DNA from: Actinopolymorpha sp. NPDC004070
Lineage (GTDB): Bacteria > Actinomycetota > Actinomycetes > Propionibacteriales > Actinopolymorphaceae
NCBI RefSeq assembly: GCF_040610475.1
Contig: NZ_JBEXMJ010000004.1
Coordinates: 124,001-188,000 of the forward strand
DNA: 64,000 bases
Direction of reading: 5' to 3'
The notes under the pieces were generated by a model. It did no database searches. It was not told the origin of the DNA and was given only the letters and a program-made list of their open reading frames with translations. The translations under genes and the position numbers were made by a program. Below, piece by piece: positions 1 to 64,000 of this stretch. Numbering within the stretch: the stretch's first letter is position 1; each line of letters begins with the position of its first letter.

Positions 1-804
1 CTGGCCTACGTCCTCGCGTTCTGGAACTACCGGCTCACCCGGCATCCGGGCGGGACCCTGCACGTCAACCGAGGCCTGATCACCACCCGCGCCACCAGCA
101 TCGAGGAGCGCCGGATGCGCGGCGTCGAACTCAGCGAGCCGCTCTCCCTGCGTCTCGCCGGCGGGGCGCGGTGCATCGCCATCGCCACCGGGCTACGTGT
201 CGGCCGGGGCGCCGAACGCGGCGGGTCGCTGCTGCTTCCCCCGGCGCCGCGCAAGGTCGCCCTGCGGGTGGCCGGGGATGTGTTCGGCGGCGTCGAGCCG
301 TACGTCACGCCGCTCGTCCCGCACGGGCCGCAGGCGGTGCGCCGCAGGTTCACCCGGGCGCTCGGGCTGACCGCGCTCCTGGTCCTCGCGCTGGCCGCGC
401 TGCACGAGGTCGCCGGACTTCCGGCGTGGGTGTGGCAGGCGTGGCTGGTGCTGCTCCCCTGCGCGGCGCTGGTCGCGGCGGACCGGGCGCGCAGCCTCGG
501 CCACGCGCTGCGCGACGGTGTGCTGGTCTGCCGGTTCGGTTCGCTCGTACGCCGCCGCAACGTACTGACCTGTGACGGCGTACTGGGCTGGAACCTCCGG
601 CAGTCGTTCTTCCAGCGCAGGGTCGGGTTGACGACGCTGGTGGCCACGACCGCGGCCGGCCGGCAGCACTACGAGATCCCGGACGTCGACACCGCCGAGG
701 CGGTACGGGTGGCCGACGCCGCCGTGCCCGGGCTGCTCACGCCGTTCCTGGTCCACGCCCACAGCTCAGAACGCCAGGAGCGGCCGGAGCGCCGGGCGCA
801 TTGA
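1..804 (+). CDS. PH-domain (bPH_2, YdbT-like) membrane protein, 5' partial
   Basis: The reading frame is open from the first base, so the gene starts outside the window. The visible 267 residues hold a bacterial PH (bPH_2/DUF304) unit, recognisable by LTRHPGGTLHVNRGLITTR followed by IEERRMRGVELSEP. Two hydrophobic segments (from about TALLVLALAALHEVAG and QAWLVLLPCAALVAA) come next, then a second PH-like unit that ends in QRRVGLTTLVATTAAG and a C-terminal helix. Alternating membrane pairs and PH units are typical of YdbT. The family has no firmly established biochemical role; a part in membrane or cell-envelope stress is suspected. A small YdbS-like partner gene would be expected upstream, outside the window. 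Confidence 0.85.
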   Translation: MAYVLAFWNYRLTRHPGGTLHVNRGLITTRATSIEERRMRGVELSEPLSLRLAGGARCIAIATGLRVGRGAERGGSLLLPPAPRKVALRVAGDVFGGVEPYVTPLVPHGPQAVRRRFTRALGLTALLVLALAALHEVAGLPAWVWQAWLVLLPCAALVAADRARSLGHALRDGVLVCRFGSLVRRRNVLTCDGVLGWNLRQSFFQRRVGLTTLVATTAAGRQHYEIPDVDTAEAVRVADAAVPGLLTPFLVHAHSSERQERPERRAH

Positions 805-810
805 CGAACG

Positions 811-1692
811 TCACTCGTCCGGGGTCTCGCTGAGCACACGTTCGGCGGCCCGCACGAAGTAGGAGACCGAGTCGGCCGGGCTGAGCGCCATCGCCCGCAG
901 GTGGTCGAACGCCAGGCTGTGGCGATAGACCTCGGCGTGACTCTCGACGTAGCGGTTGGCGGTCATGGTCTCGACGTACACCGCCTCCGGCTCGTGCGGG
1001 TTGGGAAACTCGAGGATGTCGAACGACCCGGCGCTGGACGGGTGCGCTCCCGCCGAGACCGGCAGCACCTGCACCGTCACGGTGCCCCGTTCGGCGTACT
1101 CCCGCAGCCGGTCGTACTGCTCTGCCATCACCTTGGCCGACCCGACCAACCACGTCAGCGCGGGCTCGGCGATGACCAGCCAGAACCGCAGCGGGTCCGC
1201 CTCGCGGGCCAGCAGGCGCTGCCTGGTCATCCGGGCCTCCACCCGGCGGTCGATCTCGGAGGGTGAGGAGAGGCCCATCGTGGCGCCGCGGATGATCTCG
1301 CGGGCGTAGGCCTCGGTCTGCATCAGACCGTGGATCACGTGCGCACTGTAGGAGCGCATGCCGGCGAGCTGCGCCTCGAGCTCGATGTAGTCGACGTAGT
1401 CGCTGGGCAGGAACTCCGCGTAGGCGTCCCACCAGCCCTTGGTGCGCGCCGTCCTGGTCTTGCTGAGGATCGCCGTGCGGCGGCCCTCCTCGACGTTGTA
1501 CAGGTCGAGGAGGAGGTTGAGGTCCTTCAGGCTGACCCCGACGATCGCGGTCTCGATCCGGCTGATCTTGGCGACCGACCAGCCGGTCCTCGCGGCAACC
1601 TCCTCCAACGTCACCTGGGCACGTTCGCGGAACATCCGTAGCTCCGCGGCGAGCCGGCGGCGCTGGATCGTGGGCGGTTTCGTACTCGGCAT
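811..1692 (-). CDS. XRE-family regulator with DUF5753 domain
   Basis: The 293-residue protein has an N-terminal helix-turn-helix (about residues 13-68; core VTLEEVAARTGWSVAKISRIE) followed by the long DUF5753 region seen in Scr1-type actinobacterial regulators (YIELEAQLAGMRSY, then IHGLMQTEAYAREII, then PALTWLVG). Such proteins usually sit beside DUF397 proteins or methyltransferase-like genes and are thought to act as local repressors or antitoxin-like regulators. Here no DUF397 gene is present. The divergent neighbours are a small Cys/Trp protein and a truncated methyltransferase. A GGGGAAG motif lies 4 bases before the ATG. It probably controls the divergent intergenic region, but I could not single out its operator. 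Confidence 0.9.
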   Translation of the reverse strand: MPSTKPPTIQRRRLAAELRMFRERAQVTLEEVAARTGWSVAKISRIETAIVGVSLKDLNLLLDLYNVEEGRRTAILSKTRTARTKGWWDAYAEFLPSDYVDYIELEAQLAGMRSYSAHVIHGLMQTEAYAREIIRGATMGLSSPSEIDRRVEARMTRQRLLAREADPLRFWLVIAEPALTWLVGSAKVMAEQYDRLREYAERGTVTVQVLPVSAGAHPSSAGSFDILEFPNPHEPEAVYVETMTANRYVESHAEVYRHSLAFDHLRAMALSPADSVSYFVRAAERVLSETPDE

Positions 1693-1900
1693 GCGTCTTC
1701 CCCGTTTGGCGTTGCTGGAAGGAGTTTGGTCATTCGATATTGCGGGAAGTAGTCCGTCTTCGCACCAGGTTCAGCCGAACCCGGACCGCACGACACAAGT
1801 GCAAATTTACGCATTGGTGTTGTCGGTGGCGTCGCTCGGGATTACGGTCGACTCAGGATCGTGCACCCAGAGCTATCACTCCACGGGGGAGGTTCGTGCG
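1693..1900. other. Divergent intergenic region between the DUF5753 regulator and its neighbour genes
   Basis: This 208-bp stretch separates the divergent starts. It has an AT-rich core around 1794-1822 (unusual for this sequence), where promoters and the regulator's operator would be expected. A GGGGGAGG ribosome site precedes the plus-strand gene by 8 bases. I see no exact palindrome and no convincing -35/-10 pair. Confidence 0.5.
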
Positions 1901-2320
1901 ATGGCAAGCACACCCGAGCCTCTGGGGCATTCGGGCTGGTTACCGACTTCGTACCCCGATCTCGGTCACCTCCCACCCCAGCATCACCGGCCTCCGCGGC
2001 CGGAAACCGAGACAGACACCGAGATCGCCACCGGGATCGACACCGAGGTCATCGCCGCCGTCGACCCCGAGGCGCTCACCGAGGCACTGACCGAACTGGA
2101 TCACCGCGCGAGAGATCTCGCGTCGATTCACCGACCGGACCGGGACCCGATCCGCTGGCACCGCCGCTGGGGTTCGCTCCCCTGGCTCGGGCACGACCGT
2201 CCGCCGCTGTGCGTCTTCTGCCGCCGGCCGTGGCGGTGTCCGCCCGCCGCCTGGGCGCACGCCCAGCTGTCCACCCCGAGGTGCTCCGCCCCCGAGCACC
2301 CCCGCCAGGAGGCCCCCTGA
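1901..2320 (+). CDS. Small Cys/Trp-rich hypothetical protein, partner of the DUF5753 locus
   Basis: This is a 139-residue protein of unknown function. The ATG follows a GGGGGAGG site with an 8-base spacer; the frame stays open upstream, but this is the only well-placed start. The first 85 residues are low-complexity, rich in Pro, Thr, Glu and Asp. The C-terminal part is the conserved-looking piece: LPWLG, then CVFCRRPWRCPPAAWAHAQL, with three cysteines and several tryptophans. I recall similar Cys-x2-Cys/WPCP motifs in short actinobacterial proteins found near XRE regulators. A zinc or peptide-binding role is possible but unproven. Its TGA overlaps the next ATG (TGATG), so the two are probably translated together. 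Confidence 0.6.
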   Translation: MASTPEPLGHSGWLPTSYPDLGHLPPQHHRPPRPETETDTEIATGIDTEVIAAVDPEALTEALTELDHRARDLASIHRPDRDPIRWHRRWGSLPWLGHDRPPLCVFCRRPWRCPPAAWAHAQLSTPRCSAPEHPRQEAP

Positions 2321-3255
2321 TGTCCACCCCTCCACCCGGACCCGCACCGAGCACCGTCGTGTCGCGCGCCGTCATGGCCGGCGACGACATGTCGGACGGC
2401 AATGCGTCCAGTGCACCCACCGAGGAGGAACGCCCCATCGTCACCGCCACCGGGCCACGCGCCGGCACCCCCACCGGTTCGCCCTCGCGCTCGCGTTCGG
2501 GACCCGAAGACCTCTCGCAGCGCGCACCGCGCAGGCTGCGGATCGACCCGGGCCAGCCCCTCGGCGCGGACGCCGCTCCCGCGTCCTACGACAGCGTGGT
2601 GGCGGTCGAACCTGTCCCCACGGTGCCGTACGCCTGGGTCCAGCTCGTCCGCCCGGGCGGACGGCTGACCGTGTCGTGGCGCAACCCGTTCGCCGGCTCG
2701 GTCGAGGCGCACCTCACCGTCACCGAGGACGGCCGGGCCACCGGGCACTTCGTCGGCTGGAGCGGCGCACCGGATCCGTGCGCGCCGGCGTCGATGGTGG
2801 CCGAGGCCGAAGGCGCGGTGCCGTGGTACCACACCACGACGAGCCTCGACCCGGACGCGATCTGGGAGGACCCGGCGGCATTGTTCGGGCTCGGCATCCG
2901 GCTGCCGAACCTGCGCTGGGCGCGCACCGGGCCGGGCAGGCACCAGACGGGCAGGCACCAGACGGGCCGGCACCAGGCGGGCCCCCCGGCCGGAGCCGCC
3001 TCGCCGGGCACCGCCCCGATCCGGCACTGGGTGTACGACGACACCTCCTGCGCGTCGGCCCTACGGCTGCCCTCCGGCGAGGTCCGGGTCGAACAACACG
3101 GCCCGCGGCTGCTGTGGCGCGAGGTCGAGTCGGCGTTCCGGTGGTGGGAGGAGCAGGGCCGGCCGACGTTCGAGCGGTTCGGGCTGAGCGTGACGTCGTT
3201 CGGCCAGTTCGCCTGGCTGGGCCACCGTTGCTCCGGTCGCATCTGGCGCCTCTGA
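2320..3255 (+). CDS. PCMT-like methyltransferase remnant lacking the SAM-binding half
   Basis: The protein has 311 residues. Residues 1-85 are Pro/Ser-rich low complexity. From about residue 88 it matches the second half of actinobacterial protein-L-isoaspartate-methyltransferase-like proteins: YDSVVAVEPVPTVPYAWVQL, then RPGGRLTVSW, then GRATGHFVGW, and near the C-terminus GPRLLWREVESAFRWWEEQGRP and LSVTSFGQFAWLG. The usual N-terminal Rossmann part with the glycine-rich SAM motif (like EIGTGTGYNAA) is absent, and no frame upstream encodes it. A 15-bp in-frame repeat (three copies from 2934, GRHQT) interrupts the middle. It is probably catalytically dead or a binding protein. The product call rests on motif memory. 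Confidence 0.65.
   Translation: MSTPPPGPAPSTVVSRAVMAGDDMSDGNASSAPTEEERPIVTATGPRAGTPTGSPSRSRSGPEDLSQRAPRRLRIDPGQPLGADAAPASYDSVVAVEPVPTVPYAWVQLVRPGGRLTVSWRNPFAGSVEAHLTVTEDGRATGHFVGWSGAPDPCAPASMVAEAEGAVPWYHTTTSLDPDAIWEDPAALFGLGIRLPNLRWARTGPGRHQTGRHQTGRHQAGPPAGAASPGTAPIRHWVYDDTSCASALRLPSGEVRVEQHGPRLLWREVESAFRWWEEQGRPTFERFGLSVTSFGQFAWLGHRCSGRIWRL
2934..2978 (+). repeat. 15-bp in-frame tandem repeat, 3 copies
   Basis: Unit GGGCAGGCACCAGAC occurs twice exactly, then once with two changes. It encodes repeated GRHQT/A in the methyltransferase-like protein and probably arose by slippage. Confidence 0.9.
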
Positions 3256-3417
3256 CTCTGCTCGTGGCGGGGCGCCGGTCGACGGCGCCCCCGCCGTCCG
3301 CAGGTTCACGCTCCGTCCCGGTTTGCGAGGCGCTCGGGGCGGACACAATTCGTGGCATCTCGCACACTCTGTGCGACGCCTCGTGCACGCCACTCCCGCC
3401 CGGGGGAACGACGAACC

Positions 3418-4458
3418 ATGGATCCCTCCGTTCGGCACAGCCGGACCGCCACCCGTCCCGTCGCACGTTCGGGCAGCAGCCTCCACCGCCGGCGCGGCCC
3501 GGGGCCCGACCGCGCGGTGCGGCCCGACCGCGGTCCACGACGCGGCACCAGAGGCCACCTCGTCGAGCACGAGGAGCCCCTCGACGTCAGCGTGATCCTG
3601 CCCTGTTTCAACGAGGAGCAGCACGTGATGGCCGAGATCGAGCGCACCGTGGCCGCGATGGAGACCAGCGGTTACAGCTACGAGATCCTGGCGATCGACG
3701 ACGCCTCCACCGACGACACGCTGAAGGTCCTGCGGTCGGCGGAGGACCGGTTCACTCGACTGCGGGTGATCGCGTTCGCCATGAACGGCGGCTCCGGGAC
3801 GGCCCGCCGGATCGGCACCCAGCAGGCCCGCGGCGACATCGTGGTGTGGACCGACGCCGACATGTCCTACCCCAACGAACAGATCCCCGAGCTGGTCGGC
3901 GTCCTCGAGCAGGACCCGACCATCGACCAGGTGGTGGGTGCACGCACCAGCGAACAGGGCTCGCACCGTTTCATGCGGGTGCCGGCGAAGTGGATGATCC
4001 GCAAGATCGCCGAGGGGCTGACGAACACCCGGATCCCCGACCTCAACTCCGGCCTGCGGGCGTTCCGCCGCGAGGTCTCGCTGCCGTACCTCCGGCTGTT
4101 GCCGGCCGGATTCTCCTGCGTCACCACGATCACCATGGCGTTCCTGCACAACCAGCACGGCATCAGGTACGTCCCGATCCCGTACGCCAAACGGTCTGGC
4201 ACGTCGAAGTTCCACTTCGTGAAGGACGCCTACCGCTACATCCTCCAGGTGCTGCGGATGGTGATGTACTTCAACCCGCTGAAGGTGCTGATGCCGCCGT
4301 CGCTGGCGCTGCTGACCCTGGGCAGCGGGAAGGCGGTGTACGACGTGGTCGCCAATCCCGTACGGCTGGCCAGCAACACCCTGCTGATCCTGCTGACCGG
4401 GCTGATCATCGCCTCGCTGGCGCTGCTGGCCGACCTGATCGTGCGCTCGCGGACCTGA
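3418..4458 (+). CDS. GT2 family glycosyltransferase (polyprenyl-phosphate sugar synthase type)
   Basis: The 346-residue protein has a GT-A domain from about residue 58: VSVILPCFNEEQHV, AIDDASTDDTL, NGGSGTARRIGTQQARG and the catalytic/metal motif WTDADMSYP. The order and spacing resemble dolichol- or polyprenyl-phosphate mannosyl/glucosyl synthases. The C-terminus holds two hydrophobic stretches (about LMPPSLALLTLGSG and LLILLTGLIIASLALLADLIV) that would anchor it in the membrane. The start is uncertain; the chosen ATG leaves about 55 basic, disordered residues before the domain. It lies 3 bases before a gene for a GT-C-like membrane protein, which fits a model where this enzyme charges a lipid carrier used by the two downstream proteins. 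Confidence 0.85.
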   Translation: MDPSVRHSRTATRPVARSGSSLHRRRGPGPDRAVRPDRGPRRGTRGHLVEHEEPLDVSVILPCFNEEQHVMAEIERTVAAMETSGYSYEILAIDDASTDDTLKVLRSAEDRFTRLRVIAFAMNGGSGTARRIGTQQARGDIVVWTDADMSYPNEQIPELVGVLEQDPTIDQVVGARTSEQGSHRFMRVPAKWMIRKIAEGLTNTRIPDLNSGLRAFRREVSLPYLRLLPAGFSCVTTITMAFLHNQHGIRYVPIPYAKRSGTSKFHFVKDAYRYILQVLRMVMYFNPLKVLMPPSLALLTLGSGKAVYDVVANPVRLASNTLLILLTGLIIASLALLADLIVRSRT

Positions 4459-4461
4459 CAG

Positions 4462-6159
4462 ATGGCCGAACCCCTTCCGGACGCGGCCCGCGGGACCGCC
4501 GACCGCGCCGGCGCCGGTACGTCCACGGATCCGGGCGGCGCCGCTCACGAACACGTGGCGATCCGTCCGCCGCAGCGCGACGCCACCGGTGAGGCCGCCC
4601 TGATGACGCTGCGCCGGGCGGTCGCGGTGGCCACCGACTGCCTGCTCGGTCTGACGGTCGTCGTGGTCGCGGTGCTCTACCGGCTGCCGCCGATCCCGTC
4701 CGACCCGATCAACTACCTCGTCGCCGCGCGGAACTTCCCGCACCATCCGGTGGGCGCCATCGAGCACCAGTACCTCCGCATCGGCCTGGTCCTCCCCCTC
4801 CGCCTCACCTATGACCTCTTCGGCTACTCCCAGGTGGCCTATCTCGTCGTACCCATCCTCGCGGCGCTCCTGCTCGTCATGAGCGTGCACGCCCTCGGCA
4901 GCCTGCTGTTCAATCGGTACGTCGGTGTGGCCGCCGCACTGCTGACGCTGACCAACTCGGTGGTGTTCCCCGACCTGACCCAGCCGGGTCCCGACGTGCC
5001 GGCGGCCGCCCTCCTGGTCACCGCGTTCGTCCTCGCCCTCGCGCTGCGGCAGCGCCGGCCGTGGCCCTGCGCGACCCCGCGGCGCGAGGTCGGCGTCCTG
5101 CTCGCGATCGGTGGGCTGCTCGGCTGGAGCTATCTGTGCCGCGAGTACGTCGTCTTCTGCTGGCCGGCGGTTCCGCTGCTGCTCCTTCACCGGCTCCCGT
5201 GGCGGCGGCTGCTGTGGATCGTCGTCCCGCTGGCGGTCGTCGCGATCGGCGAGGCGATCCTCGGGTGGCTGACCTTCCACGACCCGCTGGCCCGCCTGCA
5301 CGCCTCGAGCAGCCATGGTTCCGGGCCGCCGATAGCAACCGACTACCTCGACCAGGCCCGCTCCTGGTACCTCCTCCGCTTTCCGGAGATCCTGCGGTCC
5401 TCACCGGAGGGATGGTGGCTGCGGATGACGGCCGTCGCCGCGATCGCGGGGACCGTGTTCTCCCGGCGGCTGAGGTTCCTGGGGGCGTGGGCCGCACTGT
5501 TCTTCCTGCCGCTGGTGATCCTGGGCGGCTGGGCGAACCCGCACGCACCGATGCTGCGGCTCTACCTCCCGAGGTACTGGGTGCCGCTCGTCCCCACGCT
5601 CGCCCTGGCCTGCGCCGGGGTGACGTACCTGCTGCTGCGGTACGCGACCCACCTCCTGGTGCGGTACGTGACCGCGACGAATCCCCGGGGAAAGTGGATC
5701 GCGCGGGTCGCCGGGATGCTCACTCTTCTGGCTGTCGTCGTCCCGGTAGGGGTGTCCCAGCAGGCGCGGGCCACCAACATGTCCGTACCACTCAACCGGG
5801 CGTACGCCGCCAACGGCGGCACGCATTTCGAGCAACTCCGTACCTGGTTGGCCGGCCACCGGAGCGAGGTACGCACCATCTGGGGTGAGCACCGCACCCT
5901 GCGGATCATGGGGTTCTTCGCCAACTCCCCGGCCGGAACGCCGGTGTGGAAGGGACACCTTCGCACGTGGTCGAAGGCCGGCGCGAAGCCGGCGAGCGGC
6001 GACCACGTGCTCCTGTACAGCGCCTACTCCGACGCCTGCCAGCCGTGCCGGCTCAACGTCGAGCACACCCTCGGCATCCATCCGGTACGGCCACCGACCA
6101 GCTGGCATCTCGTCTTCACCACCGGGGACCGGGTGGTCCAGCTGTACCGGGTGGGCTGA
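4462..6159 (+). CDS. GT-C-like multi-span membrane glycosyltransferase, copy 1
   Basis: This is a 565-residue polytopic protein. After a polar N-terminal tail (about 45 residues) comes the first membrane segment (CLLGLTVVVVAVLYRL), then an outer loop PSDPINYLVAARNFP whose Asp sits where ArnT/PMT (GT-C, GT39/83) enzymes carry the catalytic acidic residue. Many further hydrophobic helices follow. The C-terminal outer part contains YAANGGTHFEQLRTWL and DHVLLYSAYSDACQPC, with a CxxC at 526-529. The next gene is a clear paralogue. I infer transfer of a sugar from a polyprenyl phosphate to an extracytoplasmic acceptor; the acceptor is unknown. It starts 3 bases after the GT2 gene and so is probably co-expressed with it. 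Confidence 0.75.
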   Translation: MAEPLPDAARGTADRAGAGTSTDPGGAAHEHVAIRPPQRDATGEAALMTLRRAVAVATDCLLGLTVVVVAVLYRLPPIPSDPINYLVAARNFPHHPVGAIEHQYLRIGLVLPLRLTYDLFGYSQVAYLVVPILAALLLVMSVHALGSLLFNRYVGVAAALLTLTNSVVFPDLTQPGPDVPAAALLVTAFVLALALRQRRPWPCATPRREVGVLLAIGGLLGWSYLCREYVVFCWPAVPLLLLHRLPWRRLLWIVVPLAVVAIGEAILGWLTFHDPLARLHASSSHGSGPPIATDYLDQARSWYLLRFPEILRSSPEGWWLRMTAVAAIAGTVFSRRLRFLGAWAALFFLPLVILGGWANPHAPMLRLYLPRYWVPLVPTLALACAGVTYLLLRYATHLLVRYVTATNPRGKWIARVAGMLTLLAVVVPVGVSQQARATNMSVPLNRAYAANGGTHFEQLRTWLAGHRSEVRTIWGEHRTLRIMGFFANSPAGTPVWKGHLRTWSKAGAKPASGDHVLLYSAYSDACQPCRLNVEHTLGIHPVRPPTSWHLVFTTGDRVVQLYRVG

Positions 6160-6177
6160 ACCGATCGGGAGACGACG

Positions 6178-7926
6178 ATGAACCCCGTGACGCCGGACGA
6201 CGACCGGACCAGCGCAGCCGACGCCAGCGCAGCCGTCACCACCAAGGCCGGCACCACCGAAGCCGGCACCACCAAAGCCGGCAACGAGGCCGAAGCCGCG
6301 CGCCCCGGCACCGAAACCGACGCCGCACCGGACATGGCCTCGCCGCCGCGAGCACGCGACCGCGCGCGGCCGCTCACTCCCGGCCTGGTGGCCAGCCTGC
6401 TGGTCGACGGCGCGATCGCCGCCGTGGTGGCGGTGGTCTGCGTGCTCTACCGCGTGCCGCCCTATCCCTCCGACCAGCTCAACTACTTCGACGCGGCCAC
6501 GACCTTTCCCAGTGACCCGACCTATGCCGCAGTGCACCAGTTCCTGCGGATCGGGCTGATCGTCCCGCTGCGGCTGGCGCAGGAGGTGTTCGGCTACTCC
6601 CAGACGGCGTACCTCATCGTGCCGGTGCTCGCCGCGCTGCTGCTGGTGATGAGCGTGCACGCGCTCGGCACCCTGTTGTTCAACCGGTTCGTCGGCGTGG
6701 CCGCGGCCTTGCTGACGTTGTTCAGCTCACTGGTGTTCCCCGACCTCACCCAGCCGCTGCCCGACCTGATGGCCACCGCCCTGCTGACGGCGGCGCTGGT
6801 GCTGACCGTGGCGCTGCGGCAGAACCGCCCGTGGGCCGCCGCGACCCGCCGGCGCCGGATCACCACCCTCCTCGCCGTCGGCGTACTGCTCGGCTGGAGC
6901 TACCTCACCCGCGAGTACATCGTCTTCTGCTGGCCGCTGGTGCCCCTGCTGCTCGCCCGCAGGGTCCGGGTGCGGCAGTGGCTCTGGATCGCCCTTCCGC
7001 TGGCCGTCGTCGCGGTCGGGGAGACCGCGCTCAACGCGGTGGTCTTCCACGACCCGCTGGTCCGACTGCGGGCCGCGGCCGAGCACGGATCGGCGCAGCC
7101 GCCGGCATCGTACGACTACATCGGGCGAAGCCCGTGGTGGTATCTCACCCGGCTGCCCACGATCCTGTTCACCACGCCGGAGGGGATGTTCCTCAAGGCC
7201 GCCGTGGCCGGCATCGTGGTCGGCGCGCTCTTCTCCCGGCGAATCTTCTTCCTGCTGGTGTGGGCGCTGCTGTTCTACGTCCCGCTGGTGATGCTGGGCG
7301 GGCTGATCGACCCGGAGGCGCCGAGGCTGCGGATCCCGAAGGAGCGCTACTGGTTGCCGCTCGTGCCCGCCCTCCTGCTCGCGGCCGCCGCGGGGCTGTG
7401 GCTGCTGCTGGACAATCGCGCCCGGGCGGTGCCGTTCCTGCGTGACCGCACCCGGCTGGCCGCTGCCGTGGCCGGCGTCGCCACCCTCGTCGTCGCCGCC
7501 GCCCCGGCCGGGCTGGCCCAGCACGCCCGGGTCCGCGACATGTCCGGCCCGCCCGGCCAGGTGAACCAGACGTACGCCGCCAACGGCGGGACGCAGTGGG
7601 AGATGTTCCGGTCCTGGCTGGACGCGCACCAAGGCGACGTCCACACGATCTGGGCGGACAGGCGCAGCATCCGGACGGTGGGCGTCTTCACCCACCCCCC
7701 GATCGGCGGGGCGTTCTGGCACGGCCGGCTGCGGGTGCTGTCAGCCGGGGCCAGGCCGGCCGCGGGAGACCACGTCCTCCTCTACAGCGCGTACTCCGAT
7801 GTCTGCTGGTTCTGCCGGCGCAACGAGGAACGGCTCCTCGGGGGCCGGCCCCTGCGTCCGCCGGCGAACTGGCACCGCGTCTTCGGCAGCCGCAACCGGA
7901 TAGTCGAGGTCTACCAGGTCCGCTGA
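6178..7926 (+). CDS. GT-C-like multi-span membrane glycosyltransferase, copy 2 (tandem paralogue)
   Basis: The 582-residue protein is alignable with the preceding one along its length: SDQLNYFDAATTFP for the first loop with the acidic residue, FGYSQTAYLIVPVLAALLLV, GWSYLTREYIVFCWPLVPLL, YAANGGTQWEMFRSWL, and the tail YSAYSDVCWFC with a CxxC at 543-546. The long N-terminal tail (about 75 residues) carries a 15-bp repeat encoding AGTTE/K. A GGGAGA site precedes the ATG by 6 bases, and the gap to copy 1 is 18 bases. The pair is a tandem duplication that has diverged, so the two may act on different sugars or acceptors. This is the end of the GT2/GT-C operon. Confidence 0.75.
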   Translation: MNPVTPDDDRTSAADASAAVTTKAGTTEAGTTKAGNEAEAARPGTETDAAPDMASPPRARDRARPLTPGLVASLLVDGAIAAVVAVVCVLYRVPPYPSDQLNYFDAATTFPSDPTYAAVHQFLRIGLIVPLRLAQEVFGYSQTAYLIVPVLAALLLVMSVHALGTLLFNRFVGVAAALLTLFSSLVFPDLTQPLPDLMATALLTAALVLTVALRQNRPWAAATRRRRITTLLAVGVLLGWSYLTREYIVFCWPLVPLLLARRVRVRQWLWIALPLAVVAVGETALNAVVFHDPLVRLRAAAEHGSAQPPASYDYIGRSPWWYLTRLPTILFTTPEGMFLKAAVAGIVVGALFSRRIFFLLVWALLFYVPLVMLGGLIDPEAPRLRIPKERYWLPLVPALLLAAAAGLWLLLDNRARAVPFLRDRTRLAAAVAGVATLVVAAAPAGLAQHARVRDMSGPPGQVNQTYAANGGTQWEMFRSWLDAHQGDVHTIWADRRSIRTVGVFTHPPIGGAFWHGRLRVLSAGARPAAGDHVLLYSAYSDVCWFCRRNEERLLGGRPLRPPANWHRVFGSRNRIVEVYQVR

Positions 7927-7943
7927 GGCCGGCCGGCGCCACG

Positions 7944-7973
7944 CCGGTCCGGGTCGGTCCGCTCCCGGTCCGG
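7944..7973. terminator. Probable bidirectional terminator hairpin between convergent genes
   Basis: CCGGTCCGGG and CCCGGTCCGG form a 10-bp stem with one T-T mismatch and a 10-base loop. It lies in the 53-bp gap between the GT-C copy 2 stop and the stop of the minus-strand dehydrogenase gene. There is no T tail, as usual for actinobacterial hairpin terminators. Confidence 0.5.
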
Positions 7974-7979
7974 TCCCGG

Positions 7980-9323
7980 TCACCACAGGGTGAGCGACTC
8001 CTTCAGGACGTCGGCGAGTACGTCGTCGCCGACGTCGATCGGGGCGATGGACAGCAGCCGGTGCTGACGGCTCGCCCCGTCCACGAGGTCGGCGACGTCG
8101 GTCTCGGCGTACCCCACCTCGCACAGGCCGTTCGGCATGCCGGTGTCGCGCATCAGCCGGGTGATCGCCGCGGGCAGCCGCTCGCTCGGATCCGCCACCT
8201 GGTCGGTCCCGGGGTCGAGGACGTGTGCCGCCCACAGGTGCCGCTCGGGGTTCGTCCCGTACGTACGCCGGAACGCCGCCGGCGCGGTCAGCACCACCGA
8301 CATGCCGTGCGGGACCATCGGCTCGGCGTCCGGGTAGCCGGCCGGGCGGAAGTCGCGCACCCGGCCGGCGATCGGGTAGGCGCAGGCATGCGGGATGTGC
8401 ACCCCGGCGTTCCCGAACCCGAGCCCGGCGAACAACGCGGCCTGCAGCATGTCGGTGCGGGCGGCGAGGTCGTCCCCGGACCGGTAGGCGGTCCGGAAGG
8501 AGCGGGCGAGCAGCGGCAGGGTCTGCCGGATCCACACGTCGGAGACCGGGTTGGCCCCGCAGTACGCGACGCGTTCCTCCGGGCGGCGCTTCGGATAGGC
8601 GTCGTACGGGCGGGCGGTCCAGGACTCCAGCGCGTGGCAGAGGATGTCGAACCCGGTGGCGGCGGTGACCCCCGGCGGCAGGGTGAGGGTCACCTCCGGG
8701 TCGACGACCGCGAGCGCCGGCCGCAGCCGCGGATGGCTGATGCCGGTCTTCACGTGCAGGTCGAGGACGTCGAGGACGCAGACGGCCGTGCTCTCCGCCC
8801 CGGTGCCGGCGGTCGTGGGCACCGCCACCAGCGGGGCGAGCGGCCCGGCCGGCGCGAGGCCCCGGCCGATCGGCGCGTTGAGGTAGTCGTTCAGGTCGGC
8901 CGGGTGAGAGGTCATCAGGTCGACCGCCTTCGCGGTGTCGATCGCCGAGCCGCCGCCGACGCCGACGAAGCCGTCCCAGCCGCCGTCGCGGGCGAAGTCC
9001 ACCGCGGCCGCGATGCTGGCGTCGGTGGGCTCGACGTGGACGCCGGTGAAGAGCTCGGCCTCCAGGCCGGCGGCGCGCAGGGAGCCGACCACCCTCTCGG
9101 GTACGCCGGTGGCGGCAACGCCGGGGTCGGTGAGCACCAGCACGCGGGACGCGCCGAGCTGGGCGACGTCGTACCCGATCTCGGCCACCGCGCCGACACC
9201 GAACTTCAGCGCCGGACCGCCCCAGGTGAAGACCGTCTCCATCCCCGTCGGTGTGCCGGCCGGTGTGCCGGTCTGCTGGTCGGGCCGGGTGTCGATCGGT
9301 GTCCCCGCCTCGGTGTCCCGCAT
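7980..9323 (-). CDS. Iron-containing alcohol dehydrogenase, hydroxyacid-oxoacid transhydrogenase type
   Basis: The 447-residue protein matches the ADHFE1 branch of group III alcohol dehydrogenases: VGGGSAIDTAKAVDL (nucleotide binding), PTTAGTGAESTAVCV, HALESWTARPYDAYPK, AYCGANPVSDVW, GFGNAGVHIPHACAYPI and VPHGMSVVLTAPAAF. The metal ligands of the family (Asp and three His) fall in these blocks. ADHFE1 enzymes transfer hydride between 4-hydroxybutyrate and 2-oxoglutarate. I chose the ATG at 9323 because an AGGGAG site lies just upstream; an in-frame start at 9389 would add 22 residues, and METVFTW further in would also fit. It stands alone, divergent from a HAD phosphatase gene with about 125 bp between. 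Confidence 0.88.
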   Translation of the reverse strand: MRDTEAGTPIDTRPDQQTGTPAGTPTGMETVFTWGGPALKFGVGAVAEIGYDVAQLGASRVLVLTDPGVAATGVPERVVGSLRAAGLEAELFTGVHVEPTDASIAAAVDFARDGGWDGFVGVGGGSAIDTAKAVDLMTSHPADLNDYLNAPIGRGLAPAGPLAPLVAVPTTAGTGAESTAVCVLDVLDLHVKTGISHPRLRPALAVVDPEVTLTLPPGVTAATGFDILCHALESWTARPYDAYPKRRPEERVAYCGANPVSDVWIRQTLPLLARSFRTAYRSGDDLAARTDMLQAALFAGLGFGNAGVHIPHACAYPIAGRVRDFRPAGYPDAEPMVPHGMSVVLTAPAAFRRTYGTNPERHLWAAHVLDPGTDQVADPSERLPAAITRLMRDTGMPNGLCEVGYAETDVADLVDGASRQHRLLSIAPIDVGDDVLADVLKESLTLW

Positions 9324-9448
9324 CGTGGCCGCTCCCTCGCTCGCCGCACATCCCGTTCCGGCGACAGTGCCGCACCCGCACGTGCGCACGCAACCGGCGA
9401 ACGCCCGGCCGAACGCCCGGCCGAACGGGCGAGATACGGTCGGTCGAC

Positions 9449-10141
9449 GTGACCCATCCCCGCACCGACCACGAACCCGCGAGCGCCCCGATCCTGCGCG
9501 CCGACGCCCTCCTCCTCGACCTGGACGGCACCCTGATCGACTCCACCGAGGCCCTTCGCCGCTCGTGGACGACCTGGGCGATCGAGCAGGAGCTGAGCCA
9601 GCAGGACTTCGCCCGGGTTCTCGGCCACGGCCTCACCTCGTCCGCGATCGTCGCCGCGCTGGTGCCGCCGGAGCGGATCGCGGCCGCGCAGGCCCGGATC
9701 GACGAGCTCGAGGTGGAGGACGTGGCCGGGATCGTGGCGCTGCCGGGCGCGCAGGCGTTCGTGGCCTCGCTGCCGACCGGGCGGTGGACCATCGTAACCT
9801 CCGGTAACCGCGCCGTGGCCGGGGCCCGCCTGCGGGTCGCCGGTATCCCGGTGCCGGACACCCTGGTCAGCGCCGACGACGTACGCCACGGCAAGCCCGA
9901 CCCGGAGCCCTACCTGCTCGGCGCGAAGCGCCTCGGCATCGCCCCCGAACGCTGCGTGGTCGTGGAGGACGCGCCCGCGGGCCTGACCGCCGCGCGCGCC
10001 GCCGGGATGGCCACGGTCGCGGTGACCACCCACTACGAGTGGGCCGAACTGGATGCCGACCTGGTTGTCGAGGACCTACAGAACGTCCGGGTCGAGGTTG
10101 ACGGCCATGCCCTCACCATCTCGGTGGCCGACGGGGCATGA
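9449..10141 (+). CDS. HAD-family phosphatase (sugar-phosphate type)
   Basis: The 230-residue protein has all HAD motifs: I LLLDLDGTLIDS (nucleophile Asp), II IVTSGN, III the Lys in DVRHGKPDPEPYLLGAKRLG, and IV VVEDAPAGLTAARAAGM. The cap position and the HGKPDP sequence are those of the YfbT/GPP/2-deoxyglucose-6-phosphatase group, which remove phosphate from small sugar or polyol phosphates; the substrate cannot be read from sequence. The GTG start is inferred because the HAD fold begins about 18 residues later; the longer open frame upstream has shadow-like composition. The ABC importer operon starts 59 bp downstream, but a link is not evident. Confidence 0.88.
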   Translation: MTHPRTDHEPASAPILRADALLLDLDGTLIDSTEALRRSWTTWAIEQELSQQDFARVLGHGLTSSAIVAALVPPERIAAAQARIDELEVEDVAGIVALPGAQAFVASLPTGRWTIVTSGNRAVAGARLRVAGIPVPDTLVSADDVRHGKPDPEPYLLGAKRLGIAPERCVVVEDAPAGLTAARAAGMATVAVTTHYEWAELDADLVVEDLQNVRVEVDGHALTISVADGA

Positions 10142-10188
10142 TCGGGGTGACCGCCCGCGTGACCCCACGGCATGCAGGGCACATCCAC

Positions 10189-10194
10189 AGGAGG
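10189..10194 (+). promoter_or_regulatory. Perfect ribosome binding site of the solute-binding lipoprotein gene
   Basis: AGGAGG with a 6-base spacer before ATG at 10201. It is one of the few perfect sites in the window and fixes the start of the lipoprotein. High expression of the binding protein relative to the permeases is expected. Confidence 0.8.
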
Positions 10195-10200
10195 TAGGCG

Positions 10201-11721
10201 ATGGGGAGGATCCCCCGGCGCTCGATGATCATCGGCGCCCTCGTCGCGTTGACGCTCACGGCGGCATGCTCGGCCGGCAGCCGCACGACCGGCGACAGCG
10301 ACCACAAGGCCAAAGGTGACACGCTCTCGGTCGGCTTCATCGCCGAGCCGGTGAGCCTGGACTTCACCCGCAACGACGGCGCGGCCATCCCCCAGGCACT
10401 GCTGGTCAACGTCTACGAGGGCCTGGTCAAGCTGGACGCCCGCGGAAAGATCGTTCCCCTGCTGGCCAGTGGCTGGAAGGTCAGCCCGGACCGGCGTACG
10501 TACACGTTCACCCTGCGCAAGGGTGTGACCTTCAGCGACGGCAGGCCGTTCACCGCGCAGGACGCGGCGTTCAGCATCAACCGTGTCAAGACCGGCTGGA
10601 CGACCTCGCTCAAGGCGGGCATGGATGTCGTCCAGGACGCACGGGCCGCCTCCCCCACCTCGCTGGTGGTGACGCTGAAGCGCCCGAGCAACCAGTGGTT
10701 GTTCGCGATGACCACCCGGATCGGCGCGATGTTCTCGCGGACGGGTGTGTCGAAGCTCGCCACCGAGCCGGTGGGCACCGGGCCGTACGTGCTGGACCAC
10801 TGGGACCGCGGCGACGCGATGGTGCTGAAGGCCCGCAAGGACTACTGGGGCGCCAAGCCCGCGATGCGCCAGGTGACGCTGAAGTACTTCAAGGACCCCA
10901 CCGCGATGAACAACGCCATGCGCACCGGCGGCATCGACGTGGTGAGCACGGTGCAGGCGCCCGAAAACCTGGCGGAGTTCAAGGATCGCTCGAAGTACCA
11001 CGTCGTCGAGGGAACCAGCAACGCCGAGGTGGTGCTGTCGTACAACAACGCCAAGCCGCCGTTGACGGACCGCCGGGTCCGGCAGGCGCTGTCGTACGCG
11101 ATCGACCGTAAAGCCGTCCTTGACACCGCCTGGGCCGGGCACGGCACGCTGATCGGGTCGATGGTGCCGCCCACCGACCCGTGGTACGAGAACCTCTCCG
11201 GCACCTATCCGTACGAACCGGCGAAGGCGCGGCGGCTGCTCGCGCAGGCCGGCCACCCGAAGCTGACCCTGCGGCTGCGGATCCCCAACCTGCCCTACGC
11301 CGTGGCCGGCGCGCAGGTGGTGAAGAGCCAGCTCGCCGACGTCGGGGTGACCGCGAGGATCGACGTGCTGGAGTTTCCGGCCCGGTGGCTGGACGTGGTG
11401 TTCACCAAGGCCGACTACGACATGTCGATCATCGCCCACGTCGAGCCGCGCGACATCACCTCGTGGGGAAACCCCGACTACTACTGGCGGTACGACAACC
11501 CGCGGGTGCGCACGCTGCTCGACCAGGCCGACGCCGGCACCCCGGCCGTCCAGGTCGCGAAGATGAAGCAGGTCGCCCGCACCATCACCGACGACGCGGC
11601 CGCGGACTGGCTGTTCCTCCTGCCCAACCTGATGATCGCCGACCCGGCCGTGCGCGGGCTGCCGACCAACGTCGTGTCGGAGGCGTTCGACCTCACCGCC
11701 TGTTCCTGGGCGCGGTCCTGA
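10201..11721 (+). CDS. ABC importer solute-binding lipoprotein, family 5 (peptide/nickel type)
   Basis: The 506-residue protein starts with a lipoprotein signal: basic MGRIPRRSM, hydrophobic IIGALVALTLTAA, then Cys23 (lipobox LTAAC). The mature part has the family 5 signatures ALLVNVYEGLVKLDARGKIVPLLASGW, RTYTFTLRKGVTFSDGRPFTAQDAAFS and VGTGPYVLDHWDRGD. Family 5 proteins bind di- or oligopeptides, nickel complexes or related ligands; the ligand here is unknown. The two permeases and a fused ATPase follow directly, giving a complete importer. The permease gene begins 4 bases after this stop. Confidence 0.93.
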   Translation: MGRIPRRSMIIGALVALTLTAACSAGSRTTGDSDHKAKGDTLSVGFIAEPVSLDFTRNDGAAIPQALLVNVYEGLVKLDARGKIVPLLASGWKVSPDRRTYTFTLRKGVTFSDGRPFTAQDAAFSINRVKTGWTTSLKAGMDVVQDARAASPTSLVVTLKRPSNQWLFAMTTRIGAMFSRTGVSKLATEPVGTGPYVLDHWDRGDAMVLKARKDYWGAKPAMRQVTLKYFKDPTAMNNAMRTGGIDVVSTVQAPENLAEFKDRSKYHVVEGTSNAEVVLSYNNAKPPLTDRRVRQALSYAIDRKAVLDTAWAGHGTLIGSMVPPTDPWYENLSGTYPYEPAKARRLLAQAGHPKLTLRLRIPNLPYAVAGAQVVKSQLADVGVTARIDVLEFPARWLDVVFTKADYDMSIIAHVEPRDITSWGNPDYYWRYDNPRVRTLLDQADAGTPAVQVAKMKQVARTITDDAAADWLFLLPNLMIADPAVRGLPTNVVSEAFDLTACSWARS

Positions 11722-11725
11722 CGTC

Positions 11726-12673
11726 GTGGTGTTCCGCCTGCTGACCCGGACCGGCGTGTTCGCCGGCAGCGTCGTGGCCGCCAGCGTGGTGGTGTTCGCG
11801 TTCATGGCGGTGCTGCCCGGCGACCCCGCACGGGTGGCGCTCGGCGTCAACGCCACCCCGCGGGCGGTCGCCGCGCTGCGGCGGGACTTCGGCACCGACC
11901 GGCCGCTGGTCGCGCAGTACGCCGACTGGGCGCGCGGGTTGTTCGTCGGCGACTTCGGGGTCTCCTACGTCACCAGGACGCCGATCGGGCCGCAGGTGCT
12001 CGACCGGTTGCTGGTGACGCTGTGGCTGGTCGGCGCCGCCATGGTGGTCGCGGTGCTGGTCGCCGTACCCGTCGGGACGGTGATGGCCGTCCACCACCGG
12101 CGGCTGCGGGGGCTGGCGCTTTCGGCGCTGAGCCAGCTCGGCATCGCGGTACCCGCGTTCCTGACCGGGGTGCTGGCGGTCGCGATCTTCTCCGTACGCC
12201 TGGGCTGGCTGCCGGCGGGTGGCTGGACACCACCGGCGGAGGATCCGGGTCTGTTTCTCCGGCAACTCGTCCTGCCGGCCGGAGCGCTCGGCCTGGCGCA
12301 GGCGGCGATCCTCGCCCGCTACGTACGCACCGCCGTGCTCGACGTGCTGCGCGAGGACTACCTGCGCACGGCCCGGGCGAAGGGGCTCACCCTCGGCCGG
12401 GCGCTGGTACGCCACGGGCTGCGCAACGCCGCCATCCCGGTCAGCACAGTCCTCGGCCTGCAGCTGGCCACGCTGCTGGTCGGCGCGATCGTGGTGGAAC
12501 GCGTGTTCGTCATACCTGGCCTCGGCAGCCTGCTGCTGGACGGCGTGGCCAACCGCGACCTGCTGCTGGTGCAGGGAGTGGTGATGGTGCTGGTGGTCGC
12601 GGTGCTGGTGGTCAACTACGTCGTCGATGTGTTGTACGCGGTGCTGGATCCGCGGCTGCGGAGGGCGACATGA
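11726..12673 (+). CDS. ABC importer permease, DppB type
   Basis: The 315-residue inner-membrane protein has six predicted helices in the DppB/OppB pattern. Family marks are VFAFMAVLPGDPARVALG, the segment LGTDRPLV-like DFGTDRPLVAQYADW, the permease coupling region DVLREDYLRTARAKGLTLGRALVRHGLRNA (the EAA loop that contacts the ATPase) and VVERVFVIPGLGSLLLDG near the end. The start is a GTG 4 bases after the lipoprotein stop, at a GTGGTG pair; either GTG could serve. The stop overlaps the start of the second permease gene (ATGA). Confidence 0.92.
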   Translation: MVFRLLTRTGVFAGSVVAASVVVFAFMAVLPGDPARVALGVNATPRAVAALRRDFGTDRPLVAQYADWARGLFVGDFGVSYVTRTPIGPQVLDRLLVTLWLVGAAMVVAVLVAVPVGTVMAVHHRRLRGLALSALSQLGIAVPAFLTGVLAVAIFSVRLGWLPAGGWTPPAEDPGLFLRQLVLPAGALGLAQAAILARYVRTAVLDVLREDYLRTARAKGLTLGRALVRHGLRNAAIPVSTVLGLQLATLLVGAIVVERVFVIPGLGSLLLDGVANRDLLLVQGVVMVLVVAVLVVNYVVDVLYAVLDPRLRRAT

Positions 12674-13575
12674 CCGAGACGACCGGGCCCACCGGGACCA
12701 CCGGGACCACCGGGACCACCGGGACCACCGGCCACCCCGACCGCGCTGTCAACCGGCGCGGACGCGGTGTCAACCCGTCCTTGCTCGCGGGTGGCGTCCT
12801 CGTCGCGCTGGTCGTCGCCCTGGCTCTGCTCTCGTTCCTGTGGACCCCGCACGACCCGAGCCGGGTGGACGCCGCGCACCGACTGCTCGGACCGGACGGC
12901 ACGTACTGGCTGGGGACCGACAAGTTCGGCCGGGACATCGCCAGCAGGCTGATGGTGGGGGCGCGGACGACGTTGTTCGTCGGCGTGGTCGCCGTCGGAG
13001 TGGCCGCCCTGCTGGGTACTCCCCTCGGCATCTGGGCGGGGATGTCCGGCGGCCTGGTCGGCGGGCTGCTCGCCCGCGTGACCGACCTGGCGATGGCGTT
13101 TCCCGCGCTGCTGCTGGCGATCATGTTCGGTGCGGTGTTCGGGGCCAGCACGCTGACCGCGATGGTGGCGATCGGCCTGGCGACCGTACCCGCCTACATC
13201 CGGATCGTGCGGGCCGGGACGCTGTCGGTGCTGGCGCGCGAGTACGTCCTCGCGGCCCGGGCAGCCGGTCGCCGCGGGCCGGGCATCGCGGTGCGGCACG
13301 TCCTCCCCAACGTCGCCGGGCTGGTCATCGTGCAGGGCTCGGTGTCGTTCGCGATCGCCGTGCTCGCCGAGGCCGGGCTGTCCTTCCTGGGCTTCGGCAC
13401 CGCACCACCCACACCGTCGTGGGGCCGGATGCTGCAGGAGTCGCAGGAGTTGCTGTTCGTGCATCCCCTGCTGGCGTTGTGGCCCGGCCTCGCCATCATG
13501 CTCGGCGTACTCGGCTTCAACCTCGCCGGCGACGGCCTCCGCGACCGCTACGACCCGAGGTCGGCTGCCCGATGA
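12670..13575 (+). CDS. ABC importer permease, DppC type
   Basis: The 301-residue protein has the DppC/OppC layout: first helix about LLAGGVLVALVVALALLSFL, then HRLLGPDGTYWLGTDKFGRDIASRLMVGARTTLFVG (the family's HxxGTDxxGRD block), the EAA loop VLAREYVLAARAAGRRGPGIAVRHVLPN, and LSFLGFGTAPPTPSWGRML. Its N-terminal 20 residues consist of a Thr/Gly repeat (TGT units) coded by a perfect 9-bp tandem repeat. The gene overlaps both neighbours by 4 bases (ATGA), so the four importer genes form one translationally coupled operon. Confidence 0.93.
   Translation: MTETTGPTGTTGTTGTTGTTGHPDRAVNRRGRGVNPSLLAGGVLVALVVALALLSFLWTPHDPSRVDAAHRLLGPDGTYWLGTDKFGRDIASRLMVGARTTLFVGVVAVGVAALLGTPLGIWAGMSGGLVGGLLARVTDLAMAFPALLLAIMFGAVFGASTLTAMVAIGLATVPAYIRIVRAGTLSVLAREYVLAARAAGRRGPGIAVRHVLPNVAGLVIVQGSVSFAIAVLAEAGLSFLGFGTAPPTPSWGRMLQESQELLFVHPLLALWPGLAIMLGVLGFNLAGDGLRDRYDPRSAAR
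12691..12726 (+). repeat. 9-bp tandem repeat, 4 perfect copies
   Basis: Unit ACCGGGACC, in frame, encoding Thr-Gly-Thr at the N-terminus of the DppC-type permease. It is a low-complexity slippage product with no known function. Confidence 0.95.
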
Positions 13576-15290
13576 CCACTGACAAGGCGGCATTGACACC
13601 GGCGTTGACGGTGACCGGTCTGCGGATCGGGGCCGCCGGCCGTTCCCTCGTCGGCGACGTCAGCTTCACCATCGCACCGGGCGAACGCGTCGGCCTGGTG
13701 GGCGAGTCCGGGTCGGGGAAGTCGCTGACAACCCTGGCCGTCATGGGGCTGCTGCCCGAAGGGCTCACCGCGCAAGGCCAGGTTGCGCTGGCCGGCACGC
13801 ACGGAAACCTGCTGGACCGCGACGACCGCGCGATGTCGCGGCTGCGCGGCCGGGAACTCGGCATGGTGTTCCAGGAACCCATGTCGGCGCTCAACCCGGT
13901 GCGGCGCGTCGGCGACCAGGTGGCCGAGGTGCTCCGCATCCACCGGCCCGAGCTCGGCCGGGCAGGGGCGGCGGCCCGGGCGGTGGAACTCCTCGCGGCC
14001 GTACGCCTGCCCGACCCCGCCGACGCCGCCCGGGCGTACCCGCACCAGCTGTCCGGCGGCCAGCGCCAGCGGGTGGTGCTGGCGATCGCGCTCGCCAACG
14101 ACCCCGCCGTGCTGTTGTGCGACGAACCCACCAGCGCCCTGGACGTCACCGTGCAGGCACAGGTGCTCGACCTGATCGTGGCCGGCACCGCGACCCGCGG
14201 GACCGGGTTGCTGTTCGTCACCCACGACCTGGCCGTGGTGGCGACCGTGTGCAGCCGGGTGCTGGTGATGCGGGACGGCGAGCTCGTGGAGACCGGACCG
14301 GTCGCGGAGGTGTTCGACCGGCCGCGCCACCCGTACACGCGTGCCCTGCTCGACGCCGCCGACCTCACCGGGCCGGCGACCCCACCGCGTCCCCGGGCAG
14401 GGGTGCCGGAGCCGGGCCCGGGTGCGCCGGCGCCACCTCCCGTGGTGTCGGTGGCCGGCCTGTCCCGTACCTACCAGCGGGCTCGTACGTCACTGCGTAC
14501 ACCACCGTCGGTGCCCGCGCTGCGGGACGTGAGCTTCGACATCGCCGCCGGGCAGCGCTTCGGCATCGTCGGGGAGTCCGGCTCGGGCAAGTCGACGCTG
14601 GTACGCCTGCTGGCCGGGCTGGACCAGCCGTGCGCCGGCACCGTCCGGTTCGCGGGGCAGCGGGTGGACGGCGTACCCGAACGCCGGCTGCGGTTCCTGC
14701 GCGAGGACCTGCAACTGGTCTTCCAGGACCCGACCGGATCCCTCGACCCCCGGATGCCGGTCGGGGAGATCGTCGCCGAACCGCTGGTCGCGTTGCGCGG
14801 CCGGGCCTGGCGTACGCACCTGCCCCGCGTCCGCGATCTGCTCGCCGCCGTCGGCCTGCCCGCCGACGCCGCGGACCGCTACCCGCACCAGTTCTCCGGC
14901 GGGCAGCGGCAGCGGATCTCCCTCGCGCGCGCGCTGGCGCCCGCCCCGAAGGTGCTGGTGGCCGACGAACCGGTCAGCGCCCTGGACGCCTCGGTCCGGG
15001 GCCAGGTGCTGGACCTGCTCGCGTCGCTGGCGGACTCCTTCGGGCTGACGCTGGTGTTCGTGTCGCACGACCTTTCGGTGGTACGCCGGATCTGCGACAC
15101 CGTGGCCGTCCTGCACGCGGGCGAGCTGGTCGAACTGGGCCCGGCCGAGCAGGTGCTCACCCGGCCCGAACACCCTTACACCCAACGGTTGCTGGCCGCG
15201 GTGCCCAGCATGTCGCGGGCGCTGGCCGGTGCCACAACGGGCGAGCTCGTCAACGATCAGCCCCAGCCGAGGACCGAACGGTCGGCGTGA
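13572..15290 (+). CDS. Fused double ATPase of the peptide/nickel-type ABC importer (DppD-DppF)
   Basis: The 572-residue protein contains two complete ABC ATPase units. Unit 1 has Walker A GESGSGKS at residues 44-51, signature LSGGQRQRV near 160 and Walker B VLLCDEPTSALD. Unit 2 has Walker A GESGSGKST near 333, signature FSGGQRQRIS near 440 and Walker B VLVADEPVSALD. Each ends in the oligopeptide-family tail, with HPYTRALL and HPYTQRLL. A Pro-rich linker (about 276-295) joins them. Such fusions are known (GsiA-like). The protein powers the two permeases encoded upstream. Palindromic elements follow the stop. Confidence 0.93.
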   Translation: MTTDKAALTPALTVTGLRIGAAGRSLVGDVSFTIAPGERVGLVGESGSGKSLTTLAVMGLLPEGLTAQGQVALAGTHGNLLDRDDRAMSRLRGRELGMVFQEPMSALNPVRRVGDQVAEVLRIHRPELGRAGAAARAVELLAAVRLPDPADAARAYPHQLSGGQRQRVVLAIALANDPAVLLCDEPTSALDVTVQAQVLDLIVAGTATRGTGLLFVTHDLAVVATVCSRVLVMRDGELVETGPVAEVFDRPRHPYTRALLDAADLTGPATPPRPRAGVPEPGPGAPAPPPVVSVAGLSRTYQRARTSLRTPPSVPALRDVSFDIAAGQRFGIVGESGSGKSTLVRLLAGLDQPCAGTVRFAGQRVDGVPERRLRFLREDLQLVFQDPTGSLDPRMPVGEIVAEPLVALRGRAWRTHLPRVRDLLAAVGLPADAADRYPHQFSGGQRQRISLARALAPAPKVLVADEPVSALDASVRGQVLDLLASLADSFGLTLVFVSHDLSVVRRICDTVAVLHAGELVELGPAEQVLTRPEHPYTQRLLAAVPSMSRALAGATTGELVNDQPQPRTERSA

Positions 15291-15301
15291 GCAGGACCGC
15301 G

Positions 15302-15321
15302 GATTCTTCCGCGGAAGCATC
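15302..15321. repeat. Palindromic element A, copy 1 (likely terminator)
   Basis: GATTCTTCCGCGGAAGCATC, a 20-bp inverted repeat with one mismatch, flanked by CCGCG and GCGG. It lies 12 bp after the stop of the fused ATPase gene. The same element recurs at 15361 and 17303, always between convergent genes, which argues for transcription termination or a dispersed repeat. Confidence 0.75.
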
Positions 15322-15360
15322 GCGGACCGTCGGCCGCCCCGGTTCGCCCGGCCTCGCGCG

Positions 15361-15380
15361 GATTCTTCCGCGGGAGAATC
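15361..15380. repeat. Palindromic element A, copy 2 (likely terminator)
   Basis: GATTCTTCCGCGGGAGAATC, with one G-T wobble position in the stem, flanked by CGCG and GCG. It is 4 bp from the stop of the minus-strand kinase gene, so copies 1 and 2 each sit next to one of the two converging stops. Confidence 0.75.
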
Positions 15381-15383
15381 GCG

Positions 15384-16322
15384 TCAGCCGGCGGATCGAT
15401 CGCCCGGCCGGCCGGACGTGGCGGCGGCAGCTTCGGCCCCGGCCTGGTCGGCCCACCCGCTGGTCCAGCGGCGCAGCGGCTCGAGCGCGTCCGGGTCGCC
15501 GGCGTACCTGCCGGCCAGATCGGCCAGCATCATCTGCCCCGCCCAGCGCAGGCAGTCGGCCGGGATCGACGCGGCCTCCGGGCCGTAACCCGCGGCCCAT
15601 CCGGCGGCGATCTCGGCCAGCAGGTCCCGCTCGGCCGGCGACAGCGCGCCCAGGGCCGGGTCGACGGTGAACAACGCGTAGGTCCGGGCGACGTCCAGCA
15701 ACGGGTGGCCCCGGCGGGCGTTGACCCAGTCCACGATGCCGCTCACCTCGTCCCCGTCGACCAGGACGTTCAGCGGATGCCAGTCCAGATGGAGCAGCGC
15801 GCCGCTTCGTCCCGCGCCGTCCAGGCCCGCCGGCGCCGCGGCCCCGTCGTCGACCGCGTCCGCCACCTCCGCCGGTGCGGGTACACGGTGCAACGCGCGC
15901 TGTGCGGCGCCCATCAACTCACCCAGGCGGTACGCCGACCTGTGCCCGGACCGCAGCGCGTCCGCGACGGTCAGCCCGGGAAGCCAGCTGATCACGGCGA
16001 CCTCGAACCGGGGCGTGCGGGCCTGGCGCACCACCCGCGGCACCGGAAGCCCGGCCGACCCCGCAGCCCGCATCGCCGCGAGCTGGGCGGCGAACCGGCC
16101 CGAGACGCCGGGCCTGGGCACGACGCAGCGCAGCGCGTACGGCGTACCGTCGTGCCACACCTTCCACGTCTCACCGGTCGCACCGCCGGCCGGCTCGACC
16201 GTTGCGCCGGCGGGCAGGTCGAGGGCGGCCAGCACCTCGGTCACCATGGACTCCGTGGGCTCAGTGGACTCCTTGGGCTCAGTGGACTCCTTGGGCTCAG
16301 TGGCCTGCGTGGACTGGGTCAT
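15384..16322 (-). CDS. APH-fold phosphotransferase (aminoglycoside/choline kinase-like)
   Basis: The 312-residue protein has the kinase motifs HLDWHPLNVLV (catalytic Asp and Asn) and GIVDWVNARRGHPLLDVAR (metal Asp and the following family block), plus an N-lobe with a Gly-rich GGATGETWKVW and ALRCVVPRPG. It would phosphorylate a small hydroxyl compound; nothing identifies an antibiotic substrate, and resistance should not be assumed. The first 25 residues are a Glu/Ser/Thr repeat (STEPKE) coded by an 18-bp tandem repeat; the conserved part begins at MVTEVLAALDLP, so the true start may be the ATG at 16247. It converges on the importer operon. Confidence 0.85.
   Translation of the reverse strand: MTQSTQATEPKESTEPKESTEPTESMVTEVLAALDLPAGATVEPAGGATGETWKVWHDGTPYALRCVVPRPGVSGRFAAQLAAMRAAGSAGLPVPRVVRQARTPRFEVAVISWLPGLTVADALRSGHRSAYRLGELMGAAQRALHRVPAPAEVADAVDDGAAAPAGLDGAGRSGALLHLDWHPLNVLVDGDEVSGIVDWVNARRGHPLLDVARTYALFTVDPALGALSPAERDLLAEIAAGWAAGYGPEAASIPADCLRWAGQMMLADLAGRYAGDPDALEPLRRWTSGWADQAGAEAAAATSGRPGDRSAG
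16261..16296 (-). repeat. 18-bp tandem repeat, 2 perfect copies plus degenerate flanks
   Basis: Unit TCAGTGGACTCCTTGGGC on the plus strand, with diverged partial copies on both sides (16243-16314). It codes for the STEPKE repeats at the N-terminus of the APH-fold protein. Confidence 0.9.
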
Positions 16323-16409
16323 GGCGGGAGGCTACCGCCGCGCCGGCCGGGACGGATCCCCTGAACCACGCCAGGTTTGCACCGGAGCCGTCCGAGCAAG
16401 GGAGCTGCC

Positions 16410-17213
16410 ATGAGCACCGAGAACCGTGACACGCGGGACCGCGCCGCCCAGGACCACGCCGCCCAGGACCGCGCCGCCCCGATCCGGGTGGAGACCAGCC
16501 CCAAGCGGGTGCGGGCGATGGTCGGCGGTCAGCCGGTCGCCGACAGCGAGCACGCTCTGCTGGTCTGGGAGAAGCCGTGCTATCCGACGTACTTCCTGCC
16601 CGCCCGCGACGTGCGCACCGACGCGCTTCGACCAACCGGTGGGCGCGAGCGGTCTCCCGGCCTGGGCGACGCCGAGATCCACACGGTCGTCGTGTCCGAG
16701 CGCGAGGCGCCGGACGCCGCCCTGTGGTACCGCGACTCCCCCGTCGCCGAGGTCCGGGACACAGTCCGCCTGGACTGGAACTCGATGGACGCGTGGTTCG
16801 AGGAGGACGAGGAGGTGTACGTCCACCCGCGCGACCCTTACAAGCGAGTCGACGTGCTGGCGACCTCCCGGCACGTACGGGTGGAGGCCGGCGGAGTGAC
16901 CGTCGCCGAGACCACCCGGGCACGGATCCTGTTCGAGACCGGCCTGCCGCCTCGCTACTACGTCCCCAAGTCCGAGGTCCGGCTCGACCTGCTGGAGCCG
17001 ACCGACCTTCAAACGCAGTGCCCCTACAAGGGAACCGCGAGCTACTACTCGGTTGTGGTCGGCGGCGACCGGCACGAGAACCTCGCCTGGTGGTACCAGC
17101 ACCCGACGTTGGAGAGCGTCAAGATCGCGGACCTCGTCGCGTTCTACAACGAGAAGATCGACCTGTACGTCGACGGACGGCTCCTGCCGCGGCCCACGAC
17201 GCCCTTCAGCTGA
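16410..17213 (+). CDS. Tandem DUF427 protein
   Basis: The 267-residue cytoplasmic protein has two DUF427 (beta-tent) domains. Domain 1, about residues 25-125, contains VRAMVGGQPVADSEHALLVWE and YPTYFLPARDVR. Domain 2, about 145-250, contains VRVEAGGVTVAETTRARILFETGLPPRYYVPKSEVR (shown here in part), CPYKGTASYYSVVVG and VAFYNEKIDLYVDG. The domain's function is not established. The ATG has an AGGGAGC site 5 bases upstream. It is transcribed toward hisF; the gap between the stops holds two inverted repeats. Confidence 0.88.
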   Translation: MSTENRDTRDRAAQDHAAQDRAAPIRVETSPKRVRAMVGGQPVADSEHALLVWEKPCYPTYFLPARDVRTDALRPTGGRERSPGLGDAEIHTVVVSEREAPDAALWYRDSPVAEVRDTVRLDWNSMDAWFEEDEEVYVHPRDPYKRVDVLATSRHVRVEAGGVTVAETTRARILFETGLPPRYYVPKSEVRLDLLEPTDLQTQCPYKGTASYYSVVVGGDRHENLAWWYQHPTLESVKIADLVAFYNEKIDLYVDGRLLPRPTTPFS

Positions 17214-17238
17214 TCAGCCGGGGCACCCCAAACCTCGA

Positions 17239-17284
17239 AGCTGGGAAGACTTCTGGGGCCTGGCACCCACTACTCTTCCCAGCT
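17239..17284. terminator. Long-loop inverted repeat after the DUF427 gene
   Basis: AGCTGGGAAGA and TCTTCCCAGCT form a perfect 11-bp stem around a 24-base spacer that contains a further GGG/CCC pairing. It starts 25 bp after the DUF427 stop and is probably its terminator. Confidence 0.55.
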
Positions 17285-17302
17285 CGCCGAATCGGGTGCG
17301 CA

Positions 17303-17324
17303 GGATTCTTCCGCGGAAGAATCC
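17303..17324. repeat. Palindromic element A, copy 3 (perfect 22-bp palindrome)
   Basis: GATTCTTCCGCGGAAGAATC with one more G and C at the ends: every base pairs. It lies 6 bp from the hisF stop and about 90 bp from the stop of the convergent DUF427 gene. It is the most perfect copy of the element at 15302 and 15361. Confidence 0.8.
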
Positions 17325-17330
17325 GGCAGC

Positions 17331-18104
17331 TCAGCGGACGACGTGGCCGGCTGCGCGCAAGGTGTCCTTGACGTCGGCGATCCGGAGGTCGCCGAAGTGG
17401 AAGACGCTCGCCGCCAGCACGGCGTCCGCGCCGGCGTCGATAGCGGGCGGGAAGTCCGAGAGCTTCCCCGCTCCGCCGCTGGCGATCAACGGGATGTTCA
17501 CCACCTTGCGGACGGCGGCGATCATCTCCACGTCGTAGCCCGCCTTCGTGCCGTCGGCGTCCATGGAGTTGAGCAGGATCTCCCCCGCTCCCAGCTCGGC
17601 TCCACGCCGCGCCCACTCCACCGCGTCCAGCCCGGCGCCTCGGCGGCCGCCGTGCGTGGTCACCTCGAACCCGGACGGCATCCCCTCGGCCCGGCGCGCG
17701 TCCACCGACAGCACCAGCACCTGCGAGCCGAACCGGTGGGCGATCTCGGCCACCAGGTCCGGCCGGGCGATCGCCGCGGTGTTGACCCCGACCTTGTCCG
17801 CGCCGGCCCGCAACAGCCGGTCGACGTCCTCCACCGACCGCACGCCCCCGCCGACCGTCAGTGGGATGAACACCTGCTCGGCCGTACGGCGTACGACGTC
17901 CTGGGTGGTCTCCCGGCCCTGCGCGGACGCGGAGACGTCGAGGAACGTGAGCTCGTCCGCGCCCTCGGCGTCGTAGACCTTGGCCATCTCCACCGGGTCG
18001 CCGGCGTCGCGGAGGTCGGCGAAGTTGACGCCCTTCACGACCCGGCCGGCGTCGACGTCGAGGCACGGGATGACCCGGACCGCGAGGCTGCTGCTGCCGG
18101 TCAT
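17331..18104 (-). CDS. hisF: Imidazole glycerol phosphate synthase cyclase subunit
   Basis: The 257-residue (beta-alpha)8 protein has the HisF hallmarks [18 protein letters not shown] (first catalytic Asp), [33 protein letters not shown] (second catalytic Asp), and [12 protein letters not shown]. With HisH it makes IGP and AICAR from PRFAR. Its ATG overlaps the stop of the PEBP gene by 4 bases, so it is translated with that gene and is cut off from priA by five unrelated genes. The next gene in this direction is convergent, so hisI, which often follows hisF, is not here. Confidence 0.97.
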
Positions 18105-18634
18105 GCCTCGAAGGTCGGCACGAGCATGGCCCGGCCGACCGTGTGCCCGAACAGGTTGAAGCCGAGCAGCGCCGGGCTCGCACCCTCGGGCAGGTCGAGG
18201 GACTCGACGTCGAGGGCGTGCACCACGAAGTAGTAGCGGTGTGGGCCGTGTCCGGGCGGCGGCGCGGCGCCGAGGTACTGGCGTACGCCGCCGTCGTTGG
18301 TGAGCGTGACCGCGCCGTCGGGCAGCTTGGCGCCGTCGGCGTCACCGGCGCCGGTGGGCAGCTCGGTCGTGGTCACCGGGAGGTTGTAGACCGCCCAGTG
18401 CCAGAAGCCGCTGCCGGTCGGAGCGTCCGGGTCGTAGACGGTCACAGCGAAGCCGCGGGTCTCCTCCGGGAAGCCCGACCAGGCCAGGTGCGGTGAGGTG
18501 TCGGACCCGCCCGCACCGAAGATCCCGGACAGATGCGGCGTCGCCATCGTCTGACCGTCGGCGATGTCGTCGCTGGTCAAAGTGAACGAAGCCACCTTCG
18601 ACAGCGCGTCGTAGGGATTCGGTGCCGAGCTCAT
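18101..18634 (-). CDS. YbhB/YbcL-type PEBP (Raf-kinase-inhibitor-like) protein
   Basis: The 177-residue protein has the bacterial PEBP pattern: [40 protein letters not shown] (quoted in part; the DPDAPT and HW residues form the ligand pocket) and [22 protein letters not shown]. It has no signal peptide. Bacterial members bind small anionic or lipid-like ligands; function is poorly defined. A strong GAGGAGG site precedes the ATG. It overlaps hisF by 4 bases and lies 62 bp after plsC, so it may be read with the lipid operon upstream. Confidence 0.92.
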
Positions 18635-18696
18635 GGATCCTCCTCAGCCGGTGGTTCCTCGGTCCGCAGGACGAAGGCTAGCGCCATGCACCCCCG

Positions 18697-19629
18697 CTAG
18701 CGCCACGCACCGCGCTTGCGGCCCTCGGCGGGCGGAGCGGTCTGTTCCCAGATCCGCCGCCACGACGCGACCTGCGGCCCGGACGGGTCGGGCGTCTCGC
18801 CGCGCGCGGCTCGCCGGGTGGCATCCCACCAGGTGGTCGCGTCCTCGTCGAGCAGCCGCGCGACAGCCTCGGAGATGCGGGGCGCGAACGTACGCGGCGC
18901 CTCTCCCTCGGCCGGCCAGATCGGCGCACCGAACCGGATCCGCACCGGCATCCGGCCCGGACGGGGCCAGCCGCGCCCGCGCGGCATCGCGGCGTAGGAG
19001 CCGCGGATCCCGATCGGTACGACGGGTACGCCGTGCTCGACGGCCAGCCAGGACGCGCCCAGGCGGAACCGCGTGGCCCAGCCGTCCACCGACCGCGTGC
19101 CCTCGGGGAACACCACGACGTTCCAGCCCTGGTCGAGCAGGTCGCCCGGCGTGGTCGACAGGGTGCCGCCGCGGCGTTCGATCGGGAAGGTGTTGAACAC
19201 CATCGCCGAACCGCTGGCCCGCCACCAGGTGTCGAAGAAGTAGTCGGCCGCGGCCGCCACGGCGGTCCGCCGGCGCCACTCGTCCGGCAGCGAGCACAGG
19301 ATGAGCGGGGTGTCCAGGTGCGAGGTGTGGTTGGCCACGAACAGCACCGGCGGCTTCAGCGTGGTGAGGACGTCCAGCCCGGCCGCCTGCGGCGTGATCG
19401 TGGAACTCAGCAACGGGTGCAGACCGAAGCGCTGCACCACGTCGCGGACGGCGTTGGCGGTGGGGGTGCGAGCCCAGGCCGTCGGGAACACCGAGGGCTG
19501 CTTGGGCGGCTGGAACGGCTGGGCCGACAGCGGCACCAGCGGCCGCCGCCCCCAGCGCCAGCCGCGTGCCACCGTCCGTACGTCCTGCGCGGTCTCCCTG
19601 ACGAAGCGCACGGGGTTCTTGTTGCTCAT
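18697..19629 (-). CDS. 1-acyl-sn-glycerol-3-phosphate acyltransferase (PlsC family)
   Basis: The 310-residue protein has the acyltransferase motifs NHTSHLDTPLI (HX4D, catalytic), the Arg block FNTFPIERRG, VVFPEGTRSVDG (substrate phosphate binding) and VPVVPIGIRG. It would esterify lysophosphatidate or a related alcohol phosphate. The long N-terminal part (about 100 residues, without clear membrane segments) and C-terminal tail exceed the core domain. It lies 7 bases downstream of the LarA-like gene and ends the four-gene lipid-type operon. Confidence 0.9.
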   Translation of the reverse strand: MSNKNPVRFVRETAQDVRTVARGWRWGRRPLVPLSAQPFQPPKQPSVFPTAWARTPTANAVRDVVQRFGLHPLLSSTITPQAAGLDVLTTLKPPVLFVANHTSHLDTPLILCSLPDEWRRRTAVAAAADYFFDTWWRASGSAMVFNTFPIERRGGTLSTTPGDLLDQGWNVVVFPEGTRSVDGWATRFRLGASWLAVEHGVPVVPIGIRGSYAAMPRGRGWPRPGRMPVRIRFGAPIWPAEGEAPRTFAPRISEAVARLLDEDATTWWDATRRAARGETPDPSGPQVASWRRIWEQTAPPAEGRKRGAWR

Positions 19630-19636
19630 GCCGGGC

Positions 19637-21217
19637 TCACCGCACGTCCGAGATCAGGTGCGGCGGGTTGTGCGTGTAGGTGATCGACGGCGAACGCCCG
19701 ACCGTGCCGCTTACCATCTCCAGCGCGTCGGCCAGCGTGGACGCGGCCCGGAAGCCCATGCGCTCCACCGCACGGCGGTCCGCGCCGACCCACACGACGT
19801 CGCCCACGTGGTCCATCGCGTGCGCCGCCCAGTACCACATGTAGAACGGGTGCACGCCGTGGTAGGCGTACGACGTGCGGTAGAGGTGGATGTACCACGG
19901 GTCGGTGGCGTACTGCTTCTCGAAGCGCTGCTCGATGGTCGCCGGGTCGGTCGACTCCGCCAGCACCTCCTCGAAGAAGTCGACGTAGCTCGGGTGGTGC
20001 AGCTGGCTGAACTCGTACGGCACCGGGTGGTAGAGGATGACCGCCCCGCCGGGGCGGACCACCGGCTTGTTGCGGTAGGAGTTGAAGAAGTAGCCGAGCC
20101 CCATGCAGGTGGCGAGGATGGGGTTCATCACCGCGTCGACGTTGTACGGGCAGAGGTACGGCACGCCCATGATGAGGACGTCGGACTGGCCCTGCACCTC
20201 GACCGCCTGCTGGCGGTAGACGTTCTCCAGCGTCTTCTCGTGCACCGCCTCGGTCTCACCGGCGTGCACACCGGTGATGCCGTAGGGCGCCTGCATCCCC
20301 TGGAAGATCTTCCGCTTCATCTTCGACGGGGCCAGCGCGAGCCCGCGCTTGGCTGCCAGCATGGTGGCCTGGTCGCGGACGTTCCACTCCCACTCGCGCT
20401 TGTTGAGGAACTCGTACGGCGCGGGGAACACGTCGTTGTTGAGCGTGGTCTCGATCGTGAAGATCTTCAGGTGGTCCTTCAGCAGCCGGCCCATCCGCCA
20501 GGCGGAGTGGTGCATGGCCGACTTCTTGTGGTCCATGAAGGACCGCGAGTGGACCATGGTCTTGCTGTTGTGGTGGTGGCGCAGCGAGCGGTAGGACGCC
20601 AGGCCGATCGGCACCGACTTGTGCCCGCCGTCCATCGGCACGATGTTGATGTTGACGTACACCAGCAGGTCGGACTGCGCCGCCCGCTTGTTGATCTCGA
20701 CCTCTTCGCCCTGGTCGGTGGTCCCGATGAACTCGAGGTTGTCGGGGTCCTCGGCGTCGTGGTTGTAGAGCAGTCCGTCCGGCGCGAACGAGCGGTAGAC
20801 CCGCTCGCCCAGGGCGTGCTTGAGCTCGCTCGGCGTCATCCGCCGGTGCAGGGCCAGCGCCGCGATGATCTGCACGTCGTCCACGCCGGCCTCGGCAGCC
20901 ATCGTCAGCACCTGCTCGATGACCCGCTGCCGGATGTCCGGGCGCTTCATCGGGGGCAGCGGCAGCGACACGTCGTCGAAGGCGATGGTGAGCTTCATGC
21001 CCGGCCGCAGCAGCGCCCGCAGCGGCTCGGAGTTCTCCGGCTCCTCCAGGGCGTGTTTGATCGCCCCGTCGACGTCGCGCAACGCCGGCAGCGATTCCGG
21101 GGAATAGACCACCCGGGTGCCGAGCGGGAACTTCTCCAGCCGGAACCCTTCGCCCTCGTGGACGATGAGGGGTGGCGTACGGTCGTCGACCTCGAGTACG
21201 AATCCTGGTCGGCTCAC
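19637..21217 (-). CDS. LarA-like (DUF2088) protein
   Basis: The 526-residue protein resembles the nickel-pincer lactate racemase LarA: RPDIRQRVIEQVL, ALALHRRMTPSELKHALGERV (the LHR block), and MDGGHKSVPIGLASYRS, where the Lys corresponds to the LarA cofactor-attachment Lys. LarA itself is about 425 residues; this one is longer. No larB, larC or larE gene for cofactor synthesis is in the window. The GTG start is preceded by AAGGAG and overlaps the stop of the alcohol dehydrogenase gene (GTGA). Its role in the lipid-type operon is unknown; a 2-hydroxyacid or similar substrate is possible. Confidence 0.78.
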   Translation of the reverse strand: MSRPGFVLEVDDRTPPLIVHEGEGFRLEKFPLGTRVVYSPESLPALRDVDGAIKHALEEPENSEPLRALLRPGMKLTIAFDDVSLPLPPMKRPDIRQRVIEQVLTMAAEAGVDDVQIIAALALHRRMTPSELKHALGERVYRSFAPDGLLYNHDAEDPDNLEFIGTTDQGEEVEINKRAAQSDLLVYVNINIVPMDGGHKSVPIGLASYRSLRHHHNSKTMVHSRSFMDHKKSAMHHSAWRMGRLLKDHLKIFTIETTLNNDVFPAPYEFLNKREWEWNVRDQATMLAAKRGLALAPSKMKRKIFQGMQAPYGITGVHAGETEAVHEKTLENVYRQQAVEVQGQSDVLIMGVPYLCPYNVDAVMNPILATCMGLGYFFNSYRNKPVVRPGGAVILYHPVPYEFSQLHHPSYVDFFEEVLAESTDPATIEQRFEKQYATDPWYIHLYRTSYAYHGVHPFYMWYWAAHAMDHVGDVVWVGADRRAVERMGFRAASTLADALEMVSGTVGRSPSITYTHNPPHLISDVR

Positions 21218-22398
21218 CTGCTGCTCCTTAGGTCGAACGCCACCTTGACGGTCCCCAGCCGCCCGGCCGAGTGGGCATGGTCGAGCGCCTCCCGCCAACG
21301 GTAGAGGGGGTAACGGCCGCCGACCACGCCGTCCAACGGCGCGCTCGCGGCCAGGTCGAAGGCCCGGGCGAAGGCTTCGCGGCCCTGGGTGGCGTAGGTG
21401 CCCACGACCTCCAGCTCCCGGAACCACACCGGCGACAGGTCCGCTCCGGCGGCCGGCATGCCCGACAGCACCACCCGGCCGCCGGCCCGGGTGACCCGCA
21501 GAGTCGTGCTGAGGGAGTCCTTGCTGCCCACGGCGTCGATCGCGACGTCCACGCCGCCGAGCAGGAACTCACCGCTGCGGTCGGGGGAAAGCCGGAACGC
21601 CTGGGTGGCCCGGCGCACCCGGGCGGGCACCTCGTCGGGTGAGAGCACGTCGGTCGCGCCGAACGCCCTGGCCAGCTCGCGCTGCCGGGCGTGCTTGGCG
21701 ACCACGCTGATCCGGCCCGCCGGGGTCAGCTCGCGCAGCGCCAGCGTGGCGAACAACCCGACCGCGCCGGCACCGGACACCAGCACCGACCCGCCGTCGG
21801 GCACCTGGGCCCGCATCGCGGTGTGCACCGCGCAGGCGATCGGCTCGACCAGCACTGCGCGCTCGTCGGACAGCCCGTCGGGTACGGCGTGCAGCTGGCT
21901 GCGGTGGGCCACCAGCTGACCGCCCCAGCCGCCTCCGGTGTCGGCGCAGTAGCCGGTCTGCAGGCCGGGAGAGACGTGCCCGACCGTGACCCGGTCGCAC
22001 CGGTTGGTCTGCCCGTTAGCACACGACTGGCAGCGCTCCACCCCGCGGGCCGCGCAGGACAGCACCGGGTCGAGCACCACGCGGGTGCCGGCGGGCAGGT
22101 CCTCACAGTCGTCGACCAGCTCGCCGACCACCTCGTGGCCGGGCACGAACGGCATCGACACCAGGGCGGAGAAGTACATGCTGGTCTGCCCGAACAGCGC
22201 GCCGAGGTCGGAGCCGCAGATGCCGGACAGGATCGGCTTGACCCGCGCCCAGCCGGCGGCCACGCTGCGCGGCTCCGCACGGTTGACCAGCCGCACGGGT
22301 GCGGCCGGGCCGGTGAGGATGCCCGGAACCCGGCCACCGACCGCCCGGGCCGCGATGTAGCGAGGCATCGAGCGGTACATCTCCAACGCCAGCATCAT
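21214..22398 (-). CDS. Zinc-binding medium-chain alcohol dehydrogenase
   Basis: The 394-residue MDR protein has the catalytic zinc ligands in SGICGSDLGAL and PFVPGHEVVGEL, a structural zinc group around CAARGVERCQSCANGQTNRC, and a cofactor-binding VLVSGAGAVGLFATLAL. The cap GTYATQGREAFARAFDL and KVAFDL end are usual for the family. It would interconvert an alcohol and an aldehyde or ketone. The start ATG overlaps the stop of the reductase/HAD gene by 4 bases. It may act on the fatty alcohol or aldehyde product of that protein, an inference from position only. Confidence 0.88.
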   Translation of the reverse strand: MMLALEMYRSMPRYIAARAVGGRVPGILTGPAAPVRLVNRAEPRSVAAGWARVKPILSGICGSDLGALFGQTSMYFSALVSMPFVPGHEVVGELVDDCEDLPAGTRVVLDPVLSCAARGVERCQSCANGQTNRCDRVTVGHVSPGLQTGYCADTGGGWGGQLVAHRSQLHAVPDGLSDERAVLVEPIACAVHTAMRAQVPDGGSVLVSGAGAVGLFATLALRELTPAGRISVVAKHARQRELARAFGATDVLSPDEVPARVRRATQAFRLSPDRSGEFLLGGVDVAIDAVGSKDSLSTTLRVTRAGGRVVLSGMPAAGADLSPVWFRELEVVGTYATQGREAFARAFDLAASAPLDGVVGGRYPLYRWREALDHAHSAGRLGTVKVAFDLRSSR

Positions 22399-24674
22399 GA
22401 GCTGCTCCCGGAGGTCGCGCCGGGCAGGGCCAGTCGGGACACCGAACTCGAGGTCTTCCACTCCTCCACCGGCCAGCGGCCCTTGCGGGCCTCCCGCCAC
22501 AGGTGGACGTCGGGGCTGACCGCGACCGGGCGGCCGACCACGCGCAGCATCGGCAGGTCGGAGTGGCTGTCGGCGTAGGCGTACGACTTCGACAGGTCGA
22601 GGCCGCGCTGGGCGGCGTAGCGCTTCAGCCAGGCCGCCCGAGCCTCGCCCACCAGCGGCGGGCCGGACAGGAACCCGGTGCACCGGCCGCGGTCGTCGAC
22701 GGCCAGGTCTGCCGCCACGATCTCGTCGAACAACGGCTCCAGCGGGCGGGTCAGCGGACGGATCGCGCCGGTGATGAGCACGGTGCGGTGCCCGGCCGCC
22801 TGGTGGGCGCGCACCCGGCGCAGGGCCGCGGCGGACACGCGTTCGAGCACGTGCTGGGACAGCGTCTCGTCGACGATGTGCTCCAGCTCGGCGAGGTCGG
22901 CCCCGGCGTAACGGCGGTAGACCGAGCGCAGGAAGCGGCCGCGGTCCTTGCGTTCGGCGTTCAGGAAACCGGGCAGCCGCCGCACCAGCGCGCCGAGCTC
23001 GCGGGCCCGGCCCTGCTGGTCCAGCTCGGGCATCCGCAGCCAGAGGTAGGTCTCCACGACGTTGGACGACAACAGCGTTCCGTCCATGTCGAACGCTGCC
23101 ACGATGTCCTCACCCGCGGGCAGCTGCGACGCCACCGCGGGGGTGGAGCGGCCGCGCCGGCGGCGGATCACGTCGTACCTGCGCATCGCCTCGGTGACGG
23201 CCGGGCAGTGCACCTCGACGAAGTAGTGGTGCCAGTCGAAGTTGGTGATGTCGAAGGAGAAGTCCCGCTGGTCCTCCAGGTCGAGGCCGTTGTAGAGCGC
23301 GACGGTGCGGTCGTCGGTGAAGACCAGCTCGGTCTCGAGGTAGGGGCGGTACAGGTCGTGGTAGCGGCGCAGGAAGTCCAGCCGCCGCCGCTGCTGGTCG
23401 AGGTCTCGGGCGAGCTTGCGGACGCGTTCGCCGCGTGGTGCGTGGGTGATGAGGAAGTCGGCCGCCTTGTGGGCGCGTTCGCCGAGTGCGAGTGTGCGTT
23501 CGACCTGCTCACCGCCGGGGAACCGCCACGTCGGCAGCCGCACCGCGCCGCGTTCGCTCATGTCGAACGGGTGCGCGTCGAAGTACTCGTGGACGAGCTC
23601 GAACACCATTGCGAACGTGAGCGGGTTGCGCAGTCCCGACGTCACCTGGAAGTACGCCGGACTGCCCGGGTCGGGGCGCTCCGCCGCGGCCGCCAGGGTG
23701 GCGTTGACCACGTGGTCGACCGGCACGATGTCGCACTGGGAGTCCGGGCTCGCGGGGAACTCCGGCAGCTCACCCCGGCCGTAGGCCAGGATCAGCGGCT
23801 CGGCCATCTTGAAGCCCTCGATCCAGCCCGGGTGGGGGGTCTCGAGTGCGCTCTCGATGATGCTCGGCCGCATGATCGTGACCGGCAGCGGTGCGCCGAC
23901 CTCCTCCACGACGCGTTCGCCCAGAGCCTTGGTGAACGTGTAGACGTCGGTCCAGCCGAGCGACCGTGCCCGCTCCCCGCCGGCCTCGACCAGCTTGGTG
24001 TCCACCCACTCCTTGCGGCGCCGCTCGGTGTCCTGGGCGGAGGTGATCGGCCCGGCCCGGCGGTGCTCCCGCTCGGCCTCCCGGCGCAGCTTGGAAAGGA
24101 CGCCGGGCGCCCGCGAGGTCTCCTCGATCCGGTCGCGCATGGCCTGGCCCCAGCGGGCCTCGGTGCGCCAGTCGGCGGTGTGGTCGACCGGCCCCTCGGG
24201 GATCGCGCCGCGGCGGCGGCCGGAGACGTACGCCGTGGACACGTGGACGTAGTGGGCCTGGCTGCCGCTGTCGAGGATGCGGCGCAGCAGCATCTCGGTG
24301 CCGAGCACGTTGGTCTGGAACGCCTGGTGGATCGGCGGGTCGAACGACACGTCGCCGGCGCAGTGGATCACCACGTCGAGATCGCCCGGCAACTCCGGAA
24401 CGTCGGACAGGTCGCCTTCGAGCACGCTCATCCGGGCGTCGAGCAGGGCCGCGGTGTCACCGTCGTACCGGGACCGGGCCTGTTCGAAAATCGGCTTGTT
24501 GAGCAGTTGCTCCATCCGTGCCCGCCCGGTCAGCGACCCCTTGGGGCGGACCAGTGCCACCACGTGGGTGCCCGGGAGGTCACGGAGGATGCGGTGCAGC
24601 AGTGCCTCGCCGACGAAGCCGGTGACGCCGGTGAGTAGCATCCGCTTCCCGTCGAGTCGCTCCCTGAGCCTCAA
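22395..24674 (-). CDS. Fatty acyl reductase (SDR) - HAD-IB hydrolase fusion
   Basis: The 759-residue protein has two enzymes. Residues about 8-380 are an extended SDR of the fatty-acyl-CoA reductase/male-sterility type: MLLTGVTGFVGEALLHRIL (NADPH binding), VIHCAGDVSFD, HVSTAYVSG, and the catalytic YTFTKALGE (YxxxK), followed by a FAR-type C-terminal region to about 500. Residues about 515-740 are a HAD-IB phosphatase: AFDMDGTLLSSNVVE, VLITGA and YADSHSDLPML. I chose the TTG start because GGAGG stands 7 bases upstream and the SDR fold starts 11 residues later. It is the first gene of the lipid-type operon; the 163 bp before it would hold the promoter. Confidence 0.85.
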   Translation of the reverse strand: MRLRERLDGKRMLLTGVTGFVGEALLHRILRDLPGTHVVALVRPKGSLTGRARMEQLLNKPIFEQARSRYDGDTAALLDARMSVLEGDLSDVPELPGDLDVVIHCAGDVSFDPPIHQAFQTNVLGTEMLLRRILDSGSQAHYVHVSTAYVSGRRRGAIPEGPVDHTADWRTEARWGQAMRDRIEETSRAPGVLSKLRREAEREHRRAGPITSAQDTERRRKEWVDTKLVEAGGERARSLGWTDVYTFTKALGERVVEEVGAPLPVTIMRPSIIESALETPHPGWIEGFKMAEPLILAYGRGELPEFPASPDSQCDIVPVDHVVNATLAAAAERPDPGSPAYFQVTSGLRNPLTFAMVFELVHEYFDAHPFDMSERGAVRLPTWRFPGGEQVERTLALGERAHKAADFLITHAPRGERVRKLARDLDQQRRRLDFLRRYHDLYRPYLETELVFTDDRTVALYNGLDLEDQRDFSFDITNFDWHHYFVEVHCPAVTEAMRRYDVIRRRRGRSTPAVASQLPAGEDIVAAFDMDGTLLSSNVVETYLWLRMPELDQQGRARELGALVRRLPGFLNAERKDRGRFLRSVYRRYAGADLAELEHIVDETLSQHVLERVSAAALRRVRAHQAAGHRTVLITGAIRPLTRPLEPLFDEIVAADLAVDDRGRCTGFLSGPPLVGEARAAWLKRYAAQRGLDLSKSYAYADSHSDLPMLRVVGRPVAVSPDVHLWREARKGRWPVEEWKTSSSVSRLALPGATSGSSS

Positions 24675-24837
24675 CTCTTCCCCTCCGTCGACATGGTGAT
24701 GACAGGTCCAGCGGGGTCCCCCGGGCTGGTTTCGCAACACCCTATCCGCACGCCCGCGGGCAACGGCCCAGCCCGTCCGGAAGTCGCTCGCGGATCGCGC
24801 GCTTCGCCCGTTCGCCGCACTCCAGGGTGCGTCGTGG

Positions 24838-25557
24838 TCACGCGACCGCGGCGAGCGCTTCCTCCAGGGTGAACGCACCCGCGTACAACGCCGTGCCGAC
24901 GATGGCGCCCTCCACTCCGAGCGTGGTGAGGGCCGCGATCGCGCGCAGGTCGTCCAGGCTGGACACCCCGCCGGAGGCGACCACCGGCCGGTCCGTCGCC
25001 GCGCACACGGCGCGCAGTAGGTCGACGTTCGGGCCCTGCAGCATGCCGTCCTTGTTGACGTCGGTGACGACGTACCGTGCGCACCCTTCGGCGTCCAGCC
25101 GGGCGAGAGTCTCGAACAGGTCGCCGCCCTCCCTGGTCCAGCCGCGCGCGGCGAGGGTGCGGCCGCGTACGTCCAGGCCGACCGCCACCCGGTCGCCGTA
25201 CTCGGCGATCGCGCGGGCACACCACTGCGGGTTCTCCAGCGCGGCGGTGCCCAGGTTGACCCGGGTGCAGCCGGTGCTCATCGCCCACGAGAGTGCGTCG
25301 TCGTCGCGCAGGCCACCGGACAGCTCCACCTGTACGTCGAGGCGGCCGATGATGTCGGCGAGCACGGCGCGGTTGTCGCCACGGCCGAACGCCGCGTCCA
25401 GGTCGACCAGGTGCACCCACTGCGCACCGGCCCGCTGCCAGGCCATGGCCGCCTCCAGCGGACTGCCGTACTGGCCGCCCGTGCCGGCCTTACCCTGCAC
25501 CAACTGGACGGCCTGGCCGTCGACGACATCGACCGCGGGAAGCAACGCGAGGCTCAT
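24838..25557 (-). CDS. priA: Phosphoribosyl isomerase (PriA, HisA/TrpF type)
   Basis: The 239-residue (beta-alpha)8 enzyme converts ProFAR to PRFAR in histidine synthesis; in actinobacteria the same protein usually also isomerises PRA for tryptophan. Visible marks are [22 protein letters not shown] (first catalytic Asp and the PriA-type loop), [28 protein letters not shown] and [15 protein letters not shown] (second catalytic Asp). The Trp and Arg residues in the RGWTREGG loop fit PriA better than HisA. It is 84 bp downstream of hisH. Confidence 0.94.
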
Positions 25558-25602
25558 GGTCGCCGAGGCTACCGGCGGGCTGGTGACGGGCGTCGGGCGA
25601 GG

Positions 25603-25641
25603 TCAGCCCCTCGAGTCAGCCCCTCGAGTCAGCCCCTCGAG
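25603..25641. repeat. 13-bp tandem repeat, 3 perfect copies, between priA and hisH
   Basis: Unit TCAGCCCCTCGAG. The third copy ends directly before the hisH stop codon and a partial fourth copy (TCAG) covers it. Each unit contains the palindrome CTCGAG. It lies in the hisH-priA spacer and may alter message folding there. Confidence 0.95.
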
Positions 25642-26286
25642 TCAGCGCAGGGTGGCGATCCAGTTGGCGAGCAGCGCGGCGCCCGCGTCCCCGGACTTCT
25701 CCGGGTGGAACTGCGTCGCGGCGAGCGGGCCGTTCTCCACCGCGGACACGAACCGGTCACCGTCGTACGGCGTCCACGTCACGGTCGGCTGGCGGAAACT
25801 CCCGGTGGCGTACAGCTCCCACTCGCGCACCGCGTAGGAGTGCACGAAGTAGAACCGCTCGCCGGCGATCCCGGCGAACAGCGCGGAGTCCTCCGGTGCC
25901 TCCACGACGTTCCAGCCCATGTGCGGGACGATCGGCGCCTTCAGGCGTTCGACCGTGCCCGGCCACTCCCCGCACCCCTCGGTCTCCACGCCGTGCTCGA
26001 CCCCGCGTTCGAACAGGATCTGCATGCCGACGCAGATGCCGAGCACCGGGCGCCCACCGGCCAGCCGCCGGCCGATCACCTGGTCGCCCCGCACGGCGCG
26101 CAAACCCTTCATGCAGGCTTCGTACGCGCCCACGCCGGGCACCACGAGCCCGTCGGCCTCCGCGGCGGCGTCGAAGTCGTCGGTCACCTCCACCGCAGCG
26201 CCCGCGCGGTCCAGCGCCCGCTGCGCCGAGCGCAGGTTGCCCGAACCGTAGTCGAGCACCACGACCGACGGCCTGGCCGCGCTCAC
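25642..26286 (-). CDS. hisH: Imidazole glycerol phosphate synthase glutaminase subunit
   Basis: The 214-residue class I glutamine amidotransferase has the triad: Cys in [14 protein letters not shown], His and Glu in [29 protein letters not shown] opens the fold. It supplies ammonia to HisF, coded 8 kb further on. The GTG start has GGAG 9 bases upstream and overlaps the stop of the small membrane protein gene (GTGA). Longer in-frame starts exist but would add shadow-like sequence. Confidence 0.96.
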
Positions 26287-26432
26287 GATGTCGACTCCCG
26301 CAGCCCCGCCCACAGGAACACCCCGGCGAGTACGCCGAGGACCACCGTCAGCCAGATCGCTCGCTTCTGCTGCCGGCTCGCGATCATGCCTCCGACCAGC
26401 AGGCCGGCCAGCGCGAAGTAGACGTACTCCAC
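26283..26432 (-). CDS. Small two-helix membrane protein inside the his operon
   Basis: This predicted 49-residue protein ([17 protein letters not shown], then a basic turn SRQQKR, then [20 protein letters not shown]) has two hydrophobic helices. It is coded between hisB and hisH with a GTG start 17 bases after the hisB stop, and its stop overlaps the hisH start (GTGA). I recall a similar tiny membrane protein at this place in other actinobacterial his operons. Function unknown. The region in front of it carries a 17-bp duplication of the hisB stop region. Confidence 0.65.
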
Positions 26433-26461
26433 TACAGCGCACCCCCCACTACAGCGCACCC
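26429..26461. repeat. 17-bp tandem duplication spanning the hisB stop codon
   Basis: CCACTACAGCGCACCC occurs twice with a 17-bp period. The right copy holds the hisB stop, the left copy overlaps the start codon of the small membrane protein. The duplication therefore created or copied the gene junction. Confidence 0.9.
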
Positions 26462-27057
26462 TTCGTACTCGGAACGCCGCCCTCACGCGGGTCCAGCGCC
26501 ACCGCGTCGCGCAACGCCCGCGCCAGCGCCTTGAACTGTGCTTCGACGATGTGGTGGGGATCGCGCCCGGCGAGCACCCGCACGTGCAGGCAGATCGCGG
26601 CGTGGAACGCGAGCGTCTCCAGGACGTGCCGGGTCAGCGAGCCGGTGAAGTGGCCGCCGATCATGGCGTACGCCTGACCCTCCGGCTCACCGGTGTGCAC
26701 GCAGTACGGCCGCCCGGCCACGTCGACCACGACGTGCACCAGCGACTCGTCCAGCGGCACCGTCGCGTCGGCGAACCTGCGGATGCCGCGCTTGTCGCCG
26801 AGCGCCTGCCGGAACGCCTGTCCCAGCACGATCGCGGTGTCCTCGACGGTGTGGTGCACGTCGATGTCGACGTCGCCCTGCGCCCGGACGGTGAGGTCGA
26901 ACAGCCCGTGCCGGCCGAGCTGGTCGAGCATGTGGTCGTAGAACGGCACCCCGGTCGACACGTCGACCCGGCCGCGACCGTCGAGGTCGAGCTCGACGAC
27001 GACCTTGCTCTCCTTGGTCTCGCGTTCGATCCGCGCGCTGCGCGTCGGTTCGGTCAC
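26449..27057 (-). CDS. hisB: Imidazoleglycerol-phosphate dehydratase
   Basis: The 202-residue enzyme has the metal-binding repeats of the family: [50 protein letters not shown] and [17 protein letters not shown]. It removes water from IGP to give imidazoleacetol phosphate. It is the monofunctional form, without the histidinol phosphatase domain found in enterobacteria; HisN encoded upstream would provide that step. The GTG start overlaps the hisC stop (GTGA) and has GGAGGTGA upstream. Confidence 0.97.
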
Positions 27058-28133
27058 GCCGTCACCTCCTGCAGGGCGGCCCGGAAGGCCGCCATCTCCT
27101 GCTCGGTCCCGATCGACACCCGCAGCCAGCCGTCCGGCCCGGTCTCCCGGATGAGTACGCCGCGGTCCAGCAGGCCCTGCCAGACCGCGTGCCGGTCGGC
27201 GAACATGCCGAACAGCACGAAGTTGGCGTCGGAGTCGGCGACCCGGTATCCCTGCCCGCGCAGCCACTCCACGGTCTCGTCCCGCCGCGCCCGCAGCTCC
27301 TGCACGCGGGCGAGCAGCGAACCGGCGTGCCGCAGCGCCGCCCGCGCCACCGCCTGGGTCACCGCCGACAGGTGGTACGGCAGCCGCACGATCCGCAGCG
27401 CGTCCACCACCGCCGGATCGGCGGCGAGGTAGCCGAGCCGGCCACCTGCGAACGCGAACGCCTTCGACATGGTGCGGGTCACGACCAGCCGCGGGTGGAC
27501 GGGCAGGAGGGTCAGCGCGCTCGGCGTGCCGTCGCGGCGGAACTCGCCGTACGCCTCGTCGACCACCACCATGCCCGGCGCGGCCGCGCAGATGCGCTCC
27601 ACCACGTCCAGGGGCAGCGCGGTGCCGGTCGGGTTGTTCGGCGAGGCGAGCAGGATCACCGTGGGCCGATGCTGCTCGATCTGGGCGAGCGCGTGCTCGG
27701 CGTCGACGGTGAAGTCGTCGGCCCGGCGCCCGGTCACCCAGGTGGTGCAGGAGTCGCGGGCGTACTCGGGATACATGGAGTACGTCGGCGCGAACGACAG
27801 CGCCGTGCGGCCGGGCCCACCGAACGCCTGCAGGATCTGCAGCATCACCTCGTTGGAGCCGTTCGCCGCCCACACCTGCGCAGGGGTCAGGTCGTGGCCG
27901 AGGTAGTTCGCGAGGTCGGTGCGCAGCCCCAGCGCCTCCCGGTCGGGGTAGCGGTTGAGAGTACGCGCGGCCGCCGCCACCGAGGAGGCGATGTCGGCCA
28001 CGACGTCCTCGTCCGGCGGGTAGGGGTTCTCGTTGACGTTGAGGATCACCGGCACGTCCAGCTGAGGGGCGCCGTAGGGCTCCTCCTCGCGCAGGTCGTC
28101 ACGCAGCGGCAGGTCGGCGAGGGTCTGCCCCAC
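27054..28133 (-). CDS. hisC: Histidinol-phosphate aminotransferase
   Basis: The 359-residue class I/II PLP aminotransferase has NVNENPYPP near the start, AAGSNEV-like [31 protein letters not shown] and the PLP lysine in [17 protein letters not shown]. It converts imidazoleacetol phosphate and glutamate to histidinol phosphate. The GTG start lies just after a 15-bp tandem duplication that includes the hisN stop and the AAGGTGA ribosome site, so the site exists twice. Confidence 0.96.
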
Positions 28134-28163
28134 TCAGATCACCTTCATTCAGATCACCTTCAC
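28134..28163. repeat. 15-bp tandem duplication at the hisN-hisC junction
   Basis: TCAGATCACCTTCAT is followed by TCAGATCACCTTCAC. On the minus strand each copy reads AAGGTGATCTGA, i.e. a ribosome-binding sequence plus a stop codon. The first copy is the end of hisN, the second is the hisC leader. Confidence 0.92.
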
Positions 28164-28961
28164 CATGCCGACCAGGGTCTTGGTGACCTCCGGCGTACCG
28201 GCGACCAGGACCTCGAGCCCGCTGGAGGTGGTGACGAACTCGCTGGAGCCGCCCGCGGCATCGACCAGTGCGATGCCGGCCGCGACGTCCCAGATGTTGA
28301 CGCCGAAGCCGAGGTAGCCCTCCTGCGCACCGAGCGCCACCGACAACAGCTCGCAGGCCGAGGAGCCGGTACGCCGGTAGTCGCGGGCCTGCTGCATCAG
28401 CTCGCCGAGGAACGTGTGCACCCGGGTGCGATGGTCCAGCACGCTCGGCAGGCCGATCCCGACCAGGGAGTCGGACAGATCGACCGCCGAGGACACCCGG
28501 GGCGTGCCGTCCCGGCCGAACACCTCCGCACCACCGGCCGCCGCCCAGTCGCCGTCGGCGGGCCGGACCACGGCGCCGGCCACGATCCGGCCGTCGCGTT
28601 CGACGCCCACGGACACGGCGTAGTCGCGGCGGCGGTGGACGAAGTTCATCGTGCCGTCCAGCGGGTCTACCAGCCAGCGCACCCCGCTGTCGCCGTCGTG
28701 CACCCCGGACTCCTCGGCCAGCACGGCGTCCCGGGGACGGGCGGCGCTCACCAGCCGGAGGATGGCGTTCTCGGCCGCCTTGTCGGCCGTGGTCACGAAG
28801 TCGGCGGCGTGCGCCTTGGTGTCGATCCGCAGCTCGCCGCCGCGCAGCTCACGCAGGATCGCGTGCGACCCGGCGTGGGCGGCGGCCAGCGCGAGGTCGC
28901 GAAGATCCTGGTCCAGGGATGCCGGATCCTCCGGCCGCCCGGGGTGTACCGGTCTGGTCAT
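28149..28961 (-). CDS. hisN: Histidinol-phosphatase, inositol-monophosphatase family
   Basis: The 270-residue protein has the metal-binding motifs of the Li-sensitive phosphatase family: DFVTTADKAAE, LAEESG, VDPLDGTMNFVHRR and NIWDVAAGIALV. Placement between hisD and hisC makes histidinol phosphate the likely substrate, since HisB here lacks a phosphatase domain. By sequence alone it could also be a general inositol-phosphate phosphatase. It lies 58 bp after hisD. Confidence 0.85.
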   Translation of the reverse strand: MTRPVHPGRPEDPASLDQDLRDLALAAAHAGSHAILRELRGGELRIDTKAHAADFVTTADKAAENAILRLVSAARPRDAVLAEESGVHDGDSGVRWLVDPLDGTMNFVHRRRDYAVSVGVERDGRIVAGAVVRPADGDWAAAGGAEVFGRDGTPRVSSAVDLSDSLVGIGLPSVLDHRTRVHTFLGELMQQARDYRRTGSSACELLSVALGAQEGYLGFGVNIWDVAAGIALVDAAGGSSEFVTTSSGLEVLVAGTPEVTKTLVGMVKVI

Positions 28962-29019
28962 GACTGGCTCGATTCGTCGAGGTGGGCTGCAGCGCACTCG
29001 CCGGTGGGGCGGCGGGCCA

Positions 29020-30375
29020 TCAGGCATACCCGTCGGACGCGGACCCGAACCGCGCCCGGACTGCCTGCCCGTGCGCGGGAAGATCCTCCGCCTCGGCCAG
29101 GGCGGTGACGTGCTTGGCCACCTCGCGCAGCGCGGCCTGGTCGTAGTCGACGACGTGCACCGCCTTGAGGTAGCTGCGTACCGAAAGCCCGGAGGAGTGG
29201 CAGGCGCAGCCGCCGGTCGGGAGCACGTGGTTGGAGCCTGCGCAGTAGTCGCCGAGCGAGACCGGCGACCAGGGCCCGACGAAGATCGCGCCGGCGTTGC
29301 GGACCCGCCCGGCCCACTCCCGGGCGTTCTCGGTGTGGATCTCCAGGTGCTCGGCGGCGTAGGCGTCGACGACCGCGAGCCCCTGCTCCAGGTCGTCGAC
29401 CAGCACGATGCCGGACTGCTCACCGCTCAGTGCCTCGGTGATGCGCTGGACGTGCTTGGTGGCCGGCACCTGGTGGGCGAGCTCGCCCTCCACCGCCGCG
29501 GCGAGGTCCTCGCTGGGCGTGACCAGGACACTGGCGGCCACGGTGTCGTGCTCGGCCTGGCTGATCAGGTCGGCCGCGACGTAGGCGGGGTCGGCGGAGT
29601 CGTCGGCGAGGATCGCGATCTCGGTCGGCCCGGCCTCGGAGTCGATCCCGACCGTTCCCTTGACCAGGCGCTTGGCGGCGGTGGTGGTGATCCGGCCCGG
29701 GCCGGCCACGAAGTCGACCGGTCGGCACAACAACCGGCTGTCGTCGGCACCCGCCCCGGCCGGCACGCCGTAGGCGAACATCGCGACCGCGGCCACCCCC
29801 CCGGCGGCGTAGACCTCGTCCACGCCGAGCAGCTCCGCCACGGCCAGCACCGTCGGGTGCGGCAGGCCGCCGTACTCCTTCTGCGGCGAGGACGCCAGGG
29901 CCACCGACTCCACACCGGCGACCTGGGCAGGCACGACGTTCATCACCACGCTGGACGCAAGCGGAGCAACCCCGCCGGGAATGTAGACACCGACCCGCCG
30001 GAACGGAACGAGCCGCTGGGTCACCGTGCCGCCGGGGACCACCCGGACCTCGGTGTCGCGCTCCAGCTCTGCCTCACTGACCGCGCGGAGCCGGCGGATG
30101 GACTCCTCGAACGCCGCCCGCACGTCGGGATCGAGCTCCCGCAGTGCCTGCTCCAGGGCGGACTTCGGCACCCGGATGTCGGTAAGCTGCACGTCGTCCC
30201 ACCGCGCGGCGTAGTCGCGCAGCGCCTCGACCCCGCGATGGCGCACGTCGGCGAGCGTCGGGCGGACGGCCTCCACGGCCGCCTCCACGTCGAACGGAGC
30301 ACGCGGGACGAGAGCGCTGTAGTCGAGGCCTGCGCCGGTGTGGGCCAGGCCGCGCAGATCGATGCGACGGATCAC
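29020..30375 (-). CDS. hisD: Histidinol dehydrogenase
   Basis: The 451-residue zinc enzyme oxidises histidinol to histidine, the last two steps of the pathway. Marks: [81 protein letters not shown] (metal ligands), AEHLEIHT and [21 protein letters not shown]. It is the first gene of the his operon. The GTG start has no ribosome site, and a TAGACT -10 box ends 7 bases before it, so the message may be leaderless. Confidence 0.97.
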
Positions 30376-30382
30376 CCCACCG

Positions 30383-30388
30383 AGTCTA
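30383..30388 (-). promoter_or_regulatory. hisD: Candidate -10 box for a leaderless hisD message
   Basis: TAGACT on the minus strand fits the actinobacterial TANNNT -10 pattern. Its end is 7 bases before the hisD GTG, so transcription would start at the start codon. No good -35 box was found. I saw no leader peptide or T-box in this 97-bp gap. Confidence 0.4.
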
Positions 30389-30472
30389 GGGTCTGTCCTG
30401 CGGGTCAGGGCCGATGGGTGATCTGCTCTCGGTCTTGACTCTTACACCGGTGTCGGGCTTTAGCGTCGGGGC

Positions 30473-31342
30473 ATGCAGATCGGGACATTCATCTCCATGA
30501 CGGACGAGACGCTCGACCCGGCCGGCCTTGCCCGGGCGGTCGAGGAACGCGGATTCGAGTCGCTCTTCGTCCCCGAACACACCCACATCCCCGCCTCGCG
30601 GGAGACGCCGTACGAAGGTGGCGGCGAACTCCCCCGCGACTACTACCGCGTCCTGGACCCCGTTTCCACCCTCGCCACCGCCGCGGCGGTCACCACCACC
30701 CTTCGGCTGGGCACGGCGGTGAGCCTGGTCGCGCAGCACGACCCGATCGTGCTGGCCAAGCAGATCGCCACCCTCGACCACCTTTCCGGCGGCCGGATCG
30801 AGTTCGGCGCCGGCGCGGGCTGGAACCGCGAGGAGATGCGCAACCACGGCACCGACCCGCGCACCCGCGTCCGCCTGCTGCGCGAACGCCTGCTCGCCAT
30901 CCGGGAGATCTGGACGCGTGAGCAGGCGGAGTTCCACGGCGAGTTCGTCGACTTCGACCCGATCTTCTCCTGGCCGAAGCCGGTACAGCGGCCGCACCCG
31001 CCGATCCTGCTCGGCGGCTGGGGACCGACCACGCTGGGCCGGGTGATCGACCACGCGGACGGGTGGCTCGCGCCGTTCGGGGCGAGCCCGGCCGACCTCG
31101 CCCCCGGGCTGCGGGCCCTGCGCGAACTGGCGAGTGACGCGGGCCGTCCGGAGCCGACGGTCACGGCGACGACCTTCGGAGAGGACCCGGCCGAGCTGGC
31201 GGGGTTCGCGGAGCTGGGAGTGCGCCGGGTGCTGCTCTTCCTGCCCGCGGACGAGCCGGCACAGGTGCTGCGCCGGCTGGACCGGCTGGCCGCGCTGCTA
31301 CCGGAGGTGGCCGTCACGGCTTCGGCGACGAACCCGGCGTAG
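30473..31342 (+). CDS. LLM-class F420-dependent oxidoreductase
   Basis: The 289-residue bacterial luciferase-like TIM barrel has GTFISMTDETLDPAGLARAVEERGFESLFVPEH at the start (quoted in parts), then TLRLGTAVSLVAQHDPIVLAKQIATLDHLSGGR, then GAGAGWNREEMRNHG, and PPILLGGWGP. These are usual in the TIGR03619-type F420 enzymes of actinobacteria. The substrate is unknown. A TAGCGT box ends 6 bases before the ATG with TTGACT 20 bases further up; the spacer is long, but a leaderless message is possible. The gene diverges from hisD. Confidence 0.88.
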   Translation: MQIGTFISMTDETLDPAGLARAVEERGFESLFVPEHTHIPASRETPYEGGGELPRDYYRVLDPVSTLATAAAVTTTLRLGTAVSLVAQHDPIVLAKQIATLDHLSGGRIEFGAGAGWNREEMRNHGTDPRTRVRLLRERLLAIREIWTREQAEFHGEFVDFDPIFSWPKPVQRPHPPILLGGWGPTTLGRVIDHADGWLAPFGASPADLAPGLRALRELASDAGRPEPTVTATTFGEDPAELAGFAELGVRRVLLFLPADEPAQVLRRLDRLAALLPEVAVTASATNPA

Positions 31343-31404
31343 TCGGCGCGTTCTGCGCCGCATCGGCACGGAAGCGCACCGCGGGCATCTGCAAGGGTGG
31401 GAAC

Positions 31405-31917
31405 GTGGCGAAGAAGAAGACTTCCCAGGGCACGCCCGCGGTGGTGGCGCTGCAGCGGGCCGGCGTGGCGCACACCGTCCATCCGTACGACCACGAGCAC
31501 ACCGAAGGCGGCCGGGCCGGAAAGGAACGGCCGCACTACGGCCTGGAGGCGGCCCAGGCGCTCGGCGTCCCGCCGGAACGGTTGTTCAAGACGCTGCTCG
31601 CCCAGGTCGACGGCGAACTCGCCGTGGCCGTGGTGCCCGTGAGCGCCTCGCTGGACCTCAAGGCGTTCGCCGCCGCGCTCGGGGACAAGCGCGCGCAACT
31701 GGCCGACCCGGCGGTCGCCGAGAAGGCCACCGGGTACGTGGTCGGCGGGATCAGCCCGCTCGGCCAGCGTCGCCGACTGCGCACGGTGATCGACGCCAGC
31801 GCGAAGGACCACGCGACGGTGTACGTGTCCGCGGGCCGGCGCGGCCTGCAGGTCGAGCTCGCACCCGCCGACCTGGTGGAACAGTGCGCAGCCGCCACCG
31901 CGCCGATCGCCACCTGA
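31405..31917 (+). CDS. Cys-tRNA(Pro) deacylase, YbaK/EbsC family
   Basis: The 170-residue protein has TPAVVALQRAGVAHTVHPYDH, VFKTLL-like RLFKTLLAQVDG, AVVPVSASLDLKAFAAALG, KATGYVVGGISPLGQRRRLRTVID and SAGRRGLQVELAPADL, all typical of YbaK. The Lys of RLFKTL is the catalytic residue of the family. It hydrolyses Cys mischarged on tRNA(Pro). The start is a GTG. A strong hairpin follows. Confidence 0.92.
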   Translation: MAKKKTSQGTPAVVALQRAGVAHTVHPYDHEHTEGGRAGKERPHYGLEAAQALGVPPERLFKTLLAQVDGELAVAVVPVSASLDLKAFAAALGDKRAQLADPAVAEKATGYVVGGISPLGQRRRLRTVIDASAKDHATVYVSAGRRGLQVELAPADLVEQCAAATAPIAT

Positions 31918-31980
31918 TCCGGCGGCCGGAAGAGAACCACCCGGGGAACGACCAGCCGGGACACGTCGAGCGGAAAAGAG

Positions 31981-32014
31981 AAGGGACCCGCGGGCGACGG
32001 CCCGTGGGTCCCTT
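31981..32014. terminator. Strong bidirectional terminator hairpin
   Basis: AAGGGACCCGCGGGC and GCCCGTGGGTCCCTT pair over 15 bp (one mismatch) around a 4-base GACG loop. It stands between the convergent ybaK-like and DUF3352 genes and would stop transcription from both sides. Confidence 0.85.
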
Positions 32015-32017
32015 CGT

Positions 32018-32080
32018 ACGTACGGACTTCCCAACGTGCAGGACTTCGGTACGTACAGAACTTCCGTACGTGCGGAACTC
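32018..32080. repeat. Four imperfect copies of a 13-15 bp motif, period 16-17 bp
   Basis: ACGTACGGACTTCC, ACGTGCAGGACTTC, ACGTACAGAACTTCC and ACGTGCGGAACTC follow one another between the terminator and the DUF3352 stop codon. The period of about one and a half helical turns and the TACGTA cores could suit protein binding, but the position at a 3' end makes decay of an older duplication as likely. Confidence 0.7.
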
Positions 32081-33998
32081 AGTCGACCAGCACCCGGAGG
32101 GTGAGGGTGCCGCCGTCGGCGTCGGTGGTGCCGGACATGCCGACCGCCTTCAGCACCTTGAGGTTGGCCCGGTCGTCCGCCGGCATGTTGGGGAGGTAGA
32201 GCTTCTCCAGCTTGTCCAGGTCGACGAACGCGCCGAACTGCGCCTTGTCCGCGCTCTCCACGGCCTTGGTGAAGGCGTCGTTGCTGCCCAGGTCGCCGCC
32301 CTTGACCAGTTCGTCGGCGTAGGCCTGGCTGGTCGCCACGGCAACCTGGTCCGAACCGGTGGCCTTGCCCAACTGGACGCCGGCGCCGGCGGCACCGAGC
32401 AGCTGGTCGATCTTCGGCAGCAGCTGCTTGGCCTTGGCGACGTCGGTGGTGGACCGGAAGCCGACCAGCGGAAGCTGCGGCGAGCCATCCTGGCCCGCCG
32501 ACCCCTGCCCGGTCAGGCGTTCCATCCCCCGCTCGTCCATGGCAAGGGTGAACTCCTTGCCCAGCAGGGTGTTCAGGTCGGCCGGGATCCGGATTCCGAA
32601 CTGGCTCTGCGCCGCCTGGACGAAGGAGTCCAGCTGCGCCGCCTGTCCGCTGGCCTCCAGCGTCTTGCGGAGGTCGGGCCAGCCCTTCTCCAGTGCGGGG
32701 CCCGCCCCGGACACCGACAGCGCCGCGACGGTGGTCGAGGGCAGCTCACCCAGCTTGATGCCGGCGCCCTGCAGGGACGGAACCTTCGCACCGCGCGTCT
32801 TGGCCACCAGCTGGACCGAATCGCTGGTGAAGCTCAGACCGCCGACGAGACGGCCCTGCGTCGACATCGTGGGCAGCTGGGCGGCCCGCTGCCCGGACAG
32901 CCTGCTCAGCTTGGGCAGGTCGGCCCAGAAGGACATGACCCCCTCGTCGATCTCGCCGACGTCACCCTTGAACGTCTCGTTGGCCGACAGCGGGTTGTCC
33001 TTCACCGAGGAGGCCAGCGCGTCGGCACGCGACTGCGAATCGGCGACCAGCATGTAGTTGTCGACGAACGCGTAGCCGGTCTCGTCGTTCTTTCCGCCGA
33101 GCTTCTTGATGCCGACCCGTGCCTTGTCCTCGTCCTTGATCTGGACCGCGGCGACGGTCTCGGTGTCCTTGCCGTCGGAGCCGGGCAGCACCGCCACGCC
33201 GGCCCGATCGCCGAGCCAGGGCTCGACGTCCTTGGCGTAGTCGGCGTTCCGCAGGTCGGGGTCGTCCTTCTTGATCGCGTCGAACAGCGCCTTGCGGAGG
33301 TCGTCGCCCTTCCCGACCCGCTTGCGCGCGTCGGGGAACTTGCGCACGACGTTGAAGATCGCGGCCTTCTGCTGCACAGACGGGTCGAGGTCGATCCGGA
33401 AGTAGGCGACCGCGTTGGCCGGCAGCACCTCCTCCGGCTGCGTTCCCCCGCCACCGATCCGGGCGAACGCCCACGCGCCGCCGCCGACGGCGAGAACGAG
33501 GACGGCCGCCAGCGCGGCGATCAGCCACCGGCGACCACCGCCGCCGCGGCGTTGGTCCTCGATCACCTCGGGTCCGCCCGGCCGGCCGGGCGTCCACGGA
33601 ACGTCGCCGCCGCCCTGGCTACCGCCGGCGTAGCCACCGGCGGCACCAGCAGCACCGGCCTGTGCGGCATAGGGGCCCTGCCGGTCAGGCCCGCCCTGAC
33701 CGGGCTGGTGTGCGTGCGGGGGTTGCGAGCCGTACGGAGACTGCTGCGACTGCTGGCCGTACTGACCTGGCCGGCCGTGCTGACCAGGCTGCTGACCCTG
33801 GGGACCCAGCGGACCTCGCGGCGGCTGCTGCCCTGGCCGGGCGTACTGACCAGGCGGCGGACCCTGGGGCGGCTGCTGCCCCGGCTGCCCCTGCTGTGAC
33901 GCCGGCGGCCCGCCAGCAGGGCGCCACTGCGGCGACGCGCCCGCGCCGGGCGGCCCCTGGCGGTCGGGATCGCGAGGTGGCATGCGGTCGTCGGACAT
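32079..33998 (-). CDS. DUF3352 membrane-anchored protein
   Basis: The 639-residue protein has a 150-residue cytoplasmic tail rich in Gly, Pro and Gln, one membrane segment at about 158-178 (WLIAALAAVLVLAVGGGAWAF), and a large outer domain with the DUF3352 pattern: LPANAVAYFRIDLDPSVQQKAAIFNV, FPDARKRVG, WLGDRAGVAVLPG, FWADLPKL, and LLGKEFTLAMDERG. Function is unknown; such proteins are widespread in actinobacteria. It lies between ybaK (convergent) and a small membrane protein gene. Confidence 0.85.
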   Translation of the reverse strand: MSDDRMPPRDPDRQGPPGAGASPQWRPAGGPPASQQGQPGQQPPQGPPPGQYARPGQQPPRGPLGPQGQQPGQHGRPGQYGQQSQQSPYGSQPPHAHQPGQGGPDRQGPYAAQAGAAGAAGGYAGGSQGGGDVPWTPGRPGGPEVIEDQRRGGGGRRWLIAALAAVLVLAVGGGAWAFARIGGGGTQPEEVLPANAVAYFRIDLDPSVQQKAAIFNVVRKFPDARKRVGKGDDLRKALFDAIKKDDPDLRNADYAKDVEPWLGDRAGVAVLPGSDGKDTETVAAVQIKDEDKARVGIKKLGGKNDETGYAFVDNYMLVADSQSRADALASSVKDNPLSANETFKGDVGEIDEGVMSFWADLPKLSRLSGQRAAQLPTMSTQGRLVGGLSFTSDSVQLVAKTRGAKVPSLQGAGIKLGELPSTTVAALSVSGAGPALEKGWPDLRKTLEASGQAAQLDSFVQAAQSQFGIRIPADLNTLLGKEFTLAMDERGMERLTGQGSAGQDGSPQLPLVGFRSTTDVAKAKQLLPKIDQLLGAAGAGVQLGKATGSDQVAVATSQAYADELVKGGDLGSNDAFTKAVESADKAQFGAFVDLDKLEKLYLPNMPADDRANLKVLKAVGMSGTTDADGGTLTLRVLVD

Positions 33999-34108
33999 GA
34001 GGGCACCCCCGGAGGTGACGGAACCGAGGTCACGGAACTGAGGGACCTTGGCTGGATCTTGGAGACGAGAAACTCGGCCGGACGAACGTGGCCGATTCGG
34101 ACGCCAAA

Positions 34109-34726
34109 CTAGCGCATCGGCGCTTCGGGAGTCCGGATCCGGTCGCGCCGACTGTGGATAACTCGGGAAGGCTCGCCGTCACGGCCGGAGCCCAGCCAGA
34201 CCAGCGGGATCACGGGCGCCAGCGCGGCAAGCGGCCAGCTCACCAGCACGCCGTAGGCATGCAACGAGAGCGGCGCCGACAGCGGGGTGCCCGGCGCGAC
34301 GTGCGGGTCCCACGACCAGACCAGCGAGCCGTTGGCCACCAGGCTGCCGACCACGACCGCGGCGAACGCCGCCAGCATGCTGCCCGCCAGGAGTCCAACC
34401 ACCGTGACCAGGCCGTGCCGCAGGAACACCGTGCCCAGCACCGTCCCGAGGACCAGCGAGGTGCCGGCGCCGAGCGCGGCGTACCAACCGTCCATCGAGA
34501 CCAGCCGGGCGGCCTGTTCCTCGTCGTTCGGGAACGGCCCGAGCTCGGTCATGGTCATCGCCACGTGTGGCGAGGGGGCGGTCCACGCCCACACCAGCCC
34601 GACGATCGCACCCGCCGCGACCAGCACGGCGACGATCACCCAGAACGCGCGCCCGGCACCGGGCGCCCGGTCGGGCGGAGTCCGGGGGCCGGGAGGCGTG
34701 ACGTCAGCCGGGTTCGTGGTGTTCAC
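34109..34726 (-). CDS. Hypothetical four-helix membrane protein
   Basis: The 205-residue protein has a Pro-rich start and four hydrophobic stretches: FWVIVAVLVAAGAIVGLVWAW (about 28-48), a second near 82-104, a third LLAGSMLAAFAAVVVGSLVA (about 112-131) and a fourth near LVSWPLAALAPVIPLVW (about 160-178). The first loop has PHVAMTMTELGPFP. I recall DUF2567-like proteins of this build near dnaE in actinobacteria but cannot confirm membership. Codon pattern supports it as a real gene. Confidence 0.65.
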   Translation of the reverse strand: MNTTNPADVTPPGPRTPPDRAPGAGRAFWVIVAVLVAAGAIVGLVWAWTAPSPHVAMTMTELGPFPNDEEQAARLVSMDGWYAALGAGTSLVLGTVLGTVFLRHGLVTVVGLLAGSMLAAFAAVVVGSLVANGSLVWSWDPHVAPGTPLSAPLSLHAYGVLVSWPLAALAPVIPLVWLGSGRDGEPSRVIHSRRDRIRTPEAPMR

Positions 34727-34794
34727 CGCCCCAGATCCTACGCACGCTTCCCCGGCAGCCCGTCAGTGCTCGGCGTCCCGGCGTACCGGCCTTC

Positions 34795-37700
34795 TCAGGA
34801 GCGGACACATCCCGGCCCGAGCAGTGCCTTGAGGTCGCCCATCAGCGCCGTGGACGGCGTGACCCGCCAGCGGTCCTCCAGCCTCATCACCATCGTCTTG
34901 GTCTCCGAGCGCAGATGGAGGTGGATCTGGGTCATCCCCGGGTGAGTGGAGAAGATCTCTTTCAGCCGGTCGACCACCGGTGGCGTGCACCGCTCGCGGG
35001 CCAGGGAGATCGCGAACGGCCCGGTCTGCTGGTCGCTGCTGATGTCGGGCACGGACAACTCCATCGCGATCAGCTGCGGCACGTCGTCGCGTCGGTCCAG
35101 GCGGCCCTTCACGACCACCACGGCATCCTCGGTGAGCTGCAGGGCGGTGAGCTGGTAGGTCGACGGGAAGAACATCACGTCGATGCCACCCTCGAGGTCC
35201 TCCAGGGTGACGATCGCCCACGGGTCGCCCCGCTTGGTCATCTTCCGGGTGATCGAGGTGATCAGCCCGCCGACGGTGACGATGGACCCGTCGGGACGGT
35301 CCTCGTCGGCGAGCAGGGTGCCGATGGTGCAGTCGGAGGCGTTCGTCAGCACGTGCTCGATACCGAAGAGCGGGTGGTCGGAGACGTACAGCCCGAGCAT
35401 CTCCCGCTCGTGCGCGAGCAGTGTCTGCTTGTCCCACTCCCCGATCTCGGGCACCTGCGGCGACATGAGCGCGGCCACGTCGGCCTGGTCGTCGCCGCCG
35501 AAGCCGAACAGCGAGTCCTGGCCGATCGCCTCCTGGCGCTTCTGGTCGATGTAGTACTCCACCGCGTCCTCGTGCCACGCGACCAGCGCGCGGCGACGGT
35601 GGCCGAGGGAGTCGAACGCGCCCGCCTTGGCCAGCGACTCCAGCACCCGCTTGTTGCACACGGTGGCGGGGACCTTGGCCATGAAGTCGCTCGCGTCGGC
35701 GAACCGGCCCTTCGCCTCGCGTGCGGCGACGATCGCCTCCACGACGTTGGCGCCGACGTTGCGGATGGCGGTCAGCCCGAACCGGATGTCGGTGCCGACG
35801 GGGGTGAAGTTGGCCGCGGAGTCGTTCACGTCCGGTGGCAGCACCTTGATGCCCGAACGCCGGCAGGCGTTCAGGTAGATGGCCATCTTGTCCTTGTCGT
35901 CCTGCACCGAGGTGAGGAGCGCGGCCATGTACTCGGCCGGGTAGTTGGCCTTGAGGTAGGCGGTCCAGTACGACACCAGGCCGTACGCGGCGGTGTGCGC
36001 CTTGTTGAACGCGTAGTCGGAGAAGGGGACGAGGATGTCCCACAGCGTCTTGACGGCCGCGTCGGAGTAACCCCGGGAGCGCATGCCCTCGCTGAAGGGC
36101 CCGAACTCCTTGTCCAGGACCTCCTTCTTCTTCTTGCCCATCGCCTTGCGGAGCAGGTCGGCCTGTCCCAGCGAGTAGCCGGCGACCTTCTGGGCGAGCC
36201 GCTGCACCTGCTCCTGGTAGACGATCAGGCCGTACGTCGGGCCGAGGATCTCCTCACAGGCCTCCTCCAGCTCGGGGTGGATCGGCGTGATCTCCTGCTG
36301 GCCGTTCTTGCGGAGCGCGTAGTTGGTGTGGGAGTTGGCGCCCATCGGCCCGGGGCGGTAGAGCGCGCTGGCCGCGGAGATGTCCTCGAAGTTGTCCGGC
36401 CGCATCAGCCGCAGGAGCGAGCGCATCCCGGCGCCGTCCATCTGGAAGATGCCGAGGGTGTCGCCGCGGGCGAGGAGCTCGTACGTCGGCTTGTCGTCCA
36501 GCGGGAGCTTGAGCAGGTCGACCTTCTCGCCGCGGCTCATCTCGATGTTACGGACCGCGTCGTCCATGATGGTGAGGTTGCGCAGCCCGAGGAAGTCCAT
36601 CTTCAGCAGGCCGAGCGTCTCGCAGGTCGGGTAGTCGAACTGCGTGATCACCGCGCCGTCGGCCTCGCGCTTCATCAGCGGCACGTGGTCGGCCAGCGGC
36701 TCGGCGGACATGATCACACCGGCCGCGTGCACGCCGGTCTGGCGGATCAGGCCTTCCAGGCCCTTCGCCGTGTCGATGACCTTCTTGACGTCGTGGTCCT
36801 GCTCGTAGAGCGCCCGGACCTCCCCCGCCTCACTGTGCCGGGGGTGGTTCTTGTCGAAGATCCCGGTGAGCGGGATGTCCTTGCCCATCACCGCCGGCGG
36901 CATCGCCTTGGTGATCTTGTCGCCGAGCGCGTACGGGTAGCCGAGGACCCGGGAGGAGTCCTTGATCGCGGCCTTCGCCTTGATCGTGCCGAAGGTCGCG
37001 ATCTGGGCGACCTTGTCCTCGCCGTACTTCTCGGTGACGTAGCGGATGACCTCGCCCCGCCGGCGCTCGTCGAAGTCGATGTCGATGTCGGGCATCGAGA
37101 CGCGTTCGGGGTTGAGGAACCGCTCGAACAGCAGTCCGTGCTGGAGCGGGTCGACGTCGGTGATGCCGAGCGCGTACGCCACCAGGCTGCCCGCCGCCGA
37201 ACCACGGCCCGGGCCCACCGCGATCCCGTTGGTCTTGGCCCACATGATGAAGTCCGCGACGACCAGGAAGTACGACGGGAACCCCATCTGCATGATGATC
37301 CCGAGCTCGTACTCCACCTGCTTGCGGTAGGTCTCGTCGTACCCCTGCATGAACCGGCGGTCCATGCCCCGCCAGGTCTCCTCCCGCAGCCACGACTCCT
37401 CGGTGTGGCCCTCGGGGATCTCGAACTGCGGCATGAGGTTCTGGAACTCGAACATCCCCGCGGTGTCCACCCGCTCCGCGATCGCGAGCGTGGTGCGGCA
37501 GCCGGACTGCCAGGCCTCGGAGTCGTCCAGCGCCCGCATCTCCTCCGCGGACTTGAGGTAGTAGCCCGACCCCTCGAACTGGAAGGTCGGCGCGGCCAGC
37601 GTGGACGCGGTCTGGACGCACAACAGCGCGGCGTGCGCGGTCGACTCGTGCTCGTAGGTGTAGTGGGAGTCGTTGGTGACGACGTACTGCAGCCCGAGCT

Positions 37701-38328
37701 CGCCCGCGATCTTCTCCAGGCCACCCCGCGCGCGCTTGTCGATGTCGATGCCGTGGTCCATCAGCTCGACGAAGAAGTTCTCCCGGCCGAAGATGTCGCC
37801 GAAGTCGGCCGCGGCCTCCAGCGCCTCCTTCTCCTGACCGAGCCGGATGCGGGTGGAGATCTCCCCCGACGGGCAGCCGGTGGTGGCCATCAGGCCCTGG
37901 CTGTACTCCGCGAGCAGCTCACGGTCGATCCGGGGCTTGCGGAAGAAGCCCTCCATCGACGCCCGGGTCTGCAGCCGGAACAGGTTGTGCAGGCCGACCG
38001 CGTCCCGCGCCCAGATCGTCATGTGGGTGAACGCACCCGCGCCGGAGACGTCGTCGCCCTTCTGGTGCTGCTGCCCCCAGCGAACCGGCGCCTTGTGGTA
38101 GCGGGAGGTCGGGGCGACGTAGGCCTCCAGGCCGATGATCGGCGTGATCCCCGCCGCCGTGGCCCTGGTGAAGAAGTCGTACGCCCCATGCAGGTTGCCG
38201 TGGTCGGTGATCGCGACGGCCGGCATCTGGAGCCGCTGGGCCTCGGCGAACATGTCCTTGAGCTTCGCCGCGCCGTCGAGCATGGAGTACTCGGTGTGGA
38301 CGTGCAGGTGGACGAACGAGTCCGACAT
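34795..38328 (-). CDS. dnaE: DNA polymerase III alpha subunit
   Basis: The 1177-residue replicative polymerase has the PHP domain at its start (FVHLHVHTEYSMLDGAAKL, then AVAITDHGNLHG), the polymerase domain with GPGRGSAAGSLVAYALGITDVDPL and the catalytic PDIDIDFDERRRGEV, the tandem HhH region, and an OB fold near the C-terminus (IVTVGGLITSITRK, then DPWAIVTLEDLEG). Length and order are those of actinobacterial DnaE1. An AGGAGG lies 12 bases before the ATG. A promoter with a palindrome is 95-122 bp upstream. Confidence 0.98.
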   Translation of the reverse strand: MSDSFVHLHVHTEYSMLDGAAKLKDMFAEAQRLQMPAVAITDHGNLHGAYDFFTRATAAGITPIIGLEAYVAPTSRYHKAPVRWGQQHQKGDDVSGAGAFTHMTIWARDAVGLHNLFRLQTRASMEGFFRKPRIDRELLAEYSQGLMATTGCPSGEISTRIRLGQEKEALEAAADFGDIFGRENFFVELMDHGIDIDKRARGGLEKIAGELGLQYVVTNDSHYTYEHESTAHAALLCVQTASTLAAPTFQFEGSGYYLKSAEEMRALDDSEAWQSGCRTTLAIAERVDTAGMFEFQNLMPQFEIPEGHTEESWLREETWRGMDRRFMQGYDETYRKQVEYELGIIMQMGFPSYFLVVADFIMWAKTNGIAVGPGRGSAAGSLVAYALGITDVDPLQHGLLFERFLNPERVSMPDIDIDFDERRRGEVIRYVTEKYGEDKVAQIATFGTIKAKAAIKDSSRVLGYPYALGDKITKAMPPAVMGKDIPLTGIFDKNHPRHSEAGEVRALYEQDHDVKKVIDTAKGLEGLIRQTGVHAAGVIMSAEPLADHVPLMKREADGAVITQFDYPTCETLGLLKMDFLGLRNLTIMDDAVRNIEMSRGEKVDLLKLPLDDKPTYELLARGDTLGIFQMDGAGMRSLLRLMRPDNFEDISAASALYRPGPMGANSHTNYALRKNGQQEITPIHPELEEACEEILGPTYGLIVYQEQVQRLAQKVAGYSLGQADLLRKAMGKKKKEVLDKEFGPFSEGMRSRGYSDAAVKTLWDILVPFSDYAFNKAHTAAYGLVSYWTAYLKANYPAEYMAALLTSVQDDKDKMAIYLNACRRSGIKVLPPDVNDSAANFTPVGTDIRFGLTAIRNVGANVVEAIVAAREAKGRFADASDFMAKVPATVCNKRVLESLAKAGAFDSLGHRRRALVAWHEDAVEYYIDQKRQEAIGQDSLFGFGGDDQADVAALMSPQVPEIGEWDKQTLLAHEREMLGLYVSDHPLFGIEHVLTNASDCTIGTLLADEDRPDGSIVTVGGLITSITRKMTKRGDPWAIVTLEDLEGGIDVMFFPSTYQLTALQLTEDAVVVVKGRLDRRDDVPQLIAMELSVPDISSDQQTGPFAISLARERCTPPVVDRLKEIFSTHPGMTQIHLHLRSETKTMVMRLEDRWRVTPSTALMGDLKALLGPGCVRS

Positions 38329-38422
38329 CAGGGAGAAGCGCCTCCTGTCTGCGCCGACGCCGAAGGCGTTGGGCGCCGGCCGGGGGAAGAGCGGCGGCGC
38401 TTCGCCAACAAGTGAGAGTCCG

Positions 38423-38450
38423 ACTCTATTGCCCTTGCACGTAAGGGCAA
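38423..38450 (-). promoter_or_regulatory. dnaE: dnaE promoter with overlapping operator-like palindrome
   Basis: On the minus strand TTGCCC (-35) and TAGAGT (-10) are 16 bp apart. The -35 box and spacer coincide with a perfect inverted repeat, TTGCCCTT - GCACGT - AAGGGCAA (38429-38450). A protein bound there would block or help polymerase. The predicted leader to the dnaE ATG is about 88 bases. The pattern does not resemble the actinobacterial LexA box. Confidence 0.6.
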
Positions 38451-38536
38451 CGCCGCCCCGCCGAAGAGTTCGTGATCAACCTCTGTTAAGCCGCGTCCCG
38501 ATCATCCTTCGGCGCCGATCGGCCGCCGGACGATGA

Positions 38537-38869
38537 TCAACGAGTCGTCGCGGCGCCACGCTCGGCAAGGTCGAGGGACTCCTCGATCACCGCCGTCATG
38601 ATCCGGCGGAGACGCTTCGCGCCCAGTCTGGGCGCCCGGCGGGCCATGCCCGCCACGATCTCCGTCTCCCGGTCGGGGTCACGGCCGGCGCGCCCTCCGA
38701 CCGGCTTCAGGTGCTGGACCTGCGCGGTCAGCCCGGCGCGGTACTCGAGCAGGGCGGCCAGGGCGGCGTCCACCTCGTCGATGGCGGCCCGGGCCTCGGG
38801 CAGCGAGGCGGGCAGCGGACGAGCGGTCAGGGCGGCGACCGGCTGGTCGGTCACGGATCGGTGCACCAC
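38537..38869 (-). CDS. Chorismate mutase, AroQ type
   Basis: The 110-residue all-helical protein has the AroQ pattern ARAAIDEVDAALAALLEYRAGLTAQVQHLKPVGG, then DPDRETEIVAGMARRAPRLGAKRLRRIMTAVIEESL (both quoted in full helices of the family; key residues Arg, Lys, Asp and Glu of the active site appear in order). It would turn chorismate into prephenate. The start is one of two successive GTG codons. It is 55 bp after rluD, and a 16-bp palindrome lies in that gap. Confidence 0.85.
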   Translation of the reverse strand: MVHRSVTDQPVAALTARPLPASLPEARAAIDEVDAALAALLEYRAGLTAQVQHLKPVGGRAGRDPDRETEIVAGMARRAPRLGAKRLRRIMTAVIEESLDLAERGAATTR

Positions 38870-38907
38870 TCCACGCTAGGTAGCCGGCAGCGCGGCGTTC
38901 AACATGG

Positions 38908-38923
38908 CGAGACGATCGTCTCG
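38908..38923. repeat. 16-bp perfect palindrome between rluD and the chorismate mutase gene
   Basis: CGAGACGATCGTCTCG, with no loop, abuts the rluD stop codon and lies 38 bp before the chorismate mutase start. It is either an intercistronic hairpin or an operator for the downstream gene. Confidence 0.7.
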
Positions 38924-39883
38924 TCACGTGGACCGGTCGGATTCGGCGCGGGCCCGCTCCAGCGCCAGCGCGAGATCGTCGGGGTAGGGCGCCTCGAACG
39001 TCACCCACTCCCCCGTCGCCGGGTGCTCGAACCCCAGCCGCGCCGCGTGCAGCCACTGCCGGGTGAGCCCCAGCCGGGCGGCCAGCACCGGGTCGGCGCC
39101 GTAGGTCAGGTCGCCGACGCACGGGTGCCGGACGGCGCTCATGTGCACCCGGATCTGGTGGGTACGCCCGGTTTCCAGGTGCACCTCCAGCAACGACGCG
39201 TGCCGCAGCGCCTCCAGCGTCTCGTAGTGGGTCACCGACGGCTTCCCGTGCGCGACGACCGCCCACTTGTAGTCGTGGGTGGGATGCCGGTCGATCGGTG
39301 CGTCCACCGTGCCGCGACTCGGGTCCGGGTGGCCCTGGACGAGCGCGTGGTAGACCTTCTCCACCTCTCGTTCCTTGAACGCCCGCTTCAGCACGGTGTA
39401 GGCGTGCTCGGACTTCGCCACCACCATCAGGCCGCTGGTGCCCACGTCGAGCCGGTGCACCACGCCCTGGCGTTCGGCGGCACCGGAGGTGGTGATCCGG
39501 AACCCCGCGGCGGCCAGGTGGCCGATCACGGTCGGCCCCCGCCACCCCGGGCTGGGATGCGCCGCCACGCCGATCGGCTTGTCGACCACCACGATGTCGG
39601 CGTCGTCGTGGACGATCCGCATCCCCTCCACCCGGACGGGCGCGACGGGCTCCTTCGGGCGGGGAAGCTCGACCTCCAGCCAGGAGCCCGCGCTCACCCG
39701 CTCCGACTTCGGCACAGCCTCGCCGTCGACCCGGACCAGGCCGTTCTCGACCAGCTCGGCGGCCTTCGTCCGCGAGAGTCCGAAAAGGCGGCCGAGAGCC
39801 GCGTCCAGGCGTTCGCCCTCCAGGCCCTCCGGCACCGGCAGTCCACGCCGGTCCGCCGCTCCGGTGGCGGGCGTCGCGCTCAC
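38924..39883 (-). CDS. rluD: Ribosomal large subunit pseudouridine synthase, RluD type
   Basis: The 319-residue enzyme has an N-terminal S4 RNA-binding domain ([31 protein letters not shown], cited for its order) and the catalytic domain with [35 protein letters not shown] (catalytic Asp), and [18 protein letters not shown]. It modifies uridines in 23S rRNA helix 69 in known cases. The GTG start overlaps the lspA stop (GTGA), so the two are coupled, as in many bacteria. Confidence 0.95.
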
Positions 39884-40530
39884 TCCGCCTTCCTCAGCGC
39901 CGGCCCGTCGGCCGCCACTCCCGGCGTGGGGGGTGGTTCGTGCGCCTGCCGGGCACTCGCGTCCGGGTTGTCGGCGTCGGTCTTGGCGCGGCCGGATTCC
40001 TCGACGGTGCCGTCCCAGCGCCGGCCACGCATCGCCAGCACGATGATCAGCGCTGCGGCCGCGCAGATGGAGGCGTCGGCGACGTTGAACACCGGCCAGT
40101 TGGGCAGCGCCAGGAAGTCGACCACGTGGCCGCGCAGGAACCCCGGCTCCCGGAAGATCCGGTCGGAGAGGTTGCCGAACGCCCCACCCAGCAAAAGCCC
40201 GAGTGCGATCGCCCACGGAGTGCTCCGCAGCGTGCGGGACAACCGGAGCACGACCACCACGACGGCCAGCGCGACCAGGGACAGGATGATCGTGTAGCCC
40301 TCCGCCAGGCCGAACGCGGCTCCGGAGTTGCGGACCAGCACCAGGGTCAGCAACCCGCCGGCCAGCCGGATGGGCTCCCGGTCGGTCAGCTGCGACATGG
40401 CGATGATCTTGGTCACGATGTCGACGGCCAGCACGACGATCGCCACCGCGGCGAAGAGCCCGAGCTGGCGGCGACGGCGGCGGTCTGCTGTGCTGGCGTC
40501 GTTCAGCGACGCTCTTCCCTCTGTTTGCAT
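39880..40530 (-). CDS. lspA: Lipoprotein signal peptidase (SPase II)
   Basis: The 216-residue membrane aspartyl peptidase has four helices and the catalytic residues in [11 protein letters not shown] and [11 protein letters not shown]. It cleaves prolipoproteins such as the importer lipoprotein in this window. A hydrophilic C-terminal tail of about 45 residues (Pro/Ala-rich) is longer than in E. coli. The ATG lies 28 bases inside the end of the DksA-like gene, an unusually long overlap for this sequence; no better start exists before the first helix. Confidence 0.95.
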
Positions 40531-41255
40531 GACACGCACAGTGTCGCACGAGGGAATGCGAGCAACCGAGCCTTGCCTATGGGTTCGCCGCAGCCCTCGC
40601 ACACGCCGTAGGTGCCGTCGTCGATCTTGGCCAGTGCCCGGCGGGTCTGGGCGAGCATGTCCCTGGTGTTGTTGGCGAGGGAGATCTCGTGCTCGCGCTC
40701 GAAAGTCTTCGAGCCGGTGTCGGCCTCGTCGTCCCCGGCGCCGTCCCCGCTGTCGCGCAGCAGGTCGGCGATGTCGGCGGCGGCGGAGTGCAGCTCGTCC
40801 TCCAGGCGGCCGACGTCTCCGGTCAGCTCCTGGTAGACCCCGTCCAGCTCCGCCGGCGTCCACGGCTTCTCGTCCGGACGGACCACCAGCCGCGCGGCCC
40901 GCCCGGCCACGTCGGCCGGCTCCAGGTCTGCCTGCTCCAGGTCGGTCCGCGGCCTGGGGGCTGCCTGCTCACCGGGCGTACCGGGCTCGGGTTCCGGCGG
41001 TCCCGCCTGCTCGGCCGAGGCCTTCTTCGGTGCCGACGCCTTCCCGCCCGAGGTGGCCTTCGTCGCGGAGGTGGCCTTCTTGCCGGATGCCGCCTTCTTC
41101 GCGGGCGCGGCCTTCTTGGCGGATGCCGCCTTCTTCGCCGACGTGGTCTTCTTCGCGGATGCCGTCTTCTTCGCCGACGTGGTTCTCTTCGCGGCTGTCG
41201 CGTTCCCGCCGGGCACGCCCGTCTCCTCGCCGGTGTCGCCTGCCTGCTTCACCAC
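40503..41255 (-). CDS. TraR/DksA-type zinc finger protein with histone-H1-like Lys/Ala tail
   Basis: The 250-residue protein has an N-terminal region (about 20-80) of repeated AKK(T/A)(T/A)S units, as in histone H1 or the mycobacterial HupB tail, then an acidic/Pro linker, a coiled-coil region ([26 protein letters not shown]), and a C-terminal DksA zinc finger, [25 protein letters not shown] (CxxC-x17-CxxC; residues 222-246 or so). DksA-like proteins bind RNA polymerase; the tail would bind nucleic acid. I chose the first of two GTG codons because GGAGG stands 5 bases upstream. Confidence 0.85.
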
Positions 41256-41573
41256 GTCGACCTCCGCCCTGCGCACGTACGGCGAGACCGTCCCGCACAT
41301 CCTGCCAGTCCTGCCAGTGTGCACGCGTTGGCCGAGTCCGCACGCGTCCCACGACGTCCGAGGCCGGCCGGGTGCAGCTCCGGGTCCCGCCGACCGGACG
41401 AGGCCGGCGAAGCCCGGACGGAACGGGAAAGAACTCACCAGCAGGGACGAGACGGAACTCTGAGCTCCGGCGGCCACCACCCGGCGGTCGCCCTCGGCGC
41501 TCCCCGAGAACGCCGAAGGCCCCCGGGAGGAGTCCTGGGGGCCTTCGGTGCGTACGTGCAAAAACCGCGCTCG
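41256..41573. other. 318-bp gap between the DksA-like gene and divIVA
   Basis: It holds the divIVA terminator (41513-41548) and, presumably, the promoter of the DksA-lspA-rluD unit. A 9-bp tandem duplication (CCTGCCAGT twice, 41301-41318) lies about 50 bp before the DksA-like start. No convincing promoter pair or small gene was seen. Confidence 0.6.
41513..41548. terminator. divIVA terminator hairpin
   Basis: CCGAAGGCCCCC and GGGGGCCTTCGG form a perfect 12-bp stem that extends by four more pairs (one G-U) to a GGAG loop. It starts 26 bp after the divIVA stop and is the strongest hairpin in the window. Confidence 0.9.
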
Positions 41574-42419
41574 CTACAGCGAGGAGTCGTCGTCGTCCTC
41601 CAGAAGGGCGTTGAGCCGAGGGGTGCCGCCGGAGTTCATCCGGTCGCCACGCCCACCGCGCTCACGCTCCCGCTCGCCGCGCTCCTCCCGGTCACCGCCG
41701 GTCGCGAGCGCCGGCTTGTGGGAGTTGCCCGAACGCGGGCCGTTGCCCGACTCCAGGCCGTTCTCCAGGTTTCCCTGGCCCGCGAGAACCCGCAGCTGGC
41801 TCTCGAAGTAGGCCTTCAGACGGCTGCGGTACTGCCGCTCGTAGGTGCGCAGCTCGTCGACCTCACGCTGCAGCCGGGTCTTCTCCTTCTCCAGCTGGCC
41901 GAAGAGCTGGGTGCGGCGCTCGGCGGTGTCCCGGTCGAGCTGCTCCGACTTCGACCGCGCCTCCGACTCCAGCCTGCTGGCGAGCCCGCGGGCTTCGTTC
42001 TCCAGTCGCTCGGCCCGTGCCCGGGCGTCGCTCAGGATCCGGTTGCCCTGCTCCTTGCTCTCCGCGACGAGCTGGTCGGCGTTCTGGGTCGCGATCTCCA
42101 GCAGGCGGGCGGCGGCGCTGGACGCCTCGGCGATGCTGGAGGGGCCAGGCTGTGGCGCCGCCTGCCGGACCGGGGGCTGCGGCTCAGGCTGCTCGGGCTT
42201 GCCGTAGCCGCTGTCCCGCCCGCTGTCGCGGCCGCGGTCAGCGTTACCACGACCCGCGGAGGCGAGCTTCTGCCGAAGGTCCTCGTTCTCGTGGTTGAGG
42301 CGTTCGAGTTCGGACTCGACTTCGTCGAGGAACTGGTCCACCTCTCCCATGTCGTAACCCTCCCGCAAACGGACGGGCGTGAAGCGCTTGTTGCGCACGT
42401 CCTCGGGTGTCAACGGCAT
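41574..42419 (-). CDS. divIVA: Polar growth / division protein DivIVA (Wag31)
   Basis: The 281-residue protein has the DivIVA N-terminal membrane-binding domain (LTPEDVRNKRFTPVRLREGYDMGEVDQFLDEVESELERL, shown here by its key block RLREGYDMGEVD), a variable linker, and a long coiled coil (AEASSAAARLLEIATQNADQLV through ARSKSEQLDRDTAERRTQLF). It marks curved membranes at poles and septa and organises wall growth in actinobacteria. A GAGGTGAGG site precedes the ATG. It has its own terminator and is separated from yggT by about 200 bp, so it is probably expressed separately. Confidence 0.96.
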   Translation of the reverse strand: MPLTPEDVRNKRFTPVRLREGYDMGEVDQFLDEVESELERLNHENEDLRQKLASAGRGNADRGRDSGRDSGYGKPEQPEPQPPVRQAAPQPGPSSIAEASSAAARLLEIATQNADQLVAESKEQGNRILSDARARAERLENEARGLASRLESEARSKSEQLDRDTAERRTQLFGQLEKEKTRLQREVDELRTYERQYRSRLKAYFESQLRVLAGQGNLENGLESGNGPRSGNSHKPALATGGDREERGERERERGGRGDRMNSGGTPRLNALLEDDDDSSL

Positions 42420-42541
42420 GACCTCACCTCAGGCTCGCAGGGCTCGACTTACGTGGATATCGGAGCAACCGTACCCGGTTTGGGTGACAAAGACCGAGGG
42501 GGCTCCGGAAACTACCTGTTCGGCACGATCCGGTCACCGAC

Positions 42542-42558
42542 CGAACGGACGAACGGAC
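42542..42558. repeat. 8-bp tandem repeat in the divIVA upstream region
   Basis: CGAACGGA repeated twice (plus C) about 125 bp before the divIVA start. It lies between imperfect inverted copies of GATCCGGTC. A role in divIVA control is possible but unsupported. Confidence 0.5.
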
Positions 42559-42592
42559 CGATCGGGGGGCGGATCACCAGCAGATCACCGGA

Positions 42593-42615
42593 CGGCGCCG
42601 GACATACCGGCGCCG
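42593..42615. terminator. Terminator hairpin after yggT
   Basis: CGGCGCCGG - ACATA - CCGGCGCCG, a perfect 9-bp stem, 8 bp after the yggT stop. It probably ends the ftsZ-yggT transcript and isolates divIVA. Confidence 0.8.
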
Positions 42616-42623
42616 GTTGGTGG

Positions 42624-42917
42624 TCACCCGCCGAAGATCGCCAGGACCAGTGCCTGCAGGACGTAGATGATCACGATCAGCAGCAGGAACGACAGGTCCA
42701 GGGCGAAGCCACCCAGCCGAAGGGGCGGGATGACCTTGCGAAGGGCCTTCAGCGGAGGGTCGGTGACGGTGTAGACGCCCTCGAGGATGACGAGCAGCAC
42801 TCCGCGCGGCTCCCAGGAGCGGGCGAAGAACTGCACCCAGTCCACCACCAGCCGCACGAAGAGCAACACGAGGAAGATCCATAGTACGGAGTACAGGATC
42901 TGGCCGATGATCTGCAC
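42624..42917 (-). CDS. YggT/YlmG family membrane protein
   Basis: The 97-residue protein has two YggT repeats: IIGQILYSVLWIFLVLLFVRLVVDWV and LDLSFLLLIVIIYVLQALVLAI, separated by the conserved TDPPLKALRKVIPPLRLGG. It acts in division or envelope biology by association with sepF and ftsZ; the mechanism is not known. The GTG start is set by AAAGGAG 5 bases upstream; a second GTG two codons earlier overlaps the site. Confidence 0.93.
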   Translation of the reverse strand: MQIIGQILYSVLWIFLVLLFVRLVVDWVQFFARSWEPRGVLLVILEGVYTVTDPPLKALRKVIPPLRLGGFALDLSFLLLIVIIYVLQALVLAIFGG

Positions 42918-43063
42918 GAACACTCCTTTGGGGGCCTTGCCGCCGGATCTCGAGCCTATCCCGCCGGCTCCTCGCCACGGCCCGGCCGACCCTCCGGGAT
43001 CACCCGGGCAGACCCCTGAGGTCACGCGGGCGCGACGCGCGCCCAGGGGTCCGGTGCAGGGGC

Positions 43064-43585
43064 TCAGCTCTGGTTGAAGAAACCCGCCTCGGCCATGCGC
43101 TCCTTGTCCTCGGCCCTGACCTTCACGTTGACCGGGGAGAGCAGGAAGACCTTGGCCGTCACGCGTTCGATGCTCCCGCGCAGCCCGAAGATCAGACCGG
43201 CCGCGAAGTCGACCAGACGCTTGGCGTCGGAGTCGTCCATCCCGGTGAGGTTCATGATCACCGGCGTACCGTCACGGAAGTGCTCGCCGATCAGCCGGGC
43301 GTCGTTGTAGGTACGGGGGTGCAGTGTCGTGATGCGTGACATCTCCACCTCCGGTGCCGCCTGGACCTGACGTCGGTCGGGGAATGCTGCCACGGTGCCG
43401 CCCTTGTCCTCGTCGATCTCGGCCGGCGACGGGGTAGCCGGACGGGTGCCCCGAGCCTCCCGTTCGCGGTCCTCACCGTCGTCGATGTAGTCGCCCTCGT
43501 AGGCTCCGTCGTAGTCCTCTTCGTAACGGCCCTGGTCTTCTACGAGACCGAGGTACACCGCGACCTTGCGCATCGCGCCTGCCAT
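43064..43585 (-). CDS. sepF: Cell division protein SepF
   Basis: The 173-residue protein has an N-terminal membrane-binding helix (MAGAMRKVAVYLGLVED), an acidic linker (EEDYDGAYEGDYIDD), and the SepF core: RITTLHPRTYNDARLIGEHFRDGTPVIMNLTGMDDSDAKRLVDFAAGLIFGLRG, cited by its blocks NLTGM and RLVDFAAGL. It tethers FtsZ to the membrane in organisms without FtsA; no ftsA gene is present here, as expected. AGAGG lies before the ATG. Confidence 0.97.
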   Translation of the reverse strand: MAGAMRKVAVYLGLVEDQGRYEEDYDGAYEGDYIDDGEDREREARGTRPATPSPAEIDEDKGGTVAAFPDRRQVQAAPEVEMSRITTLHPRTYNDARLIGEHFRDGTPVIMNLTGMDDSDAKRLVDFAAGLIFGLRGSIERVTAKVFLLSPVNVKVRAEDKERMAEAGFFNQS

Positions 43586-43651
43586 GTGAACCTCTCGCCT
43601 TCTGCTGTCAGCTGCGCCGGGCCGAGCATGCAGCCCCGTCCGGCGTTGACG

Positions 43652-44374
43652 CTACCTGTCGTTACCGCGCTCACCTAGTAACCGACGCCCAAGCCGTACG
43701 TGTGTCGCGCCATGGGCGATCGCGTCCTCGAGGTCCGCGCTCATTCCTGCGGAGACCCAGGTGGCCTCCGGATGCTTCGTGCGTACCTCGGCGGCGGTCT
43801 CCGCCAGCCGGGCGAACGCCGGTGCCGGTGGCGTACCCAACGGCGCGACCGCCATCACTCCGCCGAGCACCAGTTCGGGCGCCGCCGCCACGGCGTCGGC
43901 CACCTCGGCCACCTGGTCCGGAGGCACTCCGCCCCGTCCGCCGGCACCCGGCTGGGCGGCGTCGCCGAGGTCGACCTGGACCAGGCACCGCAGCGGCTGC
44001 TCACGGCCGGCGGCCGCCCGCCGCAGCGCACCGACCAGCCGAACCCGGTCGACGGAGTGGACCACCGCGGCGTACTCCGCCACCGCCCGCGCCTTGTTGG
44101 CCTGAAGCTGACCGACGAAGTGCCAGGTCAGCTTCGGATCCGCCACCTCGGCCACCTTCTGCTGCGCTTCCTGGTGGCGGTTCTCGCCGAAGTCACGGAC
44201 ACCGAGCTCGGCGAGCAGGCGTACGTCGTCGGCCGGGAAGGTCTTGGTGACCGCGATCAGCGTCACCTCCCCCGGTGACCGACCGGCACGCTCGCAGGCC
44301 CGTTCGATCTGGGCCCGGACGGCCGCGAGGTTGGCGGCGAGCTGAGCCCGGCGCTCGTCGCTGCCCGGACTCAA
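43652..44374 (-). CDS. PLP-binding homeostasis protein, YggS/YlmE family
   Basis: The 240-residue protein has VTLIAVTKTFPADDVRLL (PLP Lys in VTKTFP), DFGENRHQEA, WHFVGQLQANKAR, HSVDRVRLVGAL and SAGMSADLEDAIAHGATHVRLG. It keeps PLP levels balanced. The start is a TTG, the only one that gives the expected N-terminus; its ribosome site is poor. It follows ftsZ by 37 bp. In most actinobacteria a pgeF (DUF152) gene stands between ftsZ and this gene; it is missing here. Confidence 0.9.
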   Translation of the reverse strand: MSPGSDERRAQLAANLAAVRAQIERACERAGRSPGEVTLIAVTKTFPADDVRLLAELGVRDFGENRHQEAQQKVAEVADPKLTWHFVGQLQANKARAVAEYAAVVHSVDRVRLVGALRRAAAGREQPLRCLVQVDLGDAAQPGAGGRGGVPPDQVAEVADAVAAAPELVLGGVMAVAPLGTPPAPAFARLAETAAEVRTKHPEATWVSAGMSADLEDAIAHGATHVRLGRRLLGERGNDR

Positions 44375-44411
44375 CCGCCCGCACCCGGTCCGTGGAGAAC
44401 CGACCGCCCGC

Positions 44412-45899
44412 TCACTTCAGGAAGTCTGGAACGTCGAGTTCGTCGTCGTCGATCGGGCGGCGGGCCGGCCGCGGCGCCGACGTCGGCGAAGCCTGAGCGC
44501 CCTGAGTGCTCTGGCCGTTGGAGCCGTTGGCCGCACCACCGGACGTACCCCCCGCACCGGACTCCCCCGGGCGGGCGCCGCCGAGCAGGCGCTGGCGAAG
44601 CTCCTGGGTCTGTGCGGCGAGGTCGGCCTGGCCAGACGACGAGTTCGACGACGTGCCCTGCGACTGCGCCGGCTGTGACTGCGGCTGCGACTGCGACTGT
44701 GCCGGCTGGGCCTGGGGGGCCGGCGGCGACTGCGCCGGAGCGGGCGGGAAGGACTGGCCGGGAGCCGACTGGCCGGAGCCGGCGTTGCCGGCGAAGCCCG
44801 TGCCGGCCGGCGTGCTCTGCTGCTGCTCGCCCGAGGGGGCGGACTGCTGCGGCCGGCCGAGCTCGCCGGGCCTGCGTCCCGCGGGGGGCGGCGGGACCGC
44901 CTGGCTCGCGCCGTTGCCCGCGGACGCCTCCTGCGCTCCGCGACGGCGGGGCATCCCGCCGTCGAAGCCGGCGGCGATGACGGTGACCCGCACCTCGTCG
45001 CCCAGACCGTCGTCGATGACCGCACCGAAGATGATGTTCGACTCCGCGTGCGCAGCGCTGGAGACCAGCTGGGCGGCCTCGTTGATCTCGAACAGCCCGA
45101 GGTCGGAGCCACCCGCGATGGACAGCAGGACGCCGTGCGCACCGTCGATGGAGGCCTCGAGCAACGGACTCGATATCGCCATCTCGGCCGCGGCTACAGA
45201 GCGGTTCTCACCTCGCGCGGAGCCGATACCCATCAGGGCCGAACCGGCGTTGGACATCACGCTCTTGACGTCGGCGAAGTCGAGGTTGATCAGGCCGGGC
45301 GTGGTGATCAGGTCGGTGATGCCGGAGACACCTTGGAGCAGCACCTGGTCGGCCTGCTTGAACGCGTCCAGCACGCTCACCTGCCGGTCGCTGATCGACA
45401 GCAGCCGGTCGTTGGGAATCACGATCAGGGTGTCAACTTCGTCGCGCAGGGCGTTGATGCCCTCCTCGGCCTGGCTGGCCCGCTTCTTGCCCTCGAAGGC
45501 GAACGGGCGGGTCACGACGCCGATGGTGAGTGCGCCGAGCGAGCGCGCGATCCGCGCGACGACCGGCGCGCCGCCGGTGCCGGTGCCACCGCCCTCGCCG
45601 GCGGTGACGAACACCATGTCGGCGCCCTTGAGCACTTCCTCGATGTCCTCGGCGTGGTCCTCGGCCGCCTTGTTGCCGACGTCGGGCTGCGCCCCCGCGC
45701 CAAGCCCGCGGGTCAACTCCCGCCCGATGTCCAGCTTGACGTCGGCATCGCTCATGAGGAGCGCCTGCGCGTCGGTGTTGATCGCGATGAACTCGACGCC
45801 CTTGAGGCCGACCTCGATCATTCGGTTGACCGCGTTCACACCCCCGCCGCCGATACCGACGACCTTGATGACCGCTAGGTAGTTCTGCGGTGCCGCCAC
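44412..45899 (-). CDS. ftsZ: Cell division GTPase FtsZ
   Basis: The 495-residue tubulin homologue begins [28 protein letters not shown], has the GTP signature [10 protein letters not shown] and [23 protein letters not shown] long disordered Gln/Ser/Pro linker (about 320-480) leads to the conserved C-terminal peptide [12 protein letters not shown], which binds SepF and FtsW. The GTG start gives the usual actinobacterial N-terminus and has GAGAGG 9 bases upstream; ATG at 45923 would add 8 residues. The 286-bp upstream gap carries promoters of its own. Confidence 0.97.
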
Positions 45900-45957
45900 G
45901 ACGCTCGCCCTCTCGGTAGACATTCTTCCCCGGCCCGGAAAGGCAACTTCAACCATC

Positions 45958-45982
45958 AACCCTCACGCTCAAGTAGAGGGTT
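45958..45982 (-). promoter_or_regulatory. ftsZ: Inverted repeat in the ftsZ leader
   Basis: AACCCTC and GAGGGTT are separated by 11 bases, 60-84 bp before the ftsZ GTG. It overlaps the downstream edge of the TATAAC box at 45980, so it could be an operator or a leader hairpin. Confidence 0.6.
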
Positions 45983-45995
45983 ATAGTTATGTCAA
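45980..45995 (-). promoter_or_regulatory. ftsZ: ftsZ promoter elements (TTGACA and TATAAC)
   Basis: On the minus strand an exact TTGACA (45990-45995) and a TATAAC (45980-45985) are only 4 bp apart, so they cannot be the -35 and -10 of one promoter. TATAAC may serve a promoter with a weak -35 17 bp upstream (near TGTCAG), and TTGACA a second one with its -10 near the TACTTG inside the inverted repeat. Several overlapping ftsZ promoters are known in Streptomyces. Confidence 0.5.
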
Positions 45996-46185
45996 CCTCG
46001 GCCTGACATGAAGGTACGGAGCGGTCCCGGAAAAATTCAACGCAACACGCCGAGCCGCGAAGTTCTTCGATGAACCGGTCGAAAATCGGTCACCCCGCCA
46101 GTCACCCCAGGCACCCCGGGACGCGTTCGCGGAGCCCCCCCACACCGCGCGCTGCGCCGGCGCACACAGGCGCACGCGACGGTGC

Positions 46186-46995
46186 TCAGGACCGGGTGGT
46201 CGGGAAGCTGGGCACGCTCACGTCGTAGACCTTCGCCTTACGGGGAAGGAGTTCGGCGAGCACCCGGGCCTTCAGCTTGGACTGTTCAGCGTTTCCCCAC
46301 ACGACCGTCACGCCGTGCGTCATCCGCAGCGTGACCGCGTCGGGAGTCTTCACCTCGATCGCGTCGACCCTGCGGACGAGGTTCCTGGGCAGCGCCGCGG
46401 CCACCTGGGCGCCGACCACGCGCAACTCCTCCACCCTGGCCGGACTCGGTCGTGCGGCCGTCAGCCGCACCAGTGGATAGGCCCCGGCCGCGTCCGGGAC
46501 CGCGCGGAACGGAACGCCCTCGGCGTCGACCAGGTGGTACGCCGATCCGTCCTGCCACACCGCGACCGCCGTGCGTTCCACGATCCGCACCGTCACCTCG
46601 TGCGGCCACGAGCGGCTCACCTCGGCGCTCCTGACCGGCGGCAGCTGGGCCACGATCCGGGTGCGCACGGCCGCGACGTCGATCCGGGCCAGCGGCCGGC
46701 GCAACGGCACCGCGGCCGCGGACCGCACCTGCGTCGCGGTGAGGCCCGACGCCGGGGTCAGGCCGGACACCGCGACCGACCGGGCGTCCAGGAGGCTGGA
46801 GAAGGCGACCGCCCACACGCCCCCGCCAACGACGAGCAGCACGGCGATCAGGATGAACAGCGCTCGCATCCGCGCCAGCCGGCGTGTCCACCGCCGGCGG
46901 CCGAATCGGCGCGCCGAGTTGCGCGCCGAACCACGCGAACTCCGTGCCGACCCGCGTGCCGTCGTACGCGAGCCCCCCGAGACCCCCGTCGGCAT
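46186..46995 (-). CDS. ftsQ: Cell division protein FtsQ
   Basis: The 269-residue bitopic protein has a basic Ser/Arg tail (repeat of SAR/SSRGSARN), one membrane helix (MRALFILIAVLLVVGGGVWAVAF, about 43-66), a POTRA domain (VAVSGLTPASGLTATQVRSAA) and the FtsQ beta domain (VRIVERTAVAVWQDGSAYHLVDAEGVPFRAV). It recruits septal proteins outside the membrane. Its ATG overlaps the murC stop by one base (TGATG). Confidence 0.95.
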   Translation of the reverse strand: MPTGVSGGSRTTARGSARSSRGSARNSARRFGRRRWTRRLARMRALFILIAVLLVVGGGVWAVAFSSLLDARSVAVSGLTPASGLTATQVRSAAAVPLRRPLARIDVAAVRTRIVAQLPPVRSAEVSRSWPHEVTVRIVERTAVAVWQDGSAYHLVDAEGVPFRAVPDAAGAYPLVRLTAARPSPARVEELRVVGAQVAAALPRNLVRRVDAIEVKTPDAVTLRMTHGVTVVWGNAEQSKLKARVLAELLPRKAKVYDVSVPSFPTTRS

Positions 46996-48431
46996 CAGTG
47001 CGCTCCCGGCTCGCTCTCCGCCGCCAGCCGGTCGCCCACGAGTTCGAGGACCTCCGGGCCGACCAGCGCGACGTCGGGCGCGCCGAGGGTGAGGACGAGG
47101 TCGCCGGGCCGGACCCGCTCGGCCACCCGCACCGGGGCTGCCGACCAGGAACGCTCGTACACGATCCGCTCCGGCGGCAGCGGGATGTGCGGGATGATCA
47201 GGGCGCCGGTGACGCCCGGGATCGGGTCGTCGCCGGTGGGATCCATCACGACCACCTCGTCGGCCAGCCCGAGGGCCTCGCCGAGCTCACGGTAGAAGAA
47301 CTGCGTCCGGGTGTGCCGGAGCGGGCGGAAGCAGACGATGACCCGCCCCTCCCCCGCGGCTCCGCGCGCGGCGTGCAGGTTGACCAGCATCTCGGTCGGG
47401 TGGTGGCCGTAGTCGTCGTAGACGCGTACGCCGCCGACCATGCCCTTGTACTCGAACCGGCGCCGGGTGCCCGCGTAGCTGGACAGTCCCTCGCGAAGCT
47501 CGCCCGACGGGAAGCCGAGCGCCAGCCCCGCGGCGTAGGCGGCGGCGGCGTTCCAGGTGTGGTGCCGGCCCGCGACGTGCACGTCGATGGTCCCCTCCGG
47601 GCGACCGTGCACCACGACGTCGAAGCTGGAGCTGAGCGGCTGCTGGTGGACGTTGGCGATGCGGATGTCGGCGTCCTCGGCCTCGCCGTAGGTGTGGACG
47701 TCGACCCCGCGGGCGCGAGACGCCTCGGCGAGCCGGCGCGCACCCGCGTCGTCGACGCAGGCGACCAGGCAGCCGCCCGGGACGATCCGGTCCACGAAGG
47801 CGTCGAACGCCCGGTGGTAGTCCTCCGGCGAGTCGTACATGTCCAGGTGGTCGGGGTCGACGTTGGTCACCACCGCCACCTCGGGTGAGTACTGCAGGAA
47901 CGCCCGGTCGGACTCGTCCGCCTCCACCACGAAGATGTCACCGGTGCCGTCGTGGGCGTTGGTGCCGGTGTCGTTGAAGTTGCCGCCGATCGCGAACGAC
48001 GGGTCCGCACCGCAGTGCTGGAGCGCGACCGCGAGCATCGACGACGTGGTGGTCTTGCCGTGCGCGCCGGACACCGCCGCCACCCGGCGGCCCTCCATCA
48101 CCGCTGACAACGCGGCGGCCCGGGAGTACAGCAGCAGCCCGCGCCGGCGGGCCTCCACGACCTCGGGGTTGTTCTCCTTGATCGCGGTCGACACCACGAC
48201 GGTGTCGACGTCCGCGACGTAGGCCGGGTCGTGCCCGACGTAACAGGTGGCGCCGAGGGCGCGCAGGGCGGTGAGCGTGCGGGAGTCCTTGGCGTCGCTG
48301 CCGGTGACCGTGATGCCGCGGGCGATCATGATCCGCGCGATGCCGGACAGGCCGGCCCCGCCGATCCCGACGAAGTGGACGCGGCCGAGCTTCTCCGCGG
48401 GGATCAGCTCCGACGGGGGAGGAACGATCAT
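46995..48431 (-). CDS. murC: UDP-N-acetylmuramate-L-alanine ligase
   Basis: The 478-residue cytoplasmic ligase has VHFVGIGGAGLSGIARIM (UDP binding), the ATP loop GAHGKTTTSSMLA, EADESDRAFL, DPDHLDMY, and YDDYGHHPTEM. It adds L-Ala to UDP-MurNAc. Its ATG overlaps the murG stop (ATGA). No murB or ddl gene is between it and ftsQ. Confidence 0.97.
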   Translation of the reverse strand: MIVPPPSELIPAEKLGRVHFVGIGGAGLSGIARIMIARGITVTGSDAKDSRTLTALRALGATCYVGHDPAYVADVDTVVVSTAIKENNPEVVEARRRGLLLYSRAAALSAVMEGRRVAAVSGAHGKTTTSSMLAVALQHCGADPSFAIGGNFNDTGTNAHDGTGDIFVVEADESDRAFLQYSPEVAVVTNVDPDHLDMYDSPEDYHRAFDAFVDRIVPGGCLVACVDDAGARRLAEASRARGVDVHTYGEAEDADIRIANVHQQPLSSSFDVVVHGRPEGTIDVHVAGRHHTWNAAAAYAAGLALGFPSGELREGLSSYAGTRRRFEYKGMVGGVRVYDDYGHHPTEMLVNLHAARGAAGEGRVIVCFRPLRHTRTQFFYRELGEALGLADEVVVMDPTGDDPIPGVTGALIIPHIPLPPERIVYERSWSAAPVRVAERVRPGDLVLTLGAPDVALVGPEVLELVGDRLAAESEPGAH

Positions 48432-49555
48432 CGGCCAACCTTTCCGGCATTCTTTCCGGTACTGCCCTGCGAACCCGCGGCCGCCGCCCGGACCATCTCG
48501 GCCAGCCGTTCGTCGGCGTCGGCCGGCATGAGGTCCTGGGCGACCTTGGCCATCGCGGTCAGCCGGGCGGGGTCTGTCGCGAGCCCGACCACGTGCTCGC
48601 GCACCCAGTCGGGAGTGAGGGCGGCGTCGTCGACGAGCAGGCCGCCGCCGGCATCCACCACGGGCTGTGCGTTCAGTCGCTGCTCGCCGTTGCCGACCGC
48701 GTACGGGACGAAGACGGCGGGCAGCCCGACCGCGGCGAGCTCGGTCACGGTGTTGGCACCGGCCCGGCCGACCGCGAGGTCGGCCGCAGCATAGGCCAGG
48801 TCCATCCGCTCGATGTACGACACCACGACGTACGGCGGGTCGCCCGGGCTCGCCGGGGGCATCTCGACCGTGTTGCGCGACCCGGTGGCGTGCAGCACCT
48901 GGACACCGGCCGCGGCCAGCGCGGGCGCTGCCTGGGAGACGGCCTGGTTGATCCGCTGGGCGCCCTGGGACCCGCCGGTGACCAGCAGCGTCGGGCGGTC
49001 GGGATCCAGCCCGAACGCCGCCCGGGCCTCGGCCCGTAGCGCGAACCGGTCCAGGGCGGCGATCTCCCGCCGGATCGGCAGCCCGACGAACTTCGCGTGC
49101 CGCAGCGGCGTCGCCGGGAAGCTCACCGCCACCTCGGAGGTGACGAAACGGGCCGCGAACCGGTTGGCGATCCCCGGGCGGGCGTTCTGTTCGTGCACCA
49201 CGACCGGCAACTTCATCCGGCGGGCGGCGAGGTAGGCGGGCATGGCGACGTAGCCGCCGAGGCCGACCACCACCTGCGCGCCGGTGCGTTCGAGCACCGC
49301 GGCCGAGGCCCGCACGGCGCCGGCCAGCCGGCCGGGCACAGTGAGCAGCCGCGGGGTCAGCTCCCGGGGCAGCGGCACCCGGGGAATGAGCGCCAGGTCG
49401 TATCCCGCGGCCGGGATCAGCCGCGCCTCCAGGCCCTCCTCCGTACCGAGAAACGTGAGACCCACCTCGGGGTCGGTACGCCGGAGCGCCGCGGCGAGGG
49501 CGAGTGCCGGACTGATGTGGCCGGCGCTACCACCGCCGGCGAGAACGACGTGCAC
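48428..49555 (-). CDS. murG: Peptidoglycan GlcNAc transferase MurG
   Basis: The 375-residue GT-B enzyme has HVVLAGGGSAGHISPALALA (usual GGTAGH here GGSAGH), VGLGGYVAMPAYLAA, VVHEQNARPGIANR, VTGGSQGAQRIN and GRAGANTVTELAAVG. It attaches GlcNAc to lipid I, giving lipid II. The GTG start follows AAGGGTGAG and lies 4 bases after the ftsW stop. Confidence 0.96.
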   Translation of the reverse strand: MHVVLAGGGSAGHISPALALAAALRRTDPEVGLTFLGTEEGLEARLIPAAGYDLALIPRVPLPRELTPRLLTVPGRLAGAVRASAAVLERTGAQVVVGLGGYVAMPAYLAARRMKLPVVVHEQNARPGIANRFAARFVTSEVAVSFPATPLRHAKFVGLPIRREIAALDRFALRAEARAAFGLDPDRPTLLVTGGSQGAQRINQAVSQAAPALAAAGVQVLHATGSRNTVEMPPASPGDPPYVVVSYIERMDLAYAAADLAVGRAGANTVTELAAVGLPAVFVPYAVGNGEQRLNAQPVVDAGGGLLVDDAALTPDWVREHVVGLATDPARLTAMAKVAQDLMPADADERLAEMVRAAAAGSQGSTGKNAGKVGR

Positions 49556-49559
49556 AAAC

Positions 49560-50828
49560 TCACCCTTCGTCGTGGCGGGCCGAACTCTTCCGCCGGGCCC
49601 GCGCGGCTGCCCTGGACGCCGCCCGGTTGGTGGCACGCTCCTCGAGCGCGGCGCGAGCGGCCGGCTCACGCCGTGCGAACGACACGAGAAGCCCGAGGGC
49701 GAACAGAGTCGGAAGCATGGCGGACCCACCGTATGACACCAGCGGCAGGGGTATCCCGGTGATGGGTAGCAGACCCAGGACCGCGCCCATGTTGACCAGT
49801 GCCTGGGCGGTGATCCAGCCCACGATCCCGGCGGTGGCGAGCCGGGTGAAGGTGTCCTCGGTGCGCAGGGCGACCCTGATGCCGACATAGGCGAGGGTGA
49901 GGAACATCCCGAGCACCACCAGGGTGCCCACCAGGCCGAGTTCCTCCCCGATCACGGCGTAGATGAAGTCGGTGTGGGCTTCGGGCAGCCAGCCCCATTT
50001 CTCCCGGCTGTTGCCGATTCCGACGCCCCACCACCCTCCGGTGCCGAGCCCGAACAGCGAGTGCGCGGCCTGCCAGCCGGTGTTGCTGTAGTCGGCGAAG
50101 GGGTCCAGGAAGCTCACCAGCCGGCGCATGCGGTAGGCGCTGGTGATGGCGAGGTAGGTGACCAGCACGCCCACGACGGCGACGAACATCGCGAAGTAGC
50201 GCATCGGGGTGCCCACCACGAACAACAGCACCAGGACCAGCGAGAACAGCACCAGTGACGTGCCGAGGTCGCGCTGGCCGAGCACCAGGGCGAGCACCAG
50301 CCCCGCCCCGGGCACGAAAGGGATGACCAGGTGTTTCCAGTGCTGGAGCAGCTTCTCCTTGCGGGCCAGCACGTCCGCGCCCCACAGCACCAGCGCGAGC
50401 TTGGCCGCCTCGCTGGGCTGCAGCATGAACGGCCCGCCGAACGACAGCCAGTTGCGGTTGCCGTTGACTTCGACGCCCATCGGGGTGAAGGTCAGCGCCA
50501 GCAGGACGAACGCCACGATCATCATGGGGTAGGTGAACGCCCGCAGCAGCCGCAGCGGCAGCCGGGTGGCGACGAAGGCGACCGGGATGCCGCCGGCCAC
50601 CCACATCAGCTGGCGCAGGGCCATCGTGTAGGAGTTGCCGTAGTTTTCCAGCGAGTCGTAGCTGGACGCCGACAGGACCATCGCGATGCCGAGGGTCAGC
50701 AGCAGCCCGCTCACCCCGACGATCAGGTGGTACGACGTCAGCGGCCGGTCCAGCAGTCCGCGCAGGTCGGCCAGCCAGCTCGACCGGCGTTCCGCCCCTG
50801 CGTCCCCGGTCTCCTCGGCAGTGGTCAC
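49560..50828 (-). CDS. ftsW: SEDS glycosyltransferase FtsW
   Basis: The 422-residue protein has about ten membrane helices and the SEDS marks GNRNWLSFGGPFMLQPSEAAKLALVLW, LGQRDLGTSLVLF (catalytic Asp region), AHTDFIYAVIGEELGLVG and LPLVSYGGSAMLPTLFALG; each is only cited by its core residues. It polymerises glycan at the septum with FtsI. I chose the GTG with GGGAG upstream; an earlier in-frame start at 50885 would overlap murD. The C-terminal tail is Arg/Ala-rich. Confidence 0.94.
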   Translation of the reverse strand: MTTAEETGDAGAERRSSWLADLRGLLDRPLTSYHLIVGVSGLLLTLGIAMVLSASSYDSLENYGNSYTMALRQLMWVAGGIPVAFVATRLPLRLLRAFTYPMMIVAFVLLALTFTPMGVEVNGNRNWLSFGGPFMLQPSEAAKLALVLWGADVLARKEKLLQHWKHLVIPFVPGAGLVLALVLGQRDLGTSLVLFSLVLVLLFVVGTPMRYFAMFVAVVGVLVTYLAITSAYRMRRLVSFLDPFADYSNTGWQAAHSLFGLGTGGWWGVGIGNSREKWGWLPEAHTDFIYAVIGEELGLVGTLVVLGMFLTLAYVGIRVALRTEDTFTRLATAGIVGWITAQALVNMGAVLGLLPITGIPLPLVSYGGSAMLPTLFALGLLVSFARREPAARAALEERATNRAASRAAARARRKSSARHDEG

Positions 50829-50865
50829 GAGACTCCCGTCCCTGTGCGCAAGCGCGGCCTCCCGT

Positions 50866-52377
50866 TCAGCTGCTGTGCGGTGCACCTCCGGCGAGCCGCC
50901 GCGCCGCCGCGCTGAACGCGTCGCCGCGCGCGCCGTAGCTCGCGAAGAGGTCGAAGGACGCGCAGCCGGGCGCGAGGAGCACGGTGTCGCCTGGCCGGGC
51001 CAGGTGCCGCGCGTGCGCCACGACGCGATCCATGACCTCAGTCTCGCCGTCGGCGACCTCCACGACGGGGACCTCGGGCGCGTGTCGCGACAGTGCCTCG
51101 AAGATCAGTCTCCGGTCGCGGCCGAGGAGCACGACAGCCCGCAGCCGGTCCTTCACCGCTTGTACCAGGTCGTCGAAATCCTGGCCCTTGGCGAGACCGC
51201 CCGCGACCCAGACCACCGAGTCGTACGACAGCAGCGAGGCCAGCGCGGCGTGCGCGTTGGTGGCCTTGGAGTCGTCGACGTAGGGGATGCCGTCGACGTC
51301 CGCCACCCGCTGGATGCGGTGCGGCTCCAACGTGAAGTTGGTGAGACCCGCCTTGACCGCGCCCGGAGGGACGCCGTGCGCGCGGGCCAGCGCCGCCGCG
51401 GCCAGCGCGTTGGCGACGTTGTGCGGCGCCGACGAGGGAAGGTCGCGGACGTTGCACAGTTCGGCGGCGGAGGTGCGGCGCTGCTCGACGAAGGCCCGGT
51501 CGGCGAGCACCCCGTCGACCACGCCGAGCATCCCGGCGGCCGGGATGCCGGCGGTGAAGCCGATCGCCCGGCAGCCCTCCACGACGTCGGCCGCCCGGAC
51601 GAGCTCCTCGGTGGCGGCGTCGGCGACGTTGTAGACGCAGGCGATCTCGCAACCCTCGAAGATCTTGCCCTTGTCGGCGGCGTAGCGGTCCAGAGTGCCG
51701 TGCCAGTCGAGGTGGTCGGGCGCGACGTTCAGCACGGCCGCGGCCCGCGGCCACAGCCGGCGCGACCAGTGCAGCTGAAAGCTGGACAGCTCGACGGCGA
51801 GGACGTCGTACGGCTCGGGGTCGAGGACGGCGTCCACGACCGGGGCGCCGATGTTGCCGACCGCCGCGGTCCGCAACCCGGCGGCGGACAGGATCGAGGC
51901 CAGCATCCCGACCGTGGTCGTCTTGCCGTTGGTGCCGGTGAGAGTGAGCCAGGGCGCGACGTGTTCGGGGTCGCGCAGCCGCAGGGCGAGGTCGACCTCG
52001 CCGAGGATCGGGACGCCGGCGGCGGCCGCCTGGGCCAGGATCGGGGCGTCGGGCCGCCAGCCAGGCGAGGTGACCACGACGTCGGGCAGTTGCCCCGGGA
52101 AGGAGCCGGGCATGGCGTCGGTCGAGCCCGGGCCGAGCCGGACGTCCGCGCCGAGGGTCTCCAGGATCGTCGCGCGCTCGCGCTCGGCGTCGCCGTCCCG
52201 CTCGTCCACCACAGCCACCCGCGCGCCCACACCCAGCAGGCCGGCGGCGGCGGAGTAGCCGGACACGCCGATCCCGGTGACGAGCGCGGACAGCTGCGGC
52301 CAGGGCGAATGCCGGTCGGCGGTGTCCAGCCACTCCGGCCCCGCGTGCTGTGCGTTCCGGGCGTCGGTCTCGCTCAT
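50866..52377 (-). CDS. murD: UDP-MurNAc-L-Ala-D-Glu ligase
   Basis: The 503-residue ligase has [38 protein letters not shown] (ATP loop), [39 protein letters not shown] and [12 protein letters not shown]. It adds D-Glu. The ATG overlaps the mraY stop (ATGA). Length is slightly above the usual 440-490 because of an N-terminal extension of about 25 residues. Confidence 0.97.
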
Positions 52378-53459
52378 GCTCCGGACACCCACTCGGCGTA
52401 GAAGATCCCGATCGCGCCGGCCACACAGATTCCGCAGATGATCCAGAACCGGATCACGATGGTGACCTCGTTCCAGCCCTTCAGCTCGAAGTGGTGGTGG
52501 ATCGGTGCCATCCGGAAGATCCGGCGCGGGGTGCCGGTGCGCCATCGGGTGAACTTGAAGAAGCCGGTCTGCAGCATCACCGAGGCCACCTCGATGAGGA
52601 AGAGGCCTCCGATGGCGATCAGCAGCAGCTCGGTGCGGGTGAAGACCGCCATCGCGGCCACCCCGCCGCCCAGCGCGAGCGAGCCGGTGTCGCCCATGAT
52701 GATCTTGGCTGGTGAGGCGTTCCACCATAAGAAGCCGAAACAGGCCGCGGTGACGGCGAACGCCACTACCGCCAGGTCGTACGGATCACGGACCTCGTAG
52801 CACTTCGCGGCCGGCTGGTTGAAGCACGCCTGGTTGAACTGCCAGACGCAGATCAGGGTGTACGCCGCGAACACCATCACCGAGGCGCCCGTGGCCAGGC
52901 CGTCCAGACCGTCGGTGAGGTTGACCCCGTTGGACGTCGCCGCGATCAGGAAGAGCACCCACAGAACGAAGACGATCGAGCCGAGCTCCAGCCAGGGGAC
53001 CCGGATGTCGCGGATGAACGAGACAAAGGTCGAGCCCGGCGTGACGTTGCGCTCGTCCGGGAACTGCAGCGCCAGGATGGCGAAGATCACCGCGACCGAG
53101 GTCTGCCCGGCCAGCTTGGTCTTGGCCCGCAGCCCCAGGCTGCGCTGCCGGGACACCTTGAGGTAGTCGTCCAGGAACCCGACCAGGCCGAGCCCGACCA
53201 TCAGCATCAGCACCAGCGCGCCGGACGCCGACGGCAGCCGCCAGACGAACAGGTGCGCGGCCACGTAGCCGAGCACCGCCGCCACGATGATCACGACGCC
53301 GCCCATCGTGGGCGTACCCCGCTTGGTGTGGTGCGACGTCGGTCCGTCGTCACGGATGATCTGGCCGTACCCCCGGGCGGCGAGCATCCGGATCGCGACG
53401 GGAGTGCCCAGCAGCGAGATCAGTAGTGAGACCCCGCCGGCGAGGAGGATGGCCTTCAC
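52374..53459 (-). CDS. mraY: Phospho-MurNAc-pentapeptide translocase
   Basis: The 361-residue protein has about ten helices, [48 protein letters not shown] and [17 protein letters not shown], with the three catalytic Asp residues, and [13 protein letters not shown]. It makes lipid I. A GTG start overlaps the murF stop (GTGA). Confidence 0.97.
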
Positions 53460-54895
53460 GCGCGGCCCTCCACGGTCCCGGTCCCCCGACCACTCCCACT
53501 GCCGCCCGCGTCCTCACTCAGGGTGTCACCCAGGTGACGCAACCCCGCGTCCCGCGAGGACTTGACGAGTACGACGTCACCGGCACGGAGCTCTCGCCGC
53601 AAAAGCGCGAGCGCCTGATCGGTGTCCGGCACGAAGACCGACTCCTCTCCCGAATAACCTTCCGCCCGGGCTCCGCGCTCGATCGCACGGGCGCCCGCGC
53701 CCACCGCCACCAGCCGGGACACACCCAGCCGCACCGCAAGTCTGCCGACACCCTCGTGGGCCTCGTCCGCGGCCTCCCCGAGTTCGAGCATCTCACCCAG
53801 CACCGCCCATGAGCGGCCACCCCTCGCCAGCACCGGCAACGTCTCCAGGGCCGCCCGCATGGAGTCCGGGTTGGCGTTGTAGGCGTCGTTGACGATCGTC
53901 ACGCCGTCGGAGCGGACGCTCACCTCCATCCGCCAGCGCGACAGCGCCACCGCGGCCGACAGGCGCTCGGCGACCGCGACGACGTCCAGGCCGACCGCGA
54001 GGCCGACCGCGGCGACCGCCAGCGCGTTGGCCACGTGGTGCCGGCCGACCAGGCCGAGCGCCACCTTGGCGCTCCCTCCCGGGGTCACCAGCTCGAACGC
54101 CGCCCGGCCGGCGTCGTCGAGACGAACGCCCTCGGCACGGACGGTGGCGTCGGGACCCTCGCCCACCCAGACGGTCCGGCCGCGGTTCTTCCCGGCCATC
54201 GCGGCGACCAGCGGGTCGTCGGCGTTGAGGACCGCGACGCCGTCCTCGCCGAGGGCCTCCACCAGCTCGCCCTTGGCCTTGGCCGTCATCTCCTTGCCGC
54301 CGAACTCCCCCACGTGGGCGAGGCCGACGTTGAGGACGACGGAGATGTCGGGCGGCGCCAGCTCGGTGAGGTAGCGGATGTGCCCGACCCCCCTCGCGCC
54401 CATCTCGAGTACGAGGTAGCGGGTCTCCTCGTCGGCCCGCAGGACGGTCAGCGGCATGCCCAGCTCGTCGTTCAGCGACCCTTCCGGCGCCACCGTCTCA
54501 CCGGCACCGGCCAGGAGCTGCGCGAGCAGGTCCTTGGTCGTGGTCTTGCCCGCCGACCCGGTGACCGCCACCAGCGTGAGGTCGGGAAGCCGGTCGAGCA
54601 GATGCCGGGCCAGCCGGCCCGTGGCCGCGACGGAGGCGTCCCGGTGACCCTGCGCCGGCGGTGCCACCACGCACGGCAGGCCCGGCAGCGGCCGGCTGCT
54701 CAGCACCGCCGCAGCGCCCTTGTGGACCGCCTCGGCGGCGAAGTCGTGCCCGCGCCCGTCGGCGACGAACAGCCCGCGCGGCGACAGCTTCCGGGTGTCG
54801 GCGGCCACTCCCCCGGTGACGGTCGAGTCGGGGTCGGCCTCGTGCAGTTCCCCGCCGACCGCGGCCGCGATCTCCGCCAGCGTCATCGTGATCAT
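53456..54895 (-). CDS. murF: UDP-MurNAc-tripeptide D-Ala-D-Ala ligase
   Basis: The 479-residue ligase has [13 protein letters not shown] at the start, the ATP loop [61 protein letters not shown] and [10 protein letters not shown]. It adds D-Ala-D-Ala. The ATG overlaps the murE stop (ATGA). The last 15 residues are a Gly/Ser/Arg tail. Confidence 0.97.
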
Positions 54896-56583
54896 CGCTG
54901 CGCCCCTTCCTGCCCGGCTCCCTGACCGGCTTCGTGCCTCGCTTCGTGCCCGGCCTTGTGCCCCGCCTCGTGGCCGGCGGCCGGGGCGGCGCCGTGGCCG
55001 CCGGACATCCGCGCCAGCTCCTCGGAGACGACGACCCTGTCGTCGAAGGGGTGCACCACCCCGCCGATCTCCTGGCCCTGCTCGTGACCCTTGCCCAGGA
55101 CGAGCACGGCGTCCCCGGGCCGAGCGGCCCCGAGTGCGTACCGGATCGCCTCCCGCCGGTCGGCGACCTCCCGCACCTCGCCCCGGTCGGCGGCGGGCAC
55201 CTCGCGGGCACCGGCGAGCGCCGCCGCCCGGATCGCCGCCGGGTCCTCCGAGCGCGGGTTGTCGTCGGTGATCACCGTGAGGTCGGCGTGCCGGGCCGCG
55301 GTGGCACCCATCAGCGGTCGCTTGCCCCGGTCCCGGTCGCCGCCGCATCCCAGCACCGTGACCAGGCGTCCGGGCGTGCGCGCCCGCATGGTGTCCAGGG
55401 CCCGGGCGATCGCGTCCGGGGTGTGGGCGTAGTCCACCAGTACGACGAAATCCTGGCCGGCGGCCACGCGTTCCATCCGGCCGGGCAGGGCCACCTCGGC
55501 GAACGCCGGCAGGAACTCCCGGGGGTACAGCCCCGCGGTGGCGAGCACGGCGGTCGCCAGCAGGGCGTTGGCGACGTTGAAGTCCCCGGGCAGGGACAAG
55601 GAGACGGCCTCGTCGATCCCGCCGGGACCGCACACCCGGAAACCGCTGCCGCCGTCGGCCGCCGCCTCGACGTCCTCGGCCCGCCAGTCGGCCGCCGGGT
55701 CGCCGGCCGCGGAGTACGTCACCACCTCGATCGGCGCCTCCCGGGCCAGCCGCCGTCCGTGCTCGTCGTCGAGGTTGACCACGCCGACCCGGGCGTGCTC
55801 GGGGGTGAACAGCCGCGCCTTGGCCAGGAAGTAGGACTCCAGGTCGCCGTGGAACTCCAGGTGGTCCTGGCTGAGGTTGGTGAACCCGGCCACGTCGTAG
55901 ATCGTCCCGTCCACCCGGCCGTGGACCAGGGCGTGACTGGAGACCTCCATCGACACCGCCTGCACGCCGCGCTCGAGCATCACCGCGAGCAGCGCCTGCA
56001 GGTCCGGCGCTTCCGGCGTGGTCCGGGCGCTGGGCAGGGTCTCGGTCCCGATGCGGGTGCCGGTGGTGCCGAGCAGGCCGGTGCGCCGCCCGGCGTACCG
56101 GAGTGCGGCCTCCAGCAGGAACGCCGTGGTGGTCTTGCCGTTGGTGCCGGTGATCCCGAGCATCAGCAGGTCACGGGCGGGGTTGCCGTACATCCAGGCG
56201 GACAGCTCGCCCACCGCGGCCCGCGGGTCGGGCACCACGAGCGTCGCCAGTCCGGCCGCCTCGCACCGGCCACGGCCTGCCGGGTCGGTCAGAGCGGCGA
56301 CGGCACCGCCGTCGGCGGCGGTCCGGGCGTAGGTGGCTCCGTGGGAGCGGTCACCCGGCCGGGCGACGTACAGGTCACCTGGCACGACCGCCCGCGAGTC
56401 CTGGCTGACGCCGGTGATCACCACGTCGGCCCAGCCGGCGTCGGAACGCTCGGCGTACGACACCTCGGCCGGTGCGAGCTCGACCCCCGGCAGCGCGGAA
56501 AGGAAGGAGACGACCTCCGGCAGCGTCCGGCGGAGCGGACGTGTCGGACGCGGGGTCATCGCGCCGGTGGCTGGGACGGCCAC
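54892..56583 (-). CDS. murE: UDP-MurNAc-tripeptide synthetase, DAP-adding
   Basis: The 563-residue ligase has ITGVSQDSRAVVPGDLYVA, the ATP loop [44 protein letters not shown] and TDDNPRSEDPAAI. The DNPR motif is the sign of diaminopimelate as substrate; whether LL or meso cannot be read. The C-terminal 35 residues are a His/Glu/Gly/Ala repeat (AGHEAGHKAGHEARHEAG) coded by imperfect tandem repeats, absent from characterised enzymes. The GTG start is set by GGGAGG 7 bases upstream. Confidence 0.95.
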   Translation of the reverse strand: MAVPATGAMTPRPTRPLRRTLPEVVSFLSALPGVELAPAEVSYAERSDAGWADVVITGVSQDSRAVVPGDLYVARPGDRSHGATYARTAADGGAVAALTDPAGRGRCEAAGLATLVVPDPRAAVGELSAWMYGNPARDLLMLGITGTNGKTTTAFLLEAALRYAGRRTGLLGTTGTRIGTETLPSARTTPEAPDLQALLAVMLERGVQAVSMEVSSHALVHGRVDGTIYDVAGFTNLSQDHLEFHGDLESYFLAKARLFTPEHARVGVVNLDDEHGRRLAREAPIEVVTYSAAGDPAADWRAEDVEAAADGGSGFRVCGPGGIDEAVSLSLPGDFNVANALLATAVLATAGLYPREFLPAFAEVALPGRMERVAAGQDFVVLVDYAHTPDAIARALDTMRARTPGRLVTVLGCGGDRDRGKRPLMGATAARHADLTVITDDNPRSEDPAAIRAAALAGAREVPAADRGEVREVADRREAIRYALGAARPGDAVLVLGKGHEQGQEIGGVVHPFDDRVVVSEELARMSGGHGAAPAAGHEAGHKAGHEARHEAGQGAGQEGAQR

Positions 56584-56791
56584 GGGGTTTCCTCCCTCGA
56601 TGTCGAGTTTCTTCACCCACCCCCGTCCGGGGCGGGCCGGCGCGGTGCGGCCGGGGCGCGGCCGGACGCGCGTTCCCCCACGCGCCACCGTCTGGGCCGT
56701 GAGGTTACAGCGTCACAGCGGTGATCGCCTCCGGACGCGTCGCCGCCACCTCAGGTGCCCCTTCCCAGGGCAGCGGCCGCGAGGGTCACGG

Positions 56792-56801
56792 TCACCGGTG
56801 A
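56792..56801. repeat. Palindrome between ftsI and murE
   Basis: TCACCGGTGA, a 10-bp palindrome adjoining the 10-bp tandem repeats at the end of ftsI. It could form the tip of a hairpin with them. Confidence 0.4.
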
Positions 56802-56838
56802 TCACCAGGGCTCACCAGGGCTCACCAGGGCTCACCAG
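56801..56838. repeat. 10-bp tandem repeat, 4 copies, over the ftsI stop codon
   Basis: ATCACCAGGG, CTCACCAGGG twice, and CTCACCAGTA. On the minus strand each unit reads CTGGTGAG, which is Leu or Trp codon plus TGA: the real ftsI stop is in one unit and the repeats copy it into the 248-bp gap before murE. Confidence 0.93.
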
Positions 56839-58925
56839 TAGAGGGGCAGCACGGGCGACTTGGTGCCGGTGGGCGGGACGCCGTACTTCTGCAGGGTGAA
56901 CGCCATGATGTCGTGGAAGACGGGCGCGGCGAGCCCGCTTCCGCTGTTGCCGCCCTTCTTGGGGTCCTGCAGGTCGACGTACACCACGAAGCGTGGGTCG
57001 TCGGCCGGAGCGAATCCCGCGAACGACGCGGTGTAACCCCGGTAACAGCCACAGCTTGAGTCCGCCCGCTGGGCGGTTCCCGTCTTTCCGGCGATCCGGT
57101 AGCCCGGGATCGCGGCCTTCGTGGCCAGCGCGTCGGGTCCCTGGACGACCTGCTCCATCATCCGGGCCACGGTGGCCGCGGCCTGCTTACTCACCACCCT
57201 GGTCCGCCTGGGCGCGGGGTTCGGGGTGAGCTTGCCCTCGTCGTCGACGAACCCCTTGACCAGGCTCGGGTCGACCCGTACGCCGCCGTTGGCGACCGCG
57301 GCCACCGCGGCGGTCAGCTGGACCGCGGTCACCGACATGCCCTGGCCGAACGAGATCGTCGCCCGGCGAAGCGGGCTCCAGTCGGACACCTTGCCGATGG
57401 TGCCTCCCGACTCACCCGGGTACTGCACAGCGGTGGGTTTGCCCATCCCGAACTTGCGGAGGTAGGAGGCCTGCAGCTTCTTCGGCATGCCCTCGGCGGC
57501 CAGCACGACGCCGATGTTGCTCGACCTCGCCAGGGCGCCCGCGAAGGTGAGGTTGACCGTGCCGTGTCCCCACCAGTCGCCGATCCGGCGGCCGTCCCGG
57601 ATCAGATAGCCCGGTGCCCTGATTCTCGTGGAGGGCGTGACGTAGCCGCTGTCGACCAGTGCCGAGGCGGTCAGCACCTTGGCCACGCTGCCCGGCTCGT
57701 ACACCTCCTGGAAGGGCCGGTTGACGCGGTCCTCGGCAGGCGACTTCGTCGGGTGGTTGGGGTCGAACGTGGGCGCGGTGGCTACCGCCACCAGCTCGCC
57801 CGTACGGGTGTCCATCACCACGACGTCGCCGCTGCGGGACTCGGTGGCCTTGACCTGCGCGGCGATCGCCTGCTGCGCAGCCCACTGGACGTCCCGGTTG
57901 ATCGTCAACCGGACGTTGGCGCCGGGTACGGGGTCCTCCTCCGAACTGTGCGCCAGCGGGATCTGCTGGCCGTTCAGGCCCCGCTCGTAGACCATGTGGC
58001 CGTCCTTGCCCCGCAGCCTGCCGTCCAGGGCGTACTCGATCCCGGACAGTCCGCCGCCGTCGGAGCCGGCGAAGCCGATGATGTTCGCCGCCACCTGGCC
58101 GGACGGATAGGTCCGCATCGGGTCGGGCTCGGTCAGCACGCCGCCCAGACCCTCCGCCCGGAGGGCGTCACGCGCCTTCTTCCAGGTCTGCGTCGGAACC
58201 CTGCGGTCGAGGTAGACGAACCTCGTCCTCGGCGTACGCAGCTTGGCCGTCAGCTCGGCCTGGTCGACCTTCAGGATCGGGGCGAGGGTCTCCGCGATCT
58301 GCCCGGCGTCGGGCCGGGTGAGCGTCGGGTCCGCGGTGACCGCCAGCGTGTCCACGGTGGTCGCGAGGGGTACGCCCGTCGCGTCGGTGATCTCCCCGCG
58401 AGTCGCGTGCAGGGTGACCCGGCTGATGCGTTCCTTCACGGCCGCGTTGGCGTACGCCGCCCCGTCGAAGCCCTGCAACTGGACGAGCCGCCCGGCGAAC
58501 ACCGACATCACGAACGCGACCAGCAGGAAGCCCACCCGCAGCCGGCGTTCGGTGCGGCCGAGCCGCAGGGTCCGCGGCGGGCGGCCGGGCGAGGGCCGGA
58601 CCACCCGGGCCTGGGTGGCGGGCCGCCGGCGGCGTACGGGCACACCGGTCGCTGCCGGGGAGGACCGGCGGGTGGTGTCCCCCGAACGCGGAGCACCGGC
58701 CGAGCGGCTGGTGGATCGGCCGGTGGTGGACCGGCCGGTGCCGCGGTCGGCTCCCCGCGCGGACTGACGGCCGGCTGCCGGACGCGCCGGCCGACCGGGC
58801 CGGTGGGCACCCGAGGTGTTGTCACCGGTGCCCCGGCCGCCGCCGGAGCCGGTGCCGCCCGAGCCGGTTGGACGGCCGGCGCCCTTGGCGCGGCCGGACG
58901 GTTTGCGCGGACGCTCCTCGCTCAC
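56832..58925 (-). CDS. ftsI: Septal class B penicillin-binding protein FtsI (PBP3)
   Basis: The 697-residue protein has an N-terminal basic, Gly/Ser/Arg/Pro-rich cytoplasmic tail of about 128 residues, one membrane helix at about 131-148, a pedestal domain (RGEITDATGVPLATTV) and the transpeptidase domain with YEPGSVAKVLT (catalytic Ser413), SSN in ALARSSNIG, and AGKTGTAQ (Lys614). It crosslinks septal wall. A short Cys pair (SSCGCYRGYTASFAGF) follows KTG. The GTG start overlaps the ftsL-like stop (GTGA). Confidence 0.97.
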   Translation of the reverse strand: MSEERPRKPSGRAKGAGRPTGSGGTGSGGGRGTGDNTSGAHRPGRPARPAAGRQSARGADRGTGRSTTGRSTSRSAGAPRSGDTTRRSSPAATGVPVRRRRPATQARVVRPSPGRPPRTLRLGRTERRLRVGFLLVAFVMSVFAGRLVQLQGFDGAAYANAAVKERISRVTLHATRGEITDATGVPLATTVDTLAVTADPTLTRPDAGQIAETLAPILKVDQAELTAKLRTPRTRFVYLDRRVPTQTWKKARDALRAEGLGGVLTEPDPMRTYPSGQVAANIIGFAGSDGGGLSGIEYALDGRLRGKDGHMVYERGLNGQQIPLAHSSEEDPVPGANVRLTINRDVQWAAQQAIAAQVKATESRSGDVVVMDTRTGELVAVATAPTFDPNHPTKSPAEDRVNRPFQEVYEPGSVAKVLTASALVDSGYVTPSTRIRAPGYLIRDGRRIGDWWGHGTVNLTFAGALARSSNIGVVLAAEGMPKKLQASYLRKFGMGKPTAVQYPGESGGTIGKVSDWSPLRRATISFGQGMSVTAVQLTAAVAAVANGGVRVDPSLVKGFVDDEGKLTPNPAPRRTRVVSKQAAATVARMMEQVVQGPDALATKAAIPGYRIAGKTGTAQRADSSCGCYRGYTASFAGFAPADDPRFVVYVDLQDPKKGGNSGSGLAAPVFHDIMAFTLQKYGVPPTGTKSPVLPLYW

Positions 58926-59614
58926 CGGTCACCCCCGCCCGAGGTCGGCGGCTCCAGCGTCACCAGAGGCGTCGAACCCGAGGGCCGCTCCGTCCCGGAC
59001 TGCCCGGCCCGGGATTGCCCGTCCTGCGGCTGGTTGGTCCCAGGCTGCGACTGGGTGCCCTGGCCAGCGGTCGTCCCGCCCGCGCCGGGATCGGTGGGCC
59101 CCTGGCCCGGCTGAGTGCCCGGCTGAGTGCCGGGCTGAGTACTGGTCTGGGTGCCCGGCCGGCCCGTCGACACCTGGGGCGACATGCTGTCGCCGACCTG
59201 GGCCGACGGGCTCGGCGCCGGCGTCACGCGTGCCTTCGCGGGCACCGCGTCGCCGAGCACGGCGCCGTCGCGAAGGCGCAGGAACACCGGGTTGGTGTTG
59301 GGCACCATGCCCAGACGCTCGGCCTGTCCGGCCAGGTGCTCCGGCGCCCGCATCGCCGCGACCTGCTGCTCCAGTTCCGCCTGGCGGTCCTGGAGCAGGG
59401 TCGTCCGGCGGGACAGGTCATGGATGGTGAACGAACCCTGCTGGACCGTGGTGTTGAGCAGCAACAGACCGAGCAGGCCGGCGCTGAGGATCGCCACGAC
59501 GAGGATGACGAACGGCGCCCTGGACGGCTGGGGCTCCGGTTTCGGCACCACCCGGAGCCGTGGCCGCGGAGCCACCTCCCGTACTGGCCGGTTGAGACTC
59601 TCCAGGGCACTCAT
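58922..59614 (-). CDS. FtsL-like septum protein
   Basis: The 230-residue bitopic protein has a cytoplasmic tail, one helix at about 34-53 ([20 protein letters not shown]), a short coiled coil ([28 protein letters not shown]) and a sequence block [16 protein letters not shown] typical of actinobacterial FtsL/septum initiator proteins. A disordered outer tail of about 100 residues ([12 protein letters not shown]) follows, coded by tandem repeats near 59105-59150. It sits where ftsL is expected, between rsmH and ftsI, and overlaps both by 4 bases. Confidence 0.85.
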
Positions 59615-60603
59615 GCCGCTCCCCCTCTGCTCGCCGTACGGCGACTGTCAAGAATCCGTTCCGCTGCCCTCATCCGCACCGACGTGGCACGTGGGTTCGA
59701 CTCCACCTCTTCCGGCGTGGCCTTCTCGGCCCCGCGGGTCAGCAGGCGGAGTACGGCTTCGTGTCCCGGTGGTACTGCCGGGACACCCGGCGGGACGTCC
59801 GGGCGCGCGAGCGCACCCAACGTCTGCTTCACCAGGCGGTCCTCCAGCGAGTGGTACGCGAGGACGACGACCCGGCCGCCGACTGCCAGCCGGTCCACCG
59901 CGGCCGGCAGTGCGCGTTCGAGGGCGGCGATCTCGCCGTTGACCTCGATCCGGAGCGCCTGGAAGGTGCGCTTGGCCGGGTGGCCGCCGACCTGCCGGTC
60001 GGCGCCGGGGATGGCGGAGCGAAGAAGGTCGACCAGTTGCCTGCTGGTGGCCAGCGGCGTGGTCTCGCGTTGCCGGACGACGGCGTCGGCGATCCGCCGG
60101 GCGAAGCGTTCCTCGCCGTACGTCCGGAGGATCCGGGCCAGCTCGGCGGCGGAATAGGTGTTGAGGACGTCGGCGGCGGTCGGGCCCTGCGTGGGATCCA
60201 TCCGCATGTCCAGTGGGGCGTCGCGGCTGTACGCGAACCCGCGCTCCACCTCGTCCAACTGGAGGGAGGACACCCCGAGGTCGAACAGGACGCCGTGCAC
60301 CCGGCGGTGGCCGAGGTCGTCGAGGACCTCCGGAAGCTGGTCGTACACCGCGTGGACACAGGTCGCGCGGTCACCGAACCGCTCCAGCCGCCTGCCGGCC
60401 GCGGCGAGTGCCTGCGGGTCACGGTCGAGGCCGATCAGGTGGGCCTGCGGGCACTCCTCCAGGAGCGCCTCCGCGTGGCCACCCAGGCCGAGCGTGGTGT
60501 CCACCACCACCGAACCGGGCTCGGTCAGTGCGGGAGCGAGCAGAGCCACCACCCGTGCCGCGAGGACGGGGACGTGGGTCGGCTCGCCGGCACGTGGGTT
60601 CAT
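59611..60603 (-). CDS. rsmH: 16S rRNA m4C1402 methyltransferase
   Basis: The 330-residue SAM enzyme has [19 protein letters not shown] (SAM motif), [46 protein letters not shown] (known block, cited by FDLGVSS), NEL-like [15 protein letters not shown] and [14 protein letters not shown]. It methylates the decoding-site cytidine. A GAGAGGA site lies 10 bases before the ATG. Confidence 0.97.
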
Positions 60604-60618
60604 CGGGATTCTGTCCTC

Positions 60619-61044
60619 TCAGCCCGGCAGGCTCAGCAGGGTCGAGAGGGCGAACGACACGGCGGTGCAGGCGAGAAGGGTGATCCCGGCCGCGACGAAC
60701 CGCGCACGCAGCAGCGGCCGCAACGCTTCCTGACCTGGGTCGAGCGGCCACGAGCGGGCGGCCGAGGTGGGGTCGGTCGCACCGGACACGTGACCGGAGC
60801 GGTCTCCGCCGTGCCGGCGTACCGGTTCCTTCACCTCGACCCCCACTGCGTGCTGCTGCGTGTCGTCGCCATGCGGCCAGGTCCCCGCCCGCTCGCTGGG
60901 GAAACCGCCGTCTGGCGCCGGGGAAGGTGCGTCAGAAGGCGCAGGGAGCGGGCTGGAGACCTCACCGCACGACCACTGCTTGCTCGATCGGATGGACTGT
61001 CCGCCGGAGACCAGCGGACGGGGGTATGGAGCAGGGTGGAGCAT
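60619..61044 (-). CDS. Small tail-anchored protein between mraZ and rsmH (orf141)
   Basis: This predicted 141-residue protein starts with ATG overlapping the mraZ stop by one base (TGATG) and ends 15 bp before rsmH. It is polar and disordered (Pro, Ser, Gly, Asp) up to residue 112; a single hydrophobic helix follows (RFVAAGITLLACTAVSFALSTLL, about 114-136) with two or three residues behind it. That is the build of a tail-anchored membrane protein. No known dcw gene fits. Coupling to mraZ supports expression. Function unknown; the protein could be a division-site factor, by position only. Confidence 0.65.
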   Translation of the reverse strand: MLHPAPYPRPLVSGGQSIRSSKQWSCGEVSSPLPAPSDAPSPAPDGGFPSERAGTWPHGDDTQQHAVGVEVKEPVRRHGGDRSGHVSGATDPTSAARSWPLDPGQEALRPLLRARFVAAGITLLACTAVSFALSTLLSLPG

Positions 61045-61484
61045 CACAGGATTCCGGGCAGCACCTCCTCGCTCAGCTCGGAGAACGCCTGTTCCTGGTC
61101 GCTGGAGTAGCTCGCCCAGGCCTCGGCGTCCCAGATCTCGACGCGGTTCATGGCGCCGATCACCACGCAGTCGCGCCGCAGGCCGGCGTACTCCCGCAGC
61201 ATCGGCGGAAGAGTGATCCGGCCCTGCTTGTCGGGCTTCTCGTCGGAGGCTCCGGCGAACAGCATCCGGAGGTAGTCGCGCGCGGCCTTGTTCGTGACCG
61301 GCGCCTGCCGCATCTGCTCGGTCAGCCGACCGAACTCGGCCAGCGGCCAGACGGAGAGGCAGCGCTCCTGTCCGCGTGTGACCACAAGCCCCTCCGCAAG
61401 CTCGTCCCGAAACTTGGCTGGGAGGAACAGCCGACCCTTCTCGTCCAGTCGTGGGGTGTGGGTGCCGAGAAACGTGGCCGCCAC
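61044..61484 (-). CDS. mraZ: Transcriptional regulator / dcw repressor MraZ
   Basis: The 146-residue protein has two MraZ (SpoVT/AbrB-like) half-repeats: [25 protein letters not shown] and [22 protein letters not shown]. MraZ rings bind tandem TGG boxes in front of their own gene. It starts with GTG; the G-rich GGGGGAG directly abuts it, an odd spacing. The next gene overlaps its stop by one base. It heads the division cluster. Confidence 0.96.
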
Positions 61485-61515
61485 CTCCCCCTGAGGCTCG
61501 CTGGGTACCGCCGTC

Positions 61516-61560
61516 CACCACTGCGCGCCACTTTACCCCACCGCCCTCCACCGTCAACCA
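61516..61560 (-). promoter_or_regulatory. mraZ: MraZ operator: five TGG boxes at exact 10-bp period
   Basis: On the minus strand, TGGTT, TGGAG, TGGGG, TGGCG and TGGTG stand at 61556, 61546, 61536, 61526 and 61516, each 10 bp apart with 5-base spacers. MraZ in E. coli binds TGGGN boxes with 5-bp spacers. The boxes cover the whole promoter from -35 to beyond -10. Confidence 0.85.
61530..61557 (-). promoter_or_regulatory. mraZ: mraZ promoter
   Basis: TTGACG (61552-61557) and TAAAGT (61530-61535) on the minus strand with a 16-bp spacer. Start of transcription would be near 61523, giving a leader of about 40 bases. The TGG boxes lie within it, so MraZ should repress its own operon. Confidence 0.8.
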
Positions 61561-61867
61561 GCTCTCGCCTCGGCGCGGCGCTTCCTCGTACCGGAAGCTT
61601 CGGGTGTTTGCGCAGGTCAGAGCAGCTCTGGCGAACGGTGGAGGAAAAGGGAGCGGTGGAGCGGCCTCGGTGGAGCGGTGGAGGCAACCCGGCGACCCGT
61701 TCGTGTCCGTCGGCGTGTCGTACGGCGTGTCACCCGGCGCACCCCCGGTCCGGCCGCTCGGCCTCTCGTCGAACCGCCGCCGCGTCCAGCGCGTGCGACC
61801 TGCGGGGATTGACGTGCGGCGATGCACACTCGGCGCCTGCGTCGGGTGGTGGTGATGCGCCCGGTGA

Positions 61868-62003
61868 AGCGACGTGGTGGAGCGCAGTGGTGCGCCCGCC
61901 GGAGCGACGTGGTGGAGCGCAGTGGTGCGCCCCGTGGAGCGACGTGGTGGAGCGCAATGGTGCGCCCGCCGGAGCGACGTGGTGGAGCGACGTGGTGGAG
62001 CGA
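61868..62003. repeat. 35-bp direct tandem repeat array upstream of mraZ and moxR
   Basis: The unit begins AGCGACGTGGTGGAGCGCAG and continues TGGTGCGCCCGCCGG. Full copies start at 61868, 61903 and 61938; a fourth at 61973 breaks into the 13-bp subunit AGCGACGTGGTGG, repeated at 61986. A partial diverged copy precedes the first. The copies are contiguous, with only a few base changes. Each contains TGGAG-CGCAG-TGGTG, i.e. two TGG boxes 10 bp apart on the plus strand, and shares CGCAGTGGTG with the mraZ operator. Confidence 0.93.
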
Positions 62004-62420
62004 TGTCGGACCGCACCTTCGTCGCACCGGACCCGGACGAGCCGGCATGGCGAAGACGGCCGGCGACCAGGTGCGGGTCGAGGTCGTGACGGGACACCGG
62101 GGAGGGGGGCACGGAGGTGCCGGAGACGTGGGATGCACGGGGTACGGAAGAGATGAGGACAGGGAATAGGTGAGGACGGAAAAGAGTGGAGGCAGGAATT
62201 TCCGGCCGAGCGGGGATTCCGCGGCCCGGGCGACGTACGGTCGATGCCAGGAGTCGTCCGTATCGGTTCTGTCCAACGGGATGCCCGACAGGAGGATCGT
62301 CGTCGGCAGCGCCGGCAAAGCAGCAGACAGCAGATGCGATCCCCCATCCCCAGCAGGACCAGAACCTGAGACACTCGACCCACGCGCCGCTTCGCCAGCG
62401 GCCCATTGGTGAGGGAGGCC

Positions 62421-63446
62421 ATGGTGTCGACCGGCCCGACGTTCGAGCCGACGAGGCGACCGGAGGAGCCGCGCTGGGCTCCGGCGGCGGACTTTCCCTA
62501 TCTCGCGCAGACCGCGGGCCGCGTCCGCGACGCTGTCCAGCGCGTGATCGAGGGCAAGCCCGACGTGGTGAGGACCGCGCTGACGGTCCTGCTCGCCGAA
62601 GGTCATCTGCTCATCGAGGACGTGCCCGGCGTGGGTAAGACGATGCTCGCCAAGGCACTGGCGCGTTCGATCGACTGTTCCGTACGCCGAGTGCAGTTCA
62701 CTCCCGACCTGCTCCCGAGCGACGTCACGGGTGTGTCCGTCTACAACCAGGAGACGCACGACTTCGAGTTCCGGCCGGGCGGCATCTTCGCCAACATCGT
62801 GGTCGGTGACGAGATCAACCGCGCTTCGCCCAAGACGCAGTCGGCGCTGCTGGAGTGCATGGAGGAGCGCCAGGTCACCGTGGACGGCACGACCTATCAC
62901 CTCGAGGCACCGTTCATGGTCATCGCGACGCAGAACCCCATCGAGATGGAAGGCACCTACCCACTGCCCGAGGCGCAGCGGGACCGGTTCATGGCCCGGG
63001 TCTCGATGGGTTACCCGAGCCCCCAGGCCGAGCTGGAGATGCTCGACGCCCACGGGGCGGCCTCGCCGCTGGACGACCTGGAGCCGGTCACCGACGCCCG
63101 CGAGGTCGCCAAGCTGGTCGACATCGTGCAGGGCGTCTACGTCTCCCCGGCGGTCAAGGAGTACGCCATCGCACTGGTGACCGCCACCCGCAACTCCCCC
63201 GACCTGCGGCTCGGCGCCTCGCCGCGGGCCACTCTGCACCTCGTCCGGGCGGCCCGGGCGGCGGCCGCGCTCGACGACCGGGAGTACGTCCTGCCCGACG
63301 ACCTGCAGGCTCTCGCCGTCCCCGTCCTCGCGCACCGCCTACTGCCGGCGGCGGAGGCCCAGATCGCCCGGCGTTCGGCCGAACAGGTCGTCACCGACCT
63401 CGTGCGGACCGTTCCGGTCCCCGACCCGCACCGCCGTTCTCGGTGA
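62421..63446 (+). CDS. MoxR-type AAA+ ATPase
   Basis: The 341-residue ATPase has Walker A in IEDVPGVGKTMLAKALA, Walker B in VVGDEINRASPKTQSALLECMEE, sensor 1 VIATQNPIEMEGTYPLPEAQRDRF and the lid block GASPRATLHLVRAARAAAALDDREYVLPDD (cited by GASPRA). MoxR ATPases act as chaperones for assembly or activation of partner complexes, often with DUF58 and VWA or transglutaminase proteins. The ATG is 2 bases after GAGGGAGG, close; the GTG next to it gives a better spacing. Confidence 0.92.
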   Translation: MVSTGPTFEPTRRPEEPRWAPAADFPYLAQTAGRVRDAVQRVIEGKPDVVRTALTVLLAEGHLLIEDVPGVGKTMLAKALARSIDCSVRRVQFTPDLLPSDVTGVSVYNQETHDFEFRPGGIFANIVVGDEINRASPKTQSALLECMEERQVTVDGTTYHLEAPFMVIATQNPIEMEGTYPLPEAQRDRFMARVSMGYPSPQAELEMLDAHGAASPLDDLEPVTDAREVAKLVDIVQGVYVSPAVKEYAIALVTATRNSPDLRLGASPRATLHLVRAARAAAALDDREYVLPDDLQALAVPVLAHRLLPAAEAQIARRSAEQVVTDLVRTVPVPDPHRRSR

Positions 63447-64000
63447 CGCGGATGGGGGGACGGTTCTCTTCCCTCACCACCCGCGGCCGGGCCTTTCTCG
63501 CCGCGGGTATCGCCGCCGCGGTCTGTGCCGTCGCCCTCGGGCAGAAGGACCTCCTCCGGGTGGCGATCTTCCTCCTCGCACTGCCGCTGGTGACCGTCCT
63601 CGTGGTCACCCGCACCCGCTACCGCATCGCCGCCTCCCGGACGATCGAGCCGGTGCGGGTGCAGGTCGGCGAGCAGGCGACCGTACGCCTGCGGCTGGAG
63701 AACGTCGGCCGGATGCCCACCGGACTGTTGCTCCTCGAGGACCAGGTGCCCCACCTCCTCGGTTCCAAGCCGCGGTTCGTGCTGGACCGCATGTCGGCCC
63801 GGTGGCGCCGCGACGTCACCTACCCCGTGCGGTCGGAGGCCCGCGGCCGGTTCACGGTCGGCCCGCTGACCCTGCGCGTCACCGATCCGTTCGGCCTGGT
63901 GGAGATGTCGCGGTCGTTCCGGTCCCAGGAGGTGTTCCTGGTGACGCCGCGGGTGCACGCCCTCCCGGCGGCGAAGGCGGCCGGTGAGTGGTCCAGCAGC
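63443..64000 (+). CDS. DUF58 protein, 3' partial
   Basis: At least 186 residues are visible up to the window end. Two hydrophobic helices (FLAAGIAAAVCAVALG and LLRVAIFLLALPLVTVLVV) are followed by an outer beta domain (VRVQVGEQATVRLRLENVGRMPTGLLLLEDQVP) and GRFTVGPLTLRVTDPFGL, usual for DUF58 proteins linked to MoxR. The start is GTG overlapping the moxR stop (GTGA) or ATG at 63452. It probably continues into a transglutaminase-like gene outside the window. Confidence 0.88.
   Translation, partial: MTRMGGRFSSLTTRGRAFLAAGIAAAVCAVALGQKDLLRVAIFLLALPLVTVLVVTRTRYRIAASRTIEPVRVQVGEQATVRLRLENVGRMPTGLLLLEDQVPHLLGSKPRFVLDRMSARWRRDVTYPVRSEARGRFTVGPLTLRVTDPFGLVEMSRSFRSQEVFLVTPRVHALPAAKAAGEWSSS

Follow-up and report, generated by a model that had tools for sequence, protein, structure and literature searches.

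A conserved four-gene operon with a LarA-like protein in Actinopolymorpha and its possible role in alkyl glycerolipid synthesis

The LarA enzymes with established reactions are described as acting on 2-hydroxy acids (PMC7583248, PMC11770544). LarAH14 of Frankia, a protein whose sequence stands outside the alignments used here, was purified and assayed and was found to show none of the seven activities tested; the same source suggested that the LarA groups with a single histidine may carry out a different reaction mediated by hydride, while the use of the nickel-pincer nucleotide (NPN) by groups 12, 13 and 16 was doubted altogether (PMC7583248). In the parts of the literature available, the family LarAH14/15/16 (NF052592) was mentioned neither with a reaction nor with an operon of the kind described below, although Table S1 of PMC7583248 may list such neighbours. 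The single-histidine LarA of group 17 from Blautia and Streptococcus contains one catalytic histidine, as does the LarA-like protein of the present operon; it is described with His174 replaced throughout by Asn and with a carbohydrate context, whereas the present protein was found in a lipid-type context (PMC12611868).

The myxobacterial elb operon and MXAN_1674-1676 resemble the present operon in that a fatty acyl reductase (FAR), an acyltransferase and HAD or dehydrogenase partners occur together; compared by description only, these systems differ in the presence of AGPS, in ElbD with its ligase and ACP domains, and in the lack of a described LarA in the portion of the source available (PMC9131029). 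The FAR domain resembles the 7eoz-type alcohol-forming fatty acyl-CoA reductases over its full length, whereas the fusion to a HAD-IB domain is a feature of the operon protein.

Layout and conservation of the four-gene unit

The operon of Actinopolymorpha sp. NPDC004070 was found within the window, the whole stretch of 64,000 nucleotides that was analysed (Table 1). The order was FAR-HAD, zinc-dependent dehydrogenase (ADH), LarA-like and PlsC-type, all on the minus strand, with two 4-base overlaps and one 7-base gap as spacers. This gene content and spacing had been given by the sequence-only reading, and both were confirmed by the coordinates and by the Pfam and NCBIfam matches.

Table 1. Features of the operon and its flanks, in positions of the window
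Feature	Position	Strand	Remark
FAR-HAD fusion	22395-24674	(-)	TTG start at 24674, behind GGAGGGGAAGAG
FAR domain, residues 1-515	23130..24674	(-)	NAD_binding_4 with a Sterile domain; fatty acyl reductase of the alcohol-forming type
HAD-IB phosphatase domain, residues 516-759	22395..23129	(-)	TIGR01490 above cut-off; catalytic motifs intact
Zn-dependent medium-chain dehydrogenase (ADH)	21214-22398	(-)	ATG start, 4-base overlap with FAR-HAD stop
LarA-like NPN enzyme, LarAH14/15/16 family	19637-21217	(-)	GTG start, 4-base overlap with ADH stop
His124 codon, equivalent of the first catalytic His (His108) of LarA	20846..20848	(-)	His in 107/107 close and 8/8 distant relatives
Lys200 codon, equivalent of LarA Lys184, the covalent NPN binder	20618..20620	(-)	Lys in 107/107 close and 8/8 distant relatives
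His215-His216 codons, one the equivalent of the nickel ligand His200 of LarA	20570..20575	(-)	His215 in 105/107, His216 in 107/107 close relatives; both in 8/8 distant relatives
PlsC-type acyltransferase (PF01553)	18697-19629	(-)	begins 7 bases past LarA stop
PEBP/YbhB-like gene	18101-18634	(-)	downstream flank; matched in 1/80 loci (best 80 of 580)
hisF	17331-18104	(-)	downstream flank; judged outside unit
hisA/priA	24838-25557	(-)	upstream flank; judged outside unit

The FAR-HAD protein was found to contain PF07993 (7.1e-52), PF03015 (8.8e-9) and PF12710 (3e-38), together with TIGR01490 at 111 bits (cut-off 98), and its residues 3-516 matched 7eoz with an E value of 5.8e-53. The FAR domain contained a conserved TGxTGFxG motif, with Tyr245 and Lys249 in all 94 aligned rows, so that the Rossmann TGxxGxxG, the Tyr-Lys pair and the Sterile domain of the family were all present. 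The HAD nucleophile Asp was found in 92 of the 92 rows with letters, followed by Asp (56) or Glu (36) at the second position, and Arg164, Asp187 and Asp191 were found in 93 of 93 rows; all HAD-IB motifs (Asp nucleophile, Thr/Ser, Lys/Arg, Asp-Asp) were present. The ADH contained PF00107 and PF08240, was classed with the polyol/threonine dehydrogenases and carried an extension of basic character at its N-terminus; C61, H88 and E89, as well as the four Cys of the structural zinc site, were each retained in at least 95% of 97 sequences. The PlsC-type protein (PF01553, 6.7e-20) contained conserved NHxSHxD and PEGxRS motifs.

The loci compared were the best 80 of 580 confirmed and are skewed to close relatives. 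Among these 80, all four genes were found in the same order and on the same strand in 68 of the 69 loci with room on both sides; by tblastn, ADH was found in 76 of 76 and PlsC in 73 of 74 loci with room, PlsC being absent in L039 and L090. One carrier, G263, was found to contain the operon without an ADH match. FAR-HAD was present in all 14 tested genomes with a LarAH14/15/16-type LarA against 1 of 66 without it, the sole exception (G064) being a 62% complete MAG of the same genus as a carrier; in G065, FAR-HAD and LarA were both retained on separate contigs. The LarA distance matrix correlated with those of the other operon proteins at 0.90-0.93 (72 loci; 0/500 permutations, a test in which shared descent is not removed), and LarA was the most conserved member, with a mean distance of 0.33 against 0.45-0.52. 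The four genes form a single metabolic unit that is inherited together, and the co-occurrence of the four families proposed for checking by the sequence-only reading was thus strongly borne out.

Clustering of ORFs in the best 80 of 580 loci gave no additional gene in more than 15 loci; this procedure undercounts (it grouped ADH in 44 loci and PlsC in no more than 38), and a small fifth member may have been missed. Neighbours recurring by lineage, named by eye, were larE, larC and larB, a regulator of the TetR type (10 loci) and, in 13 loci, an acyl-CoA synthetase.

The operon of this contig is embedded in the his cluster, with hisA/priA before it and the PEBP/YbhB-like gene and hisF after it. 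Among the best 80 of 580 confirmed loci, hisA and hisF were both matched in just seven, from Actinopolymorpha (L005), Kribbella (L008, L013, L014, L019, L025) and a genome titled Streptomyces sp. SID13031 (L017), and the his genes were therefore placed outside the unit. The PEBP/YbhB-like gene, matched in the close relative L005 alone among these 80, was also judged to lie outside. A search of the literature outside supplementary tables returned no report of an actinobacterial operon with this make-up, and the lipid pathway to which the operon points appears to be undescribed so far.

The LarA-like protein and the nickel-pincer nucleotide

The LarA-like protein matched PF09861 (Lar_N) at 5.4e-42 and belongs by score to LarAH14/15/16 (NF052592; 932 bits, cut-off 740), a family that carries the NCBIfam label 'hydroxyacid isomerase'. 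The best solved relatives were 9q2u/9q3k and 9q3j, which, going by the molecule name, are probably the Blautia and Streptococcus proteins of group 17. Residues were counted in 107 close and 8 distant relatives, with the numbering and roles of LarA residues (His108, His174, Lys184, His200, Arg75) taken from the available parts of PMC7583248, PMC12611868 and PMC11770544. The first catalytic His, the NPN-binding Lys and the nickel-ligand His were found to be conserved (Table 1), whereas the position of Arg75, which takes part in NPN binding, was occupied by Leu (85), Ile (16), Cys (5) or Val (1) in the close relatives and by Leu (7) or Ile (1) in the distant ones. The second catalytic His (His174) was absent: any His within loop 184-197 was found in 1 of 107 close and none of 8 distant relatives, the Actinopolymorpha protein containing none. 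Compared with 2yjg, the loop ahead of the NPN lysine lacks four residues, and its register is uncertain; it contains an invariant Asn189 (107/107) and an Asn191 conserved in 96 of 107, either of which may take the role of the Asn of group 17 LarA. Because one catalytic His and Arg75 are absent and the Frankia LarAH14 was inactive in its seven tests, it would be too simple to class the protein as a hydroxyacid racemase.

The genes of NPN synthesis were compared in 58 carriers, that is, the own genome and 57 of the 66 genomes with a single LarA-family match above the family cut-off, with nine omitted. LarC was found in 52 of 58 carriers against 0 of 20 controls, and LarE above its cut-off likewise in 52 of 58 against 0 of 20, a comparison in which lineage is uncontrolled, as all 20 controls are from Actinopolymorpha's own class and 57 of the 58 carriers from other classes. 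Controls in the genome comparisons were chosen without matching for lineage. Both genes were present in the own genome. Both were missing in five carriers (G084, G106, G213, G263, G294), and the LarA of these five was still found to contain the NPN Lys and His residues. Among the best 80 of 580 loci, 15 had matches to each of larB, larC and larE close to the operon, and the larB of L042, used as a similarity query, scored 172.5 bits, slightly below its cut-off of 175. LarE and LarC lay at most 4 kb from LarA in G075, G226, G289 and G326, and in G051 larE, larB and larC followed PlsC in one run, with a 4-base overlap of larE and PlsC. The use of NPN by the LarA-like protein is supported by the residues, by the co-occurrence of LarC and LarE and by this linkage, so that the earlier assignment to the nickel-pincer family now has backing beyond homology.

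Proposed pathway and alternative readings

The operon is tentatively proposed, with a rough probability of 0.4, to make a fatty-alcohol-containing (alkyl) glycerolipid in an NPN-dependent manner. The FAR domain would reduce a long-chain acyl thioester to a fatty alcohol with NADPH, and PlsC (PlsY in family f19) would acylate a glycerol-phosphate-type acceptor. The Zn-dehydrogenase would interconvert a ketone and a secondary alcohol on the phosphorylated backbone, comparable to an acyl- or alkyl-DHAP reductase, and the LarA-like enzyme would transfer a hydride by means of NPN on an intermediate of this kind, a reaction that would not amount to ordinary racemisation because a single catalytic His is left; the phosphate would be removed by the HAD domain. 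Reduction, acylation and dephosphorylation rest on established family functions, whereas we infer the dehydrogenase and LarA steps, and the order of steps is tentative. The computational support for this pathway consists of the unit, its conservation, the intact motifs, the tie to NPN and the replacement of PlsC by PlsY beside FAR-HAD in one lineage.

This replacement was found in family f19, where PlsY occurred immediately upstream of FAR-HAD, with PlsC unmatched in those stretches, in 14 of the 14 loci with that side visible (12 confirmed by PF02660, the remaining two, G227 and G065, by tblastn alone). The operon PlsY was the sole PlsY of the genome in 8 of 13 f19 genomes and may therefore be a housekeeping enzyme located at this site. 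No PlsY was found in G080 (single contig, 99% completeness), which contained two PF01553 acyltransferases only, one being that of the operon. A glycerol-phosphate-type acceptor for the operon acyltransferase is supported indirectly, by analogy with the position of PlsY in f19; the glycerol-type intermediate suggested by the sequence-only reading thus gained indirect support, PlsY being a glycerol-3-phosphate acyltransferase that stands where PlsC is unmatched in one family.

An AGPS route for the operon was rejected. An AGPS homologue (E 1e-30 or better) was found in 23 of 58 carriers against 11 of 20 controls and never inside the operon; AGPS was thus uncoupled from the operon and was not built into the model. 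The own genome contains such a homologue (C11:161661-163364; match to 2uuu, 5.5e-80). The literature search returned no report tying ether lipids to such genes in these genera. It is quite unlikely that the LarA-like protein itself stands in for the alkyl-DHAP synthase, its NPN hydride transfer, rather than a stereo-inversion, joining the FAR-made fatty alcohol or aldehyde to the glycerol-phosphate backbone.

The alkyl glycerolipid reading was weighed against others. The operon may possibly, though doubtfully, make a hydroxy-acid lipid, in which the LarA substrate would be an alpha-hydroxy acid, either glycerate, some sugar acid or a 2-hydroxy fatty acid, ADH would make or remove the 2-oxo form, the acyltransferase would acylate the hydroxyl, and FAR would give a fatty alcohol or reduce a hydroxyacyl thioester. 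The substrates of the characterised LarA enzymes and the NCBIfam label agree with this, and a class III CoA-transferase gene adjoins LarA in 4 of 8 distant-relative loci (one by Pfam, three by similarity), which suggests an acid substrate there. However, the inactive Frankia protein, the missing Arg75 and second His, and the lack of a carboxylate-activating gene in the operon speak against it, and glycerol phosphate is indicated by the PlsY that adjoins FAR-HAD in f19. That the operon serves backbone supply or stereocontrol, with ADH reducing DHAP or acyl-DHAP and LarA handling C2 in partial replacement of gpsA, is unlikely. The ADH is similar to polyol and sugar-phosphate dehydrogenases, and gpsA (PF07479) was unmatched in 23 of 58 carriers, including the single-contig genomes G011, G041 and G080, and weak (75-93 bits) in 7, against 1 unmatched among 22 genomes that lack the operon; this contrast is confounded by lineage, since 18 of these 22 are from Actinopolymorpha's own class, yet a strong match (>100 bits) was found in 28 carriers, the own genome among them, and FAR would be left unexplained.

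The alcohol-forming type of the FAR domain would also suit a route to wax esters or storage lipids, for which it would provide the fatty alcohol while ADH reduced the aldehyde and LarA was a mere passenger, and an acyltransferase and a phosphatase are also used in triacylglycerol synthesis. This is very unlikely: the operon contains no wax synthase, and LarA is hardly a passenger, because it is the most conserved member and is retained with FAR-HAD when unlinked (G065). The position between hisA and hisF in the Actinopolymorpha contig could be read as housekeeping genes gathered by chance in a his cluster; this extremely improbable reading is refuted by the 68 of 69 intact loci among the best 80 of 580, of which seven carry both his genes, and by the occurrence of FAR-HAD with LarA.

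Meaning for the LarA family

The operon, together with the larE-larB-larC run of G051, ties the single-histidine LarAH14/15/16 clade to NPN. The operon partners narrow the search for the LarA substrate to glycerolipid-type intermediates, and the genera Kribbella, Nocardioides and Actinopolymorpha are culturable. If the LarA-like protein were the ether-forming enzyme, the operon would hold a complete AGPS-independent ether-lipid pathway (FAR, acyltransferase, NPN enzyme, ketone reductase and phosphatase), and the nickel-pincer cofactor would, to our knowledge, have its first role outside isomerases. If the alkyl glycerolipid pathway is true, the reach of this cofactor would be widened from small hydroxyacids to lipid synthesis.

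Layout and conservation of the operon

The four genes and the joins between them that had been proposed in the sequence-only reading were borne out, with coordinates and families in agreement. The closest match of the FAR-HAD protein (fatty acyl reductase fused to a HAD-IB phosphatase) was found to be an A. singaporensis protein of 97% identity. The operon and a PEBP gene were found to be placed inside the his cluster (window 17331-25557) with hisA and hisF on either side, and a further six of the best 80 of 580 loci, five of them titled Kribbella and one titled Streptomyces sp. SID13031, likewise had matches to both of these genes close to the operon.

Genes of the operon in the window
Feature	Coordinates	Strand	Basis
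FAR-HAD	22395-24674	minus	gene and family matches
ADH	21214-22398	minus	gene and family matches
LarA-like	19637-21217	minus	gene and family matches
PlsC-type	18697-19629	minus	gene and family matches

The best 80 of 580 loci encode a close LarA (63-93% identity), and 69 of them have room on both sides. The conserved clustering elsewhere, named as a check on the earlier reading, was found in this set, where the order and strand of FAR, HAD, ADH, LarA and PlsC were kept in 68 of the 69 roomy loci, the sole exception being L039 with no PlsC match. A second set of 30 loci, including the window's own operon, was found to contain ADH adjoining LarA in 30 and PlsC in 29, no PlsC match being found beside LarA in L090. 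The loci span, among other groups, Actinopolymorpha, Kribbella, Nocardioides, Frankia, Actinomadura, Actinoallomurus and MAGs with Acidimicrobiales or Nitriliruptorales in their titles, and a LarA over the family cut-off was present in 86 of 396 sampled genomes of the phylum. FAR-HAD (E 1e-40 or better) was found in 14/14 tested LarA carriers versus 1/66 non-carriers, the latter including ten genomes with distant LarA relatives only, none of which contained it; the one non-carrier with a match, G064, is a MAG of 62% completeness that shares its genus with the carrier G052. In the genome G065, FAR-HAD and LarA were on separate contigs, yet both were retained. The pairwise protein distances were parallel across the operon members (r 0.90-0.93, 72 loci), with LarA as the least changing protein. 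The four genes are one unit.

Ten loci of a single cluster (L055, L056, L068, L071, L074, L079, L080, L081, L083 and L084), together with L137 and L064, carry upstream of FAR-HAD and in the opposite orientation a gene judged by eye to encode a TetR-type regulator, with weak family matches in the case of L064; in L073 such a gene, also named by eye, directly follows PlsC. Since a TetR-type gene adjoins the operon in several loci, the operon is probably regulated.

Conserved residues of the LarA-like protein and its partners

When aligned to solved LarA proteins, the window's protein was found to keep H124 (first catalytic His), K200 (lysine of the nickel-pincer nucleotide, NPN) and H215/H216 (nickel His). 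These were conserved in the close relatives (H124, K200 and H216 in 107/107, H215 in 105/107), and each was present in 8/8 distant relatives. The position of LarA Arg75 contained Arg in none of the 107 close relatives, being occupied by Leu (85), Ile (16), Cys (5) or Val (1). Compared with 2yjg, the loop bearing LarA His174 was shortened by four residues, and it contained a His in 1/107 relatives and none in the window's protein. Asn189 of this loop was invariant, its equivalence to the group 17 Asn being uncertain because pairwise alignments put different residues in register. In the available text of PMC12611868, groups 14 and 15 are without the second His, and in that of PMC7583248 the Frankia LarAH14 was without any of seven activities (Table 1) and such single-His proteins may catalyse another hydride-mediated reaction. 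Judged by these residues, the LarA-like protein of the operon is probably not an ordinary racemase.

A second LarA-type gene of the window's own genome (G000:C1:80608-81945; L129:8599-10512) contained Asn in a GNPYGG stretch at the place of the group 17 Asn, and its neighbours, named by eye, resemble a sulfatase, a fucosidase-like enzyme, a GntR-type regulator and a 3-hydroxyisobutyrate dehydrogenase-like protein.

The FAR domain contained Tyr245 and Lys249 in 94/94 rows, the HAD domain contained the Asp nucleophile in 92/92 rows with letters and Arg164, Asp187 and Asp191 in 93/93, and the zinc ligands of ADH were conserved among relatives; from these residues, all three partner enzymes look active. 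The second Asp of HAD motif I was replaced by Glu in 36/92 (22395-23129 and relatives), and the next residue was Asn in 25. At their N-termini, the ADH and its relatives are extended by a stretch with basic residues, which in many of the 14 rows viewed is RSxxRYxAxR-like; this extension perhaps serves membrane or partner contact.

Acyltransferase position and candidate product

In one family of operon loci (f19), no PlsC match was found within the fetched stretches, and PlsY was directly upstream of FAR-HAD in 14/14 loci with that side visible, G065 included, four more loci being cut off there. Several kilobases separate ADH and LarA in some f19 loci. In 8/13 f19 genomes no PlsY other than the operon's was found, and it could therefore be the housekeeping enzyme. 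PlsC adjoined LarA in all nine carriers that were fetched from outside f19, and ADH did so in eight, with no ADH match in G263. The single-contig genome G080 (99% completeness) contained two PF01553 acyltransferases, one of them the operon's, and no PlsY was found in it. The gpsA family (PF07479) was unmatched in 23/58 carriers, including the single-contig G011, G041 and G080, versus 1/22 genomes without the operon (Fisher p 0.002), which is a clue only since the window's own class accounts for 18 of the 22 controls.

The best-supported reading, with a probability of about 0.4, is that a fatty-alcohol-containing glycerolipid is made with an NPN hydride-transfer step. The FAR, acyltransferase, ketone/alcohol dehydrogenase and phosphatase would be parts of an alkyl glycerolipid route, by analogy with the myxobacterial operons in the available text of PMC9131029. 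In one of those operons, the alkyl-DHAP synthase AGPS is the candidate for ether formation, whereas here AGPS is uncoupled and the LarA-like enzyme is the member without an assigned step. That LarA stands in place of AGPS is the boldest reading and a very improbable one. AGPS showed no coupling to the operon, homologues being found in 23/58 carriers versus 11/20 controls without the operon; one is present in the window's own genome (G000:C11:161661-163364; L163:631-2337; 2uuu, E 5.5e-80). The main rival, a hydroxy-acid lipid, is considered rather unlikely, and it is favoured by a class III CoA-transferase gene that adjoins LarA in 4/8 loci of distant relatives (L120, L121, L122 and L125; about 40% identity).

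Nickel-pincer cofactor use and the LarA family

The protein family is already known, since it has an NCBIfam name and an assay of one member has been tried without success. No account of the operon was found in the literature available; some of its neighbours may be listed in Table S1 of PMC7583248.

LarC, and likewise LarE over its cut-off, was found in 52/58 carriers versus 0/20 genomes without LarA, a comparison that is not lineage-matched because the window's own class supplied all 20 controls and other classes supplied 57 of the 58 carriers. Neither was matched in five carriers (G084, G106, G213, G263 and G294), and the LarA proteins of these still keep the Lys and His residues. Of the best 80 of 580 loci, 15 had matches to all of larB, larC and larE close to the operon, in several arrangements; in the genome G051, larE, larB and larC, each passing its curated cut-off, form one run after PlsC, with a 4-base overlap of larE and PlsC. 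According to the available text of PMC7583248, groups 12, 13 and 16 are probably without NPN use; the results here speak for NPN use by at least the LarA clade of this operon.
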